IMG/VR virus record: IMGVR_UViG_3300050821_002207 | Location: 1 to 42,236 of that record | Source: a virus | DNA: 42,236 bases | Strand: one strand, 5' to 3' | In this document: positions 1 through 42,236 of the stretch, in pieces | Layout of the letters: each line of letters opens with the position of its first letter | Position numbering within the stretch: position 1 is the stretch's first letter | Translations under genes and position numbers: made by a program | The notes under the pieces: model-generated | Seen by the model: only the letters and a program-made list of their open reading frames with translations | What the model was told of the DNA's origin: nothing | Database searches by the model: none

Positions 1-2239
1 CGGCAAGGCGAAGGCGTGGCTCAACCTGCTGGAGGAGAGCGAGAAGGCGTTCGAGCGCTGGAACGACGCGTGCGACAAGATCGAGAAGCTATACGCAAAT
101 CTGGAGCGTCTCGGCAACGTCGCGCGCGACAAAGAATTCCAGATGTTCTGGGCGAATTGCGAGGTGATCAAGCCCGCGATCTACGCCTCCGCGCCGATCC
201 CGGTGGTGGTGCCGAAATTTCGCGACCGCCGTCCGGTCTACGACGCCGCCTCCGACATGCTGGAGCGCTGCTGCAGCGTCGCGTTCGACATCGCCGACAT
301 CGACAGCCTGATGCTGCTGATCCGCGACGACCTCGCGCTGATCGGACGCGGCGTGCCCTGGTGCCGCTATGAGAGCGCGAAGGAGAACAGCAGCTATTAC
401 AACTGCGAGCGCGTCGCCATCGACTACAAGGGCCGCCACGACTTCCTGCACTCGCTCAGCCGCAACTGGACCGAGGTGACGTGGGTCGCCGCCGCGAGCT
501 ACCTCACGCGCAGCGAGGCGCACGACCGTTTCGAGGAGCACTCGGGCGACGCCTATCAGCAGGCCGAGTATCGCGTCGACCGCGACACCAAGGAGGTCGG
601 CGGCACCGACAATCGCGAGCGCGCCAAGTTCTGGGAAATCTGGCACGCGACCGAGCGGCGCGTCGTGTGGGTCGCGAAGGGCGTCGAGGTCATCCTCGAC
701 GAGGACGAGCCGCACCTCGACCTGTCGAACTTCTTCCCGTGCCCGCGTCCCGCCTACGGCACCGTGCAGCGCAACTCGCTCGTGCCGGTGCCCGACGTGA
801 TGCAGTACAAGGATCAACTCGACGAGATCAACCTGCTGACCGGCCGCATCCACGCGCTCTCGGATGCGCTCGAGGCCAAGGGCTTCTACCCGGCAGGTGG
901 CGCCGAGCTTTCGGACGCGGTGCAGGCGGCGGTGAAGACCAAGACCGCAGGCCGCATGCTGGTGCCGATCTCGAACTGGGCGGCGTTCGGCGGCAGCAAG
1001 GAAGTGATCATCTGGCTGCCCATCGACATGATCGCCGAGACGATCTCGCAGTGCGTCACGCTGCGCCAGCAGGTCATTCAGGACATCTACCAGATCATGG
1101 GGATGTCCGACATCATGCGCGGCGCGACCGACCCGATGGAGACGCTGGGCGCGCAGCAGCTGAAGACGCAGTACGGGTCGAGCCGCATCAGCGACAAGCA
1201 GGACGAGCTTGTCCGCGTCGCGCGCGACCTCGTGCAGATCGCGGCCGAGATCATCACCGACAAGTTCGACACGGTGACGATGATCGAGATGAGCCAGTCG
1301 GTGCTTCCGACGCGCGACATGCAGAAGAAGCAGATCGAGCAGATCACCAACCAGCTGAACAACCAGCAGCAGATGCTGCAGATCGCGACGCAGTCGCCGC
1401 AATTCCAGCAGGCGCAGCAGCAGAACCCGCAGCAGGTCTCCGAACTCTCGCAGCAGGCGCAACAGGCGCAACAGTCCGGTCAGGACGCGATCAAGAAGAT
1501 CATGGAGAAGCCGACCATCGATCAGGTGGTCAAGTTTTTGCGCGACAATCGCACGCGCTCGTTCGTGCTCGACATCGAGACCGACTCGACGATCCAGATC
1601 GACGAGGACGCCGAGAAGCAGCGCCGCTCCGAATTCGTCGGCGTGCTCGCGCAGCTGCTGCCGCAACTCGCCCAGATGATCCAGCTGGACCCCGCCACCG
1701 CGCCGTTCTGCGGCGAGGTGCTCAAGTTCGCGACCGCGCCGTACCGCACCGGGCGCAGCCTTGAGGCCTCAATCGACGACCTCGTCGACGTGATGACCGC
1801 GAAGGTCGGTCAGGGCCAGCCCGACGACCCGACGACCGCGCAGGGCAAGATCGCGATCCAGATCGAGCAGATGAAGGACCAGCGCGAGCGCGACAAGGAC
1901 AAGGCCGACGCCGCGCTCAAGGCGGCCGAGCTTCAGCAGAAGGACAAGCACTTCCAGATCGAGGTCACGAGCAAGCAGCAGATCGAGATGGCGAAGCTGC
2001 AGCAGCACGGTCAGGGCGAGCAGGCCAAGATGGCGCAGACCGGCATGAAGATGCAGCAGTCGCGCGAGGAGCATCAGGCCAACATGGCCGAGATCGGCGC
2101 CGACATGCAGGCCACGCGCGAGAAGGCCGAGATGTCGCAGCAGGCCGCGTTCAACAAGCAGCAGGAATTCCAGCAGCGCCAGGCCGACCGCCGCGCCGCC
2201 GAGCAATTCCGCGCCACACGACCGATGCGAGGCGTGTGA
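1..2239 (+). CDS. Portal protein, 5' end missing
   Basis: Reading frame 2 is open from base 2 to the TGA at 2237-2239, so the N-terminus lies outside the window. About 745 residues are present, close to P22-type portals. A helical start (LERLGNVARDKEFQMFWANC) leads into a body with the KPAIYASAPIPVVVPKF segment, then a long Gln/Lys/Glu-rich helical tail over roughly the last 130 residues. That tail recalls the coiled-coil barrel of P22 gp1; this assignment is by family resemblance. The protein would form the dodecameric ring at the head vertex through which TerL pumps DNA. It heads the late operon and its stop overlaps the next ATG (TGATG). Confidence 0.88.
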   Translation, partial: GKAKAWLNLLEESEKAFERWNDACDKIEKLYANLERLGNVARDKEFQMFWANCEVIKPAIYASAPIPVVVPKFRDRRPVYDAASDMLERCCSVAFDIADIDSLMLLIRDDLALIGRGVPWCRYESAKENSSYYNCERVAIDYKGRHDFLHSLSRNWTEVTWVAAASYLTRSEAHDRFEEHSGDAYQQAEYRVDRDTKEVGGTDNRERAKFWEIWHATERRVVWVAKGVEVILDEDEPHLDLSNFFPCPRPAYGTVQRNSLVPVPDVMQYKDQLDEINLLTGRIHALSDALEAKGFYPAGGAELSDAVQAAVKTKTAGRMLVPISNWAAFGGSKEVIIWLPIDMIAETISQCVTLRQQVIQDIYQIMGMSDIMRGATDPMETLGAQQLKTQYGSSRISDKQDELVRVARDLVQIAAEIITDKFDTVTMIEMSQSVLPTRDMQKKQIEQITNQLNNQQQMLQIATQSPQFQQAQQQNPQQVSELSQQAQQAQQSGQDAIKKIMEKPTIDQVVKFLRDNRTRSFVLDIETDSTIQIDEDAEKQRRSEFVGVLAQLLPQLAQMIQLDPATAPFCGEVLKFATAPYRTGRSLEASIDDLVDVMTAKVGQGQPDDPTTAQGKIAIQIEQMKDQRERDKDKADAALKAAELQQKDKHFQIEVTSKQQIEMAKLQQHGQGEQAKMAQTGMKMQQSREEHQANMAEIGADMQATREKAEMSQQAAFNKQQEFQQRQADRRAAEQFRATRPMRGV

Positions 2240-3609
2240 TGGCCGACACCGATGGCATGGGCGTGCTCGCGGCGCAGGACAACTACGATCCCGGCACCGG
2301 CATGGCGTACCCGACCGCCGAGCGTCGCGCCGACATGCCGAGCATCAACTGGGGTCACGGCTTCGACAACCTCGCGCACATGACGTGGAACGGGCTGACC
2401 TATCCCGACCGCCTGATGCAAGGCGAGGAGCCGAGCGACACCGAGAGCATGATCCCGTGGGCGACAGGCACCGCGCTCAGCACCATCGGCAGCGGCGCGC
2501 CGTTCGCGTTGCGCAACGCGGCGGGTGCAGCTGGTGGCAGGCTCCTGCAGCCGACGCCGCCGAGCGCGATCCGGCAAGCGTCGAGCGTGTTCGACTTCAA
2601 CAAGCCGGGCGACCCGCAGATGTGGCATCGCATCGCCAACCGCAAACTCGACCGGCCGCTGGACTCGATCCCGGTGGAGTTGAGCGGCGAAGCGCCGACG
2701 CCCGCGACCGTGATCGACCCCGCGACGCTGGAGGGGAAATTCCTGATGCCGCTGCCGGGCGATCCGACGCGGCGCGGCACGATCATCAACAGCATCGACG
2801 ACGTCCCGCTGAGCAAGCCGTTCCAGACGCAGGGCGGGCGCAGTTACATCGACGACCTGCAAGGCTTCGCCAACGCCGACACGGCCGCGACGACCGCAAG
2901 CAGGCGCGTGCAACGCCTACAGGACATGTTCGGCACCGACGTCGTCGGCTCGTACCTGAAGATGGGGCCGCAGTCGGCCGACTTCTCCAGCCATACGTGG
3001 TCGCCGCTCGCGCGCATGATGCCCGAGGCGCCGATGACGCGCGCCGCGCGCAGCGACCTCAACGAGGCGATCCGTGGCGAGGTCGGCAAGTTTCCCGGCG
3101 TCGGCTCCCCGAACCTCGAGCAGCACCTCGCGGCGTCGCCCGATCAGTATCGCAAGGGCTTCATCAATGCGGTCGAGAAGCAACGCGGCAAGATCGAGGG
3201 CGTGCCCGACGTCGTCGCGGTGCGCTATGCGGCGACCGACCCGGCGCTGTTGAACGCGCCGACGAATTCGTCGGGTCTCTCGATGACGACGCTCACCGGC
3301 AAGACCAGCCCGAGCACGCATCGCGACTACCCGGTGCATCTTGAGGGCGAGGGCAGCTTCGGCCTCGGTCAGATGCTGCCGCGCGAGGTGATGTTTTCCG
3401 ACCTCGCGCAGTATTTCAACAGCAGGCACCCGACCGCGCCGGATCGGTGGCTGCGGCCGATGCAGCTGGGACCGGCCGACCATCCGTACGGACAACTCGC
3501 GACGCCCAAGTGGGTCGACGCGACATCGAAGTACCAAGAGAACGCCGCCAAGATGGGCGGCGCGGCTGCGCTCGACAAATACCTGCTCGACAATTTCGGC
3601 TGGAAGTAA
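2239..3609 (+). CDS. Conserved phage protein of unknown function, 456 aa
   Basis: ATG at 2239 overlaps the portal stop as TGATG; a GTG one codon upstream (2236) is the alternative start. There is no signal peptide or clear membrane segment. The protein is soluble and Pro/Ser/Ala-rich, with a DMPSINWGHGFDNLAH segment near residues 32-48. The first part of that segment is encoded by DNA identical to part of the gene at 4585. The position between portal and scaffold, inside an overlapping late operon, suggests a minor head or packaged protein. I do not recognise a domain and assign no function. Confidence 0.8.
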   Translation: MADTDGMGVLAAQDNYDPGTGMAYPTAERRADMPSINWGHGFDNLAHMTWNGLTYPDRLMQGEEPSDTESMIPWATGTALSTIGSGAPFALRNAAGAAGGRLLQPTPPSAIRQASSVFDFNKPGDPQMWHRIANRKLDRPLDSIPVELSGEAPTPATVIDPATLEGKFLMPLPGDPTRRGTIINSIDDVPLSKPFQTQGGRSYIDDLQGFANADTAATTASRRVQRLQDMFGTDVVGSYLKMGPQSADFSSHTWSPLARMMPEAPMTRAARSDLNEAIRGEVGKFPGVGSPNLEQHLAASPDQYRKGFINAVEKQRGKIEGVPDVVAVRYAATDPALLNAPTNSSGLSMTTLTGKTSPSTHRDYPVHLEGEGSFGLGQMLPREVMFSDLAQYFNSRHPTAPDRWLRPMQLGPADHPYGQLATPKWVDATSKYQENAAKMGGAAALDKYLLDNFGWK

Positions 3610-3623
3610 CCGAGGAGACGACG

Positions 3624-4193
3624 ATGGCACAGAGCGCGACGACTGTGACGCCGGATGGCCCGACGCCACCGACGAACTTCACCGGCCAGATCGGCATGCG
3701 CCCGCCGACGACCGCAGGCCTCAACCCGATTGACGACGGCGCGGCCGGTGTGTTGACCGCCTTCGCGGCGCCGAGCGCTGGCGGTGCGCCGTACGAAGGC
3801 GCGGGCACCGAGGTGGTGGTCACGGCGACCAGCACCAACCCCAGCCCGTTCGGTCAGACGCAGACCGTGTCGGACCTCGGCAACTTCACGGCGACGCCGA
3901 ACGCCGATCACGCGTCGAGCCTCTCGCCCTCGACGCCGCCCGCGATCACCGGGCTGGTGCCCGCCTCGACCGCGTCGGGTGCTGGCACCGTCGCGCTGGA
4001 AGTCGACGGCACGCACTTCACGCCGCAGTCGGTCGTCTACGTGAACGGCGTCGCGCAGGCGACGGTGTTCGTCTCCGCGACCAAGCTGACCGTCGCGGCG
4101 GCGCCGAAGAAGGCGGCGGCTGGCACGCTGCCGGTCACCGTCGTGACGGGCGGCGCGATCACCACCGCGCCGACCAACTGGACGTTCACCTGA
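3624..4193 (+). CDS. Virion protein with C-terminal IPT/TIG (Ig-like) domain
   Basis: ATG 3624 is preceded by GAGGAG at 3612-3617, so I use it instead of upstream in-frame starts inside the previous gene. The first 100 residues are Pro/Thr/Gly-rich and probably extended. Residues about 105-189 look like one IPT/TIG beta-sandwich: ITGLVPAS, then VALEVDGTHFTPQSVVYVNG, TKLTVAAAP and LPVTVVTGG. Ig-like domains are common on phage capsids as decoration. The position just upstream of scaffold and coat, and a second Ig-like gene immediately after, support a head-decoration role, but this is inferred. The stop overlaps the next ATG as TGATG. Confidence 0.8.
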   Translation: MAQSATTVTPDGPTPPTNFTGQIGMRPPTTAGLNPIDDGAAGVLTAFAAPSAGGAPYEGAGTEVVVTATSTNPSPFGQTQTVSDLGNFTATPNADHASSLSPSTPPAITGLVPASTASGAGTVALEVDGTHFTPQSVVYVNGVAQATVFVSATKLTVAAAPKKAAAGTLPVTVVTGGAITTAPTNWTFT

Positions 4194-4588
4194 TGAGCAT
4201 CAAGAGCATCAACGAACCGGACGGCCCCGGCCGCACCACGATGCTCACGCCGTTGAGCATCAACGAGCCGCCGACCGGCGACGATCTGCCACCGGCATCG
4301 GCGGCGCCCGTGCTTGAGGCCCTCGACCCGAGCAGCTGCGCTGTCGGCGATCCCGACTTCACGCTGTTCGTTCACGGCAAGGGTCTCTACCCCGGCAGCG
4401 TGATCCACTTCGCCGGTCACGACGAGCCGACGACGTTCCACGCTGACACGCGCACGGTCTCGACCGGCGTCAAGCCTTCGCTCTGGCAATCGCCGGTCGT
4501 CGTGCAGTGCGCGGTGAAGAACGGCGACCTCATGTCGAACGCGCTCGACTTCACGTTCGGCCCCGCAACCAAGGACGCGAGACGATGA
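4193..4588 (+). CDS. Ig-like (IPT/TIG-type) small virion protein with two SINEP motifs
   Basis: 131 residues, started by an ATG overlapping the previous stop (TGATG). The N-terminus carries SINEP twice (residues 5-9 and 22-26). Residues about 40-125 have the pattern of one Ig/IPT beta-sandwich: LEALDPSSCAVGDPDFTLFV, then GLYPGSVIHFAG, a strand with VVVQCAVKNGD, and LDFTF. The protein is probably paired with the Ig-like product of 3624 as a head-associated or decoration protein. The end overlaps the next gene by ATGA. The structural role is inferred from fold and context only. Confidence 0.78.
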   Translation: MSIKSINEPDGPGRTTMLTPLSINEPPTGDDLPPASAAPVLEALDPSSCAVGDPDFTLFVHGKGLYPGSVIHFAGHDEPTTFHADTRTVSTGVKPSLWQSPVVVQCAVKNGDLMSNALDFTFGPATKDARR

Positions 4589-4971
4589 GCACCAAGCACG
4601 ACGCACCGACACCGCACGACCCCAAGACGCACGGCCTCGCCGCGAAGCCCGACGACAAGACGCTGCCGGGCGATCCGAACGAGCCGCGCCCCGGCGACAT
4701 GCCGAGCATCAACGAGCCGCCGGGATCGACGCCATTCCCGCCTCCCACGAATGAGGCGACGAATAAAGATCCCGCGGAGGCGTCACACGGCGTCACCAAC
4801 AAGCCCGATGTTTCACATGAAACGTCGAGCGAGCCGCTGCCCGACTTGGACAAGATGACGCGTGCGGAGTTGGACGATCTCGCCAAGGAGCGCGGCGTCG
4901 ACATCAGCCACGCTCACAACAAGGACGAGGTGATCGCGGCCCTGCGCAAGGACGCGCGCAGGCGCAAGTAG
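4585..4971 (+). CDS. Small protein with C-terminal HeH/SAP-like domain
   Basis: ATG 4585 overlaps the preceding stop by ATGA. The 128-aa protein has a disordered Pro/Asp-rich first 85 residues that includes a third SINEPP motif (residues 41-46). It ends in a compact helical unit, DKMTRAELDDLAKERGVDIS followed by NKDEVIAALRK (about 89-123). This matches the helix-extension-helix (HeH/LEM/SAP) pattern found in phage head-region proteins and often linked to nucleic-acid binding. The codons for residues 75-80 form a parS-like sequence, listed separately. The function in the virion is unknown. Confidence 0.78.
   Translation: MSTKHDAPTPHDPKTHGLAAKPDDKTLPGDPNEPRPGDMPSINEPPGSTPFPPPTNEATNKDPAEASHGVTNKPDVSHETSSEPLPDLDKMTRAELDDLAKERGVDISHAHNKDEVIAALRKDARRRK
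4809..4824. promoter_or_regulatory. parS-like ParB-binding sequence inside a coding region
   Basis: TGTTTCACATGAAACG matches 14 of 16 positions of the widespread bacterial parS consensus (TGTTTCACGTGAAACA). The arms GTTTCA and TGAAAC are exact, separated by CA. It is AT-rich against a very GC-rich neighbourhood and uses codons (TCA, CAT) that are uncommon around it. Whether any ParB binds here is not known from sequence. Confidence 0.4.
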
Positions 4972-4975
4972 CGCG

Positions 4976-5299
4976 ATGGTCGAACTGGTCGAGATCGAGC
5001 CGGGACGATTTCGGGTGAAAAGGTGCAGCACTGCTGCACCAGCCCGTTCATCGCTGCCGATGCCGAGCGTGATCTCGGACGAGATGCCGCCGACCGAGCA
5101 GGTCGACGGTCGGTTCTACACGAGCAAGGCCGCGTTTCGCGCTATCGGTCGCGCGCTGGGATTGACCGAAGTTGGGAATGAGAAGCCGAAGCCGAAGACG
5201 CGCGCGAGCACCGCGCCACAGGTGAAGGCGAAACGCCGCGAGGCGATGCAGCGCGCCATTGCGCGCTACCGGGCAGGAGAGCGCCCGCAGAGGAGTTGA
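4976..5299 (+). CDS. Conserved small phage protein with GRFYTSKAAFR motif
   Basis: 107 residues, starting at ATG 4976 four bases after the previous stop. The central block, SVISDEMPPTEQVDGRFYTSKAAFRAIGRALGLTEVGNEK written here in outline only (GRFYTSKAAFRAIGRALGLT, then EVGNEK), is the hallmark of a small protein often found between portal and coat genes of podoviruses. The C-terminus is basic (KAKRREAMQRAIARYRAG). No catalytic motif is visible. The stop lies within the TTGA just before the scaffold start, so the two genes are closely coupled. The function is unknown; a head-assembly role is possible from position only. Confidence 0.78.
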   Translation: MVELVEIEPGRFRVKRCSTAAPARSSLPMPSVISDEMPPTEQVDGRFYTSKAAFRAIGRALGLTEVGNEKPKPKTRASTAPQVKAKRREAMQRAIARYRAGERPQRS

Positions 5300-5301
5300 C
5301 G

Positions 5302-6600
5302 ATGTCAGACGTGAACGTTGCACCCGCACCGGCACCGGCCGCACCAGCTGCGCCCGCCGCGAACGAGGTGGTGATCAATCCGAACCAGACGACCGCACCG
5401 CAGCCGGTCGGCTCGCAGGCACCCGACAAGCCGGTCGGCGACATCAAGGGCAGCGAGCACCGGCCGCAGAGCCGCCGCGAGGCGATCCAGGCCGCGTTCG
5501 AGAAGGCGCGGAAAGAGAACCCGCCGAAGGCCGCCGAGGCGCGCAAGGGCCACAACAATCCGCCCGAGGACACGCCCGACGAGAAGATCAATCTCAAGAA
5601 GCGTCCGGCCGATCAGCCGCAGCGCGAGCGCGGCGAGCACGGTCACTTCGCGCGGCGCGAGACGCCAGCTGGGGCTGATACCGGCAGGACCGTGGGAGCC
5701 GGTCCACAGGCGCGGCAGCAGCCCGGTGCGCAGCAGCCCGGCGCGCAGCAGCAGCGCCTCGGCGCGCAGCTGCCCGAGACCGCGCGCTACCGCGAGCCGC
5801 CCAAGCGCATGACCGACCACGCGAAGGCCGAGTGGGGCGCGACGCCCGAGAGCGTGCGCGGCGACGTCTACCGCATGCAGCAGGAATTCGAGGGCGCGTA
5901 CCGGCACTACAAGCGCGACTACGAGACGATGAACACGATCCGGCCGTTCGACGAGATGGCGCGGCAGCACGGCACGACGCTGCAGCGCGCGCTCTCGAAC
6001 TACGTCACGATGGAGCAGAAGCTGCGCGCCGATCCTGTCGGCGGCCTCGACATCATCGTCAGCAATCTCAATCTGCAGACGCCTGACGGCCGCAAGATCA
6101 CGCTGGCCGACATCGCTCACCACGTTCTCAGCCGCACGCCCGAGCAGCATCGGCTGATGCAGCACCAGAACGCGCAGACGGCGCAGAGCCAGCAGATCGG
6201 GCAGCTGCACCAGATGGTGAGCACGCTTGCCAACGGTTTTCAGCAGATGCAGTATAACCAGCAGTTCTCGCACACCCGGTCAGCGCTCGATCAATTTGCC
6301 GACGCTCACCCGAGGTTCGACGAACTGGCGGAAGACATCGAACGCGAAGTGAAGCTGGGGTTCGATCTCGAAACCGCCTACAAGCGCGCCGAACTGCTTC
6401 GGCCCGCGACACGCGCGGCTCAGACCCGCAACGGTAACGGCAACGGCACAGCGGCTCAGACCCGCACAGCAGACCGCTCGATCCACGGCGCGCCCGAGGC
6501 TGGCTCCATGAACGGGGCGGCCCAGCGCGGCAAGGGCAAGCAGGTCGGACGACGTGACGCCATCGCGAACGCGATCAAACGCGTGAGCGGTTCGCTCTAA
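5302..6600 (+). CDS. Capsid scaffolding-like protein
   Basis: ATG 5302 has AGGAG at 5291-5295 with six bases of spacing; a TTG at 5296 is less likely. The 432-aa product is Ala/Pro/Gln-rich with a disordered, charged N-terminal 170 residues. A helical middle follows (MQQEFEGAYRHYKRDYETMN, LRADPVGGLDIIVSNLNLQ, and AQTAQSQQIGQLHQMVSTLA), and the tail is basic, ending RRDAIANAIKRVSGSL. Placement directly before the major coat gene and the helical, low-complexity make-up fit a scaffolding protein that directs procapsid assembly. The 3' end carries two copies of a DNA repeat that recurs after the stop. Confidence 0.82.
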   Translation: MSDVNVAPAPAPAAPAAPAANEVVINPNQTTAPQPVGSQAPDKPVGDIKGSEHRPQSRREAIQAAFEKARKENPPKAAEARKGHNNPPEDTPDEKINLKKRPADQPQRERGEHGHFARRETPAGADTGRTVGAGPQARQQPGAQQPGAQQQRLGAQLPETARYREPPKRMTDHAKAEWGATPESVRGDVYRMQQEFEGAYRHYKRDYETMNTIRPFDEMARQHGTTLQRALSNYVTMEQKLRADPVGGLDIIVSNLNLQTPDGRKITLADIAHHVLSRTPEQHRLMQHQNAQTAQSQQIGQLHQMVSTLANGFQQMQYNQQFSHTRSALDQFADAHPRFDELAEDIEREVKLGFDLETAYKRAELLRPATRAAQTRNGNGNGTAAQTRTADRSIHGAPEAGSMNGAAQRGKGKQVGRRDAIANAIKRVSGSL

Positions 6601-6647
6601 AGACCACAGCGGCTCAGACCCGCACTCCACCACGGCTCAGACCCGTA
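6416..6647 (+). repeat. Four copies of a 15-bp direct repeat across the scaffold stop
   Basis: CGGCTCAGACCCGCA occurs at 6416-6430, 6452-6466 and 6610-6624, and with one change (final CA to TA) at 6633-6647. The first two copies lie in frame in the scaffold gene (AAQTR); the last two lie after the stop and in another frame. Conservation is therefore at DNA or RNA level. The 111-base gap 6601-6711 also holds a self-complementary GCGCGC-GT-GCGCGC run (6662-6675) and the GGAG ribosome site of the coat gene. Confidence 0.75.
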
Positions 6648-6711
6648 CTCACCGCGACCCTGCGCGCGTGCGCGCTGTCGCATCTGAACCCGATTTTTGT
6701 GGAGCGGCATT

Positions 6712-7734
6712 ATGCCGAACATCAACACCAATGCTGCCTACCAGCAAATCCTCTCGATGGCGCTGGAGGATCGGTCTTCGTCGTACGAAGACCTCGTCTC
6801 GAACAACAACGCGCTGCTCGCGGTGATCCGGCGCAAGGGGCTGTGGCAGACCTACTCGGGTCCGCGCATTCGCCAGACGCTCCAGATCAGCAAGCAGAAC
6901 GCCCAGTGGTACTCGGGCTACGACCAGCTGCTCAACCCGGCCATCGATCTGTTCAACGACGCCTACTTCGATCCGAAGATGGTGGTCGTGCCGGTGATCC
7001 TGTCGATGCAGGAAATCCTGAACAACGAGGGCGAGGCGCAGCTGATGGACGTCTACGACGCCTACATCGACGCGGCCGAGCGCGCGCTCGAGGACGCGAT
7101 GGACCTCGCGATCTACTCGGACGGCACCGCGAACGGCGGCAAGCAGCTGACCGGCCTCGCGACGGCGGTGCCCATCGTCAACACCTCGGGCGTCTATGGC
7201 GGCATCGACCGTGGCACCGCCACGATCTGGCGCACGCAGACGTTCGACGCGCAGTCGGCCTCGGCGCCCATCGGCACGCAGGTCACGGCGACGACGATCC
7301 GGCCGTTCCTCAACTACATCATGACCAAGCAGTCGCGCGGGCGTCAGTACGCCGACCTGCTCATGATGTCGCCCGAGCACTACGCGGCCTACGACGCAGC
7401 CACCGTCGCGATCCAGCGCCAGACCAACGAGACGCAGCTGGGCAAGCTGGGCTTCTCGGCGGTCGAGTACATCGGCGGCGGCAAGCGCGCCGAGATCGTG
7501 CTCGACGGCGGCATCGGTTCGAACATGCCTGCGAATACGACGTTCGGTCTCGACACCGACTGCTTCCGCATTCGCCACCACCCGAACCGCAACTTCGACA
7601 AGATTTTCGAGGGCGAAGGCATGATGCCCATCGATAAGGACGCCATCGCGCAGTTCATCGGCTGGATGGGCGAACTGACGATGACCAACCCGCTGTTCAA
7701 CTGGCGCTTCTACGACTCGAACCCGGCCGCGTAG
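6712..7734 (+). CDS. Major capsid protein (HK97-fold type)
   Basis: ATG 6712 is preceded by GGAG at 6701-6704 (seven-base spacing), so it is preferred over a GTG at 6697. The product is 340 aa, a usual coat length. It contains LLAVIRRKGLWQTYSGPRIR near residue 35, a long helix (MDVYDAYIDAAERALEDAMD), then AIYSDGTANGGKQLTGLATA. Later segments resemble P-domain and A-domain elements (FLNYIMTKQSRGRQYADLLM, and KLGFSAVEYIGGGKRAEIVL). It follows the scaffold gene and precedes head-completion genes. It should be the most abundant virion protein. The subfamily cannot be named from sequence inspection alone. Confidence 0.92.
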   Translation: MPNINTNAAYQQILSMALEDRSSSYEDLVSNNNALLAVIRRKGLWQTYSGPRIRQTLQISKQNAQWYSGYDQLLNPAIDLFNDAYFDPKMVVVPVILSMQEILNNEGEAQLMDVYDAYIDAAERALEDAMDLAIYSDGTANGGKQLTGLATAVPIVNTSGVYGGIDRGTATIWRTQTFDAQSASAPIGTQVTATTIRPFLNYIMTKQSRGRQYADLLMMSPEHYAAYDAATVAIQRQTNETQLGKLGFSAVEYIGGGKRAEIVLDGGIGSNMPANTTFGLDTDCFRIRHHPNRNFDKIFEGEGMMPIDKDAIAQFIGWMGELTMTNPLFNWRFYDSNPAA

Positions 7735-7773
7735 CACGCAGCCGTGACCCGGCCGCGCGAGGTCGGGATCGGA

Positions 7774-7800
7774 CCTGCCCGTTCCCACAGAGCGGGCAGG
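7774..7800 (+). terminator. Hairpin after the coat gene, possible terminator or attenuator
   Basis: An exact 8-bp stem, CCTGCCCG (7774-7781) with CGGGCAGG (7793-7800), encloses an 11-base loop. It sits 39 bases after the coat stop. No T-run follows, so it may only slow transcription or protect the coat mRNA end from decay. Confidence 0.5.
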
Positions 7801-7822
7801 CCCACCATCAACGGAGAACATG

Positions 7823-8542
7823 ATGACCCCGCAAGTCGACCCGAGAGACCCTGATGCTTCGCTGCTCGCGCTGTTTCGCAACTCGGCGGTACTGAACCAC
7901 GCGAAGACCGCGAAGGAAGGGCGCCCGATCTACGACGACATGGAGGTCGTCGAAATTCGTTTCCCCGGCAGGCGCGACTGGCAGCCGTTCCCGGCGTCGG
8001 CGTTCTCGCACTGGGCGCTCGACCCGCAGACCGGAGGGCAGACGCCGATCAGCTATGCCGAGCGCTTCTCGCGTCAGTACCGGCAATTCAAGGAGCACTC
8101 CTCGCAGACGAAGGCGGGCACGCCGCTCGACCATGTGCCGTTCCTCACCGAGGCACGCCGCGCCGAGCTTCGCGCGCTCAACATCTACACGGTCGAGGCG
8201 CTCGCTTCTGTCGACGGTCAGGAACTGAAGAACCTCGGGACCGGTGGCCGCGACATGAAGAACGCCGCGATGGAATTCATCGCGACCGCGCGCGCGAACG
8301 CACCGAACACGCAGCTGGCGGCCGAGGTCGAAGCGCTGCGTGCGCGCAATCAGGTGCTCGAGGACGACATCGCGGCGGCGAAGAAGGCCGCACAGAACGG
8401 CGCGGCTGAATTCGAGGACATGACCGAGGACCAGCTTCGCGAATTCATCAAGACGCAAACCGGGCACGCGCCGCAGGGCAACCTGAACCGCAAGATGCTG
8501 ATGCGGATGGCGGCGGACGCGAGGCCCCACAAGGCGGCGTGA
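7823..8542 (+). CDS. Head-completion-region protein with HhH-like and HeH-like segments
   Basis: Two adjacent ATGs (7820, 7823) follow GGAG at 7813-7816; the second has the better spacing (six bases). The product is 239 aa. Residues about 108-150 (ARRAELRALNIYTVEALASV, then KNLGTGGRDMKNAA) look like a helix-hairpin-helix unit. Residues 162-192 are coiled coil (LAAEVEALRARNQVLEDDIA). Residues 198-235 (MTEDQLREFIKTQTGHAPQG onward) resemble a HeH/SAP unit like that of the gene at 4585. A gene of this type follows the coat gene in several alphaproteobacterial podoviruses. The exact role is not known. It is coupled to the next gene by TGATG. Confidence 0.75.
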   Translation: MTPQVDPRDPDASLLALFRNSAVLNHAKTAKEGRPIYDDMEVVEIRFPGRRDWQPFPASAFSHWALDPQTGGQTPISYAERFSRQYRQFKEHSSQTKAGTPLDHVPFLTEARRAELRALNIYTVEALASVDGQELKNLGTGGRDMKNAAMEFIATARANAPNTQLAAEVEALRARNQVLEDDIAAAKKAAQNGAAEFEDMTEDQLREFIKTQTGHAPQGNLNRKMLMRMAADARPHKAA

Positions 8543-9261
8543 TGACGATCCTGCAGGTGGTGAAGGACGCGTGTCAGGTGATCGGCGTGCAGCAGCCGTC
8601 GACCATCTTTGGCGCGATCAATTCGAACCGCACCATGCAGGAGATGTCCGCGCTCGCCACCGAGATGGCCGGGCGCATCTGCTACGACACGCGCGAGTGG
8701 AACGTGCTGAAGCTGACGCAGGTCTATACCGGCGACGGCGTCACCCTGGCGTGGCCCCTTCCGGCGAACTTCAAGCGCATGCTGAAGACGTCGAACATCT
8801 GGCGCTCGACCTCGGCGCTGCACCCGATGCGCTTCATCCCCGACACCGACGACTGGATGCAGCGTCGCGCGCTCAATCGCTTCAGCGCGTGGGGCGAGTG
8901 GACGATGATGGGCGGTCAGCTGCTGATCTGGCCGGTGCTGGGGACCGGCGTCACCGCGAGCTTCGCCTACCTCGACAAGAATTGCGTCAACCTCGCGAGC
9001 GGCGGCGTCGGCGACAGGTTCGTGGCCGACAACGACGCGTTCCGGCTCGACGAGCGGCTCCTGCGGCTGGGCATGATCTGGCAGTGGAAGGCGAACAAGG
9101 GCAGCCCGTACGCGGAGGACATGGGCACGTTCGGTGACGCGCTGCAGATGCTGATGGGCGCCGACACGCCGTCGCCGATCCTGATCGGTCGCGCGCCGTC
9201 GTCGTTCGACACGCGCATCGCGTACCCGTGGAACGCGCCGACGACGGGGCCGCTGCCATGA
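8542..9261 (+). CDS. Head-to-tail adaptor, P22 gp4-like
   Basis: ATG 8542 overlaps the previous stop (TGATG). The 239-aa product starts MTILQVVKDACQVIGVQQPS and continues with NSNRTMQEMSALATEMAGRI and an aromatic-rich segment (TREWNVLKLTQVY). This is the typical opening of phage adaptor proteins that bind below the portal and extend the neck. Later blocks include LPANFKRMLKTSNIWRSTSA, QLLIWPVLGTG and DAFRLDERLLRLGMIWQWKA. The order coat, adaptor, nozzle matches P22-like and T7-like phages. It joins the next gene by ATGA. The family call is from recognised pattern, not from a search. Confidence 0.82.
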   Translation: MTILQVVKDACQVIGVQQPSTIFGAINSNRTMQEMSALATEMAGRICYDTREWNVLKLTQVYTGDGVTLAWPLPANFKRMLKTSNIWRSTSALHPMRFIPDTDDWMQRRALNRFSAWGEWTMMGGQLLIWPVLGTGVTASFAYLDKNCVNLASGGVGDRFVADNDAFRLDERLLRLGMIWQWKANKGSPYAEDMGTFGDALQMLMGADTPSPILIGRAPSSFDTRIAYPWNAPTTGPLP

Positions 9262-11096
9262 GCAACAGCATCGCCTTCCGCCGCGTCCCGGTCGACCAGT
9301 CGTTCGCGCAGCAGCTGCAGCTGACGACGATCCCGGCACCGACGCGCGGGGTCATCCAGCACGAGAACGACGCCTTCATGGGACCGGGCGCGTGCATCAT
9401 CAGCGACAACTGGATGCCAACCATGAAGGGCGTGAAGCTGCGCGGCGGCACGATCCGCTGGTGCGACCTGCACGCGCTCGACACGCCGGTCCCGCCTGTG
9501 CCGTCGCCACTGCGCCAGCCGGTGGTCTCGGCGTTCGAGTACGTCAGCGGCGGCGATGCGCGCATGTTTGCCGCGCAGCAGACCAAGCTGTTCGACGTGA
9601 CGGACGACGTGCCCGTGCTCGTCGCGAGCGGTCGCACGAGCGGCAACTATGCGGCGTCGCAGCTGTCCAATCAGGGCGGCTACTGGCTGATCGCCGTGAA
9701 CGAGAGCGGCGACGCGCCGCTGCGCTTCAACGGCACCAGCTGGGTCGTGCTCGATCCGAGCGCGATCACCGCGTGGGTGAACGGTCATCACTATGTGGTC
9801 GGCGCAACCGCCAAGGACGCGACCGACAACAGCTACTGGAAGAACACGGTCGATCACACGAGCGCGGCCTCGGGCACGTTCGCGGCCGACCGCACCGCGC
9901 ATCCGACCTACTGGACGCCAGCGAGCGCTACGGACGGCGCCGGATATATCACCGGGCCGATTGGCACGCCGGTCGTGAACGGCAAGAACCTCAGCTACGT
10001 CTGCAAGTACCGCAACCGGCTGTTCTTCATCGGCACCAAGTCGATGAGCCTGTGGTACCTCGGCATCGACAGCATCAGCGGCGCGCTCATCGAAATCCCG
10101 CTCTCGGGCAACGCGACGCACGGCGGCTATCTGGTCTTCCTCGCGAACTGGACGATTGATGCCGGTGACGGCATCGACGACAAGCTGATCGCGATGACCT
10201 CCGAGGGCGAGGTGCTGATCTTCTCGGGCAGCGATCCCTCCGACCCGAACAACTGGCGACAGGAAGGCCAGTATCACCTCTCGCCGCCGCTTGGCATGAA
10301 CGCGTGGGACAACGTCGGCGGCGACGTGCTGATCATGACGGTCGACGGCATCATTCCGATCAGTCAGGCGATCACCAAGGGCGCGGGCGAACTCGAGCTT
10401 GCGCTGATCACGCGCGCCATCAAGCGCATGTGGCGCGACGAGGTGACCGCGAAGCGCAACCTGCCGTGGACCTTCAAGAAGTGGGACGAGTACGGCGGCA
10501 ACTTCATCACGCTGCCGGGCGGCACGCCGGGCAATCGCTACTGCCTCGCGATGAACAACACGACCGGCGCGTTCGGTCGCTGTCTCGGCTGGGACGCGCT
10601 CTGCTTCATCCGCATGCGCGCCGACATGTTCTTCGGCAACCAAGACGGCATCATCATGCAGTGCGACCGCACCGGCTACGACGACGGCAAGCCGTACGTC
10701 GCGACGCTGGTCGGCGGCTGGGACATGTTTCAGGCCGGGATGCAGGAGATCGTGTGGCACCAGGCGCGCGCGATTTTCGCGTCGCCGCCGTTCGAGCCGT
10801 TCGAGCCGCAGATCACCGCGACCACCGACTTCATCGTCACGATCCCGCCGCCGCCGCCCGCAGGCATCGATCCCGGCGTCGAGGATGTCTGGGACGAAGG
10901 TCTCTGGGACGAGGCGAAGTGGGATGCGGCTGCACCCACCAAGCCCGCCAACCGCAACACGATGTGGCTGTCGGTCGGCATGACCGGCTTCGCGCACGCG
11001 CCCATCGTGCAGGTCACCGTCGCGCAGCAGGGCAAGCCCGATGTCGAGCTTATCGCCATCGCGGCGACCTACGAGCGCGCTGGCGTGAACGTGTGA
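9258..11096 (+). CDS. Tail nozzle / packaged-DNA stabilisation protein, P22 gp10-like
   Basis: ATG 9258 overlaps the adaptor stop by ATGA. The 612-aa protein shows repeated beta-rich units expected of a propeller-type nozzle: MPTMKGVKLRGGTIRWCDLH near residue 55, ARMFAAQQTKLFDVTDDVPV, KYRNRLFFIGTKSMSLWYLG, IAMTSEGEVLIFSGSDPSDP and MNNTTGAFGRCLGWDALCF. These are hallmarks of phage stabilisation proteins, which close the tail channel and hold packaged DNA. Residues about 535-575 are Pro/Asp-rich with repeated WDE (VWDEGLWDEAKWD). The role follows from family pattern and gene order. Confidence 0.82.
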   Translation: MSNSIAFRRVPVDQSFAQQLQLTTIPAPTRGVIQHENDAFMGPGACIISDNWMPTMKGVKLRGGTIRWCDLHALDTPVPPVPSPLRQPVVSAFEYVSGGDARMFAAQQTKLFDVTDDVPVLVASGRTSGNYAASQLSNQGGYWLIAVNESGDAPLRFNGTSWVVLDPSAITAWVNGHHYVVGATAKDATDNSYWKNTVDHTSAASGTFAADRTAHPTYWTPASATDGAGYITGPIGTPVVNGKNLSYVCKYRNRLFFIGTKSMSLWYLGIDSISGALIEIPLSGNATHGGYLVFLANWTIDAGDGIDDKLIAMTSEGEVLIFSGSDPSDPNNWRQEGQYHLSPPLGMNAWDNVGGDVLIMTVDGIIPISQAITKGAGELELALITRAIKRMWRDEVTAKRNLPWTFKKWDEYGGNFITLPGGTPGNRYCLAMNNTTGAFGRCLGWDALCFIRMRADMFFGNQDGIIMQCDRTGYDDGKPYVATLVGGWDMFQAGMQEIVWHQARAIFASPPFEPFEPQITATTDFIVTIPPPPPAGIDPGVEDVWDEGLWDEAKWDAAAPTKPANRNTMWLSVGMTGFAHAPIVQVTVAQQGKPDVELIAIAATYERAGVNV

Positions 11097-11103
11097 GGCA
11101 TCG

Positions 11104-12360
11104 ATGGCAGCGACCTATCTCACCCGCCAAGATGTCGACAACCTCGTCGACCCGACGACGCACCTCTACGATCCGGCCGCGCTGCGGGCGCTCTCGTGGC
11201 ATGTGCCCTATGACATCGACGCGCGGCGCGCCGCGATTGCGCAGGCACTGATGCAGCAGCAGCAGCAAGCCGCGCTGGTGCAGCCGTCTCCATACGAGAG
11301 CAATCCCTTCGGCGGCAGCGGCTTCAACAGCAGCCCCGGTGGCGTGGGCGGCTCTGATGGGAGCGGCGGCTCTGCGGCGAGCGGCGGGCCGGGCGCGGGG
11401 TCGGTGACCGGTGGTGGCCCCGGTGAAGGTGGTGCGCCGGGCGGCGGTGCTGCGCAGAGCGGCAGCGGCACGACCGGCATCGGCAACACCGGCATCGGCA
11501 ACACAGGCGTCGGCAACACAGGCGTCGGCAACACGGCTGGCCCGGTCGGCAACATGAGTGGTGTCACCGTTGACACCAGCATGAGCAACGAGGGCATCAG
11601 CCAAGCCATCAACGACGTCAACGATGCCAGCACCGCGAGCCAAAGCTCGCAAGGGATCACGGCCGCGCAGGGCGCGCTTGCTGCGGCAAACCCCGGCGGT
11701 CTCACCGCAGCAGGATTGACCGCCGCCGGTAAGTCTTCGGCTGACGCGCAAGCCGCGCAGGACGCTGCGGACGATGCGGCGAACGATGCCGCCGATCAGG
11801 GCGCCGGTCCCACGGGCGGCCTCTCCGCAGGCTCGATGGCCGACGCTGCGACCGGCTTCGGTGGGGGCATGGGGTCGATGGGCATGGGTCTGTCTGGCAA
11901 CGGCCTCACCGGTAGCAGCACTGGTCAAGCAGGCGACCCCGGCTTCGGCGGCTTCGGCGGCGTGGGCGTCGTCGGCGGCTTCGGCAGCGCGGCAGCTGCG
12001 ATGGGTGCTCTGACCGGCGAAGGCGGCCTCACCGGGAACAGCGGTCTCACCGGCACCGGCATGACGGGCATCTCGGCGTCCGGGAACCTCGGCCTCGATG
12101 ACGGGGGCGGTCTCACGGGTCAGGGCATGACGGGTTTCGACAGCGGCGTCGCTGTCGGGAATTTGAGCGCGGCGGATCAGGCGGATGCGGCGGCGGCGGC
12201 GACCGCAGCTGCGAACGCGAACGCCGATGCAGCCGACGATGCGGCTGCCGATGCAGCGGCCGACGCTGGCGATGGCGATGGCGCCGATGGTGCTGGTGAC
12301 GGTGCGGGCGATGGTGGCGGTGGTGGCGACGGCGGCGGCGCTGGCGATGGCGGTGACTGA
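11104..12360 (+). CDS. Gly/Ala-rich low-complexity virion protein
   Basis: ATG 11104 lies seven bases after the nozzle stop. Only the first 50 residues look folded (LTRQDVDNLVDPTTHLYDPA, then helices). The remaining 370 residues are Gly/Ser/Ala/Asp-rich, with TGIGNT/TGVGNT pentapeptides, several GLTG and GMTG units, and an Ala/Asp-rich end of alternating ADAA and GDG runs. Such Gly-rich proteins sit among tail and ejection genes in many short-tailed phages. No enzymatic motif is seen. The stop overlaps the next ATG (TGATG), so it belongs to the late operon. The function is unknown. Confidence 0.75.
   Translation: MAATYLTRQDVDNLVDPTTHLYDPAALRALSWHVPYDIDARRAAIAQALMQQQQQAALVQPSPYESNPFGGSGFNSSPGGVGGSDGSGGSAASGGPGAGSVTGGGPGEGGAPGGGAAQSGSGTTGIGNTGIGNTGVGNTGVGNTAGPVGNMSGVTVDTSMSNEGISQAINDVNDASTASQSSQGITAAQGALAAANPGGLTAAGLTAAGKSSADAQAAQDAADDAANDAADQGAGPTGGLSAGSMADAATGFGGGMGSMGMGLSGNGLTGSSTGQAGDPGFGGFGGVGVVGGFGSAAAAMGALTGEGGLTGNSGLTGTGMTGISASGNLGLDDGGGLTGQGMTGFDSGVAVGNLSAADQADAAAAATAAANANADAADDAAADAAADAGDGDGADGAGDGAGDGGGGGDGGGAGDGGD
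11473..11532 (+). repeat. 15-bp tandem repeat, four units, coding GIGNT/GVGNT
   Basis: Units ACCGGCATCGGCAAC (11473-11487, 11488-11502) and ACAGGCGTCGGCAAC (11503-11517, 11518-11532) are perfectly in register and encode TGIGN/TGVGN. A degenerate fifth unit follows. This is an in-frame expansion within the low-complexity gene. Confidence 0.85.
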
Positions 12361-12827
12361 TGATCGACTTCGTCTACGGACACGATGAGGCTGTCGCGCA
12401 CGCGGTCGCGCAGATGATCCCGTCGTGTCGCGAGCGCGGCTTCGGTCGCTGCAAGGCGATTGGCGTGGTCGACGGTGACGGCACGCTGATCGCGGGCACC
12501 GTCTATCACAACTGGCAGCCCGAGGCTGGCGTGATCGAGATGAGCGTCGCGGCGATCCCCGGCACGAAGTGGCTCACGCGCGAGACGCTGCGATGCATCC
12601 ACGAATATCCGTTCGAGCAGATCGGCGCGCAGATGGTTCTCGGTATCACGACGCCCGACGACGAGCGGCTGCTGCGCCAGCTTGCGGCGCTTGGCTACAT
12701 GTTCGTCACGGTGCCGCGCTTGCTGGGGCGCGATCTCGACGGCGTGCTCTGCCTGTTCACGCGTGAGGCGTTCGAGCAGTGCAAATTCATCCGGCCGCGC
12801 GCGGCCGAGCAGAAGGAAGCAGCGTGA
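12360..12827 (+). CDS. GNAT-fold acetyltransferase-like protein
   Basis: 155 aa, ATG overlapping the previous stop. The sequence follows the GNAT strand-helix order: AIGVVDGDGTLIAGTVYHNW, then GVIEMSVAAIPGTKWLTRET (beta4 with the start of the CoA-binding turn), a helix, QMVLGITTPDDERLLRQLAA, and LGYMFVTVPRLLGRDLDGVL. The usual Q/RxxGxG/A pyrophosphate loop is degenerate (PGTKWLTR), so activity is uncertain. Proteins of this type occur among tail genes of alphaproteobacterial phages. It may modify a host or virion protein, or be a structural use of the fold. Confidence 0.7.
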   Translation: MIDFVYGHDEAVAHAVAQMIPSCRERGFGRCKAIGVVDGDGTLIAGTVYHNWQPEAGVIEMSVAAIPGTKWLTRETLRCIHEYPFEQIGAQMVLGITTPDDERLLRQLAALGYMFVTVPRLLGRDLDGVLCLFTREAFEQCKFIRPRAAEQKEAA

Positions 12828-13267
12828 TGATGCCCAACGCACCGAACCCGGCGTCCTTCGGCGCTTCTGGTAACGCACAGCGCAATCGCATCACGCAGGC
12901 GCTGATGAACATCCAGAACCCGCCGCCGCGCGCACCGCGACCGGGTGCGCCGCCGCAGCAGATGCAGCAGCGACCGCCGCAAATGCCGCAGCAGCCGATG
13001 GGCGCGCCTGCGCCGATGAGCGCGCCGCCGCAGATGCCACCGCCGCCGCAGCCCGCGATGTCGAGCATGGCGCCGGGCGCTCTGCCGCAAGCGGCCGGGA
13101 TGACGCCGGGCGTGCCGGGCATGCCGCCGATGGTGCCGGGCATGGGCATGCCGCCGAGCATGCCGGGGACGACGCCGGGTGTGCCGGGCGCGTCGATGGG
13201 AATGATGCCGAGCGCGGTACCGGGTTCGATGTCGAGCGCACCGCCGCCGGTCGAGCCGCAATACTGA
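12827..13267 (+). CDS. Pro/Met/Gln-rich disordered protein
   Basis: ATG 12827 has AAGGAAG at 12813-12819 and overlaps the previous stop (TGATG); a second ATG follows at 12830. The first 30 residues (NAQRNRITQALMNIQNPPPR) could form a short helix. The rest is low complexity: PPQ/MPQ runs, then PGVPGMPPMVPGMGMPPSMP-type repeats. The composition suggests a disordered linker or ejected internal protein. In related phages a short ITQALM-type peptide recurs in this position. No function can be assigned. Confidence 0.7.
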   Translation: MMPNAPNPASFGASGNAQRNRITQALMNIQNPPPRAPRPGAPPQQMQQRPPQMPQQPMGAPAPMSAPPQMPPPPQPAMSSMAPGALPQAAGMTPGVPGMPPMVPGMGMPPSMPGTTPGVPGASMGMMPSAVPGSMSSAPPPVEPQY

Positions 13268-13278
13268 TGGAGTGAGCC

Positions 13279-14685
13279 GTGGGCCTGTTCAAGAGCGACC
13301 CGCCGACCCCGCCGAACCCGATCACGACCGCTGCGGCGGCGACGGGGACGAACGTGTCGACGGCTGTCGCGAACGCGATGCTCAATCACGTCAACCAGAA
13401 CACGCCGCAAGGCTCGCTCAATTACGATCAGACCGGCAACTTCAGCTGGACCGATCCGACCACCAACCAGACCTATCAAATCCCGACGTTCACGGCGTCG
13501 CAGGTGCTTTCGCCGGGACAGCTGAACATCAACGACCTCGGGATGCAGTCGGAGACCAATCTCGCGCAGCTGGCCGCGAACCAGAGCGGCCAGTTGATGA
13601 ATTCGCTGGGCCAGCCGATGAGCATCGCGGGCGCACCGGCAGCGGGCGACCCCTCGCAGCTTGGCAACGTGCCCGCGCCGGTCACGAGCTACGACAGCGC
13701 CGGTCATCAGCAGACCGACATCGGGCAAGTCGGCGCGATCCAGACCAGCGTCGGCCCGAACGACTTCAGTCAGGATCGCACTGACGTCGAGAACGCGATG
13801 TTCGCGCGGATGGACCCGCAGCTGCAGAACGACCGCAATGCGCTGACGGCGCGTCTCGCGGATCAGGGCATCAAGGTCGGCAGCCCCGCGTACCAGGCGG
13901 CGTGGGACCAGTTCAATCGGCAGCTGACCGACACGCGCCTCGGCATCGATACGCAGGCCGCGCAGCAGCAGCAGATGATGCAGCAGGAGCAGCTGGCGCA
14001 AGGCCAGTTCGCGAACAGCGCGCAGCAGCAGGGATACACCGAGCAACTCGGCGCCGGTCAGTTCGCCAACGCCGCGCAGGCGCAAAATTATCAGCAGAAC
14101 GCGCTGGGCGCGCAGTTCTACAATCAGAGCGTCGCGCAGCAGCAGCAGCAAATTCAGGCGCAGATCGCGGCGCAGAACCAAGCGCGCCAGCAGTGGGAGC
14201 AGGAGCAGTACCAGCTGCGCAACCAGCCGATCAACGAGATCACCGCGCTGATGTCGGGGTCGCAGGTGCAGCAGCCGAGCTTCGTCAACACGCCGACCAA
14301 CCAAATCCCGACGACCGACGTCGCCGGGCTGATCAACACGAACTTCAATCAGCAACTCTCGAACTACCAGCAGCAGTCGCAGAACTTCAACAGCCTCATG
14401 GGCGGCATCTTTGGACTGACGGCGGGCCTCGTCAAACCGTCCGACCGCAAGGTGAAGGAGAACATCCACCGCGTCGGCACCGTGTTCGCCGCAGCCCCGG
14501 CTGATGAGGCGAAGAAGCTGCCCATCTACGAGTACAGCTACAAGGACGATCCCGCGAGCACGCGCCACGTCGGCCCGATGGCGCAGGACGTCGAGAAGAT
14601 CGACCCGCGCGCGGTGATGTCGCGCGGTGGCGTGAAGCACATCGACACGAGCCGCGTGATGGGTTCAATCCTGAGGGCAGCATAA
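13279..14685 (+). CDS. Gln-rich virion protein with C-terminal S74 intramolecular chaperone domain
   Basis: GTG start at 13279 with GGAG at 13269-13272 (six-base spacing). The 468-aa product has a Gln/Asn-rich helical body (about 160-370, e.g. AQQQQQIQAQIAAQNQARQQ). Residues 388-468 match the Peptidase_S74 chaperone: SDRKVKENI, LPIYEYSYKDD, HVGPMAQDVEKIDPRAV, and the closing helix. In tail spikes this domain helps trimer folding and cuts itself off before the Ser of SD (here S388-D389). Here it ends a non-fibre protein in the internal-protein cluster. It is probably an ejection or tail-needle-like protein, processed after assembly. The stop overlaps the next start (TAATG). Confidence 0.82.
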   Translation: MGLFKSDPPTPPNPITTAAAATGTNVSTAVANAMLNHVNQNTPQGSLNYDQTGNFSWTDPTTNQTYQIPTFTASQVLSPGQLNINDLGMQSETNLAQLAANQSGQLMNSLGQPMSIAGAPAAGDPSQLGNVPAPVTSYDSAGHQQTDIGQVGAIQTSVGPNDFSQDRTDVENAMFARMDPQLQNDRNALTARLADQGIKVGSPAYQAAWDQFNRQLTDTRLGIDTQAAQQQQMMQQEQLAQGQFANSAQQQGYTEQLGAGQFANAAQAQNYQQNALGAQFYNQSVAQQQQQIQAQIAAQNQARQQWEQEQYQLRNQPINEITALMSGSQVQQPSFVNTPTNQIPTTDVAGLINTNFNQQLSNYQQQSQNFNSLMGGIFGLTAGLVKPSDRKVKENIHRVGTVFAAAPADEAKKLPIYEYSYKDDPASTRHVGPMAQDVEKIDPRAVMSRGGVKHIDTSRVMGSILRAA

Positions 14686-16916
14686 TGGCATTCAATTTGC
14701 CCGACATCTCGCCCAGCTACTTGCTGTGGCCGGATCAGCAGCAGCAACAGATGACGCCCGAGGCGCTCGCCATGCGGCAGAAGCTTCTGCTCGCGCAGGC
14801 CGGTCAGCGCAGGCCGTTCCCGAAGACGTTGGGCGAGGGCCTGAGCGCCCTCGGCGACGCGCTTGGCCAGCGCATTGCCATGAACCGGCTCTCCTCGCAG
14901 GAGAACGCATCCGCGCAGTACGACCTCGCGCGGCGAAGGGGCGTGCTCCCCGGAGCGGCGGTGCCTGCCGCGACGCCCGCGCAACGGCAGCCGCCGCCCG
15001 CCGCTGTCGCGCCGCCTGCTGTCGTGCAGCCGCCGCAGCAGCAGTCGAGCGCTAACACCGACCCCGACACGACGCAGACCGCCGACACCGACCCTGATCC
15101 GGGGGTTGCGCGCGACAACATCGCGACCGCGCTGCTCGCGCCAACGGCTCAGGGGGTGCCGCAACAAAACCCTACGGAGCCGGGGCCGGAAGCCCCGGAT
15201 ACAACGATCTCATCCGTCGATGGTGGCCCAACGGCTTCGCCTGACGGCGTCGCGGCGGCTGCGCCTGACGACGCCAACGTCGCGCGGCAGAACGCCATCG
15301 CGAGCATCGAGACGGGCGGCAGGCGCGACCCCTACCAGACGGTCGGCGTGACGACGAGGTATCGCGACGGCACGGTCGACCAGCCGTACGGCCGCTATCA
15401 GGTCATGGGCAAGAACATCCCGAGGTGGACGCAGGCCGCCCTGGGGCAGTCGATGTCGCCGCAAGAGTTTCTCGCCAGCCCCGAGGCGCAGGACGCGGTG
15501 TTCAATCATCGCTTCGGCAGCTACGTCGACAAGTACGGCGAGGAAGGCGCAGCGCGCGCGTGGTTCGGCGGCCCGCGCGGAATGAACCATCCCGACCACA
15601 CCGACGTGCTGGGCACGCGCCTCGGCGACTACGGCAAGATGTACATGGCGCGCCTGAACGGCGATGACGGCGCACCCGCGCCACGCAGCGACGGCACCGT
15701 GCAGGTCGCGTCGCTCGATCCGGCGGCGGGCGTCAGCGCTGTTGCACCGGACGAGGCGTCGGACAATCCGCCGATCACCACCAACGACATCCAGCCTGCG
15801 CCGACGCAGGTCGCGCAGAATGGCCAGCTTCAGTACGGAGGCAAAGGAATTCCCGACGTGCTTGCGCCGACGCCGACGCAGCCGACGCCGCAGGTCGGCG
15901 GGCGCGTGAAGCTGTCGCCGTATCAGGAGCCGGGCGCGCAGCCGGTGCCGCCGCCACCGTCGCCGATGTCGGCGCTGGAGCAGCGCGCGTGGCAGCTGAT
16001 GGCTGATCCGTATGTCAGTCAGGCAACGCGCGATCAGGCGAAGTCGGTGATCCAGTACGAGCAGGCGCAGCGCAAGGCCATCGATGACCGCCTCATGTCG
16101 ACCTACAAGGTCGACAGCGCCGTGTGGGAGGACGCGAAGAAAAAGAACGTTGACGCTCGACTGAACCAGCCGAAGACCGAACTCGAGCAGCGCACCGGAG
16201 AGCAGACGCTCGCCGACAAGCAGCAGGCCGATCTGATCAGGCAGAAGCTTGGTGGTCTCGACCAGTCGGTGGTCGAGGCGCCGTACAAGGCGACGCTCGA
16301 GGCCGTGTCGTCGCTGCCCAATTCGATGGCGGCTCTGAAGAACGCGCGTGACGCAATCGTTAACGGGAAGGCCTTCACCGGCACGGGCGCACCGTTCGAA
16401 CTGGAGATGGCCAAGCTGTGGAAGGCGATGGGCGCGCCCGGCAACCCTGCGATCTCGGCGACCGAAAACTTCCAGAACTTCATGATGAATGAACTGGGGC
16501 AAATCCGCAAAGGCATGTTCGGCAACAGCCGCGTCACCAATCAGGACGTCAAGATCGCGCAGTCGGCGAGCGGCGGCGACGTCAAACTCGACCGCGACAC
16601 GATCCTTCGCGTGATCGACGAGCTTGAGAACGCGAACCGCAAGACCGCAATCGCGCACCAGCGCAACGTGCTGAACTACTCGCTTGGCGATCCTGTCCGC
16701 GCGCAGCGTCTCTCCGCGACCGGCATCCAGCCCGAGGTGATGGAGCAACTCGTCCCGGAGACGATGGCGTTGCCGAACGGCCAGAAGGCGCGCACCGCAG
16801 ATGTGCTGATGCAGGGCGGCCCCGACGCTGCCAAGCAATTCGACCAGACGTTCGCCACGCCGGGTCTCGCGCAGCGCATCCTCGCGCGCGAGCGTGCGCG
16901 GCAGCAGCAGAGGTGA
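14685..16916 (+). CDS. Ejection protein with transglycosylase-like (SLT) domain
   Basis: ATG 14685 is coupled to the previous stop (TAATG) with GAGG at 14673-14676. The 743-aa product has a disordered Pro/Gln/Asp-rich stretch (about 90-195). A lytic-transglycosylase-like domain follows at about 198-300: AIASIETGGRRDPYQTVG (candidate catalytic Glu209 in SIETGG), QPYGRYQVMGKNIPRWT, and FNHRFGSYVDKYGEEGAARA. The rest is helical (450-743). The domain would loosen peptidoglycan so that DNA can cross the periplasm, as in T7 gp16 or P22 ejection proteins. It may be the only cell-wall enzyme in this window. Confidence 0.82.
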   Translation: MAFNLPDISPSYLLWPDQQQQQMTPEALAMRQKLLLAQAGQRRPFPKTLGEGLSALGDALGQRIAMNRLSSQENASAQYDLARRRGVLPGAAVPAATPAQRQPPPAAVAPPAVVQPPQQQSSANTDPDTTQTADTDPDPGVARDNIATALLAPTAQGVPQQNPTEPGPEAPDTTISSVDGGPTASPDGVAAAAPDDANVARQNAIASIETGGRRDPYQTVGVTTRYRDGTVDQPYGRYQVMGKNIPRWTQAALGQSMSPQEFLASPEAQDAVFNHRFGSYVDKYGEEGAARAWFGGPRGMNHPDHTDVLGTRLGDYGKMYMARLNGDDGAPAPRSDGTVQVASLDPAAGVSAVAPDEASDNPPITTNDIQPAPTQVAQNGQLQYGGKGIPDVLAPTPTQPTPQVGGRVKLSPYQEPGAQPVPPPPSPMSALEQRAWQLMADPYVSQATRDQAKSVIQYEQAQRKAIDDRLMSTYKVDSAVWEDAKKKNVDARLNQPKTELEQRTGEQTLADKQQADLIRQKLGGLDQSVVEAPYKATLEAVSSLPNSMAALKNARDAIVNGKAFTGTGAPFELEMAKLWKAMGAPGNPAISATENFQNFMMNELGQIRKGMFGNSRVTNQDVKIAQSASGGDVKLDRDTILRVIDELENANRKTAIAHQRNVLNYSLGDPVRAQRLSATGIQPEVMEQLVPETMALPNGQKARTADVLMQGGPDAAKQFDQTFATPGLAQRILARERARQQQR

Positions 16917-16919
16917 TCG

Positions 16920-18665
16920 ATGGGACTGTTTGATCAGTTCGTCGGTGGCTCACCTCCGACCGAGGAGGATGTGAAGCTGTTGCAACAGCAACAGCAACAG
17001 CAGCAGCAGGCGCTGCCGCCCGATGTGCCGCCTGACTTGCCGCGCATCACGGTGAGGCCGCCGGGTGCGGCGCCAAATCCGTTCGAGCAGTTCGTCGGCG
17101 GCTCGACACCGCCGAGCGCGCCGCCGCCCGCGCAACCGAACAAGGTGTTCGGCGAACTCAAGCCCGCCGACGAGTCGTGGACGCAATGGGCGAAGTGGAA
17201 GGCGATGGACGCGCTGAGCGCTGTCGGCGCCTCGAACCGCGACGCGCAGCACTTCGGCAACGCGACCGTCAACATCGCGGCAGGTCTCACGCCGATGGGG
17301 TCGGTGCTGTCGGCGGGTGATCTCACCTACGATCTGCCGCGCGGCAACTACGGCAGCGCGGCGCTCGATGCTCTTGGTGTGATCCCCGGCATTTCGACGG
17401 CGCGGCGCCTGATGCGAGGCATGCCGACCATGATCCCGGCACGCACCGCGCCGCCCTATCTTCAGACGACGCCTTCGATCATCGGCGGCGACAACCCGCA
17501 GCGCATGGGCTTCGTGACGCCGACTGTCGACGAATTGATCGGTCGCGGCGGCGTGCCGAATGTCAGTTCGAACGCGGCGCGCGCGGCAGAGGAAGCGTCG
17601 ATGCCCTCGAGCGCCTTCGGCCCGCTGCCGCAACCGGCGGCGACGCAGCCCGGCTCGTCGCGCACCGCCTATGCGCAAATTCGGTATTCGCCGGTCCAAT
17701 ACGCACCCGAGGCTGCCGACGATGTGAGGACACTCGCGACGAACTACATCCAGCGTCCCGACGTCGGCGGCTTCAGCCCGGAGAAGGCGCCGCTCGTGCA
17801 TGCGACGCTCGACCGGTGGCAGCGCGCCATGAACACGCGCGGTGGCCCGATCACGCCGAGCGACTTCGACACCTTGCGCCAGCAGCTGCGCGGCCTGCCC
17901 GATGCGAACGGTCCCGCAGGGCAGCGCGCAGTCGACGCGCTCGACCGCTACATGTCTGGACCGCCGCCTGGTCGCCAAGTCGGAGGCACGCCGCAAGACC
18001 TCACCGAGATGCGGCAGGGCTTCCAGACTGCGCGCGGCGACTATCGCGCGGGCAAGACCGCCGAGACGGTGCAGAACCAGATCGACCGCGCGAACATCAA
18101 TGCGGCTTCGGCCAACAGCGGCATGAACGTCGACAACCAGACGCGCCAGCAGATGCGGTCGCTGGTCGCGACGCCTGCAGGGCAGGAGAAGATTTTTGGC
18201 GCTCGCGATGAGGAGTTGCAGGCGATCTTGGACGCATCGCGAGGCGACAAGCTCGCGAACTGGCAGCGCTGGGGCGGCAACTTTCTCGGCGGCGGCGGCG
18301 GCCTCGGCAAGCTGGTCGGCATGGCCGGTGGCGGCATGGGCGCTGGCGCGATCTCGCACGCACTCGGCCTCGGCCCTGCGGCTTCGTTCGGTGTCGGCGT
18401 GGCTGGCACGCAGGCTCCCGCCATCGTCGGCAGCGCGCTGAAGAACGCCTCGGCCGCGCGCACGGTCGCCGCAGCCGATGACGCGGTGCAGACCATCCTG
18501 CGCAACTCGCCGGAATACGAGCGGCGTCTCGCCGCTGTCGGTGGCCCTGTTGTCGATCCGCGCGTCGCCATGCGCGACGCGATCACGATGGCCCTCGTTC
18601 CGCAAATCCGCGAGGAGGGCAAGTCTGCTTGGAACAAGGCATTCGTGCCGTACGCGAACCGCTGA
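16920..18665 (+). CDS. Internal/ejection-type virion protein
   Basis: ATG 16920 with AGAGG at 16909-16913. The 581-aa protein opens with a duplicated motif (FDQFVGGSPP at residue 4 and FEQFVGGSTPP near 55) separated by a poly-Gln run. It has helical middle parts and a Gly/Ala-rich hydrophobic stretch at about 453-507 (GGGGGLGKLVGMAGGGMGAG, then further) that could insert into a membrane. Such a pattern fits a protein ejected with DNA to form a channel. Homology is not recognised beyond phage internal proteins. It lies between the SLT protein and the tail fibre. Confidence 0.75.
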   Translation: MGLFDQFVGGSPPTEEDVKLLQQQQQQQQQALPPDVPPDLPRITVRPPGAAPNPFEQFVGGSTPPSAPPPAQPNKVFGELKPADESWTQWAKWKAMDALSAVGASNRDAQHFGNATVNIAAGLTPMGSVLSAGDLTYDLPRGNYGSAALDALGVIPGISTARRLMRGMPTMIPARTAPPYLQTTPSIIGGDNPQRMGFVTPTVDELIGRGGVPNVSSNAARAAEEASMPSSAFGPLPQPAATQPGSSRTAYAQIRYSPVQYAPEAADDVRTLATNYIQRPDVGGFSPEKAPLVHATLDRWQRAMNTRGGPITPSDFDTLRQQLRGLPDANGPAGQRAVDALDRYMSGPPPGRQVGGTPQDLTEMRQGFQTARGDYRAGKTAETVQNQIDRANINAASANSGMNVDNQTRQQMRSLVATPAGQEKIFGARDEELQAILDASRGDKLANWQRWGGNFLGGGGGLGKLVGMAGGGMGAGAISHALGLGPAASFGVGVAGTQAPAIVGSALKNASAARTVAAADDAVQTILRNSPEYERRLAAVGGPVVDPRVAMRDAITMALVPQIREEGKSAWNKAFVPYANR

Positions 18666-18675
18666 GGAGTAACCC

Positions 18676-20526
18676 ATGCCGCGCGACGGCTCTTTCATCT
18701 ACACGATCCCGCCGGGGACGGAGGGCGTTCCCGACACGACCATCGAGAGCGCGAAGTACAACACGTTCATTCACGACGTCGAGACCGACCTCAACGCGCC
18801 GCGTCCGATCATCGCGGGCGGCACGGGCGGCAACAGCCCGGCGCAGGCGCGCGACAATCTCGACGCCGAAGTCTCGATGCAGGTGCTGACGAACTTCGAC
18901 AGCGACCCGCTTGAGGTCGGCTCGTTCTACGCCGCCGCGACCGCGACCAACCCGCCCGTTGCTGGCCACGCGTTCACCGGCATCATCTACGGCCCCGACG
19001 CGAACAACCTCGTGATCTCGGGGCGCGATCTCAACGACACGATCACGCCAGGGCGCGTGTGGACGCGGCAGAAGATCGCTGGTGTGTGGTCGGCGTGGAG
19101 CAACGAGTCGGTGTTCGACAAGGTCGCCAAGGCTGGCGACACGATGACCGGCAACCTGAAAATCTCCAAGCTGAACCCGCAGCTGACGCTCGACGACACC
19201 GCAGCAGGATCGCAGGCGCTGGTCGTGACGCGCGCGGGCGTCGCACGCTGGCAGGAGAACTACGGCCTCAACGCCGAGACCGGCGCGAACGTTGGCTCCG
19301 ACTATGCCATCGGCCGCTACACCGATGCCGGTGCGCTGATCGATCTGCCGCTGCAGATCACGCGCTCGACCGGCCTCGCCAAAATCCTCGCCAACCCGAC
19401 CGACCCCCTCGGCATCGTGCCGAAGCAGTATGTCGATGGCGTCGCGGTGCGCTACGACACCGCGCAGGCGCTGACCGATCCGCAGCAGCTGCAGGCGCGT
19501 TCGAACGTCTACGCCGCGCCGTTCGATGCCGAGGCGTTCAACGGCATTCAGGTCAATGCCGCGATGGACATCAGCCAGTGGGGCATCACCTCCTACGGTC
19601 TCGTGCAGGGGTCGCTGCAGTACATCGTCGATTGTTGGCAGGCGCATGTGAACAACACTGTCACGGCAATCACCGTGACCCCCTCCGCCGTTGGCGGCGT
19701 GGTGGGCCAGACGCTGCACCTTCAGATGCAGTGTGCTCTCGGCGGCCCGTGGACCGGCGCGGGTGACTACTGCCGCTTCTACACTGCAATCGAAGGGCAC
19801 CGCGTCAGGCGCCTCGGCTGGGGCGCGGCGGGTGCCATCCCGATCACGATCTGCTTCATGATGTACGGGCCGACGCCGGGCAAGGTCGCCGTCGCGGTCA
19901 ACAGTTCTGACGCCCTTCACTCCTACGTCGGGACTGTCACGCTCAATGCGGCGAATACGTGGGAGTTCAAGTCGATCACCATCCCGCCCGACACGAGCGG
20001 GAATTGGCTCAACGACAATCGTCTCGGGATGGGCATCTCGATCTGCTCGCTTTGCGGCTCAAATTTTCAGGCTACTGCTGGTGTCTGGAATACGAGCGGG
20101 TCGCAGCGGCTCTGCACCAGCGACACCGCCAACCAGCAGGCCGCTGCCGGTCAGAATTGGGGGATCACGGGCGTCGCAATTTTCCCCGGCTCTCAGGGGC
20201 CGACCAACGCTACGCAACTTGCGCAATGCATGCGGCCCCGGTGGATGGAACTGGAGCTTTGCAAACGCTACTGGCAGCTGATCCTTCTCGGCTGGGTCGG
20301 TGTCAGCGTCACTGGCAACAACCACGGTGCCAATTTTCAGTTCGGGGTCGAGTGCCGCGTGGTGCCCACGATGGGCTTGAGCAGCAACGTGCAAAATGTT
20401 GGCTTCCCGACGTCGAGCGCGACGTTCCAGCAGACGGGCACGTATGCGACGAACGCGTACAAGACCGCCAGCGGGAGCGTCTCCGGTATCTGGACGGACA
20501 ACTACATCGTTGATGCGAGGCTCTGA
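18676..20526 (+). CDS. Tail fibre / receptor-binding protein
   Basis: ATG 18676 follows GAGGAG (18664-18669). The 616-aa product has an N-terminal particle-binding part with the fibre motif PRPIIAGGTGGNSPAQARDN (about 43-62). The repeat-type unit KAGDTMTGNLKISKLNPQLT follows (about 151-170), then VVTRAGVARWQEN. The C-terminal half (from about 270, RYDTAQALTDPQQLQARSNV) is beta-rich with many Trp/Tyr/Gly and resembles the carbohydrate-binding tail ends seen in Bradyrhizobium-type phages. It probably trimerises and decides host range. No S74 chaperone is attached here; that domain is on the 13279 gene. Confidence 0.85.
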   Translation: MPRDGSFIYTIPPGTEGVPDTTIESAKYNTFIHDVETDLNAPRPIIAGGTGGNSPAQARDNLDAEVSMQVLTNFDSDPLEVGSFYAAATATNPPVAGHAFTGIIYGPDANNLVISGRDLNDTITPGRVWTRQKIAGVWSAWSNESVFDKVAKAGDTMTGNLKISKLNPQLTLDDTAAGSQALVVTRAGVARWQENYGLNAETGANVGSDYAIGRYTDAGALIDLPLQITRSTGLAKILANPTDPLGIVPKQYVDGVAVRYDTAQALTDPQQLQARSNVYAAPFDAEAFNGIQVNAAMDISQWGITSYGLVQGSLQYIVDCWQAHVNNTVTAITVTPSAVGGVVGQTLHLQMQCALGGPWTGAGDYCRFYTAIEGHRVRRLGWGAAGAIPITICFMMYGPTPGKVAVAVNSSDALHSYVGTVTLNAANTWEFKSITIPPDTSGNWLNDNRLGMGISICSLCGSNFQATAGVWNTSGSQRLCTSDTANQQAAAGQNWGITGVAIFPGSQGPTNATQLAQCMRPRWMELELCKRYWQLILLGWVGVSVTGNNHGANFQFGVECRVVPTMGLSSNVQNVGFPTSSATFQQTGTYATNAYKTASGSVSGIWTDNYIVDARL

Positions 20527-20527
20527 A

Positions 20528-20929
20528 ATGGCAGCATATCAACTCGCCGCAAGCGATACCGTGATCCGCACGAGCGACGGCGCATTCATCCCGAACGACC
20601 CCGACAATCGCGACCGGCAAGAGTACGAGCGCTGGCTCGCCGATGGCGGTGTGCCTGATCCGTACGTGCCGCCGCCTGAGCCGCCACCGCCGCCCGATCC
20701 CTTCGCGGGCGACATCGCCAACCAGCGTCTCGACGCAGGCATCAACGCGGCGGTCGACAGCGTGACGCAGACGACGCGCGGCGTGCGCGAGATGCCGCCG
20801 CACTCGACGCCGCCGACAGTCGACGAGCTTCAGGCGCAGGTCGACTACCTCGCCTTGCAGGTGGCCGATCTCGCGCAGGCGACCGGCGCGATGCTGCAGG
20901 CGCAGGCGACGACCGGCAAGCAGCGATAG
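20528..20929 (+). CDS. Small tail-fibre-linked protein
   Basis: ATG 20528 is chosen because GAGG at 20517-20520 is seven bases upstream; an in-frame ATG at 20513 lies inside the fibre gene. The 133-aa product starts AYQLAASDTVIRTSDGAFIP, then NDRDRQEYERWLADGGVPDP-like residues (NRDRQEYERWLADGGVPDP), a poly-Pro stretch, and a C-terminal coiled coil (VDELQAQVDYLALQVADLAQ). The DGAxIPxDxxNRDxxEYxxWLADGG pattern is typical of short proteins that follow tail-fibre genes in alphaproteobacterial phages, possibly fibre assembly factors. Not an enzyme. Confidence 0.78.
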   Translation: MAAYQLAASDTVIRTSDGAFIPNDPDNRDRQEYERWLADGGVPDPYVPPPEPPPPPDPFAGDIANQRLDAGINAAVDSVTQTTRGVREMPPHSTPPTVDELQAQVDYLALQVADLAQATGAMLQAQATTGKQR

Positions 20930-20938
20930 GAGGCGACC

Positions 20939-21160
20939 ATGCTCGCGATGGCAATTGGCGTGCTGTGGTTCTTGATCGGTCTCGTGATCCTGTGCGGGAT
21001 CATCTATCTGGCGATCTGGGTGATCGAGCAGTTCGTGATGGCGATCCCGCCCAAGGTGAAGCAGGGCGTCTGGGTGATCGTCCTGTTGCTCGCGCTGATC
21101 GCGCTGCTGACGGTGGTGGCAGGCGGCGGCCTCGGCAGCCTGCACACACCGTTCAGGTGA
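20939..21160 (+). CDS. Small two-helix membrane protein, holin candidate
   Basis: ATG 20939 follows AGGAGG (20928-20933). The 73-aa product has two membrane helices: VLWFLIGLVILCGIIYLAIW (about 8-27) and VWVIVLLLALIALLTVVAGG (about 44-63), joined by a short basic loop (PPKVKQG). Size and topology suit a class II holin, and it is the last late gene. However, no endolysin gene adjoins it, so the holin role is only a guess. Its TGA abuts the TGA of the opposite-strand gene, the two stops forming TGATCA at 21158-21163. Confidence 0.7.
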   Translation: MLAMAIGVLWFLIGLVILCGIIYLAIWVIEQFVMAIPPKVKQGVWVIVLLLALIALLTVVAGGGLGSLHTPFR

Positions 21161-21463
21161 TCACGGTGCGATCAGCAGCGGCGCTTCCAAGTCGCGTCGC
21201 TGCATCCACTGCCATGACGGCTGCGGCTTCGCGGCCTCAAAGCCCGGCGGCACGACGACATTCCCGGTCGGTACAGGCGCAGTCGCCCACGCGCGTGGTG
21301 CGCGCACCACGATGGTGCGGACCTTCGGCGCGTTCGAGGTGACCGGCGCGGGTGCGGCGACCGGATTATCGCCGGGCCGCACCGGGATCATGGTGACGTT
21401 CGGCTCCGCGCTGGCGGTGGTGATTGCGAGCGCGGTGAGCAGCAGTGCTGCGGTGATCTTCAC
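21161..21463 (-). CDS. Secreted small protein with signal peptide
   Basis: GTG start at 21463 overlaps the stop of the upstream gene by GTGA and has GAGG six bases before it. The 100-aa product has a clear Sec signal (KITAALLLTALAITTASA, probable cleavage before EPN). A Pro/Val-rich mature part follows (VTMIPVRPGDNPVAAPAPV) ending in WQWMQRRDLEAPLLIAP. There is no lipobox cysteine, so it is not a typical outer-membrane spanin. It is the last gene of the leftward operon beyond integrase. It may act in the periplasm, for example in exclusion or lysis. The function is unknown. Confidence 0.65.
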   Translation of the reverse strand: MKITAALLLTALAITTASAEPNVTMIPVRPGDNPVAAPAPVTSNAPKVRTIVVRAPRAWATAPVPTGNVVVPPGFEAAKPQPSWQWMQRRDLEAPLLIAP

Positions 21464-21681
21464 AGGACACCTCGCTTCTTCATGTCGTGCCACTCCTCCA
21501 ACGATGTCGGTTGAGGCGCTTCGTACTTCGGCCAAGCCGGGTCGACCGGCGTCGGTGTCGTGTGCGCCCTCGGCGCTGGCAGGAACGGCGCGATGAGGAC
21601 CATCACAAATGCAGGCACGAGTATCAGGCCGCCGATGATCATGATGCCCCAGCCGACCAGCCACAAAAAGCTATGCCACAT
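21460..21681 (-). CDS. Single-helix membrane protein
   Basis: 73 aa. Residues 1-34 are a strong membrane segment (LWLVGWGIMIIGGLILVPAF, then VMVLIAPFL). A Pro-rich linker and a soluble tail follow (SLEEWHDMKKRGVL). The ATG at 21681 overlaps the end of the 65-aa gene by 11 bases, and the stop overlaps the secreted-protein start by GTGA, so the two envelope proteins are translationally coupled. The pairing recalls inner/outer membrane protein pairs in lysis or superinfection exclusion, but no diagnostic motif confirms either. Confidence 0.62.
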   Translation of the reverse strand: MWHSFLWLVGWGIMIIGGLILVPAFVMVLIAPFLPAPRAHTTPTPVDPAWPKYEAPQPTSLEEWHDMKKRGVL

Positions 21682-21868
21682 CGGCGCGCTCCAGTTCGCT
21701 TGCCTCGTGGTCCGATTTCCAGCCGTGCTCCCACTTCACGCGCACGGTGTTGCCGTAGAACACGGCGACGACCTTGCCGACGTGGCGCGGGTCGACCTTG
21801 GTGCAGACCTCCTGCCCGGAGCGGAACGCGACGCGGTACGCGTCCGGGCGTGTCGAGAAGCGCGCCAT
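21671..21868 (-). CDS. Small basic protein with SH3-like beta pattern
   Basis: 65 aa from ATG 21868, which overlaps the previous gene's stop (TGATG). The sequence ARFSTRPDAYRVAFRSGQEV, then GKVVAVFYGNTVRVKWEHGW, alternates strands and turns like a small SH3/KOW-type barrel. That is a suggestion only. It stops at TAG 21671-21673, inside the start region of the membrane-protein gene. No catalytic residues are apparent. The overlaps on both sides support it as a real gene. Confidence 0.6.
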   Translation of the reverse strand: MARFSTRPDAYRVAFRSGQEVCTKVDPRHVGKVVAVFYGNTVRVKWEHGWKSDHEASELERADVA

Positions 21869-22047
21869 CACTTCACCTCGACGACGTAGTCTTTGCGCGA
21901 GCCGTTGAACTGCTCCTCGTGCAGGCGCAGCGCGACCGGGTGCCGCAGCCTGACGGTCCACGGGTCGCGCTGGGAGAGCGCGATGGCGGCGTCGCAAAAT
22001 TCCTTCAACTCGGCGAGCGTCGTTATCGCGCGTCCTTCGATGATCAT
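21868..22047 (-). CDS. 59-aa hypothetical protein
   Basis: A short gene found by reading the minus strand: ATG at 22047-22045 overlaps the upstream stop by ATGA, and its TGA (21868-21870) overlaps the next ATG by TGATG. The product begins MIIEGRAITTLAELKEFCDA and ends NGSRKDYVVEVK, with a central helix and a Trp/Arg-rich strand (PWTVRLRHPVALRL). It fills the only gap between two overlapping neighbours. The linkage on both sides is the main evidence. No function is known. Confidence 0.62.
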   Translation of the reverse strand: MIIEGRAITTLAELKEFCDAAIALSQRDPWTVRLRHPVALRLHEEQFNGSRKDYVVEVK

Positions 22048-22631
22048 CCCTTCGCTCCCTTGAACGCGTTCGGGTCGGACAGGTGCATCCCGCCCAGACT
22101 AGCGATGCCCTCACGGAGAGCCATCACGGCGAACGCGTATGGGTCGCCGGGCGCGTCGGCGAAGAACTTCTCGATGTCGGTCTCGTACTCCTCGACCTCG
22201 GCCTCGCTGAGCGCGGGGGTGTAGCGGCTGCCTGCCGTGTCCGGGTGGAAGCCGCAGCCGAGGCGCTTGACCCACTTGCGGCAGATCGCGAACGCCGCCT
22301 CGGCCTTGTCGCACCATGCGACCGCTGCCGCGAGGTTCGGCGCATCGCCCTCGACGAAGTCGGCACAACTCTCACCGTCGATCATGTGCAGCCCGACGAG
22401 GTACTCCTCGTCGAGCTTGTCGCCGAGGCCGTTGGCGGCGTCGCAGATCATGAGCAACGCACCGCCGAGGTCGCGCGTCCACGCGAGCGTGCCGCCGCCG
22501 TTGTGATACGGCACATACTTGTTCGTGGTCATCACCTCGCCGACCGGCGTCGCCTTGGCGGCCGTCGTCGTCGCATCGAACCACTTCCAGAAGCGCGTGG
22601 TGTCGAGCGCTGCTTGCGTCTCGGTCTTCAT
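22044..22631 (-). CDS. Conserved phage hypothetical protein, 195 aa
   Basis: ATG 22631 overlaps the upstream stop (TGATG); earlier in-frame starts fall inside that gene. The product is soluble and mixed alpha/beta: TTRFWKWFDATTTAAKATPV, LAWTRDLGGALLMICDAANG, GLHMIDGESCADFVEGDAPN, and an acidic end motif LSEAEVEEYETDIEKFFADA followed by DPYAFAVMALREG. I recognise the end motif as recurring in alphaproteobacterial prophages, without a known role. It lies in the run of small genes behind integrase. Confidence 0.68.
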   Translation of the reverse strand: MKTETQAALDTTRFWKWFDATTTAAKATPVGEVMTTNKYVPYHNGGGTLAWTRDLGGALLMICDAANGLGDKLDEEYLVGLHMIDGESCADFVEGDAPNLAAAVAWCDKAEAAFAICRKWVKRLGCGFHPDTAGSRYTPALSEAEVEEYETDIEKFFADAPGDPYAFAVMALREGIASLGGMHLSDPNAFKGAKG

Positions 22632-22975
22632 CACAAAAACTCCCCACATTCCGCACACACGCCGCGTCCGGTGTCGCGATGGCCGTTGCGACGGCACTGC
22701 TCGCTCACCGAGTTCTTGCTGGTCGCATAGAGACCGTCCCAGCCTTCCGGGGTCGGCGTCAACTGGAACTTGTCAAGATTGATAACGACGTAACGTCCGT
22801 TGTCGTGCAGGTTCTCGTACCAGCCGAGGCCCTCCAGATCGTGACGCATGTCCGCAAGGATCGCCTCCCGGTGGCGGCTGGGGTGCCAGCCGCCGTTCGC
22901 GTCGAAGTTCGAGATCAGGGTGCTGAGGGCCATGATCGCAGGCGCCTCGTTGCCGCTCGTGTAGAGCACTCGCAT
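22631..22975 (-). CDS. Small protein with C-terminal zinc-binding-type cysteines
   Basis: ATG 22975 has GGGAGG five bases upstream on the minus strand and starts 11 bases after the integrase stop. The 114-aa product has a helical first half (APAIMALSTLISNFDANGGW, REAILADMRHDLEGLGWYEN), a strand pair (RYVVINLDKFQLTPTPEGWD), and a C-terminal Cys cluster (C94, C107, C110; CRRNGHRDTGRGVCAECGEF) likely to bind a metal. It is co-transcribed with integrase. The function is unknown. Confidence 0.66.
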   Translation of the reverse strand: MRVLYTSGNEAPAIMALSTLISNFDANGGWHPSRHREAILADMRHDLEGLGWYENLHDNGRYVVINLDKFQLTPTPEGWDGLYATSKNSVSEQCRRNGHRDTGRGVCAECGEFL

Positions 22976-22986
22976 GTGTCCCTCCC

Positions 22987-24462
22987 TCACGCTGCACGAT
23001 TGATCGAGACGACGACGCCGCTGGTCGCGGCGGCGATCTGCGCCTGCAGGTCGGCGATCTGCTTCTGCAGGGCAGCCACGTTGACCGACTGCGGGGGCAC
23101 CGGCAAGCCGATGATCCCGCGCAGCAGCCCGTCCAGCATTTCGAGCGTCGGACGCTTCAGCTTCGCGGTCTGCTCTGCGTTGAGGTTTGCGTAGCGTGCT
23201 GTCGTCGTGCTCTCGCCCTTCCCGCGACCGGGGGCGTGGCCGAGAAGCTGCGTGGCGAGCGCGAAGTCGAGGCCTTGGCTGACCAGCAGCGTCGTCACGG
23301 TGTGGCGAATGTCGTGAGGCCGCCAAAACTCCAGCATCATGAATTCGCGCACGCCCCGCCGACGCACCTTGCCGTCGACAGGCTTGAAGCTGTTGTAGCC
23401 ACGGTCGGTCATGTAGTCCGTGAGCATGTGGCGGGTGAACGTCGCGCCGCGCGGGCCGGGCGGGAACAGCGGGCCGGTGATCGCATCCGACATCGCGAGC
23501 AACTCCATGATCGCTTCCTGCGCGAGCGAGTTGAGCGGGTGGTGGATCGGCTTGCGCGGCTTGGTGAGCCATGCCGGGAGACGGACATGCGCGTTCGGCG
23601 TGCCGAGGTCGCGCAGCCACTCGCGCTGGATCGCGCAGATTTCGCCACCGCGCAGACCGCTGCACAGCATCATCCGCATCGCCAGCGCGACCGGGCGCGG
23701 CGCGGGCAGGTTCTCGTCGTCGAGCTTGAACCAAAACGTGCGGATTTCCTCAGCATCGAACGCGCGGTCACGCTCGACCTGCACGGGACGCTTGCCCAAG
23801 TTGCTGCAGGGGTTGGCGCGCACGTACTTGCGGCCGGGCTGGCCCGCCCACTTGAACAGGCCGAACAGCGTCGAGCGCAGGTTCACGGCGAGGCCGGTGT
23901 AGCCCTGCTTGATGATGCCTTCCAGCAGCAGCGCGACGTGGTCGTCGGTGATCGTCGAAACGGCGACCTTGCCGAACGTCTCGCGTGCGCGCTTGAGGTA
24001 GCCGCCCTCGTAACGCGGGCTGCTCGTCGCGCCCTCGATCTCGCGACCGGCGAGCTTCGCCCAGCTTTCGCGGAGCGGGACGACGCCGTGCGCCTTCTTG
24101 GTCGGCGTGCGCAGGTGATCGATGTAGAGGTCGGCGACCTCGTTGAAGGTCTTGCCCTCGGCGCGCTTCTGGTCGAGCACGGTGGTGGCCTGCGCGACGA
24201 TGTCGATGCCGTTGCCGACGTCAGCCTTCATGCGGAGGGCCTTGGCGCGCGCGTGGCTGACGTTGAAGGTCTCGGGGTGGAACACGCCGATCTTGAAGGG
24301 ACCGCGCTGCTTGCCGGTGACCGGGTCCGTGAAGCGCAGGCCGAAGGCCGCGCTGGTCGAGGTGATGCTGACGGTCAGCCCGCCGCAGTCCTCGTCGGTC
24401 AGGCGCTCGCGCTCGACCTTGCCGATCCGCGACCTGATGTAGGTGGTGGTAAACGCAGCCAT
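22987..24462 (-). CDS. int: Tyrosine-family site-specific integrase
   Basis: 491 aa; ATG 24462 has GGGAG seven bases upstream. The N-terminal 100 residues resemble the arm-binding domain of DUF4102-type integrases (LTDEDCGGLTVSITSTSAAF). A SAM-like core-binding domain follows (about 105-220). The catalytic domain shows R271 (CSGLRGGEIC), H383-x-x-R386 (RPHDIRHT), H409 (LLGHA) and nucleophile Y424 (TARYANL). A C-terminal coiled coil (about 460-480) is an extra. It would recombine attP with a chromosomal attB; the non-coding region just upstream is the natural attP or control site. It lies within the leftward set, after the AlpA-type gene. Confidence 0.95.
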   Translation of the reverse strand: MAAFTTTYIRSRIGKVERERLTDEDCGGLTVSITSTSAAFGLRFTDPVTGKQRGPFKIGVFHPETFNVSHARAKALRMKADVGNGIDIVAQATTVLDQKRAEGKTFNEVADLYIDHLRTPTKKAHGVVPLRESWAKLAGREIEGATSSPRYEGGYLKRARETFGKVAVSTITDDHVALLLEGIIKQGYTGLAVNLRSTLFGLFKWAGQPGRKYVRANPCSNLGKRPVQVERDRAFDAEEIRTFWFKLDDENLPAPRPVALAMRMMLCSGLRGGEICAIQREWLRDLGTPNAHVRLPAWLTKPRKPIHHPLNSLAQEAIMELLAMSDAITGPLFPPGPRGATFTRHMLTDYMTDRGYNSFKPVDGKVRRRGVREFMMLEFWRPHDIRHTVTTLLVSQGLDFALATQLLGHAPGRGKGESTTTARYANLNAEQTAKLKRPTLEMLDGLLRGIIGLPVPPQSVNVAALQKQIADLQAQIAAATSGVVVSINRAA

Positions 24463-24479
24463 TTACGCTCTCCCGCTGG

Positions 24480-24500
24480 GGTCAGTGCCCGGCACTGACC
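24480..24500. promoter_or_regulatory. Near-perfect palindrome upstream of int
   Basis: Arms GGTCAGTGCC (24480-24489) and GGCACTGACC (24491-24500) are exact inverted copies about one C. The site lies 18-38 bases before the int ATG, next to its ribosome site. As DNA it suits a dimeric repressor or Xis/Int operator. As RNA it would be a nine-pair hairpin that could hold back int translation. Confidence 0.7.
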
Positions 24501-24631
24501 GGTGGTGAAATCAGCTGGCGAGAGCAGAACCAAGGTGACGGGTAAAGCCGCTATTTATATGGCTTATCTCGTCGTCTACACTCACCAACTCCCGTCACCA
24601 TACTTTTCGCGGGAAAGCGTGTCAAGGGGGT

Positions 24632-24655
24632 AAAAAGCCCGGTTTTGCTGGGTTT
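24632..24655 (-). terminator. Possible intrinsic terminator behind the early leftward operon
   Basis: On the minus strand an imperfect stem, AAACCCAG paired with CCGGGCTTT with one bulge and one mismatch, has a CAAAA loop and ends in a run of T. It lies about 48 bases after the AlpA-type gene stop and before int. It may separate early-operon readthrough from int expression. Confidence 0.42.
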
Positions 24656-24676
24656 CTTCACACCCCCCTCCCGGTC

Positions 24677-24694
24677 TGGCACTACTTTGGCACT
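24677..24694. repeat. TGGCACT pair, 11-bp spacing
   Basis: TGGCACT at 24677-24683 and 24688-24694 repeat with one helical turn between starts. The GGCACT core also forms both arms of the palindrome at 24480-24500. Probable binding sites for the AlpA-type protein or for the integrase arm domain. Confidence 0.5.
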
Positions 24695-24702
24695 CCGTCA
24701 CA

Positions 24703-24927
24703 TCAGACACCAAGCCTGACGCTCCCTGACGCGCGTTGAAGGTTGCGCTGCCATTCGGCGACCTCGTCCTCGAACCACAGCTTGCGCTGCCCGACGACGC
24801 GGCCCTGCGGGAAGGTCTTCTTCTTCTCCATGCGCTCGATGGTCGACAGGCTCACCGGCACCAGTTCCAGCAGCCGCTTCACTCCGATCATTTTGCGCGC
24901 GTCGTTTTCGGTGGGATCGTCCACCAT
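24703..24927 (-). CDS. AlpA-family regulator, likely excisionase
   Basis: ATG 24927 has GGGAG eight bases upstream; ATG 24894 is a shorter alternative with no ribosome site. The 74-aa product carries the AlpA/MerR-like helix-turn-helix: MIGVKRLLELVPVSLSTIER, then RMEKKKTFPQGRVVGQRKLW and FEDEVAEWQRNL. Such proteins either act as directionality factors or turn on excision genes. Placement next to int and its operator-rich leader supports a recombination-directionality role. It overlaps the upstream gene by 40 bases. Family call good; exact role inferred. Confidence 0.85.
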   Translation of the reverse strand: MVDDPTENDARKMIGVKRLLELVPVSLSTIERMEKKKTFPQGRVVGQRKLWFEDEVAEWQRNLQRASGSVRLGV

Positions 24928-25205
24928 GTCGGTTGCTCCCTGTTGATCTGGTGGACGACCGACACCGACCACCCTTTGTGCTTACGCATGCCTACGTATG
25001 AACGCACCTGCTGCTTCGTCCAGCCCTGTTTTTTCATGTACCCAATAATCGGAGCCGCCTCCACGACGACGTCGCCGTCGCCGCCGTCGCCCCACAAAAC
25101 GAGGCCTGCCGCGAACGGCCCCTTGGCGGTCTCGCCGAGAACCTGAGCGAGCGTCTCGATCACGTCACGGTCTCGTCTCAATGGTGCGCGACGCTGGAGG
25201 CTCAC
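24888..25205 (-). CDS. Hypothetical protein, 105 aa
   Basis: GTG start at 25205 overlaps the preceding stop by GTGA. A basic N-terminus leads into helices (RDVIETLAQVLGETAKGPFA), a strand and loop (GLVLWGDGGDGDVVVEAAPI), and a basic helical end (YMKKQGWTKQQVRSYVGMRK, then HKGWSVSVVHQINRE). The end resembles a DNA-contact helix, but no family is recognised. It overlaps the AlpA-type gene by 40 bases, so the two may be co-regulated. No known function. Confidence 0.62.
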   Translation of the reverse strand: MSLQRRAPLRRDRDVIETLAQVLGETAKGPFAAGLVLWGDGGDGDVVVEAAPIIGYMKKQGWTKQQVRSYVGMRKHKGWSVSVVHQINREQPTWWTIPPKTTRAK

Positions 25206-25393
25206 CGGCCACTGTCATCGGCCTGTGTAGCTACCCCCAACGTTCCGCGATCCTCAGCGCCCGGCTCAGCAACAGTCGGGCGCATTTTTTTGGTGCGCTG
25301 CTTGGCCGCGCGCAGCCGCTGGTGAGCCGGATTGGGCAGCCCCTTCACCGGTCGCGCCCGGCGGCGTTTCTGGCTCTGGCGGCCCCTGCGCAC
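25202..25393 (-). CDS. Small Arg-rich hypothetical protein, doubtful
   Basis: 63 aa from a GTG at 25393, one base after the stop of the upstream gene; its TGA overlaps the next GTG by GTGA. The sequence is strongly basic (RRGRQSQKRRRARPVKGLPN, then HQRLRAAKQRTKKMRP) and probably disordered. The tight joins on both sides favour it, because otherwise there would be a 190-base hole in a gapless operon. The composition is also what random GC-rich DNA gives, so I keep the confidence low. Confidence 0.42.
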   Translation of the reverse strand: MRRGRQSQKRRRARPVKGLPNPAHQRLRAAKQRTKKMRPTVAEPGAEDRGTLGVATQADDSGR

Positions 25394-25394
25394 G

Positions 25395-25673
25395 TCAGTG
25401 CGCCTTCTTCTTGCGGCCCTCGGCCACCAGCTGCTCGTTGATCGGGATCAGCCGCACGACGACCTCAAGGAACCTGCTGAGGGCAGCCGTGCGGACCTTG
25501 TCGGTCTTGTCGCCGCCGTCGCGGTGGGAGTGCCCGACGATCCACAGCGCGACGAGGTCGGCGAGCACCGCGCCCTGCACCGCCCTCTGCTCGCCGATCA
25601 TGATCTCCATCATCGCCATCGCCACCGTGTCGACGCGCTCGACGCGGGCCTGCTGTTCGGGTGTTCTGGTCAT
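25395..25673 (-). CDS. Small helical hypothetical protein
   Basis: 92 aa; ATG 25673 overlaps the upstream stop by ATGA. It is nearly all helical: PEQQARVERVDTVAMAMMEI, EQRAVQGAVLADLVALWIVG, then HSHRDGGDKTDKVRTAALSR and FLEVVVRLIPINEQLVAEGR. The pattern (a helix pair with an H-x-H turn) recurs in small proteins of alphaproteobacterial prophages, function unknown. It has a basic C-terminus (RKKKAH). It is part of the translationally coupled early cluster. Confidence 0.68.
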   Translation of the reverse strand: MTRTPEQQARVERVDTVAMAMMEIMIGEQRAVQGAVLADLVALWIVGHSHRDGGDKTDKVRTAALSRFLEVVVRLIPINEQLVAEGRKKKAH

Positions 25674-25891
25674 TGCGTGCTCCTCTTGATGTCGCGACCG
25701 ATGTCCTCCTCGATCTGGTCGGCGCAGCTGCGCAGCAGCGCGGGCAGGAACGCCAGCATGCGCGGTTCGGTGACCTGCACCGAGAACCCCGGCTCAGGCC
25801 CCAGCACCATCACGATGCAGCCGGTCGCGTCCTCGGCGCGTTCGAGCACCAGCGTGCAGAGGTGATCGTAGCGCCCGGCCCCGATGCTCAT
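25670..25891 (-). CDS. Small hypothetical protein, 73 aa
   Basis: ATG 25891 overlaps the upstream stop by ATGA and the stop overlaps the downstream ATG by ATGA. The product has a beta-rich first half (RYDHLCTLVLERAEDATGCI, VMVLGPEPGFSVQV) and a helical second half (RMLAFLPALLRSCADQIEED). No motif of known function is present. It lies in a run of small genes that includes an XRE regulator upstream. Confidence 0.64.
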   Translation of the reverse strand: MSIGAGRYDHLCTLVLERAEDATGCIVMVLGPEPGFSVQVTEPRMLAFLPALLRSCADQIEEDIGRDIKRSTQ

Positions 25892-26229
25892 CGCTTGAAC
25901 GTCTCCACCAGGCGGCGCGCTGCGTCGAGGATCATCAGCCCCTCGGCCTTGTTGTCGGGCAGCAGTGCGACGATGGTCTTGGCGAGATCGGCACCGCCGA
26001 ACCCCTTGCCTTTGTAATGCTCCATGACCTGCAGCACCGAGAGGCTGGGCTTGACGCGCAGCATCTCGATGATCTCGGGCAGCGTCGCGTTCGGCGTGTC
26101 GGCGATCACCTCGAAATGACAGCCGGTGTTCGCGGCATCGAAGTCGCGCAGGTGCTGCAGCCACGCCTTCTCCAGCCCCGGCACGACGTTCGCGACCGTG
26201 TAGATTTTGGTGAGGATGGATCGCGTCAT
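25888..26229 (-). CDS. Hypothetical protein, 113 aa
   Basis: ATG 26229 overlaps the stop of the XRE regulator gene by ATGA. The product looks like a small alpha/beta fold: LTKIYTVANVVPGLEKAWLQ, HLRDFDAANTGCHFEVIADT, then LPEIIEMLRVKPSLSVLQVM, EHYKGKGFGGADLAKTIVAL, and a C-terminal helix. No catalytic signature is recognised. Coupled translation with the regulator suggests joint expression, possibly a partner protein. That is a guess from position only. Confidence 0.65.
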   Translation of the reverse strand: MTRSILTKIYTVANVVPGLEKAWLQHLRDFDAANTGCHFEVIADTPNATLPEIIEMLRVKPSLSVLQVMEHYKGKGFGGADLAKTIVALLPDNKAEGLMILDAARRLVETFKR

Positions 26230-26636
26230 GACTTCTCCCGGTCCACCGACAGCGCCTCCGCGACCGAGACGACGACGAGCGAGTCGACAAGCCCCAGCTT
26301 GATGAACGCGCGCGCGAGGCGGTGGCCGCGCTTCGACTGGCTCATCTTCACGAACGGATCGTCGGCGACGCGCTTCGCCGCCCTCTTGACGTTCTCCACG
26401 CTGCCGTTGGCATCGGGCGGGTAAAACTCGCTCACCGTCGCGTCGAGCAGCGCGGCGATGCGCGAGAGCCGACCGGCGCCGACGCGGTTGACGCCCTTCT
26501 CGTACTTCTGCACCTGCTGGAACGTGACGCCGAGGTTCGTGGCGAGAGCCGTCTGGCTCAGCCCCTTGCTGTTGCGCAGCGAGCGGATGCGCCCACCCAC
26601 GTAGATGTCGATCTGATCTGGATTTTTTATGCTCAT
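26226..26636 (-). CDS. XRE-family transcriptional regulator
   Basis: ATG 26636 has AGGGGAAG four to seven bases upstream; upstream in-frame codons lack a ribosome site. The 136-aa product has a Cro/CI-type helix-turn-helix at about 13-72: VGGRIRSLRNSKGLSQTALA, TNLGVTFQQVQKYEKGVNRV, GAGRLSRIAALLDATVSEFY. The QTALATNLGVTFQQVQKYE core is characteristic of XRE regulators in alphaproteobacteria. A helical C-terminus (about 85-136) may dimerise. It lacks a CI-type cleavage peptidase domain. It could be a repressor or a late modulator; the position far from the divergent control region makes it an unlikely main immunity repressor. Confidence 0.85.
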   Translation of the reverse strand: MSIKNPDQIDIYVGGRIRSLRNSKGLSQTALATNLGVTFQQVQKYEKGVNRVGAGRLSRIAALLDATVSEFYPPDANGSVENVKRAAKRVADDPFVKMSQSKRGHRLARAFIKLGLVDSLVVVSVAEALSVDREKS

Positions 26637-26667
26637 GTAGCTTCCCCTTTTTGCGACAGCCTTTACT

Positions 26668-26934
26668 TCACAACCACACCTCAAGAATTGCCGGGTCGTC
26701 GTTCGCGAAACGCGGGATGCGCGTCAGCCCTTCGGGCACGATGGAGCGCAGCACGTCGACATCCGGGTGCGCCCACCCGACGTCGTCGATCTTCACCGTG
26801 TGGTCCTCCATGATGTAGGCCGCGCGCAGCACGTAGTCTTTCGGGTGATCCTTCGGGTGCCGGTAGATCGTCCACTGCGTCATGAACGTGCCGGGCGGCG
26901 CCTTGCGGTCGACCGGCATGCCCTTCGCGCTCAC
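26668..26934 (-). CDS. Conserved small phage protein (TIYRHPKDHP motif)
   Basis: GTG start at 26934 overlaps the Lar-like gene stop (GTGA) and has GGAGG five bases upstream. The 88-aa product contains MTQWTIYRHPKDHPKDYVLR, a short signature seen in many alphaproteobacterial phages. Then come AAYIMEDHTVKIDDVGWAHP and DVDVLRSIVPEGLTRIPRFA. It is beta-rich with an acidic end. An in-frame ATG at 26883 is a possible shorter start but lacks a ribosome site. The function is unknown. Confidence 0.7.
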   Translation of the reverse strand: MSAKGMPVDRKAPPGTFMTQWTIYRHPKDHPKDYVLRAAYIMEDHTVKIDDVGWAHPDVDVLRSIVPEGLTRIPRFANDDPAILEVWL

Positions 26935-27158
26935 GGCGACCTCCGTGTATTCCAACCCTCCGCTGCCTCGACCCGGCGCGGGTAGCCCTTGGTGTTGGTC
27001 ATCCCGAATGGACACTCCATCGCGCTGTCGCGACAGAAGGCGCGCCAATTCGCGAGCGACCCCTCGGTGTCGTGCTCGAACGCTGCCGGTGATCCGCAGA
27101 ACGGGCACGGCGCCAATTCGCCCGGCTTGGCATCGACTATGGTCGGCTCCGCGCTCAC
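26931..27158 (-). CDS. Lar-like restriction-alleviation protein
   Basis: GTG start at 27158 overlaps the upstream stop by GTGA. The 75-aa product has the Lar zinc-ribbon layout: APCPFCGSPAAFE (C18, C21), then C42 and C49, and the closing EAAEGWNTR signature. Rac-prophage Lar reduces restriction by host type I systems, in part by changing modification activity. Together with the phage-encoded cytosine methyltransferase this hints at a defence against host restriction. Many Lar-like phage proteins have no tested function, so the activity is inferred. Confidence 0.75.
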   Translation of the reverse strand: MSAEPTIVDAKPGELAPCPFCGSPAAFEHDTEGSLANWRAFCRDSAMECPFGMTNTKGYPRRVEAAEGWNTRRSP

Positions 27159-27472
27159 GCGCGCCCCTTGGCGCGAGCCACCCGCGCCGCCAGCACCTCG
27201 CGCCAGCGCTGCAACTCGGTGTAGATCAGTTCGACGCGCTTCATGTCGGCGTCGGTCGGCTCCTCGCCGGGATCGAGCACGCTCATCATCGACGAGAACA
27301 CATGCTCGGCACCCGCCATGTAGGCGAGCCGCATGTCGCTGATCTGCCCTTCGCTCGCGCCCCTCAGCATGATGACCTGCATCGCGGCGAAGCCCGCCTC
27401 GACCAGCTTGCCTTCGTCGGCGAGCTTCTTGGTGAGGGCAGCGGCGAGCGCGTGGACGTCGGTGTCGGTCAT
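27155..27472 (-). CDS. Conserved small phage protein (KLADEGKLVEAGF family)
   Basis: 105 aa; ATG 27472 overlaps the preceding stop by ATGA. It starts MTDTDVHALAAALTKKLADE, then GKLVEAGFAAMQVIML, MRLAYMAGAEHVFSSMMSVL and DPGEEPTDADMKRVELIYTE. This pattern (KLADEGKLxEAGF with later MRxAxxxGAxHxFxSxM and EEPTxxD) is a recurring small family in alphaproteobacterial phages, without known function. It is all-helical and probably a small soluble factor of the early phase. Confidence 0.74.
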   Translation of the reverse strand: MTDTDVHALAAALTKKLADEGKLVEAGFAAMQVIMLRGASEGQISDMRLAYMAGAEHVFSSMMSVLDPGEEPTDADMKRVELIYTELQRWREVLAARVARAKGRA

Positions 27473-27696
27473 GATCTGCCTGCCTTTGCGAGGGCCTCCC
27501 GTGCGATCCGCCCGACGCCCTCGACGACGTGGCGCGCCACGCTCGCGCTCACCGCGTCGAGCGTCAGGTTGTTGAGCGCCAGCACCTCGGCGACGCGCTT
27601 GAGGTCAGGCTCCGGGAAGACCTTGAGCGGATAGGCGCGGCTCCACTCCTCGATCTCGCGCAGCGCGCCTTCCAGCACGTTGACGCGGTCGCTCAT
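27469..27696 (-). CDS. Small helical hypothetical protein
   Basis: 75 aa, with ATGA overlaps at both ends. The sequence is amphipathic helix: MSDRVNVLEGALREIEEWSR, then VFPEPDLKRVAEVLALNNLT and VSASVARHVVEGVGRIAREA. The VLEGALREIEEW opening is common in small phage proteins placed between zinc-ribbon genes. No known function or domain. It is expressed as part of the early leftward unit. Confidence 0.66.
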   Translation of the reverse strand: MSDRVNVLEGALREIEEWSRAYPLKVFPEPDLKRVAEVLALNNLTLDAVSASVARHVVEGVGRIAREALAKAGRS

Positions 27697-27953
27697 GAGA
27701 ACGTCCCCTTGTGCGGGGCCGAGGGCCAGCGCGCACCGCCCTCGTTTTCGCGCGGGATCGGCTCAGCCATCAGCACCTCGCCCCCGAACGTCGTCACGTT
27801 GAAGCGCGCGCGGCAGTTCGTGTTCGCGCACTCGATGTTCAGCGCCGCGCCGCCCATCGGGCCAAGCACGAAGCCGCGCGACTCACAGTCCGGGCATTGG
27901 CCCATCGTGATCGTCTTCAGGTCGCTCTCGCTGAGCCGGTCGTCGTCGCTCAT
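27693..27953 (-). CDS. Zinc-ribbon protein
   Basis: 86 aa, ATG 27953 with ATGA overlap to the upstream stop. Four cysteines form a ribbon: C20-P-D-C23 and C42 with C47 (IECANTNCRARFNV), separated by a glycine-rich strand (ESRGFVLGPMGGAALN). The N-terminus is acidic (DDDRLSESDLKT). Such ribbons in phage early regions bind nucleic acid or host polymerase components, but the partner here is unknown. The C-terminus is Pro/Arg-rich and probably disordered. Confidence 0.74.
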   Translation of the reverse strand: MSDDDRLSESDLKTITMGQCPDCESRGFVLGPMGGAALNIECANTNCRARFNVTTFGGEVLMAEPIPRENEGGARWPSAPHKGTFS

Positions 27954-28342
27954 GATCCGGTCGCCTTCGTCTTCAGCCGGTAGACGCCGTGCGAGATTTT
28001 TTCGATCACGCCGTCGCGCGTCATCTGGGTGAGCACACCGCTCGCCGAATTGTGCGCGAACCCGTTCAACTCGAATTGCTTCCCGAGTTTGACCGTCGTC
28101 ATCAGCCCGCCGCCTGCCTCGTTGAACAGCTTCAGCGCCAGATCGAGACCGCTCATGGCCTTGATGTGTTTGCCGCCGACGTAGTGGGTCCGCTTGCGCC
28201 GCTTCTTGCCGTTGTCCGTCGCCTCAGGCTCGACGACCGTGACGTCCTTCACCCAGACGTCAGGCTCGTTCTCAAGCAGCTGCAGGATCGGCGTCAGCTT
28301 CCCTGCCGTCGTGCGGACGTGAATGTTGAACGTCATTCCCAT
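27950..28342 (-). CDS. Winged-helix-type DNA-binding protein, 130 aa
   Basis: ATG 28342 has GGGGAG six bases upstream; longer in-frame starts run back into the neighbouring gene. Residues 1-60 are beta-rich and basic (FNIHVRTTAGKLTPILQLLE, GKKRRKRTHYVGGKHIKAMS). Residues about 65-125 fold as a winged helix: LALKLFNEAGGGLMTTVKLG, FAHNSASGVLTQMTRDGVIE, KISHGVYRL. The wing ending GVYRL is shared in form with two more proteins of this operon. Probably a phage transcription factor or regulator of small-gene expression. Confidence 0.66.
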   Translation of the reverse strand: MGMTFNIHVRTTAGKLTPILQLLENEPDVWVKDVTVVEPEATDNGKKRRKRTHYVGGKHIKAMSGLDLALKLFNEAGGGLMTTVKLGKQFELNGFAHNSASGVLTQMTRDGVIEKISHGVYRLKTKATGS

Positions 28343-28356
28343 TTCGATCTCCCCCG

Positions 28357-29094
28357 TCACAGGGCAGCGTGCTGCCCGTCGTGACCGTTGCGTTGCACCT
28401 CTTTCGCGAGGGGTACCTTGTCGGGCCGCACCTTGCGCCACATGCCGCGCTCGCCGTTCTCGACGAGGCCCTTCTTCTTCAGCGTATTGAGCGAGACGGT
28501 GACCGCGCCGTAGCTGCGCGGCTTCTCGCGACGCATGATCTCGGCGAGCGGCAGCCACTGATACTCCAGCGACAGCAGCAGTTCGTGCGCCTTGCCGGTG
28601 TCCTTGACGACCGGCGCGGCTTTCGGCGGCGCGGGAGGAGGCGGCGGCGGCGGCGACGGTGGCAGCACCTGCTGCGCGAGGGTCGGCTTGGCCTGCTCGT
28701 TGAATTCCTTGTCGCGCGCTGCTGCGTAGTCGACGAGGTCGGCGTACATGTCGAGCATCGTGGCGAGGTCGCGTTCGAGGTGTGCGATGCGGTCCATGAA
28801 CGGCTCAGGATCGGACGACGGCATCGAGAGCGCTTTCTCGAGTGGCGATTTGACGTTCGGGTTCTGCTTGTCGACCACGAGGTGAGCGCGAAGTATCTTG
28901 CGGATTTCTGCACGCGCGTTGAGCGTTGTCCGCTGCAACCCTGGTGCCCACGAGGTGACGATGAAGTGTGTCAGCCCGTGGATTTCGAAGCTGATCCGCA
29001 TGTGACCACCCTCGGTGCGTTCGACGACCGGCTTGAGGCCTGCGTTGCGGATTTCGCGTTCAAGTGTCTTCAGGTGTTCGGCGTGCGACGTCAT
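28357..29094 (-). CDS. HicA-like domain, Pro linker and winged helix in one protein
   Basis: ATG 29094 has GAGGGG seven bases upstream. The 245-aa product has three parts. Residues about 5-75 resemble a HicA/double-strand-RNA-binding-like fold (LKTLEREIRNAGLKPVVERT, then GGHMRISFEIHGLTHFIVTS, W-AP-G and NARAEIRKIL). A coiled segment (DRIAHLERDLATMLDMYADL) and a run of prolines (about 150-160) follow. Residues about 170-230 form a winged helix (AHELLLSLEYQWLPLAEIMR, TVSLNTLKKKGLVENGERGM). The active-site His of HicA toxins (GSHR/H) appears as GGHM here. No HicB partner is present. The function is unknown, probably nucleic-acid binding. Confidence 0.66.
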   Translation of the reverse strand: MTSHAEHLKTLEREIRNAGLKPVVERTEGGHMRISFEIHGLTHFIVTSWAPGLQRTTLNARAEIRKILRAHLVVDKQNPNVKSPLEKALSMPSSDPEPFMDRIAHLERDLATMLDMYADLVDYAAARDKEFNEQAKPTLAQQVLPPSPPPPPPPAPPKAAPVVKDTGKAHELLLSLEYQWLPLAEIMRREKPRSYGAVTVSLNTLKKKGLVENGERGMWRKVRPDKVPLAKEVQRNGHDGQHAAL

Positions 29095-29115
29095 CTGTGA
29101 TCCCCTCACAATGTT

Positions 29116-29466
29116 TCATCGGCGGCAGCGCCAGCGTCGGCCGTAGTAGACCTTGTGCATGCGATGCCGTTGGCAGAGGTCCGCGCGCTCCAGCGACGCG
29201 CGGCGCGTGGTCTTCTTCTTCGTTGCTGGCTTGGAAACAGGCGCATCAGGCGGCGGGAGCGCGGCGCTCACCTCGCGGATGCTGATCACGGTCGCGGGCG
29301 GCAGGTCGGAGACCGACGCCCAGCGAACGCGAAACGTCTCGCTGTCCATCCGCGCGGCGCGGATGCCTTCGGTGGTCACCACCTTGACCGGGATCGGCGG
29401 CGGTGTAGCCAACGCGGCCCACACCGCTGCCGGGATCACGGCAAGCATGATGATCACGTAGCGCAC
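29116..29466 (-). CDS. Membrane-anchored or secreted protein with basic C-terminus
   Basis: GTG start at 29466, two bases beyond the upstream stop; ATG 29448 is an alternative. The 116-aa product begins with a hydrophobic segment (YVIIMLAVIPAAVWAALA) that reads as a signal or anchor. A beta-rich middle follows (VKVVTTEGIRAARMDSETFR, then WASVSDLPPATVISIREVSA), with a Pro linker and a strongly basic end (KKKTTRRASLERADLCQRHR, then YYGRRWRCRR). The envelope location in an early operon suggests exclusion or host-interaction work. This is inference. Confidence 0.58.
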   Translation of the reverse strand: MRYVIIMLAVIPAAVWAALATPPPIPVKVVTTEGIRAARMDSETFRVRWASVSDLPPATVISIREVSAALPPPDAPVSKPATKKKTTRRASLERADLCQRHRMHKVYYGRRWRCRR

Positions 29467-29467
29467 C

Positions 29468-29752
29468 TCACGCGCTCACGCGCCGCTTCTTGAAGCTGAC
29501 GGCGTTCGCCTTGACGAACCGCGTCTCGTAGCCAAGCGCACCTGCGACGGCCGCGATGGTGCAATACTTCGGGCGCATGGTGTCGCCCTCGATCCACTCC
29601 ACGATGGTGGTGCGAGAGACGCCCGACGCCTCTGCGGCCTGCGAGTAGTCGGCCCCGGTGTCGTCGAGCATCGTATGGATTTGGTGGATCACCGGGTCCT
29701 TCTCGCCGTTCCTGATCGTGTACGCTTTGTACATCTGGAGCCGTCGCGCCAT
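29468..29752 (-). CDS. Cro/XRE-type helix-turn-helix protein, 94 aa
   Basis: ATG 29752 follows GGAGG with eight bases; ATG 29734 is the alternative. Residues about 20-85 are a small XRE-like helix-turn-helix: VIHQIHTMLDDTGADYSQAA, EASGVSRTTIVEWIEGDTMR, PKYCTIAAVAGALGYETRFV. The recognition helix would be SRTTIVEWIEG. Proteins with this GDTMRPKxxTIxAVxxALGY pattern are common small phage regulators. It probably controls early promoters. The operator is not known. Confidence 0.78.
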   Translation of the reverse strand: MARRLQMYKAYTIRNGEKDPVIHQIHTMLDDTGADYSQAAEASGVSRTTIVEWIEGDTMRPKYCTIAAVAGALGYETRFVKANAVSFKKRRVSA

Positions 29753-29755
29753 GTG

Positions 29756-30334
29756 CTATCCCTCCGACAGGCGATAATGGCCCGGTGATGGACGCGTGAT
29801 CGTCTTGGCCTTGATCAGCGCGCTGAGGGCCGGGCCGACCCCCGTAGGCTTCATGCCAGCAGCTTTGATCGCCTTCTTGAGCGAGGCGAGTGGCACACCG
29901 TCTCCGGTGCCGTTCTGCTGTGAGCGGATTAAAGCGACGAGGCGCTCGGGCACGCTCACGGCGCCTTTTTTGTTGCGTGTCTTTTTGCTGCCGCCCCTCG
30001 TTGAGTATTCGGCAGTGCCGACGCGCTTGAGAACTTTGTCGGCCACCATCTTGGTGATGCGTGCGTAGATCGATGCCTTCGTCATGCCGACTTTCTCGGC
30101 GGCAGCAATCGCCTCTTTCGTTTTGAAGCGTGGATGCTGCGCGACGAACACCGCCATGAAGTCTGCGGTGCCTTCTACCGGCTTCACGCCGCCGTTCTCG
30201 TCTTCACCACCGTGCTTCACCGGTTGAATGTTGAGACTGCCAGCGAGCGCGCTGCCTTCGCAGAGCGCGAGTAAATCGTAGACCTTCAAGTGATCGATGA
30301 TCACGGTGAACCGCACGAGCTTTCGCAATGCCAT
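29756..30334 (-). CDS. Protein with two winged-helix-like segments
   Basis: ATG 30334 has GAGGAG seven bases upstream. The 192-aa product has a short N-terminal strand-helix part (FTVIIDHLKVYDLLALCEGS). A first helix-turn-helix lies near residues 60-105 (KTKEAIAAAEKVGMTKASIY, ARITKMVADKVLKRVGTAEY). A basic linker (RGGSKKTRNKKG) leads to a second near 125-190 (LVALIRSQQNGTGDGVPLAS, KKAIKAAGMKPTGVGPALSA, SPGHYRL). The second wing matches in form the ends of the 27950 and 28357 products. Likely DNA-binding. Function unknown. Confidence 0.68.
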   Translation of the reverse strand: MALRKLVRFTVIIDHLKVYDLLALCEGSALAGSLNIQPVKHGGEDENGGVKPVEGTADFMAVFVAQHPRFKTKEAIAAAEKVGMTKASIYARITKMVADKVLKRVGTAEYSTRGGSKKTRNKKGAVSVPERLVALIRSQQNGTGDGVPLASLKKAIKAAGMKPTGVGPALSALIKAKTITRPSPGHYRLSEG

Positions 30335-30357
30335 GACGTTTCTCCTCTATGGGTGAA

Positions 30358-30606
30358 CTACGACGAGTTCATGTTATTTGACTCGTCCGCAGGACCCAAA
30401 GGAGAACCGTCAGGGAAGGTTAGGCTTCTCTGATCAGCATTCTGTGAGCGGTAATCGGATGCAATCTCCCGGAGAATGTCCATTTGATTGGACGCCTGCC
30501 GCAAGGTCAGCACCCCGCGCCCGATAAGCCCCGGATAGGTGCGCTTGCGCATTGCCAGTTCGCGCTCAAGCTCGGCGAGCTTCTCGGCGTTGGTGAATTT
30601 GCTCAT
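30358..30606 (-). CDS. Small helical phage protein
   Basis: 82 aa, ATG 30606 overlapping the upstream stop (ATGA). The core is AEKLAELERELAMRKRTYPG, then LIGRGVLTLRQASNQMDILR and EIASDYRSQNA. This ELERELxxRxRVYPxxxxxGxLxxxxAxxQIxxxxxIxxDY layout is a small phage protein type I recognise from many genomes, without known role. The tail is disordered (DGSPLGPADESNNMNSS). There is a 23-base gap to the next gene. Confidence 0.72.
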   Translation of the reverse strand: MSKFTNAEKLAELERELAMRKRTYPGLIGRGVLTLRQASNQMDILREIASDYRSQNADQRSLTFPDGSPLGPADESNNMNSS

Positions 30607-30830
30607 GCGCGCACCGTCGTCGGCGGCGTGTTGAGCATCATGCGGTGCGCCCACGTCTGTTTGTAGCCGCACGTTGGACAGTGCCACCCGTCCACTCGCG
30701 CAATCAGATCACGGTCGCCGTCGTGATCACTTGCGCAAGTGAACGGGTGGACTGTCGGCGTCGCCTGCCACCGGTTCAACGCCGACACCTCCTCAGGCGA
30801 CCACGGTGCAAAGATCATGTCAGCATTCAT
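30603..30830 (-). CDS. Zinc-ribbon-like protein (HDGDRDLI family)
   Basis: ATG 30830 (AAGGG eight bases upstream); ATG 30818 is a shorter alternative. The 75-aa product shows MIFAPWSPEEVSALNRWQAT, HPFTCASDHDGDRDLIARVD and GWHCPTCGYKQTWAH. The ligands C32, H36, C51 and C54 suit a small zinc site. This order recurs in alphaproteobacterial phages and is unassigned. It is coupled to the next gene by ATGA. Confidence 0.74.
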   Translation of the reverse strand: MNADMIFAPWSPEEVSALNRWQATPTVHPFTCASDHDGDRDLIARVDGWHCPTCGYKQTWAHRMMLNTPPTTVRA

Positions 30831-31095
30831 CGTCGCTGCCCTTGTCGAGGTCCGCCTGAAACGACGCGCCTTCGATCTCCTCACCGGTCTCGGGGTCGAT
30901 CTTCACCGCGTGGATGCCCAGCGCGCGCATCGCGTCGTCGATAGTCTGGTGCTGGCCGCTCTGCACGGCGGCGTAGGCCTGCCGCATGCGCGCGGTGAAG
31001 TCGCGCACCGCCTCGGCCATCGCCGGATCGCCCGCCATGTCGGCCTCGACGCCGGGATGCATGATGATCTGAAGATCTTTTTTCTCGTCGCTCAT
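30820..31095 (-). CDS. Small acidic hypothetical protein, 91 aa
   Basis: ATG 31095 overlaps the stop of the membrane-protein gene (TGATG). The product is helical and acidic: MSDEKKDLQIIMHPGVEADM, AEAVRDFTARMRQAYAAVQS, HQTIDDAMRALGIHAVKIDP, and EETEGASFQ-like residues (TGEEIEGASFQ) near the end. No known domain. It overlaps the following gene by 11 bases. Confidence 0.66.
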   Translation of the reverse strand: MSDEKKDLQIIMHPGVEADMAGDPAMAEAVRDFTARMRQAYAAVQSGQHQTIDDAMRALGIHAVKIDPETGEEIEGASFQADLDKGSDDEC

Positions 31096-31277
31096 CACGT
31101 CACCGACAGTCCGATCCAGAGTGTCAGCACGCTGATCGCGAGCGCCATCAGCGAGATCGCCATCAGCCGCATGTCGAGGTTCGACCAGGGCGAGGCCAAA
31201 ATCGTGATCGTCATCGTCGCCGTGACGCCGCACAGCACTGCGATCAGCATCAACACAAACTCGGAGATGATCGACAT
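31095..31277 (-). CDS. Small membrane protein, two helices
   Basis: 60 aa. ATG 31277 has GAGG seven bases upstream on the minus strand and lies two bases after the upstream stop. Two membrane segments: IISEFVLMLIAVLCGVTATM and LMAISLMALAISVLTLWIGL, joined by a loop (LASPWSNLDMR). No charge pattern typical of holins. It could be an early exclusion or anchoring peptide. The reading frame extends upstream, but that part overlaps the neighbouring gene and is not supported. Confidence 0.62.
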   Translation of the reverse strand: MSIISEFVLMLIAVLCGVTATMTITILASPWSNLDMRLMAISLMALAISVLTLWIGLSVT

Positions 31278-31279
31278 GA

Positions 31280-31483
31280 TCAGTCCTCGATCTTGTTCGC
31301 CGCGATCTCGTACGCGAGGTCCTTCATTGCCTCGGTGAGTTCCGGGAGGTCGGTGACAGCGAGCGCAGCGCACGCGAAGTTCACCTCGTCCTCGTCGTAC
31401 AGATCGACGTGCATCGCCAAGCAGCGCGGATCGCGGCACGAACTGATCCTGATCGAATGCGCGACCTTGGGCCTTCTTGCCAT
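31280..31483 (-). CDS. Small hypothetical protein, 67 aa
   Basis: ATG 31483 follows AGGAG with five bases; longer in-frame starts run into a hairpin. The product begins MARRPKVAHSIRISSCRDPR, then CLAMHVDLYDEDEVNFACAA and LTEAMKDLAYEIAANK. The first part resembles a small regulatory beta unit with two cysteines (RISSCRDPRCLAMHV), possibly metal-binding. No known family. It lies between a strong 13-bp hairpin and a membrane-protein gene. Confidence 0.64.
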   Translation of the reverse strand: MARRPKVAHSIRISSCRDPRCLAMHVDLYDEDEVNFACAALAVTDLPELTEAMKDLAYEIAANKIED

Positions 31484-31502
31484 GATCTCTCCTGACGCCG
31501 CG

Positions 31503-31543
31503 CCCGGTCGCACAGACCCTCGCGACGCAACTGTGCGACCGGG
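31503..31543 (-). promoter_or_regulatory. Perfect 13-bp inverted repeat in the early operon
   Basis: CCCGGTCGCACAG (31503-31515) pairs exactly with CTGTGCGACCGGG (31531-31543) over a 15-base loop, in the 108-base gap 31484-31591. It ends about 20 bases before the start at 31483. There is no T-run, so a regulatory or protective RNA hairpin, or a dimer-binding DNA site, is more likely than a classic terminator. Confidence 0.7.
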
Positions 31544-31591
31544 ACGCAGCCTGCTCGGCACCGGATGGACGCCATGCGCCGAGAAGCTTCT

Positions 31592-31837
31592 TCATGCGTG
31601 GCCCGCCTGCTGGTGCTCCTTGCCCATGTCTGCCATCAGCGCCAACAGCAGGTTCATCACCTCGTGGACGCCGTCGCAGTTCGTGATCATGGAGATGTCC
31701 GACGAGCCGTCGTCGTCGCGCTCCGTTGCGATCAGAACGAATTCGGTCTCGGGACCGGCGTCGGGCTTGTCGCCGTTGAACCCCTTCTGGATCATCTTGG
31801 CGATGATCGGCATGCGTTCCTTGAACGTCTGGATCAT
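31592..31837 (-). CDS. Small hypothetical protein, 81 aa
   Basis: ATG 31837 has a strong ribosome site (GGAGGGAG) on the minus strand. The product is MIQTFKERMPIIAKMIQKGF, then TEFVLIATERDDDGSSDISM and GVHEVMNLLLALMADMGKEH. It has a helix-strand-helix order with an acidic turn and a His-rich end (HQQAGHA). No recognised domain. It is preceded by a 118-base gap with a GC hairpin, so it may have its own expression control within the operon. Confidence 0.66.
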   Translation of the reverse strand: MIQTFKERMPIIAKMIQKGFNGDKPDAGPETEFVLIATERDDDGSSDISMITNCDGVHEVMNLLLALMADMGKEHQQAGHA

Positions 31838-31899
31838 TCTCTCCCTCCATCCGCACCCCGGTCACACGGCGGCTGTCGGACCTCACCGTGGCCGAGGTG

Positions 31900-31920
31900 C
31901 GGCGTTCCCGGCGAACGCCG
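31900..31920 (-). promoter_or_regulatory. 8-bp GC hairpin in the gap 31838-31955
   Basis: CGGCGTTC (31900-31907) pairs with GAACGCCG (31913-31920) over a five-base loop. The 118-base gap between the 236-aa and 81-aa genes holds nothing else that I can name. No T-run follows on either strand. Confidence 0.45.
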
Positions 31921-31955
31921 GTCATGGACGGCGTGCCGAAACGTGATCATCATCA

Positions 31956-32666
31956 TCAGTGCTGCGCTCCCGCTGCGGCGAGAGCGGGGCGGTCGGGCGA
32001 CTCGAACCGTTTGCCATCCGGTGCGGGCAGATACTGCCGCACGCGGTCGAGCGACTGCAGCAGCGCGTTGACGGCGTCCTGCCCTTCCTCGCGTGCCTCG
32101 TCGAGCAGGATGCGCAGGCCTTTGTCGATTGCGCTCACCACCTCGCCGCGCGTCGCCTCGCGCCCTTGGCAGAGCCAGCGCACCTCAAGCGGCTCGCCGA
32201 TGCGAAGCAGGACGCCGTTGTCGACCGGCATCAGCCGGAAGTCGCGCGTCAGCCAGATGCAGGTGACGCCGGGATTGTGCAGCAGCATCGTGCCTGCTGG
32301 TGACACCACCTCGTCGGGCAGGCCTTTCTCGTTGCGGCGCATGCGCGGCTTGCTCAGGAACGGGCACACCTTGGCGGCGTAGACCGCGCACGAGTAGTGC
32401 GACGGCGGCTCCGCGCTGACGCGATTGATCGAGCACATCGGCCCGATCACGAACGACTTGTTGCGCCCCAGCGAGTGACCGCACACCCAGCACAGGTTCA
32501 GCTTCAGCGCCTGTTCGAGCTTCCCGGCGCCGACGATGCGGAAGTCGTGCGCGGTCGGCGTCTGGTGGATGAACCACGGCAGCGGGTAGCCGCGATGATC
32601 GCGCGGCAGCGCCTTGATCCGGTCGGGCATGCTGTGAGGGGAGAGAAGGTTGGCTTTTATCGTCAT
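31956..32666 (-). CDS. Conserved phage protein with cysteine cluster, 236 aa
   Basis: ATG 32666 overlaps the upstream stop by ATGA. The sequence has MPDRIKALPRDHRGYPLPWF, then RIVGAGKLEQALKLNLCWVC and the cysteine set C59, C62, C78, C93, C101 (CWVCGHSLG, GPMCSIN, YSCAVYAAKVCPFLSKP), likely a zinc site. A strand-rich part follows (TMLLHNPGVTCIWLTRDFRL), then helices (EEGQDAVNALLQSLDRVRQY). I recognise it as a recurring alphaproteobacterial phage protein without assigned activity. It lies next to the recombination genes. Confidence 0.72.
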   Translation of the reverse strand: MTIKANLLSPHSMPDRIKALPRDHRGYPLPWFIHQTPTAHDFRIVGAGKLEQALKLNLCWVCGHSLGRNKSFVIGPMCSINRVSAEPPSHYSCAVYAAKVCPFLSKPRMRRNEKGLPDEVVSPAGTMLLHNPGVTCIWLTRDFRLMPVDNGVLLRIGEPLEVRWLCQGREATRGEVVSAIDKGLRILLDEAREEGQDAVNALLQSLDRVRQYLPAPDGKRFESPDRPALAAAGAQH

Positions 32667-32821
32667 GGGTACGCACCGTCGACTGCCTTACAAAACACAC
32701 CGACGCCGGTCGTGACGCCGTACCAGTACATCTTCTCCATCATCGCGAGCGTCTCTTGGTCGAGCATCCCGGCAGCGTTGTCGGCGAAGCGCGCCCATTG
32801 AGCCTCAAGGTCCCGCGACAT
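32663..32821 (-). CDS. 52-aa conserved small phage protein
   Basis: ATG 32821 has GAAGG five bases upstream and overlaps the end of the helix-turn-helix gene by 17 bases; ATG 32881 would give a longer N-terminus with no ribosome site. The product is MSRDLEAQWARFADNAAGML, then DQETLAMMEKMYWYGVTTGV, GVFCKAVDG. This QWxxFxDxxxxxxxxxxQxxxMxxxFYxG layout is a common tiny phage protein type. No known role. Confidence 0.66.
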   Translation of the reverse strand: MSRDLEAQWARFADNAAGMLDQETLAMMEKMYWYGVTTGVGVFCKAVDGAYP

Positions 32822-33044
32822 TGCCGCCTTCGTTGCGGTGGCGCTTGCGTCCGTTCGGCTGGCGACGGAATTTGCGTCCATGTTTCGCCTCCCACGTAAT
32901 CCGCTTGCGCGCGTTCCTGATTGCCTCCGCGTTCCACGACAGAGGATCGGTCTCGACGGGCGCCGGGAGCTTGCGGCTCTCGACCCATCGCCAGATTGTG
33001 CGCCGTGACTTTCCGAAGACCGCGCACACCTCAGCCAGCGTCAT
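32805..33044 (-). CDS. Helix-turn-helix protein, MerR/excisionase type
   Basis: 79 aa from ATG 33044 (GGAAAG five bases upstream); ATG 33080 is a longer alternative that overlaps recT by 50 bases. The opening TLAEVCAVFGKSRRTIWRWV, then ESRKLPAPVETDPLSWNAEA, is a MerR/Xis-like winged helix-turn-helix. A very basic tail follows (WEAKHGRKFRRQPNGRKRHR). It could be a second directionality factor or a regulator of the recombination genes. Overlaps on both sides show co-expression. Confidence 0.72.
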   Translation of the reverse strand: MTLAEVCAVFGKSRRTIWRWVESRKLPAPVETDPLSWNAEAIRNARKRITWEAKHGRKFRRQPNGRKRHRNEGGNVAGP

Positions 33045-33912
33045 CGTCACTTTCCGCACCGGCGGCCTCCTTGCGCTCATCGCGCTGCTGCTCGAGTGCG
33101 TTGGAAAGCATCCGGTACATTTTCGGCTCGTTCTCGCGCATGACGATCAGCGCGTCTTCGTTGAGCGCGACCCACGCGTCGACCTCGTCGAGCGTCTGCG
33201 AGCCGCGCACAGCGGTGATGAAGGCTGTCGCCCACGGTCGCCATTCGCCGTCAGCCGGGCCTGCGAGCCGCGACGGCTCGACGTGCTTGGGCGTCGGCGG
33301 CGACGCGATGGGTTCGCGCGCTGCGGTCTGCTCAGGCTCGGGTTCGGGCATGACGATGGTGTGCCTGATGTCGGGCACGCGGTCAGGCGTGATGTCGATG
33401 ATCTCGCCCTCGAACATCATGCCCAGCAGCACCTCGGGCGTGTGACGCCGACCCCAGATGCGCGCCGCCGCGTAGCCGATCTGCTGCTCGGGATTGCGCT
33501 TCCAGTTCTCGTTCTCGGTGCGGACAGACTTCAGCTTCACCTTGACGGCGCGCGGCGTCGTCTCGCCCGTGAGGCGCGCGGTGACGATGACCTCAAGGTC
33601 ATCACCCTCGCCCTGGTACTCGTAGTTCAGCCGTTCGGCGAGCGCGCCCGACGCGTTGAGCATCGCGGCGACCATCTTGCCCGAGAAGAACAGCCGGTTC
33701 TTGATGATCGAGCATTCCCAGATCGTCGGCAGGAAGTCGAAGCCGTAGCGCCCGCAGATCGCCATCACCATGAAGACGTCGGCAGGCGACTTCTGGAACG
33801 CCTGCGGCAGCGTCCGCGCCGAGGACAACTCGCGCGCCAGCTGCATCGCCGCGATGGCGTCGGTCGGCAGGCGGATGCTGGTGCCGGGGTTGATGGTGGT
33901 GAGGTCGTTCAA
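33031..33912 (-). CDS. recT: RecT-family single-strand annealing protein
   Basis: TTG start at 33912 overlaps the exonuclease stop (TTGA), with AAGGAG eight bases upstream. The 293-aa product shows RecT-type blocks: AFQKSPADVFMVMAICGRYG, FDFLPTIWECSIIKNRLFFS, GKMVAAMLNASG and later NPEQQIGYAAARIWGRRHTP. The C-terminal 100 residues are Pro/Glu-rich and then helical. RecT coats single strands made by its partner nuclease and anneals them. With the YqaJ-type exonuclease it makes a two-part recombination system usable for replication-linked concatemer formation. TTG initiation suggests it is made at a lower rate than its partner. Confidence 0.88.
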   Translation of the reverse strand: MNDLTTINPGTSIRLPTDAIAAMQLARELSSARTLPQAFQKSPADVFMVMAICGRYGFDFLPTIWECSIIKNRLFFSGKMVAAMLNASGALAERLNYEYQGEGDDLEVIVTARLTGETTPRAVKVKLKSVRTENENWKRNPEQQIGYAAARIWGRRHTPEVLLGMMFEGEIIDITPDRVPDIRHTIVMPEPEPEQTAAREPIASPPTPKHVEPSRLAGPADGEWRPWATAFITAVRGSQTLDEVDAWVALNEDALIVMRENEPKMYRMLSNALEQQRDERKEAAGAESDDDAG

Positions 33913-34715
33913 AACGCATACTCCTTCTCGCGGATCGTGACGGCGCCGTTCTTCGCGCGGCGCACACTGAGGTCGCCGAACAGCACCTCGCCCACGTCGT
34001 CGGGGAGCAGGTCTTTGACATCGCGCTTCGACTGATCGTGGAGGCGCGCCGCCTCCTTAGTGTCCGACCAGAGGCGCAAGGTTTGGATCATCGGCATGCC
34101 CCAGTTCGGCACGGGCACGGCCTTGGCGAGGTCGACGGTGCGCCAGAGGTCAGGCGGGACCAGCGCCTTCTCGGGCAGCGCGCTCGGCGGCGTCATCGTG
34201 TCCACACACCGTTGAAAGGCGATGAGACGGTCGAACACCTCCCGCTCGTAAGACGCGTCGATGCTGATCTCGAATTCCTCAAGGGTGAAGCCGCGCAGCA
34301 CCTCCAGCACACCGCGCGTCGCCTTGCGGCAGCGCTGCTGCACGAGAACCTGCGGCGTGAATTTGACGATGGTCTCGCGGCGGTCGCCGAACGGGTTCTG
34401 CAGCTTCGCCTCGACGACGGCATCGTCGAAGGCGCGGTAGCCGTCGAGCGTGGCGGCGAGCGGCAGGCTCTCATGCTTGATGAAGTGCTGGCGCTCGGTG
34501 ATCGCGTGGCGGCTCGTGCGCTCGACCCAGCCGATGATGAAAGGCTCGCAGAACTTGCCCAGCTGGACCGGCAGGTTGTCGGTGAAGTCTGGCGGCGCGA
34601 TCTCGCCGACGCGCTCCTGCCACAGCGCGTAGCGCTCGGCGTCGGTGCCCAGCACGATGGTCGGCGCTTGGCTCGCGGTCGTGAAGTTCTCGCGCTGTGG
34701 CGACAATTCGGACAT
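33909..34715 (-). CDS. YqaJ/lambda-Exo-like recombination exonuclease
   Basis: ATG 34715 is the first gene left of the divergent control region. The 268-aa product has the PD-(D/E)XK set of YqaJ nucleases: QLGKFCEPFIIGWVE (E57), ATLDGYR (D91) and VVEAKLQNP (E102-x-K104). R28 and W32 precede in the usual R/W helix (AERYALWQERVG). A helical C-terminal part follows. It would resect dsDNA ends to give 3' tails for the RecT partner encoded next. Sited first in the operon, it should be among the earliest products. Confidence 0.88.
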   Translation of the reverse strand: MSELSPQRENFTTASQAPTIVLGTDAERYALWQERVGEIAPPDFTDNLPVQLGKFCEPFIIGWVERTSRHAITERQHFIKHESLPLAATLDGYRAFDDAVVEAKLQNPFGDRRETIVKFTPQVLVQQRCRKATRGVLEVLRGFTLEEFEISIDASYEREVFDRLIAFQRCVDTMTPPSALPEKALVPPDLWRTVDLAKAVPVPNWGMPMIQTLRLWSDTKEAARLHDQSKRDVKDLLPDDVGEVLFGDLSVRRAKNGAVTIREKEYAF

Positions 34716-35224
34716 AGCAAGGCGTCCCGTTGACGCAGGGTGATGCAGGTCTGTTCTGGCTTCTGGTGGTGTGCCGTCCCCCGCCCACCGGGATCGGCAT
34801 CTTGTTGGTTTTGGGAGCCGCGCGTCCTGCGCGGTCGTCGTGTGAAAAAATGTAGACCCGTGTTCAGATCATTGTAAATCGGGGGCTTTCTCGGTTTTCG
34901 ACCCCGATCCGTTCCTGCTTCACCTCCTTGACAGCGCCCAACGCGCCCACGGAAGACCACAGTAAACACCGTAAAATCGGCGTGGATTAGAATTTCACAT
35001 GTGGCCGAAATGTGAAGTGTCCCCAACAAAATCAGTGTGCGACACTTTGTATCAATTCCGGTAGGTAGAACACCAAAACATTCTGTCCGTCAGCAGGTTA
35101 CCGCGTTGCACCGTTGACAAAGTAAACTGTCTGTGAGGAGTGTTTATCCACTGCCATGTCAATTGACCTTGACATTTGTAGTCGAATTGACAGCGCCCCT
35201 TTTTCTTCCACAACTGCCGCACCC
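34716..35224. promoter_or_regulatory. Divergent early control region, AT-rich
   Basis: No convincing gene lies in 34716-35155 on either strand. The stretch is AT-rich, unlike the rest, and holds: a hairpin (CCGCGC 34818-34823 with GCGCGG 34829-34834); an inverted repeat TTCACAT (34994-35000) with ATGTGAA (35010-35016); the 12-mer TTGACAGCGCCC twice (34928-34939, 35187-35198); TTGACA boxes at 35114 and 35169; the palindrome GTCAATTGAC (35158-35167); and several GTAAAC/GTAAAA runs. The two early operons must be promoted from here. Clear -10 partners at correct spacing were not found, so promoters are not placed. Confidence 0.7.
34994..35016. promoter_or_regulatory. 23-bp operator-like inverted repeat
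   Basis: TTCACAT and ATGTGAA are exact inverted 7-mers with nine bases between (GTGGCCGAA). The first arm also contains the palindrome CACATGTG. The size and spacing fit a dimeric helix-turn-helix repressor site between the divergent operons. Confidence 0.6.
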
Positions 35225-35506
35225 ATGACCACGATCATCGGTGATGGGTTTCCCGACATTCGTCGCCTGACTTCGTTCGAGGACGCGTATCGCGCGCTCG
35301 GCGGGCCGGGGAAGATTTGCGCGCTCACCGGCAAGAGCCGCGCGTGCGTGTGGAATTGGCGCAAGGCCGGTCGTTTCCCGGCGCGCTACTACCGTGTGAT
35401 GCGCGACGTGCTGTTCGAGAGCGGCTTCGTCGCCGACATGCGGCTGTGGGACTTCGCCAGTCAGCATCAACATGACGAGAACCAACTCGCCGATGTCGCG
35501 GCTTGA
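35225..35506 (+). CDS. Helix-turn-helix regulator opening the rightward operon
   Basis: ATG 35225 gives 93 aa; ATG 35156 would add 23 residues, but that stretch is AT-rich and carries operator-like repeats, so I prefer the later start. Neither has a clear ribosome site. The product has TSFEDAYRALGGPGKICALT, GKSRACVWNWRKAGRFPARY, then YRVMRDVLFESGFVADMRLW. This is the small Cro/carph-isopro-type helix-turn-helix in which VWNWRKAGRFPARYY marks the recognition helix and turn. It is the best candidate for the Cro- or repressor-type switch protein acting on the adjacent control region. Confidence 0.78.
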   Translation: MTTIIGDGFPDIRRLTSFEDAYRALGGPGKICALTGKSRACVWNWRKAGRFPARYYRVMRDVLFESGFVADMRLWDFASQHQHDENQLADVAA

Positions 35507-35515
35507 GGGCGCGAC

Positions 35516-35923
35516 ATGGAAGTCAGACAGCTTGCGCTGTTCAAAGGAGCACGCGCGCGACCGGCTCCGCCGAAGGAGTTTGCGCTTCACTGCGCGCTCG
35601 CCGATCTGGTGACGCGCTGGATCATGCCGGGCTGGATGTTCACGCACATCCCGCTCGGCGAGCACCGCAACAAGGCGACAGCGGTGCGGCTTCAGCGCAT
35701 GGGCGTGAAGCCCGGCTGGCCCGACTTCATCTTCGTGGGTCCGCAGCGTCGCTGCTTCTTCCTCGAGCTCAAGCGGCGCGGCGGATCGCAGAGCGACGAG
35801 CAGGCCAACGTCGCGCTGCACGTCATCCGCAGCGGCTTCGATTATCTGTGTACTGACAATCTCGACGAGGCGGTCGCGGTGCTGCGCGATCTCGGCATCG
35901 TTCGGGCCAGGGTGAGTGCGTAA
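35516..35923 (+). CDS. VRR-NUC domain nuclease
   Basis: ATG 35516 follows GAGGG by six bases. The 135-aa product is a stand-alone VRR-NUC: GVKPGWPDFIFVGPQRRCFF (D70), LELKR (E84-x-K86) and SDEQ (93-96), with a C-terminal helix. This PD-(D/E)XK family includes Holliday-junction and flap-cutting enzymes in phage replication and recombination clusters. It probably trims branched intermediates made during replication. An A9 run follows the TAA stop (35922-35930). Confidence 0.88.
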   Translation: MEVRQLALFKGARARPAPPKEFALHCALADLVTRWIMPGWMFTHIPLGEHRNKATAVRLQRMGVKPGWPDFIFVGPQRRCFFLELKRRGGSQSDEQANVALHVIRSGFDYLCTDNLDEAVAVLRDLGIVRARVSA

Positions 35924-35943
35924 AAAAAAAGATGGGGTGGGAC

Positions 35944-37149
35944 ATGACGCTGATTGAACGGGTGCAATCGATCTATCGCCGGGTGATGCACTGGTGGCGG
36001 CCGGTCAGCGACAGCCGCAGCGAGGCTGCACCGCCGCCGAAGCGCGCGCTGTCGATGAAGCCGCAGTTCGATCTCAACAGCGGCGAGTTCTTTTTCCGCG
36101 AGGCGATCCTCGACCAGCTGGACTACTACTTCACCTGCATCAGGCGATTGCGCCGCGACCCCGATGCCTTCGCGCTCTACTCGCGCATGGGTGCGCTCTT
36201 GGTGCCTCGGCCGCTGGTGGACGACGGCGACGAGCCTTTCATCGACCGTACGCGCGTCTCGCCTTGGTTCGCGCAGACGCTGCCTGATTTTGGCGCGGTG
36301 TTTTATGGCGACGTCGCACTGCGCCGTGAGGCCGAAGCGAAGGACGAGGGCGTGTGGCCGCGCTTCTTCTATTTTCGCAAGTACAAGGCCGGGCGTGCCC
36401 CGTGGAAGATCGAGCCGGTCCACGACGGCGCGGTCTATGTCGTCACCAACTATTTCGACAAGCCGGGGCAAGCTGGCTGGAAGGGCGGCCCGGCCGAATT
36501 CGCGATGGTGGTCGGCAAGGACGGCAGCATGCGGCTGCTGCGCACGCGCACGACCGAGAGCGTCGCCATCCATCACAGGCATGGGCGGCTGCGCGGTCGC
36601 TCCAGTGTGATCGAGCGGCCGGTGTGGGTGAAGGGCGGCGAATTCGCGGCCGAATGGGCGTCGCAGCATCACATGTCGCCCGAGATGCACTCGCAGTTCC
36701 TGTTCGCGCACGCGACGACGCTGTTCGAGCTTGCGAACGCCTCGATGATCCGCGTCAGCGTCAACCGCGATGATCTGACGGCGGTGTTCTCGGTCAACAT
36801 CAAGCGCACGCCGTACTTCTTCAAGGACCGCGACCTGCGGGTGAACGAGAACGGCAACCGCAAGCGCATCTTCCACATCGTGCGCCCGCACGTTCGCGCA
36901 TCCGGCAAGGCGGTGAAGCTGCACTTCCGTGGCGAGCGCGCTTTCGAATGGAACGGATACCGCGTCGTCATCACCGTGCCGGGCAAGCACCACGTCGACT
37001 TCACCGAGATGAATTGTGGACTGGTCGACGGTCGCGAGGGCGAGCGGATCGGCATGGAGGAACTCGGCGAGGTGGCGCGCAAGCACATTCAGCACGGCGC
37101 CAACCTGCGGGAGGAACTGCTGCGCGAGGATCGCGAGAAGGCGGCGTGA
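35944..37149 (+). CDS. Conserved 401-aa phage early protein, unknown function
   Basis: ATG 35944 follows GGGGTGGG; ATG 35932 (MGWD-) lies directly after the A-run and lacks a ribosome site. The body includes NSGEFFFREAILDQLDYYFT, WPRFFYFRKYKAGRAPWKIE, PAEFAMVVGKDGSMRLLRTR, NASMIRVSVNRDDLTAVFSV, NIKRTPYFFKDRDLRVNENG and RIFHIVRPHVRASGKAVKLH. I recognise this as a protein conserved in alphaproteobacterial phages upstream of replication genes, with no assigned activity. It is basic in the second half and may bind nucleic acid. The stop overlaps the methyltransferase start (GTGA). Confidence 0.75.
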   Translation: MTLIERVQSIYRRVMHWWRPVSDSRSEAAPPPKRALSMKPQFDLNSGEFFFREAILDQLDYYFTCIRRLRRDPDAFALYSRMGALLVPRPLVDDGDEPFIDRTRVSPWFAQTLPDFGAVFYGDVALRREAEAKDEGVWPRFFYFRKYKAGRAPWKIEPVHDGAVYVVTNYFDKPGQAGWKGGPAEFAMVVGKDGSMRLLRTRTTESVAIHHRHGRLRGRSSVIERPVWVKGGEFAAEWASQHHMSPEMHSQFLFAHATTLFELANASMIRVSVNRDDLTAVFSVNIKRTPYFFKDRDLRVNENGNRKRIFHIVRPHVRASGKAVKLHFRGERAFEWNGYRVVITVPGKHHVDFTEMNCGLVDGREGERIGMEELGEVARKHIQHGANLREELLREDREKAA

Positions 37150-38036
37150 GCGCTTACTACAACGAGGTCGACCCCTATGCAGCGCAATGGCTGCGCAACC
37201 TCATCGCTGCCGACGTCATCGCCGCAGGCGACGTTGACGAGCGCAGCATCGTCGAGGTGCGCGCCGACGACGTGCGCGGATACGAGCAGTGTCACTTCTT
37301 CGCAGGCGTCGGCGGATGGAGCGTCGCGCTCCGACTCGCCGGATGGCGCGACGCTCGACCTGTTTGGACAGGCTCCTGCCCGTGTCAGCCGTTCTCGCAA
37401 GCAGGCAAGCGCAAAGCCGGGCGTGATGCGCGTCACCTTTGGCCTGCGTGGTTATCTCTCATCGCGCAGTGCCGACCTGCAGTCGTGTTTGGAGAGCAGG
37501 TTGCGGCGGCGGTTGGTTGGGGCTGGCTCGACGTTGTTCTCGCTGACTTGGAGGCGGAAGGGTACGCCTGCGGGGCGACCGTACTTCCAGCTTGTAGCGT
37601 CGGCGCACCGCACATCCGGGATCGCATCTGGTTCGTGGCCGACGCCGACTGGCAAGGACGCGGACGCGAGCGGCGTCCGCTCGAACTGGACGAAGGCGAG
37701 CGGTCGCCACTCGGGCACGACGCTGACGGATGCGGCGCGGCTGGCGACGTGGGCGACGCCGTCAGCGCGCGACATGAAGGGTTCGAACTTGCACTCGCGC
37801 CGGATGCGGCACGGTCGAGCCGACGATCAGCTGGCCAATCAGGTGGCGCATTTTGGGCTGACGCCGAGTGGATCGCCTGCTCGGACGGGTTCGCGCGCCC
37901 AATTGAACCCGGATCATTCCCGCTGGCTCATGGGCTATCGGCGCGCGCACCTCGACTGCGCGCCTACGGCAACGCGATCACGCCGCAAGTCGCGGCAGCT
38001 TTCATCAGCGCCTACGGAGTGAGCGATGCCGCGTGA
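37146..38036 (+). CDS. DNA (cytosine-5) methyltransferase
   Basis: GTG 37146 overlaps the previous stop by GTGA. The 296-aa product has motif I (FFAGVGGW, 51-58), motif IV with catalytic Cys80 (GSCPCQPFSQAGKR), motif VI as GEQVA (116-120, instead of ENV), motif VIII (HIRDRIWFVA) and motif X (RAYGNAITPQVAAAF, 272-286). The target-recognition part (about 165-250) is short and of low complexity. It would methylate cytosines in phage DNA to resist host restriction. Nearly the whole gene is also open in the +1 frame with a conserved product, listed separately. Confidence 0.9.
   Translation: MSAYYNEVDPYAAQWLRNLIAADVIAAGDVDERSIVEVRADDVRGYEQCHFFAGVGGWSVALRLAGWRDARPVWTGSCPCQPFSQAGKRKAGRDARHLWPAWLSLIAQCRPAVVFGEQVAAAVGWGWLDVVLADLEAEGYACGATVLPACSVGAPHIRDRIWFVADADWQGRGRERRPLELDEGERSPLGHDADGCGAAGDVGDAVSARHEGFELALAPDAARSSRRSAGQSGGAFWADAEWIACSDGFARPIEPGSFPLAHGLSARAPRLRAYGNAITPQVAAAFISAYGVSDAA
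37177..38022 (+). CDS. Overlapping +1-frame protein within the methyltransferase gene
   Basis: 281 codons are open in the +1 frame relative to the methyltransferase. The product has DGATLDLFGQAPARVSRSRK, ADLQSCLESRLRRRLVGAGS, TLFSLTWRRKGTPAGRPYFQ, SWPTPTGKDADASG, ATWATPSARDMKGSN and LNPDHSRWLMGYRRAHLDCA. I know these blocks (LxSRLxxxLxxxGSTLxxLTWK, WPTPxxxD, LNPxxSRWLMGxPxxW) from phage proteins encoded at methyltransferase loci. Here the WLMGY-CAPTATRSRRK end is read from the same bases as methyltransferase motif X. The start (37177 or later) is uncertain, and expression is unproven. Confidence 0.5.
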   Translation: MQRNGCATSSLPTSSPQATLTSAASSRCAPTTCADTSSVTSSQASADGASRSDSPDGATLDLFGQAPARVSRSRKQASAKPGVMRVTFGLRGYLSSRSADLQSCLESRLRRRLVGAGSTLFSLTWRRKGTPAGRPYFQLVASAHRTSGIASGSWPTPTGKDADASGVRSNWTKASGRHSGTTLTDAARLATWATPSARDMKGSNLHSRRMRHGRADDQLANQVAHFGLTPSGSPARTGSRAQLNPDHSRWLMGYRRAHLDCAPTATRSRRKSRQLSSAPTE

Positions 38037-38226
38037 AGTTGAGATCATGGTCAGCGCGTATCGGCAGCTGCTGCTGTTGCCGCTCGCGTGCGAGGCGCGG
38101 ACGCGACTGCAGCCTGTGCTCGCGGGCCTGCGCGACGAGATCGCGCGGCAGGCAGGTTTCGACCCGGAGGAAATTCAGAACGCGTTCGAGACGGTAGCAG
38201 CCGCAGAGCGCAATGGGGGTGAGTGA
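38026..38226 (+). CDS. Small helical hypothetical protein, 66 aa
   Basis: ATG 38026 overlaps the methyltransferase end by 11 bases. The product is PREVEIMVSAYRQLLLLPLA, CEARTRLQPVLAGLRDEIAR, QAGFDPEEIQNAFETVAAAE; it is all helical. Its stop overlaps the next ATG (TGATG). No recognised family. It may be a small accessory factor in the replication operon. Confidence 0.66.
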   Translation: MPREVEIMVSAYRQLLLLPLACEARTRLQPVLAGLRDEIARQAGFDPEEIQNAFETVAAAERNGGE

Positions 38227-38543
38227 TGTCGACGATGTTGATCGAGCACGGCACGCTGCTGTCGCGGCTGAAGGCGTCCAGCATTCTCCAGGCGGCGGTG
38301 GCTGACCTGAAGCTGCGCGACCGCAAGCGCGAGCACAAGGCTGATCCCGAGGCGATGTATTCGTTCGCGCGCAAGCATGTGCAGCGCGCGCGCAGCGCGG
38401 CGCATCTGATCGCGCTCGCCTACTTCGATCCGGTGGTGAAGACCGACAAGCGTTCGACGCTGATCGTCTACAAGGATCGCGAACTGCTGCGCGAGACGCT
38501 GCGCGAGGTTCTCGCCGCGCCGTTCGGCGAGGTGGTGCCATGA
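38226..38543 (+). CDS. Small helical hypothetical protein, 105 aa
   Basis: ATG 38226 (GTG 38223 is the alternative) follows GGGGGTGAG. The product has SRLKASSILQAAVADLKLRD, RKREHKADPEAMYSFARKHV, QRARSAAHLIALAYFDPVVK and a closing helix. It is basic and helical, perhaps binding nucleic acid. It joins the next gene by ATGA. I do not recognise a family. Confidence 0.66.
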   Translation: MSTMLIEHGTLLSRLKASSILQAAVADLKLRDRKREHKADPEAMYSFARKHVQRARSAAHLIALAYFDPVVKTDKRSTLIVYKDRELLRETLREVLAAPFGEVVP

Positions 38544-38752
38544 CGGCGTGGCTGGTCTGTCCCGAGTGTGGCTGCGGCAAGGGCGAGGATCACAAGCGCG
38601 GCTGCCTGCGCCGTCACGCGCCGCCGATCATGGACTACAGCAAGCTGCCGCGTGCGCCGGGCAAGATGCGTGGCCCGACGCCGCGTCCGCTGCTGCCGGT
38701 GACCGAGGCTGAGCCGTACAAGCATCGCGCAACATCGGTGGTGAAGCCATGA
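38540..38752 (+). CDS. Small zinc-finger-like protein, 70 aa
   Basis: ATG 38540 overlaps the previous stop (ATGA) and the end overlaps the next ATG (ATGA). The N-terminus, WLVCPECGCGKGEDHKRGCL, with C7, C10, C12, H18 and C22, suits a compact metal site. The rest is Pro/Lys/Arg-rich and disordered (KLPRAPGKMRGPTPRPLLPV). Placed directly before the VirE ATPase gene, it might assist replication initiation. That is inferred from position. Confidence 0.68.
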   Translation: MTAWLVCPECGCGKGEDHKRGCLRRHAPPIMDYSKLPRAPGKMRGPTPRPLLPVTEAEPYKHRATSVVKP

Positions 38753-39960
38753 CGGATGTTGTCTCGTTCAACGACGTGGTGCGCGCGCAGTGGAAGTCGC
38801 GCTGCACGCTGACGCCGAAGGGCAAGCTGATCGCCAACGTCGCGAACGCGCTGATGGCGGTGCGGTGCGATCCCGATCTGCGCGACTGCTATGGCTTCGA
38901 CGAGATGGCGCAGGCGACGGTGATCCGCCGCGAGATCGGCGGCAGCGAGGACGGCCGCGACCGCATGGCGACCGATGGCGACGTCGTCCATCTGGTCGAG
39001 TGGCTGCAGCAGAACGGCATGCCGCTGCTGAGCAACGAGGCTGCGCGCAGCGCCATGAACGTGGTGGCGCACGAGCACTGCTTCCACCCGGTGATCGACT
39101 ATCTGACGTCGCTCAGCTGGGACGGCGTCGAGCGCCTCGGCGTGTGGCTCACGACCTACCTCGGTGCCGAGTTGAACGCCTACACCGGGCACATCGGACG
39201 CATGTTCCTGACCTCGATGGTGGCGCGCGTCGTCTCGCCCGGCTGCCAAGCTGACCACATGCCGGTGTTCGAGGGGCCGCAGGGCATCCTCAAGAGCAGC
39301 GCGTGTCGCGTGCTCGGTGGACCGTGGTTCTCGGACAACCTGCCCGACATCACGAGCGGTCGCGAGGCCAGCCAGCACTTGCGCGGCAAATGGCTGGTCG
39401 AGGTCGCCGAGATGCACGCGATGAGCCGCGCCGAGGCCGCGCTGCTCAAGAGCTTCATCTCGCGCACCGTCGAGCGCTATCGCCCATCGTACGGCCGGTT
39501 CGAGGTGCATGAGAAACGCCAGTGCGTGTTTGCAGGCACGACCAACGAGGATCAGTACCTGCGCGACGCGACCGGCGGTCGCCGCTTCTGGCCGGTGAAG
39601 ACCGGCATCACCGGACGCATCTCGCTCGACCTACTCGCCGAAAATCGCGACCAGCTGTTCGCCGAAGCTGTGGAGAACTACAACAATCACGGCTCATGGT
39701 GGCCCGACCAGCAGTTCGAGCGCGAACTGATCAAACCCGAACAGGCCGCGCGCTACGCAGGCGACATCTGGGAGGACCGCATCCAAGAGTGGATCGCGGG
39801 CCGCCACCGCGTCACGGTCGGCGAGATCGCACGCGACTGCCTCTCGATCCCGGCAGGGCAAATGCGCGCGGAGCACAGCGTCCGCATCGCCAACGTGCTG
39901 CGCGACTGCGGCTGGGCCGCGAAGCGCACAGGACGCTCGCGCTGGTGGGAGTTTGTGTAG
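38749..39960 (+). CDS. VirE-family replication ATPase (primase/helicase-like)
   Basis: ATG 38749 overlaps the upstream stop by ATGA. The 403-aa product has a helical N-terminal part, HPVIDYLTSLSWDGVERLGV at about 113-132, and Walker A as FEGPQGILKSS (174-184). Walker B-like WLVEVAEM (215-222), a sensor block (AGTTNEDQYLRDATGGRRFW, 262-281), and a C-terminal winged helix (about 355-403) follow. This is the layout of phage VirE/DUF3631-type ATPases, usually the replicative helicase or loader when no DnaB is present. The next 264 bases look like a replication origin, where its winged helix could bind. Confidence 0.88.
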   Translation: MTDVVSFNDVVRAQWKSRCTLTPKGKLIANVANALMAVRCDPDLRDCYGFDEMAQATVIRREIGGSEDGRDRMATDGDVVHLVEWLQQNGMPLLSNEAARSAMNVVAHEHCFHPVIDYLTSLSWDGVERLGVWLTTYLGAELNAYTGHIGRMFLTSMVARVVSPGCQADHMPVFEGPQGILKSSACRVLGGPWFSDNLPDITSGREASQHLRGKWLVEVAEMHAMSRAEAALLKSFISRTVERYRPSYGRFEVHEKRQCVFAGTTNEDQYLRDATGGRRFWPVKTGITGRISLDLLAENRDQLFAEAVENYNNHGSWWPDQQFERELIKPEQAARYAGDIWEDRIQEWIAGRHRVTVGEIARDCLSIPAGQMRAEHSVRIANVLRDCGWAAKRTGRSRWWEFV

Positions 39961-40026
39961 AGGCGTCACCAGCCGTCACCACCGTCACCACGCCGGCAGG
40001 AATGTCACACCGGTAGGCGTCACACC

Positions 40027-40046
40027 CGTCACCATGCATGGTGACG
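40027..40046. repeat. 20-bp perfect palindrome
   Basis: CGTCACCATGCATGGTGACG is its own reverse complement. It joins two iterons head to head and contains CATGCATG at its centre. It is likely a dimer-binding site for the initiator or a cruciform-forming element. Confidence 0.85.
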
Positions 40047-40048
40047 CC

Positions 40049-40134
40049 GTGACGCCTGTGACGGCTGTTTCTTATCTCTCACCATGAATACCTAAATGTA
40101 AGGGTACATAAGAGAAGGGCGTCACAGGCGTCAC
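40049..40134. repeat. 15-bp inverted repeat around an AT-rich core
   Basis: GTGACGCCTGTGACG (40049-40063) and CGTCACAGGCGTCAC (40120-40134) are exact inverted copies 56 bases apart. Inner pairs TCTTAT (40070-40075) with ATAAGA (40108-40113) and TACC with GGTA extend the symmetry. The enclosed sequence is the most AT-rich of this region. Confidence 0.85.
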
Positions 40135-40224
40135 CCGTCACCACAGCCGATGATTACCGCTTGCCACCTCGTAAAACTGCGCGCATTTTAACGGAACCCC
40201 TCGCTCGGCCGACCCCTGAGCGAA

Positions 40225-40536
40225 ATGCCCTACGCACCAACCGATTTGAGATCGCTGGCGCGCGCCCACACCGAGATGGCGCTGAAGACGCTTGCGGGCA
40301 TCGCAGCCAGCGGAGCGAACGAAGCTGCGCGCGTTTCAGCGGCTGTGCATCTTTTGGATCGCGGCTGGGGCAAGGCGCCGCAAACGCACACTGGCGAGGA
40401 CGGCGAAGGCGCGATCACGATCCTGATCAGGCACATCGTCGAGACCGCTGTCGAGCCGCGTGCGCTCGACGGCAAGGCGACGCCGCGCGTGCTCGACCAA
40501 CGCAAGCAGACAAAGAAGCCGGATGAGGGCGCATGA
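40225..40536 (+). CDS. TerS-like small protein preceding terminase
   Basis: ATG 40225 gives 103 aa; the ribosome site is weak. The opening APTDLRSLARAHTEMALKTL, then AGIAASGANEAARVSAAVHL, LDRGWGKAPQTHTGEDGEGA, is a pattern I know from genes just upstream of terL in alphaproteobacterial phages (IAxSxTxxAxxTLxxIAxxGxxExARVxAxxxLLDRGWGKP). It fits a small terminase subunit or DNA-recognition factor: the N-terminal helices could read the packaging site. The C-terminus is basic (RKQTKKPDEGA). TerS function is inferred from position. Confidence 0.72.
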   Translation: MPYAPTDLRSLARAHTEMALKTLAGIAASGANEAARVSAAVHLLDRGWGKAPQTHTGEDGEGAITILIRHIVETAVEPRALDGKATPRVLDQRKQTKKPDEGA

Positions 40537-40886
40537 CGCAGCATGTAGCCCCACTCATTCTGCTGGAAAGCGCGACGGCGCGAGGAAGCGCCTGCGCTGC
40601 AGCGACTTCCCGCATCGTGGCCCAAGGCTGGCACTACCTCGGCACTACGCTGTGGGGCTGGGCCGCTTGCCACACACTTGGGCGCTGGTGCGCCGGTCGG
40701 GTGGGTTCGGCACCTGACAGCGCGCGACCCCGCGCGCACGCACCAGCGCCCCGCGCTGGGCAGGCACGGCCCGGCGTAGCCCGGCAGGACCCCCGGTCAC
40801 CCTCCGGGGCACATGTCCGGAAAAAGAATGCTTTAGGGCAGGAGGTAATCGACGAGGCTCTGACTTCTTCGCGAGGCCTGCGCTGA
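40533..40886 (+). CDS. Doubtful 117-aa reading frame in the terS-terL gap
   Basis: ATG 40533 overlaps the previous stop (ATGA) and the stop overlaps terL (TGATG), which argues for translation. Against it, codon third positions are clearly less GC-rich than in neighbours, and the product is unusual (Trp/Cys-rich, then Arg/Pro/Ala-rich, APAPRAGQARPGVARQDPRS). Only the last 24 residues (KKNALGQEVIDEALTSSRGL) look protein-like. Either a fast-evolving small protein or mainly structured non-coding DNA with a chance open frame. See the hairpins listed separately. Confidence 0.35.
   Translation: MTQHVAPLILLESATARGSACAAATSRIVAQGWHYLGTTLWGWAACHTLGRWCAGRVGSAPDSARPRAHAPAPRAGQARPGVARQDPRSPSGAHVRKKNALGQEVIDEALTSSRGLR
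40743..40809. promoter_or_regulatory. Cluster of GC-rich hairpins upstream of terL
   Basis: CCAGCGC (40743-40749) pairs with GCGCTGG (40753-40759) over three bases, and CCCCGG (40791-40796) with CCGGGG (40804-40809) over seven. Between them CCCGGC is repeated (GGCCCGGCGTAGCCCGGCAG). Location between a TerS-like gene and terL makes this a candidate packaging (pac or cos) site or an mRNA control element. Confidence 0.45.
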
Positions 40887-42236
40887 TGGAGATCACGCTC
40901 CCTCACAACGGCTGGCTCCCGCGCGCGCACCAGATGCGGCTGTGGACGCACCTGCAGGACGGCGGGAAGCGCGCGATGGCGGTGTGGCATCGGCGTGCGG
41001 GCAAGGACGAGATTTGTCTGCACCACGCCAGCTGCGCGGCCTTTAAAAGGGCCGGGAATTACTGGCATTGCCTCCCCGAGTTTTTGCAGGGTCGCAAGGC
41101 GATCTGGACGGCGATTAACGCGCACACCGGCAAGCGTCGCATCGACGAGGCGTTTCCGCCGCACATGCGCGAGACGACCAACGACAACGAGATGTTCATT
41201 CGCTTTCTGAACGGCTCGACGTGGCAGATCATCGGGTCCGACCGCTACGACGCGACGGTGGGCGCGGGTGTTGCGGGCATCACCTACAGCGAGTGGGCGC
41301 TCGCGAACCCGAGCGCGTGGGCCTACCACCGGCCGATGTTGGAGGAGAACAACGGCTGGGCGGCTTTCATCACGACGCCGCGCGGTCGCAACCACGCGCA
41401 CGCGATGTTCAAGCATGCGCAGGGCAACCCGAACTGGTTCTCCGAGCTTCAGACCGCGCTCGACACGCACGCGCTCACGCAGGAGCAGCTGGACGAGGCG
41501 CTTGCCGAGTACCAGGCGCTCTACGGCGAGGACGTCGGCACCGCGCAATTCCAGCAGGAGTACATGTGCGATTGGAGCGCGGCGATCCTCGGCGCCTTCT
41601 ACGCGTTCGAGATGGCGCGCGTGCGCGCTGAGGAGCGCATCCTCGACATCGACGCGATCCCCGGCGAGCCGGTCCACCGCGCGTGGGACTTGGGCATGAC
41701 CGACGACACCAGCATCTGGTTTTTTCAGGTGGTGGGCGCGCAGATTTTCATCCTCGACCACTACGCCACGAGCGGCGTCAGTCTGGAGCACTACCGCGAC
41801 GAGATCGCGCGGCGCTATCGCGAGCGTGGCTGGCAGCATGGCAACGACCATGTGCCGCACGACGCCAAGGTGAAGGAGCTTGGCACCGGTCGCACGCGCG
41901 TCGAGACGATGATCAGTCTCGGGCTGCACCCGATCCTTGTGCCGAACGCGAGCATCGAGGACGGCCGCAACGCGGTGCGCAGGACGCTGCCGCTGTGCGT
42001 GTTTCATCCGCGCTGCGAGGCGACCGGCATCGAGGCGCTGGAGCAGTACCGGCGCGAGTGGGACGACGAGAAGAAGGCGTTCCGCGCCAACGCCGTCCAC
42101 GACTGGACCTCGCATCCGGCCGACAGCTTCCGCTACCTCGCGCTCAGCTGGCGCCCGGCGCCGAGCATCGCGCCGAAGGAGCCGGTGAAGCTGCCGAGCG
42201 CATGGATCATCCCGCCCCCGCGTGACGTGCATCGTG
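40886..42236 (+). CDS. terL: Terminase large subunit, 3' end missing
   Basis: ATG 40886 overlaps the previous stop (TGATG) with GAGG at 40873-40876. It is open to the last base: 450 residues and no stop. Motifs: Walker A as HRRAGKDE (35-42), Walker B as GITYSEWALA (131-140), the coupling motif FITTPRGRN (161-169), and the RNase-H-fold nuclease with D268 (WDLGMTDDTS), D326 (VPHDAK) and D406/D413 (HDWTSHPADSFRY). It is the ATP-driven motor and headful or cos cleavage enzyme that fills the procapsid through the portal. Probably a few tens of residues are missing at the end. Confidence 0.95.
   Translation, partial: MEITLPHNGWLPRAHQMRLWTHLQDGGKRAMAVWHRRAGKDEICLHHASCAAFKRAGNYWHCLPEFLQGRKAIWTAINAHTGKRRIDEAFPPHMRETTNDNEMFIRFLNGSTWQIIGSDRYDATVGAGVAGITYSEWALANPSAWAYHRPMLEENNGWAAFITTPRGRNHAHAMFKHAQGNPNWFSELQTALDTHALTQEQLDEALAEYQALYGEDVGTAQFQQEYMCDWSAAILGAFYAFEMARVRAEERILDIDAIPGEPVHRAWDLGMTDDTSIWFFQVVGAQIFILDHYATSGVSLEHYRDEIARRYRERGWQHGNDHVPHDAKVKELGTGRTRVETMISLGLHPILVPNASIEDGRNAVRRTLPLCVFHPRCEATGIEALEQYRREWDDEKKAFRANAVHDWTSHPADSFRYLALSWRPAPSIAPKEPVKLPSAWIIPPPRDVHR

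Follow-up and report, generated by a model that had tools for sequence, protein, structure and literature searches.

Initiator Helicases and Their Origins

The alpha protein of satellite P4 is an initiator helicase whose C-terminal winged helix binds the origin, where the iterons are of the GGTGA type; the protein is a primase-helicase fusion and needs a second site, crr. Iteron plasmid origins utilise a Rep_3/RepA-type initiator, DnaA boxes, and iterons together with an AT-rich melting region, and the Rep_3 protein recruits DnaA/DnaB. The origins of PICIs are found directly 3' of rep, where two sets of iterons always flank an AT-rich region, and this rep-ori unit replicates a plasmid (PMC6092414). 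In SCCmec, the Cch2 helicase uses its C-terminal domain to bind AAGTG direct repeats that follow closely after the cch2 gene (PMC7581432).

The locus described here is found in a single virus record, IMGVR_UViG_3300050821_002207, whose entire 42,236 bp are referred to below as the window. An AT-cored repeat region beside a VirE-type ATPase gene (here called VapE) had been read from the letters of the window as a candidate phage replication origin. This proposal gains computational support from a survey of related loci, from a structural match to SaPI PriRep1, and from the published layout of the SaPI/PICI rep-ori.

The system belongs to a known kind, the SaPI/PICI-type initiator-origin module, in this case carried by a phage. 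As in the published descriptions of SaPIs, there is a VapE-family helicase with a C-terminal domain predicted to bind DNA, a putative origin directly 3' of the initiator gene (an offset common to the window's relatives), and iteron sets around an AT-rich region, in this case sets A-C on one side and set D on the other (Table 1). VapE itself matches SaPI PriRep1 (PDB 7pds, 'Similar to D. nodosus vapE') in both sequence and fold. In contrast to the SaPI/PICI case, the module resides in an integrase-encoding tailed phage with no recognised primase, its word is CGTCAC, and it has at least three iteron sets with a polar 10-then-8 triplet. Cch2 offers a second parallel, with short repeats just downstream of a helicase gene and a C-terminal domain as the binder (in our case a proposed one); however, Cch2 is a D5/Primase_Cterm-type helicase with only three iterons and no mirrored sets.

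The likeness to P4 alpha, as that protein is described above, lies in the combination of an initiator helicase, a C-terminal winged helix, and iterons. Unlike alpha, the VapE of the window is not fused to a primase: in longer PHROG families, its 403 residues match just the helicase portion at the C-terminus. Iteron plasmid origins share the iterons and the AT-rich melting region, whereas the putative initiator here is a helicase and the iterons are 5-8 bp long and spaced 8-10 bp apart. A DnaA-dependent origin of the plasmid type was considered and rejected, since no DnaA-box match was found in 39961-40145 when up to one mismatch was allowed, and none of the proteins scanned matched Rep_3, the neighbouring protein being VapE-like. 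Literature searches returned no paper describing phage VapE origins, which does not in itself establish that none exists.

Gene Content of the Window

The integrase, RecE- and RecT-like, methyltransferase, and portal genes, along with the terminase-like genes at the right end, are the reason why the record reads as a temperate tailed phage. Behind the small-terminase-like gene comes an open reading frame of 450 aa, which at the DNA level matches a large terminase annotated in a phage. Among the phage proteins scanned, no primase was recognised. The replication gene cluster also contains a 405-aa open reading frame (35932-37149) that overlaps the methyltransferase frame by approximately 200 bp, and its product has no Pfam, PHROG, or NCBIfam match. 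A VRR-NUC-like gene is located upstream of VapE at 35516-35923. Three DnaA-box-like matches fall within 372 bp (34841-35212) beside the RecE-like gene, one of them perfect to TTWTNCACA. The VapE proteins of the closest relatives are also about 400 aa long and do not have the N-terminal extension that is common in other phage VapE proteins.

Table 1. Features of the candidate origin and of the surrounding phage genes (window coordinates; GTCAC and GTGAC positions are start positions, spacings in bp).
Feature	Position	Strand	Remarks
Portal gene	143-2239		
Integrase gene	22990-24462	-	
RecE- and RecT-like genes	33.0-34.7 kb	-	
Cytosine-C5 methyltransferase gene	36948-38036		
VapE-family AAA+ initiator helicase gene, 403 aa	38749-39960	+	PF05272, E=1.3e-74; PHROG 256/1313, DNA helicase
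Codons of C-terminal winged-helix domain, residues 339-403	39763-39957	+	Proposed iteron reader; AlphaFold model
Whole candidate origin	39961-40145	.	12 CGTCAC-type iterons around AT-rich core
Iteron triplet A	39964-39989	+	GTCAC at 39965, 39975, 39984; spacing 10, 9
Single iteron TGTCAC	40003-40008	+	GTCAC at 40004
Iteron pair B	40018-40032	+	GTCAC at 40019, 40028; spacing 9
Perfect 20-bp palindrome	40027-40046	.	Last iteron of B and first of C
Inverted iteron triplet C	40041-40063	-	GTGAC at 40041, 40049, 40058; spacing 8, 9
AT-rich core	40064-40118	.	Low GC; presumed melting site
Iteron triplet D	40119-40142	+	GTCAC at 40121, 40130, 40137; spacing 9, 7; mirrors C
Small-terminase-like gene	40225-40533	+	PHROG 10899, terminase small subunit, weak, E=0.002; PHROG 15261; adjoins array, outside origin

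A Repeat Array Directly Downstream of VapE

The gap that holds the array starts one base past the VapE stop codon (39960), and the first iteron is no more than 5 bp from the stop. An exact count returns 12 GTCAC elements, nine forward and three reverse, in agreement with the sequence-only reading of at least twelve in both orientations, and 11 of the 12 read CGTCAC. The two perfect symmetries in that reading are likewise exact: a 20-bp palindrome (CGTCACCATG/CATGGTGACG) and a 15-bp inverted repeat whose arms are 40049-40063 and 40120-40134. The AT-rich core was also borne out, with 35% GC over 40070-40112 compared with approximately 66% overall, and its 40-mer at 33% GC is the lowest-GC 40-mer sampled in the window. 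The array has no match to an Rfam family.

This density is far above chance. Dinucleotide-preserving shuffles of the region (n=5000) contain 1.4 GTCAC elements on average and six at most, and in 1000 shuffles no 5-mer of any kind reaches 12 copies. The layout had been called unlike any other gap in the window, and the densest other 185-bp stretch of its 42 kb has three GTCAC elements versus 12. Seven of the window's eight GTCAC pairs with a gap of 2-5 bp are located in the array, against a whole-window expectation of 0.65.

The iterons are arranged with a polarity. Along its own direction, each triplet has a spacing of about 10 bp followed by 7-8 bp, making C and D mirror images about the core, and the step from C to D across the core is 63 bp. 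For triplet A, a 10-then-7/8 spacing is found in the relatives L002 and L004-L008. In L004-L009, and partly in L002, set A is spaced ~10/8, B 8-10, C ~8/10, and D ~10/6-8, with a core step of 64-73. Some of the closest relatives share the iteron word CGTCAC, while L008 has GCGTCAT and L009 has GTGTCAC.

It could be argued that replication starts elsewhere, for example in the divergent region 34716-35224, with the array serving VapE as a secondary or accessory site. The cumulative GC skew has its minimum near 33-34 kb and not at 40 kb, and DnaA-box-like matches are present at 34841, 35144, and 35204. However, the skew is weak and could follow a coding-strand switch, while DnaA-box matches in the whole window are no more frequent than chance (11 versus 12.6 expected). 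The region 34716-35224, which had been named beforehand as a place where replication might start instead, was searched and has no iteron array comparable to that after VapE. A start outside the array is considered extremely unlikely.

The VapE Helicase and Its Winged Helix

The C-terminal winged helix that had been attributed to the VirE-type ATPase is present in the AlphaFold model of VapE (mean pLDDT 93), where it is made up of helices 340-349, 357-364, and 374-386 and strands 389-394 and 397-402. The top Foldseek match by far is SaPI PriRep1 with double-stranded DNA (7pds, TMq 0.75-0.81), and the same entry is the sole convincing PDB sequence match (profile, E=3e-78). The proposal that the winged helix of VapE reads the iterons fits both the match to a dsDNA-bound SaPI protein and the published SaPI/PICI rep-ori arrangement.

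After removal of overall VapE similarity, iteron similarity and recognition-helix similarity co-vary weakly (partial r 0.106, permutation p 0.001, without tree correction). Because the covariation is weak, the argument for binding by the winged-helix domain is made from kinship instead, and an attempt to derive a recognition code from the helix sequence was dropped for the same reason. A helix signature of the MRxEH type accompanies CGTCA[C/T] in the closest relatives, and CGTCA also occurs with other helices.

The presence of a winged helix does not significantly separate loci with an array from those without one (Fisher p 0.13), since almost every VapE protein has a winged helix in one form or another. 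In one branch of VapE proteins (L027-L049, L181-L182), the C-terminus has diverged and follows the pattern DTARQS..DV.RV.KVLRGLGFKKVRP. No repeat array was found after VapE in this branch, whose origin may be located elsewhere or be differently built.

Arrays across VapE Loci

VapE matches are present in 625 of 50,697 phage records. The window's VapE was utilised to fetch 51 IMG/VR loci, and more were obtained with an alignment and two other queries; five loci from bacterial genomes and several named phages were included, and the removal of near-duplicates left 131 scorable VapE loci. The repeat score was that of the most surprising 7-mer, on both strands of a 300-bp interval, relative to a first-order background of the same locus. 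Directly past the VapE stop, the 300-bp interval scores 7.8 on average, and 59% of the 131 loci score at least 6; the other offsets, from -2700 to +2400, all have means of 0.8-2.0, with 0-6% of loci scoring that high. In 84 of the 131 loci, the interval after VapE has the highest score of all, and further arrays are missed by the 7-mer score (for example those of L075, L086, L092, L113, L135, and L159). Relatives with the same VirE gene and no repeats had been named as what would speak against an origin; repeats are instead the rule among VapE loci.

The repeat word varies from locus to locus (CGTCAC, GTGTCAC, GCGTCATG, ATACACC, and others). A motif was fitted in each of 91 array loci, and the same pipeline was applied as a control to intervals surrounding VapE in those loci. 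Neighbouring sites in the same orientation are 8-10 bp apart in 314 of 534 cases (59%), compared with 32 of 249 (13%) in the controls. Runs of three are found in 81 of 91 array loci versus 14 of 88 controls, and triplets in both orientations in 40 of 91 versus none of 88. Where unequal spacing could be compared between orientations, its polarity agrees in 20 loci and disagrees in six (one-sided sign test, p ~0.005, which is indicative as the loci are related). The lowest-GC 40-mer of the array is in the bottom 2% of its locus in 79 of 91 cases; it is flanked by runs in 60 loci, and in 58 of these the runs are oppositely oriented. Thus, the layout and place of the array are conserved while the word changes between lineages. 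A comparison of repeat spacing in related phages had been proposed; the 8-10 bp spacing persists, and the word itself does not.

In some loci, the array is found at a distance from VapE. L003 and L011 (VapE 67% identical) have no array directly after the gene; a CGTCATG array follows downstream of inserted sequence, at 2.4-2.7 kb in L003 and 1.5-1.8 kb in L011, and its word resembles that of the window. In L147, TTCAGG repeats are located approximately 330 bp downstream of VapE, and the arrays of L073, L120, and L131 are likewise displaced. The retention of an array that has been separated from VapE argues against a simple 3'-end transcript signal.

The survey also bears on two functions suggested by the genes downstream. 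Terminase binding sites often adjoin terS, and in the window and several array-bearing close relatives a terminase-like gene pair follows the array, so that it could be a packaging (cos/pac) site to which the product of the neighbouring downstream small-terminase gene binds. However, in 80 of the 91 VapE loci with an array, the fetched flanks contain nothing related to the window's TerS or TerL, which makes a terminase site very unlikely, and arrays also follow VapE in plasmids and in phages where the next genes encode a nuclease and a helicase. The rightward HTH protein, which had been proposed as a possible reader of the array, is small-terminase-like and was set aside, as arrays occur without it.

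Alternatively, the repeats might be operators of a transcription regulator for the terminase or late genes, given their intergenic position upstream of the packaging genes and the HTH proteins that the phage encodes. Against this, the array tracks VapE and not any one regulator or downstream gene, and no sigma-70-like promoter (the one type searched for) was found at 38600-41000; on these grounds the chance of an operator cluster is judged to be slight in the extreme. Moreover, an operator would not usually need 12 sites, with triplets mirrored about the stretch of lowest GC.

Arrays in Named Phages, a Satellite, and Plasmids

Arrays, each with its own word, are found directly or one gene after VapE in phages of both Gram-negative and Gram-positive hosts: Marinobacter PS3, Yersinia YeP4, Paenibacillus GaryLarson, Enterococcus phiFL4A, Streptococcus MissE2, Corynebacterium Adelaide, Staphylococcus 3A and SAP11, and Pseudomonas LPPA36, where one extra gene separates VapE from the array. 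The streptococcal satellite Javan608 also has an array. Acidovorax phage Aval has a weak one, and none was found in a Bacteroides phage that has no gap after VapE. In four phages, of Staphylococcus, Paenibacillus, Enterococcus, and Corynebacterium (L189, L192, L193, and L197), VapE and its array are followed by a nuclease and a helicase gene, the nuclease being annotated VRR-NUC in three of them.

VapE matches were also found in 108 plasmid records. The smallest plasmid examined, pGO128 of Gluconobacter oxydans (4,340 bp), encodes VapE along with a resolvase, an HTH_36 protein, and two small proteins; after VapE, an AT-rich stretch is surrounded by GTGCT words of both orientations (L198:2685-3000). 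The VapE relative is the best candidate for the replication gene of pGO128, although the HTH_36 protein might also be the initiator. In pKNA06, pYe4449-2, and p1318-5, VapE is again followed by such an array, with triplets spaced 9/9 on both sides in p1318-5. Since a plasmid must carry an origin, the presence of VapE and an array on plasmids favours origin function, even if another gene could be the initiator.

Proposed Replication Initiation at the Array

Taken together, an iteron content far above chance, a position conserved after VapE, the kinship of VapE with SaPI PriRep1, and the arrays on plasmids suggest that 39961-40145 is very probably an origin of replication. The fuller proposal, that this phage origin is bound by VapE and fires bidirectionally from assemblies placed by sets C and D, is held with considerable confidence on the basis of sequence, structural modelling, and analogy. 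VapE, encoded just upstream, would bind the CGTCAC iterons via its C-terminal winged helix. Sets C and D, inverted and mirror-spaced around the AT-rich core, would place two VapE assemblies face to face, and these would melt the core and load as helicases moving outward, giving rise to bidirectional forks. The host DNA polymerase would then copy from the melted core. Given that no primase was recognised in the phage, priming would probably be performed by the host primase.

It is tempting to speculate that the polar three-iteron units (10 then 7-8), mirrored across the AT-rich core, act as a ruler for the head-to-head loading of two helicase rings, and that each lineage has its own initiator/iteron pair; this idea is put forward tentatively, at somewhat less than even confidence. 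No description of a polar, mirrored triplet anatomy shared by VapE-family origins was found in the literature consulted, and this anatomy may be new. The catalogue of initiator/iteron pairs and the generality of the arrangement across phages, satellites, and plasmids may be among the newer parts as well.

Implications for VapE-Encoding Elements

Phages, satellites, and plasmids commonly carry VapE/VirE genes, whose role in replication is often obscured by the name. An array that is fixed in place after the VapE gene and varied in word offers a practical means of finding origins from sequence alone. It also provides a natural set of matched initiators and sites, which could be utilised to examine specificity, origin compatibility, and the competition between phages and satellites. 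If the proposal is true, approximately 100 initiator/iteron pairs could show how a winged helix chooses its word, and could predict between which phages, satellites, and plasmids origins are interchangeable.
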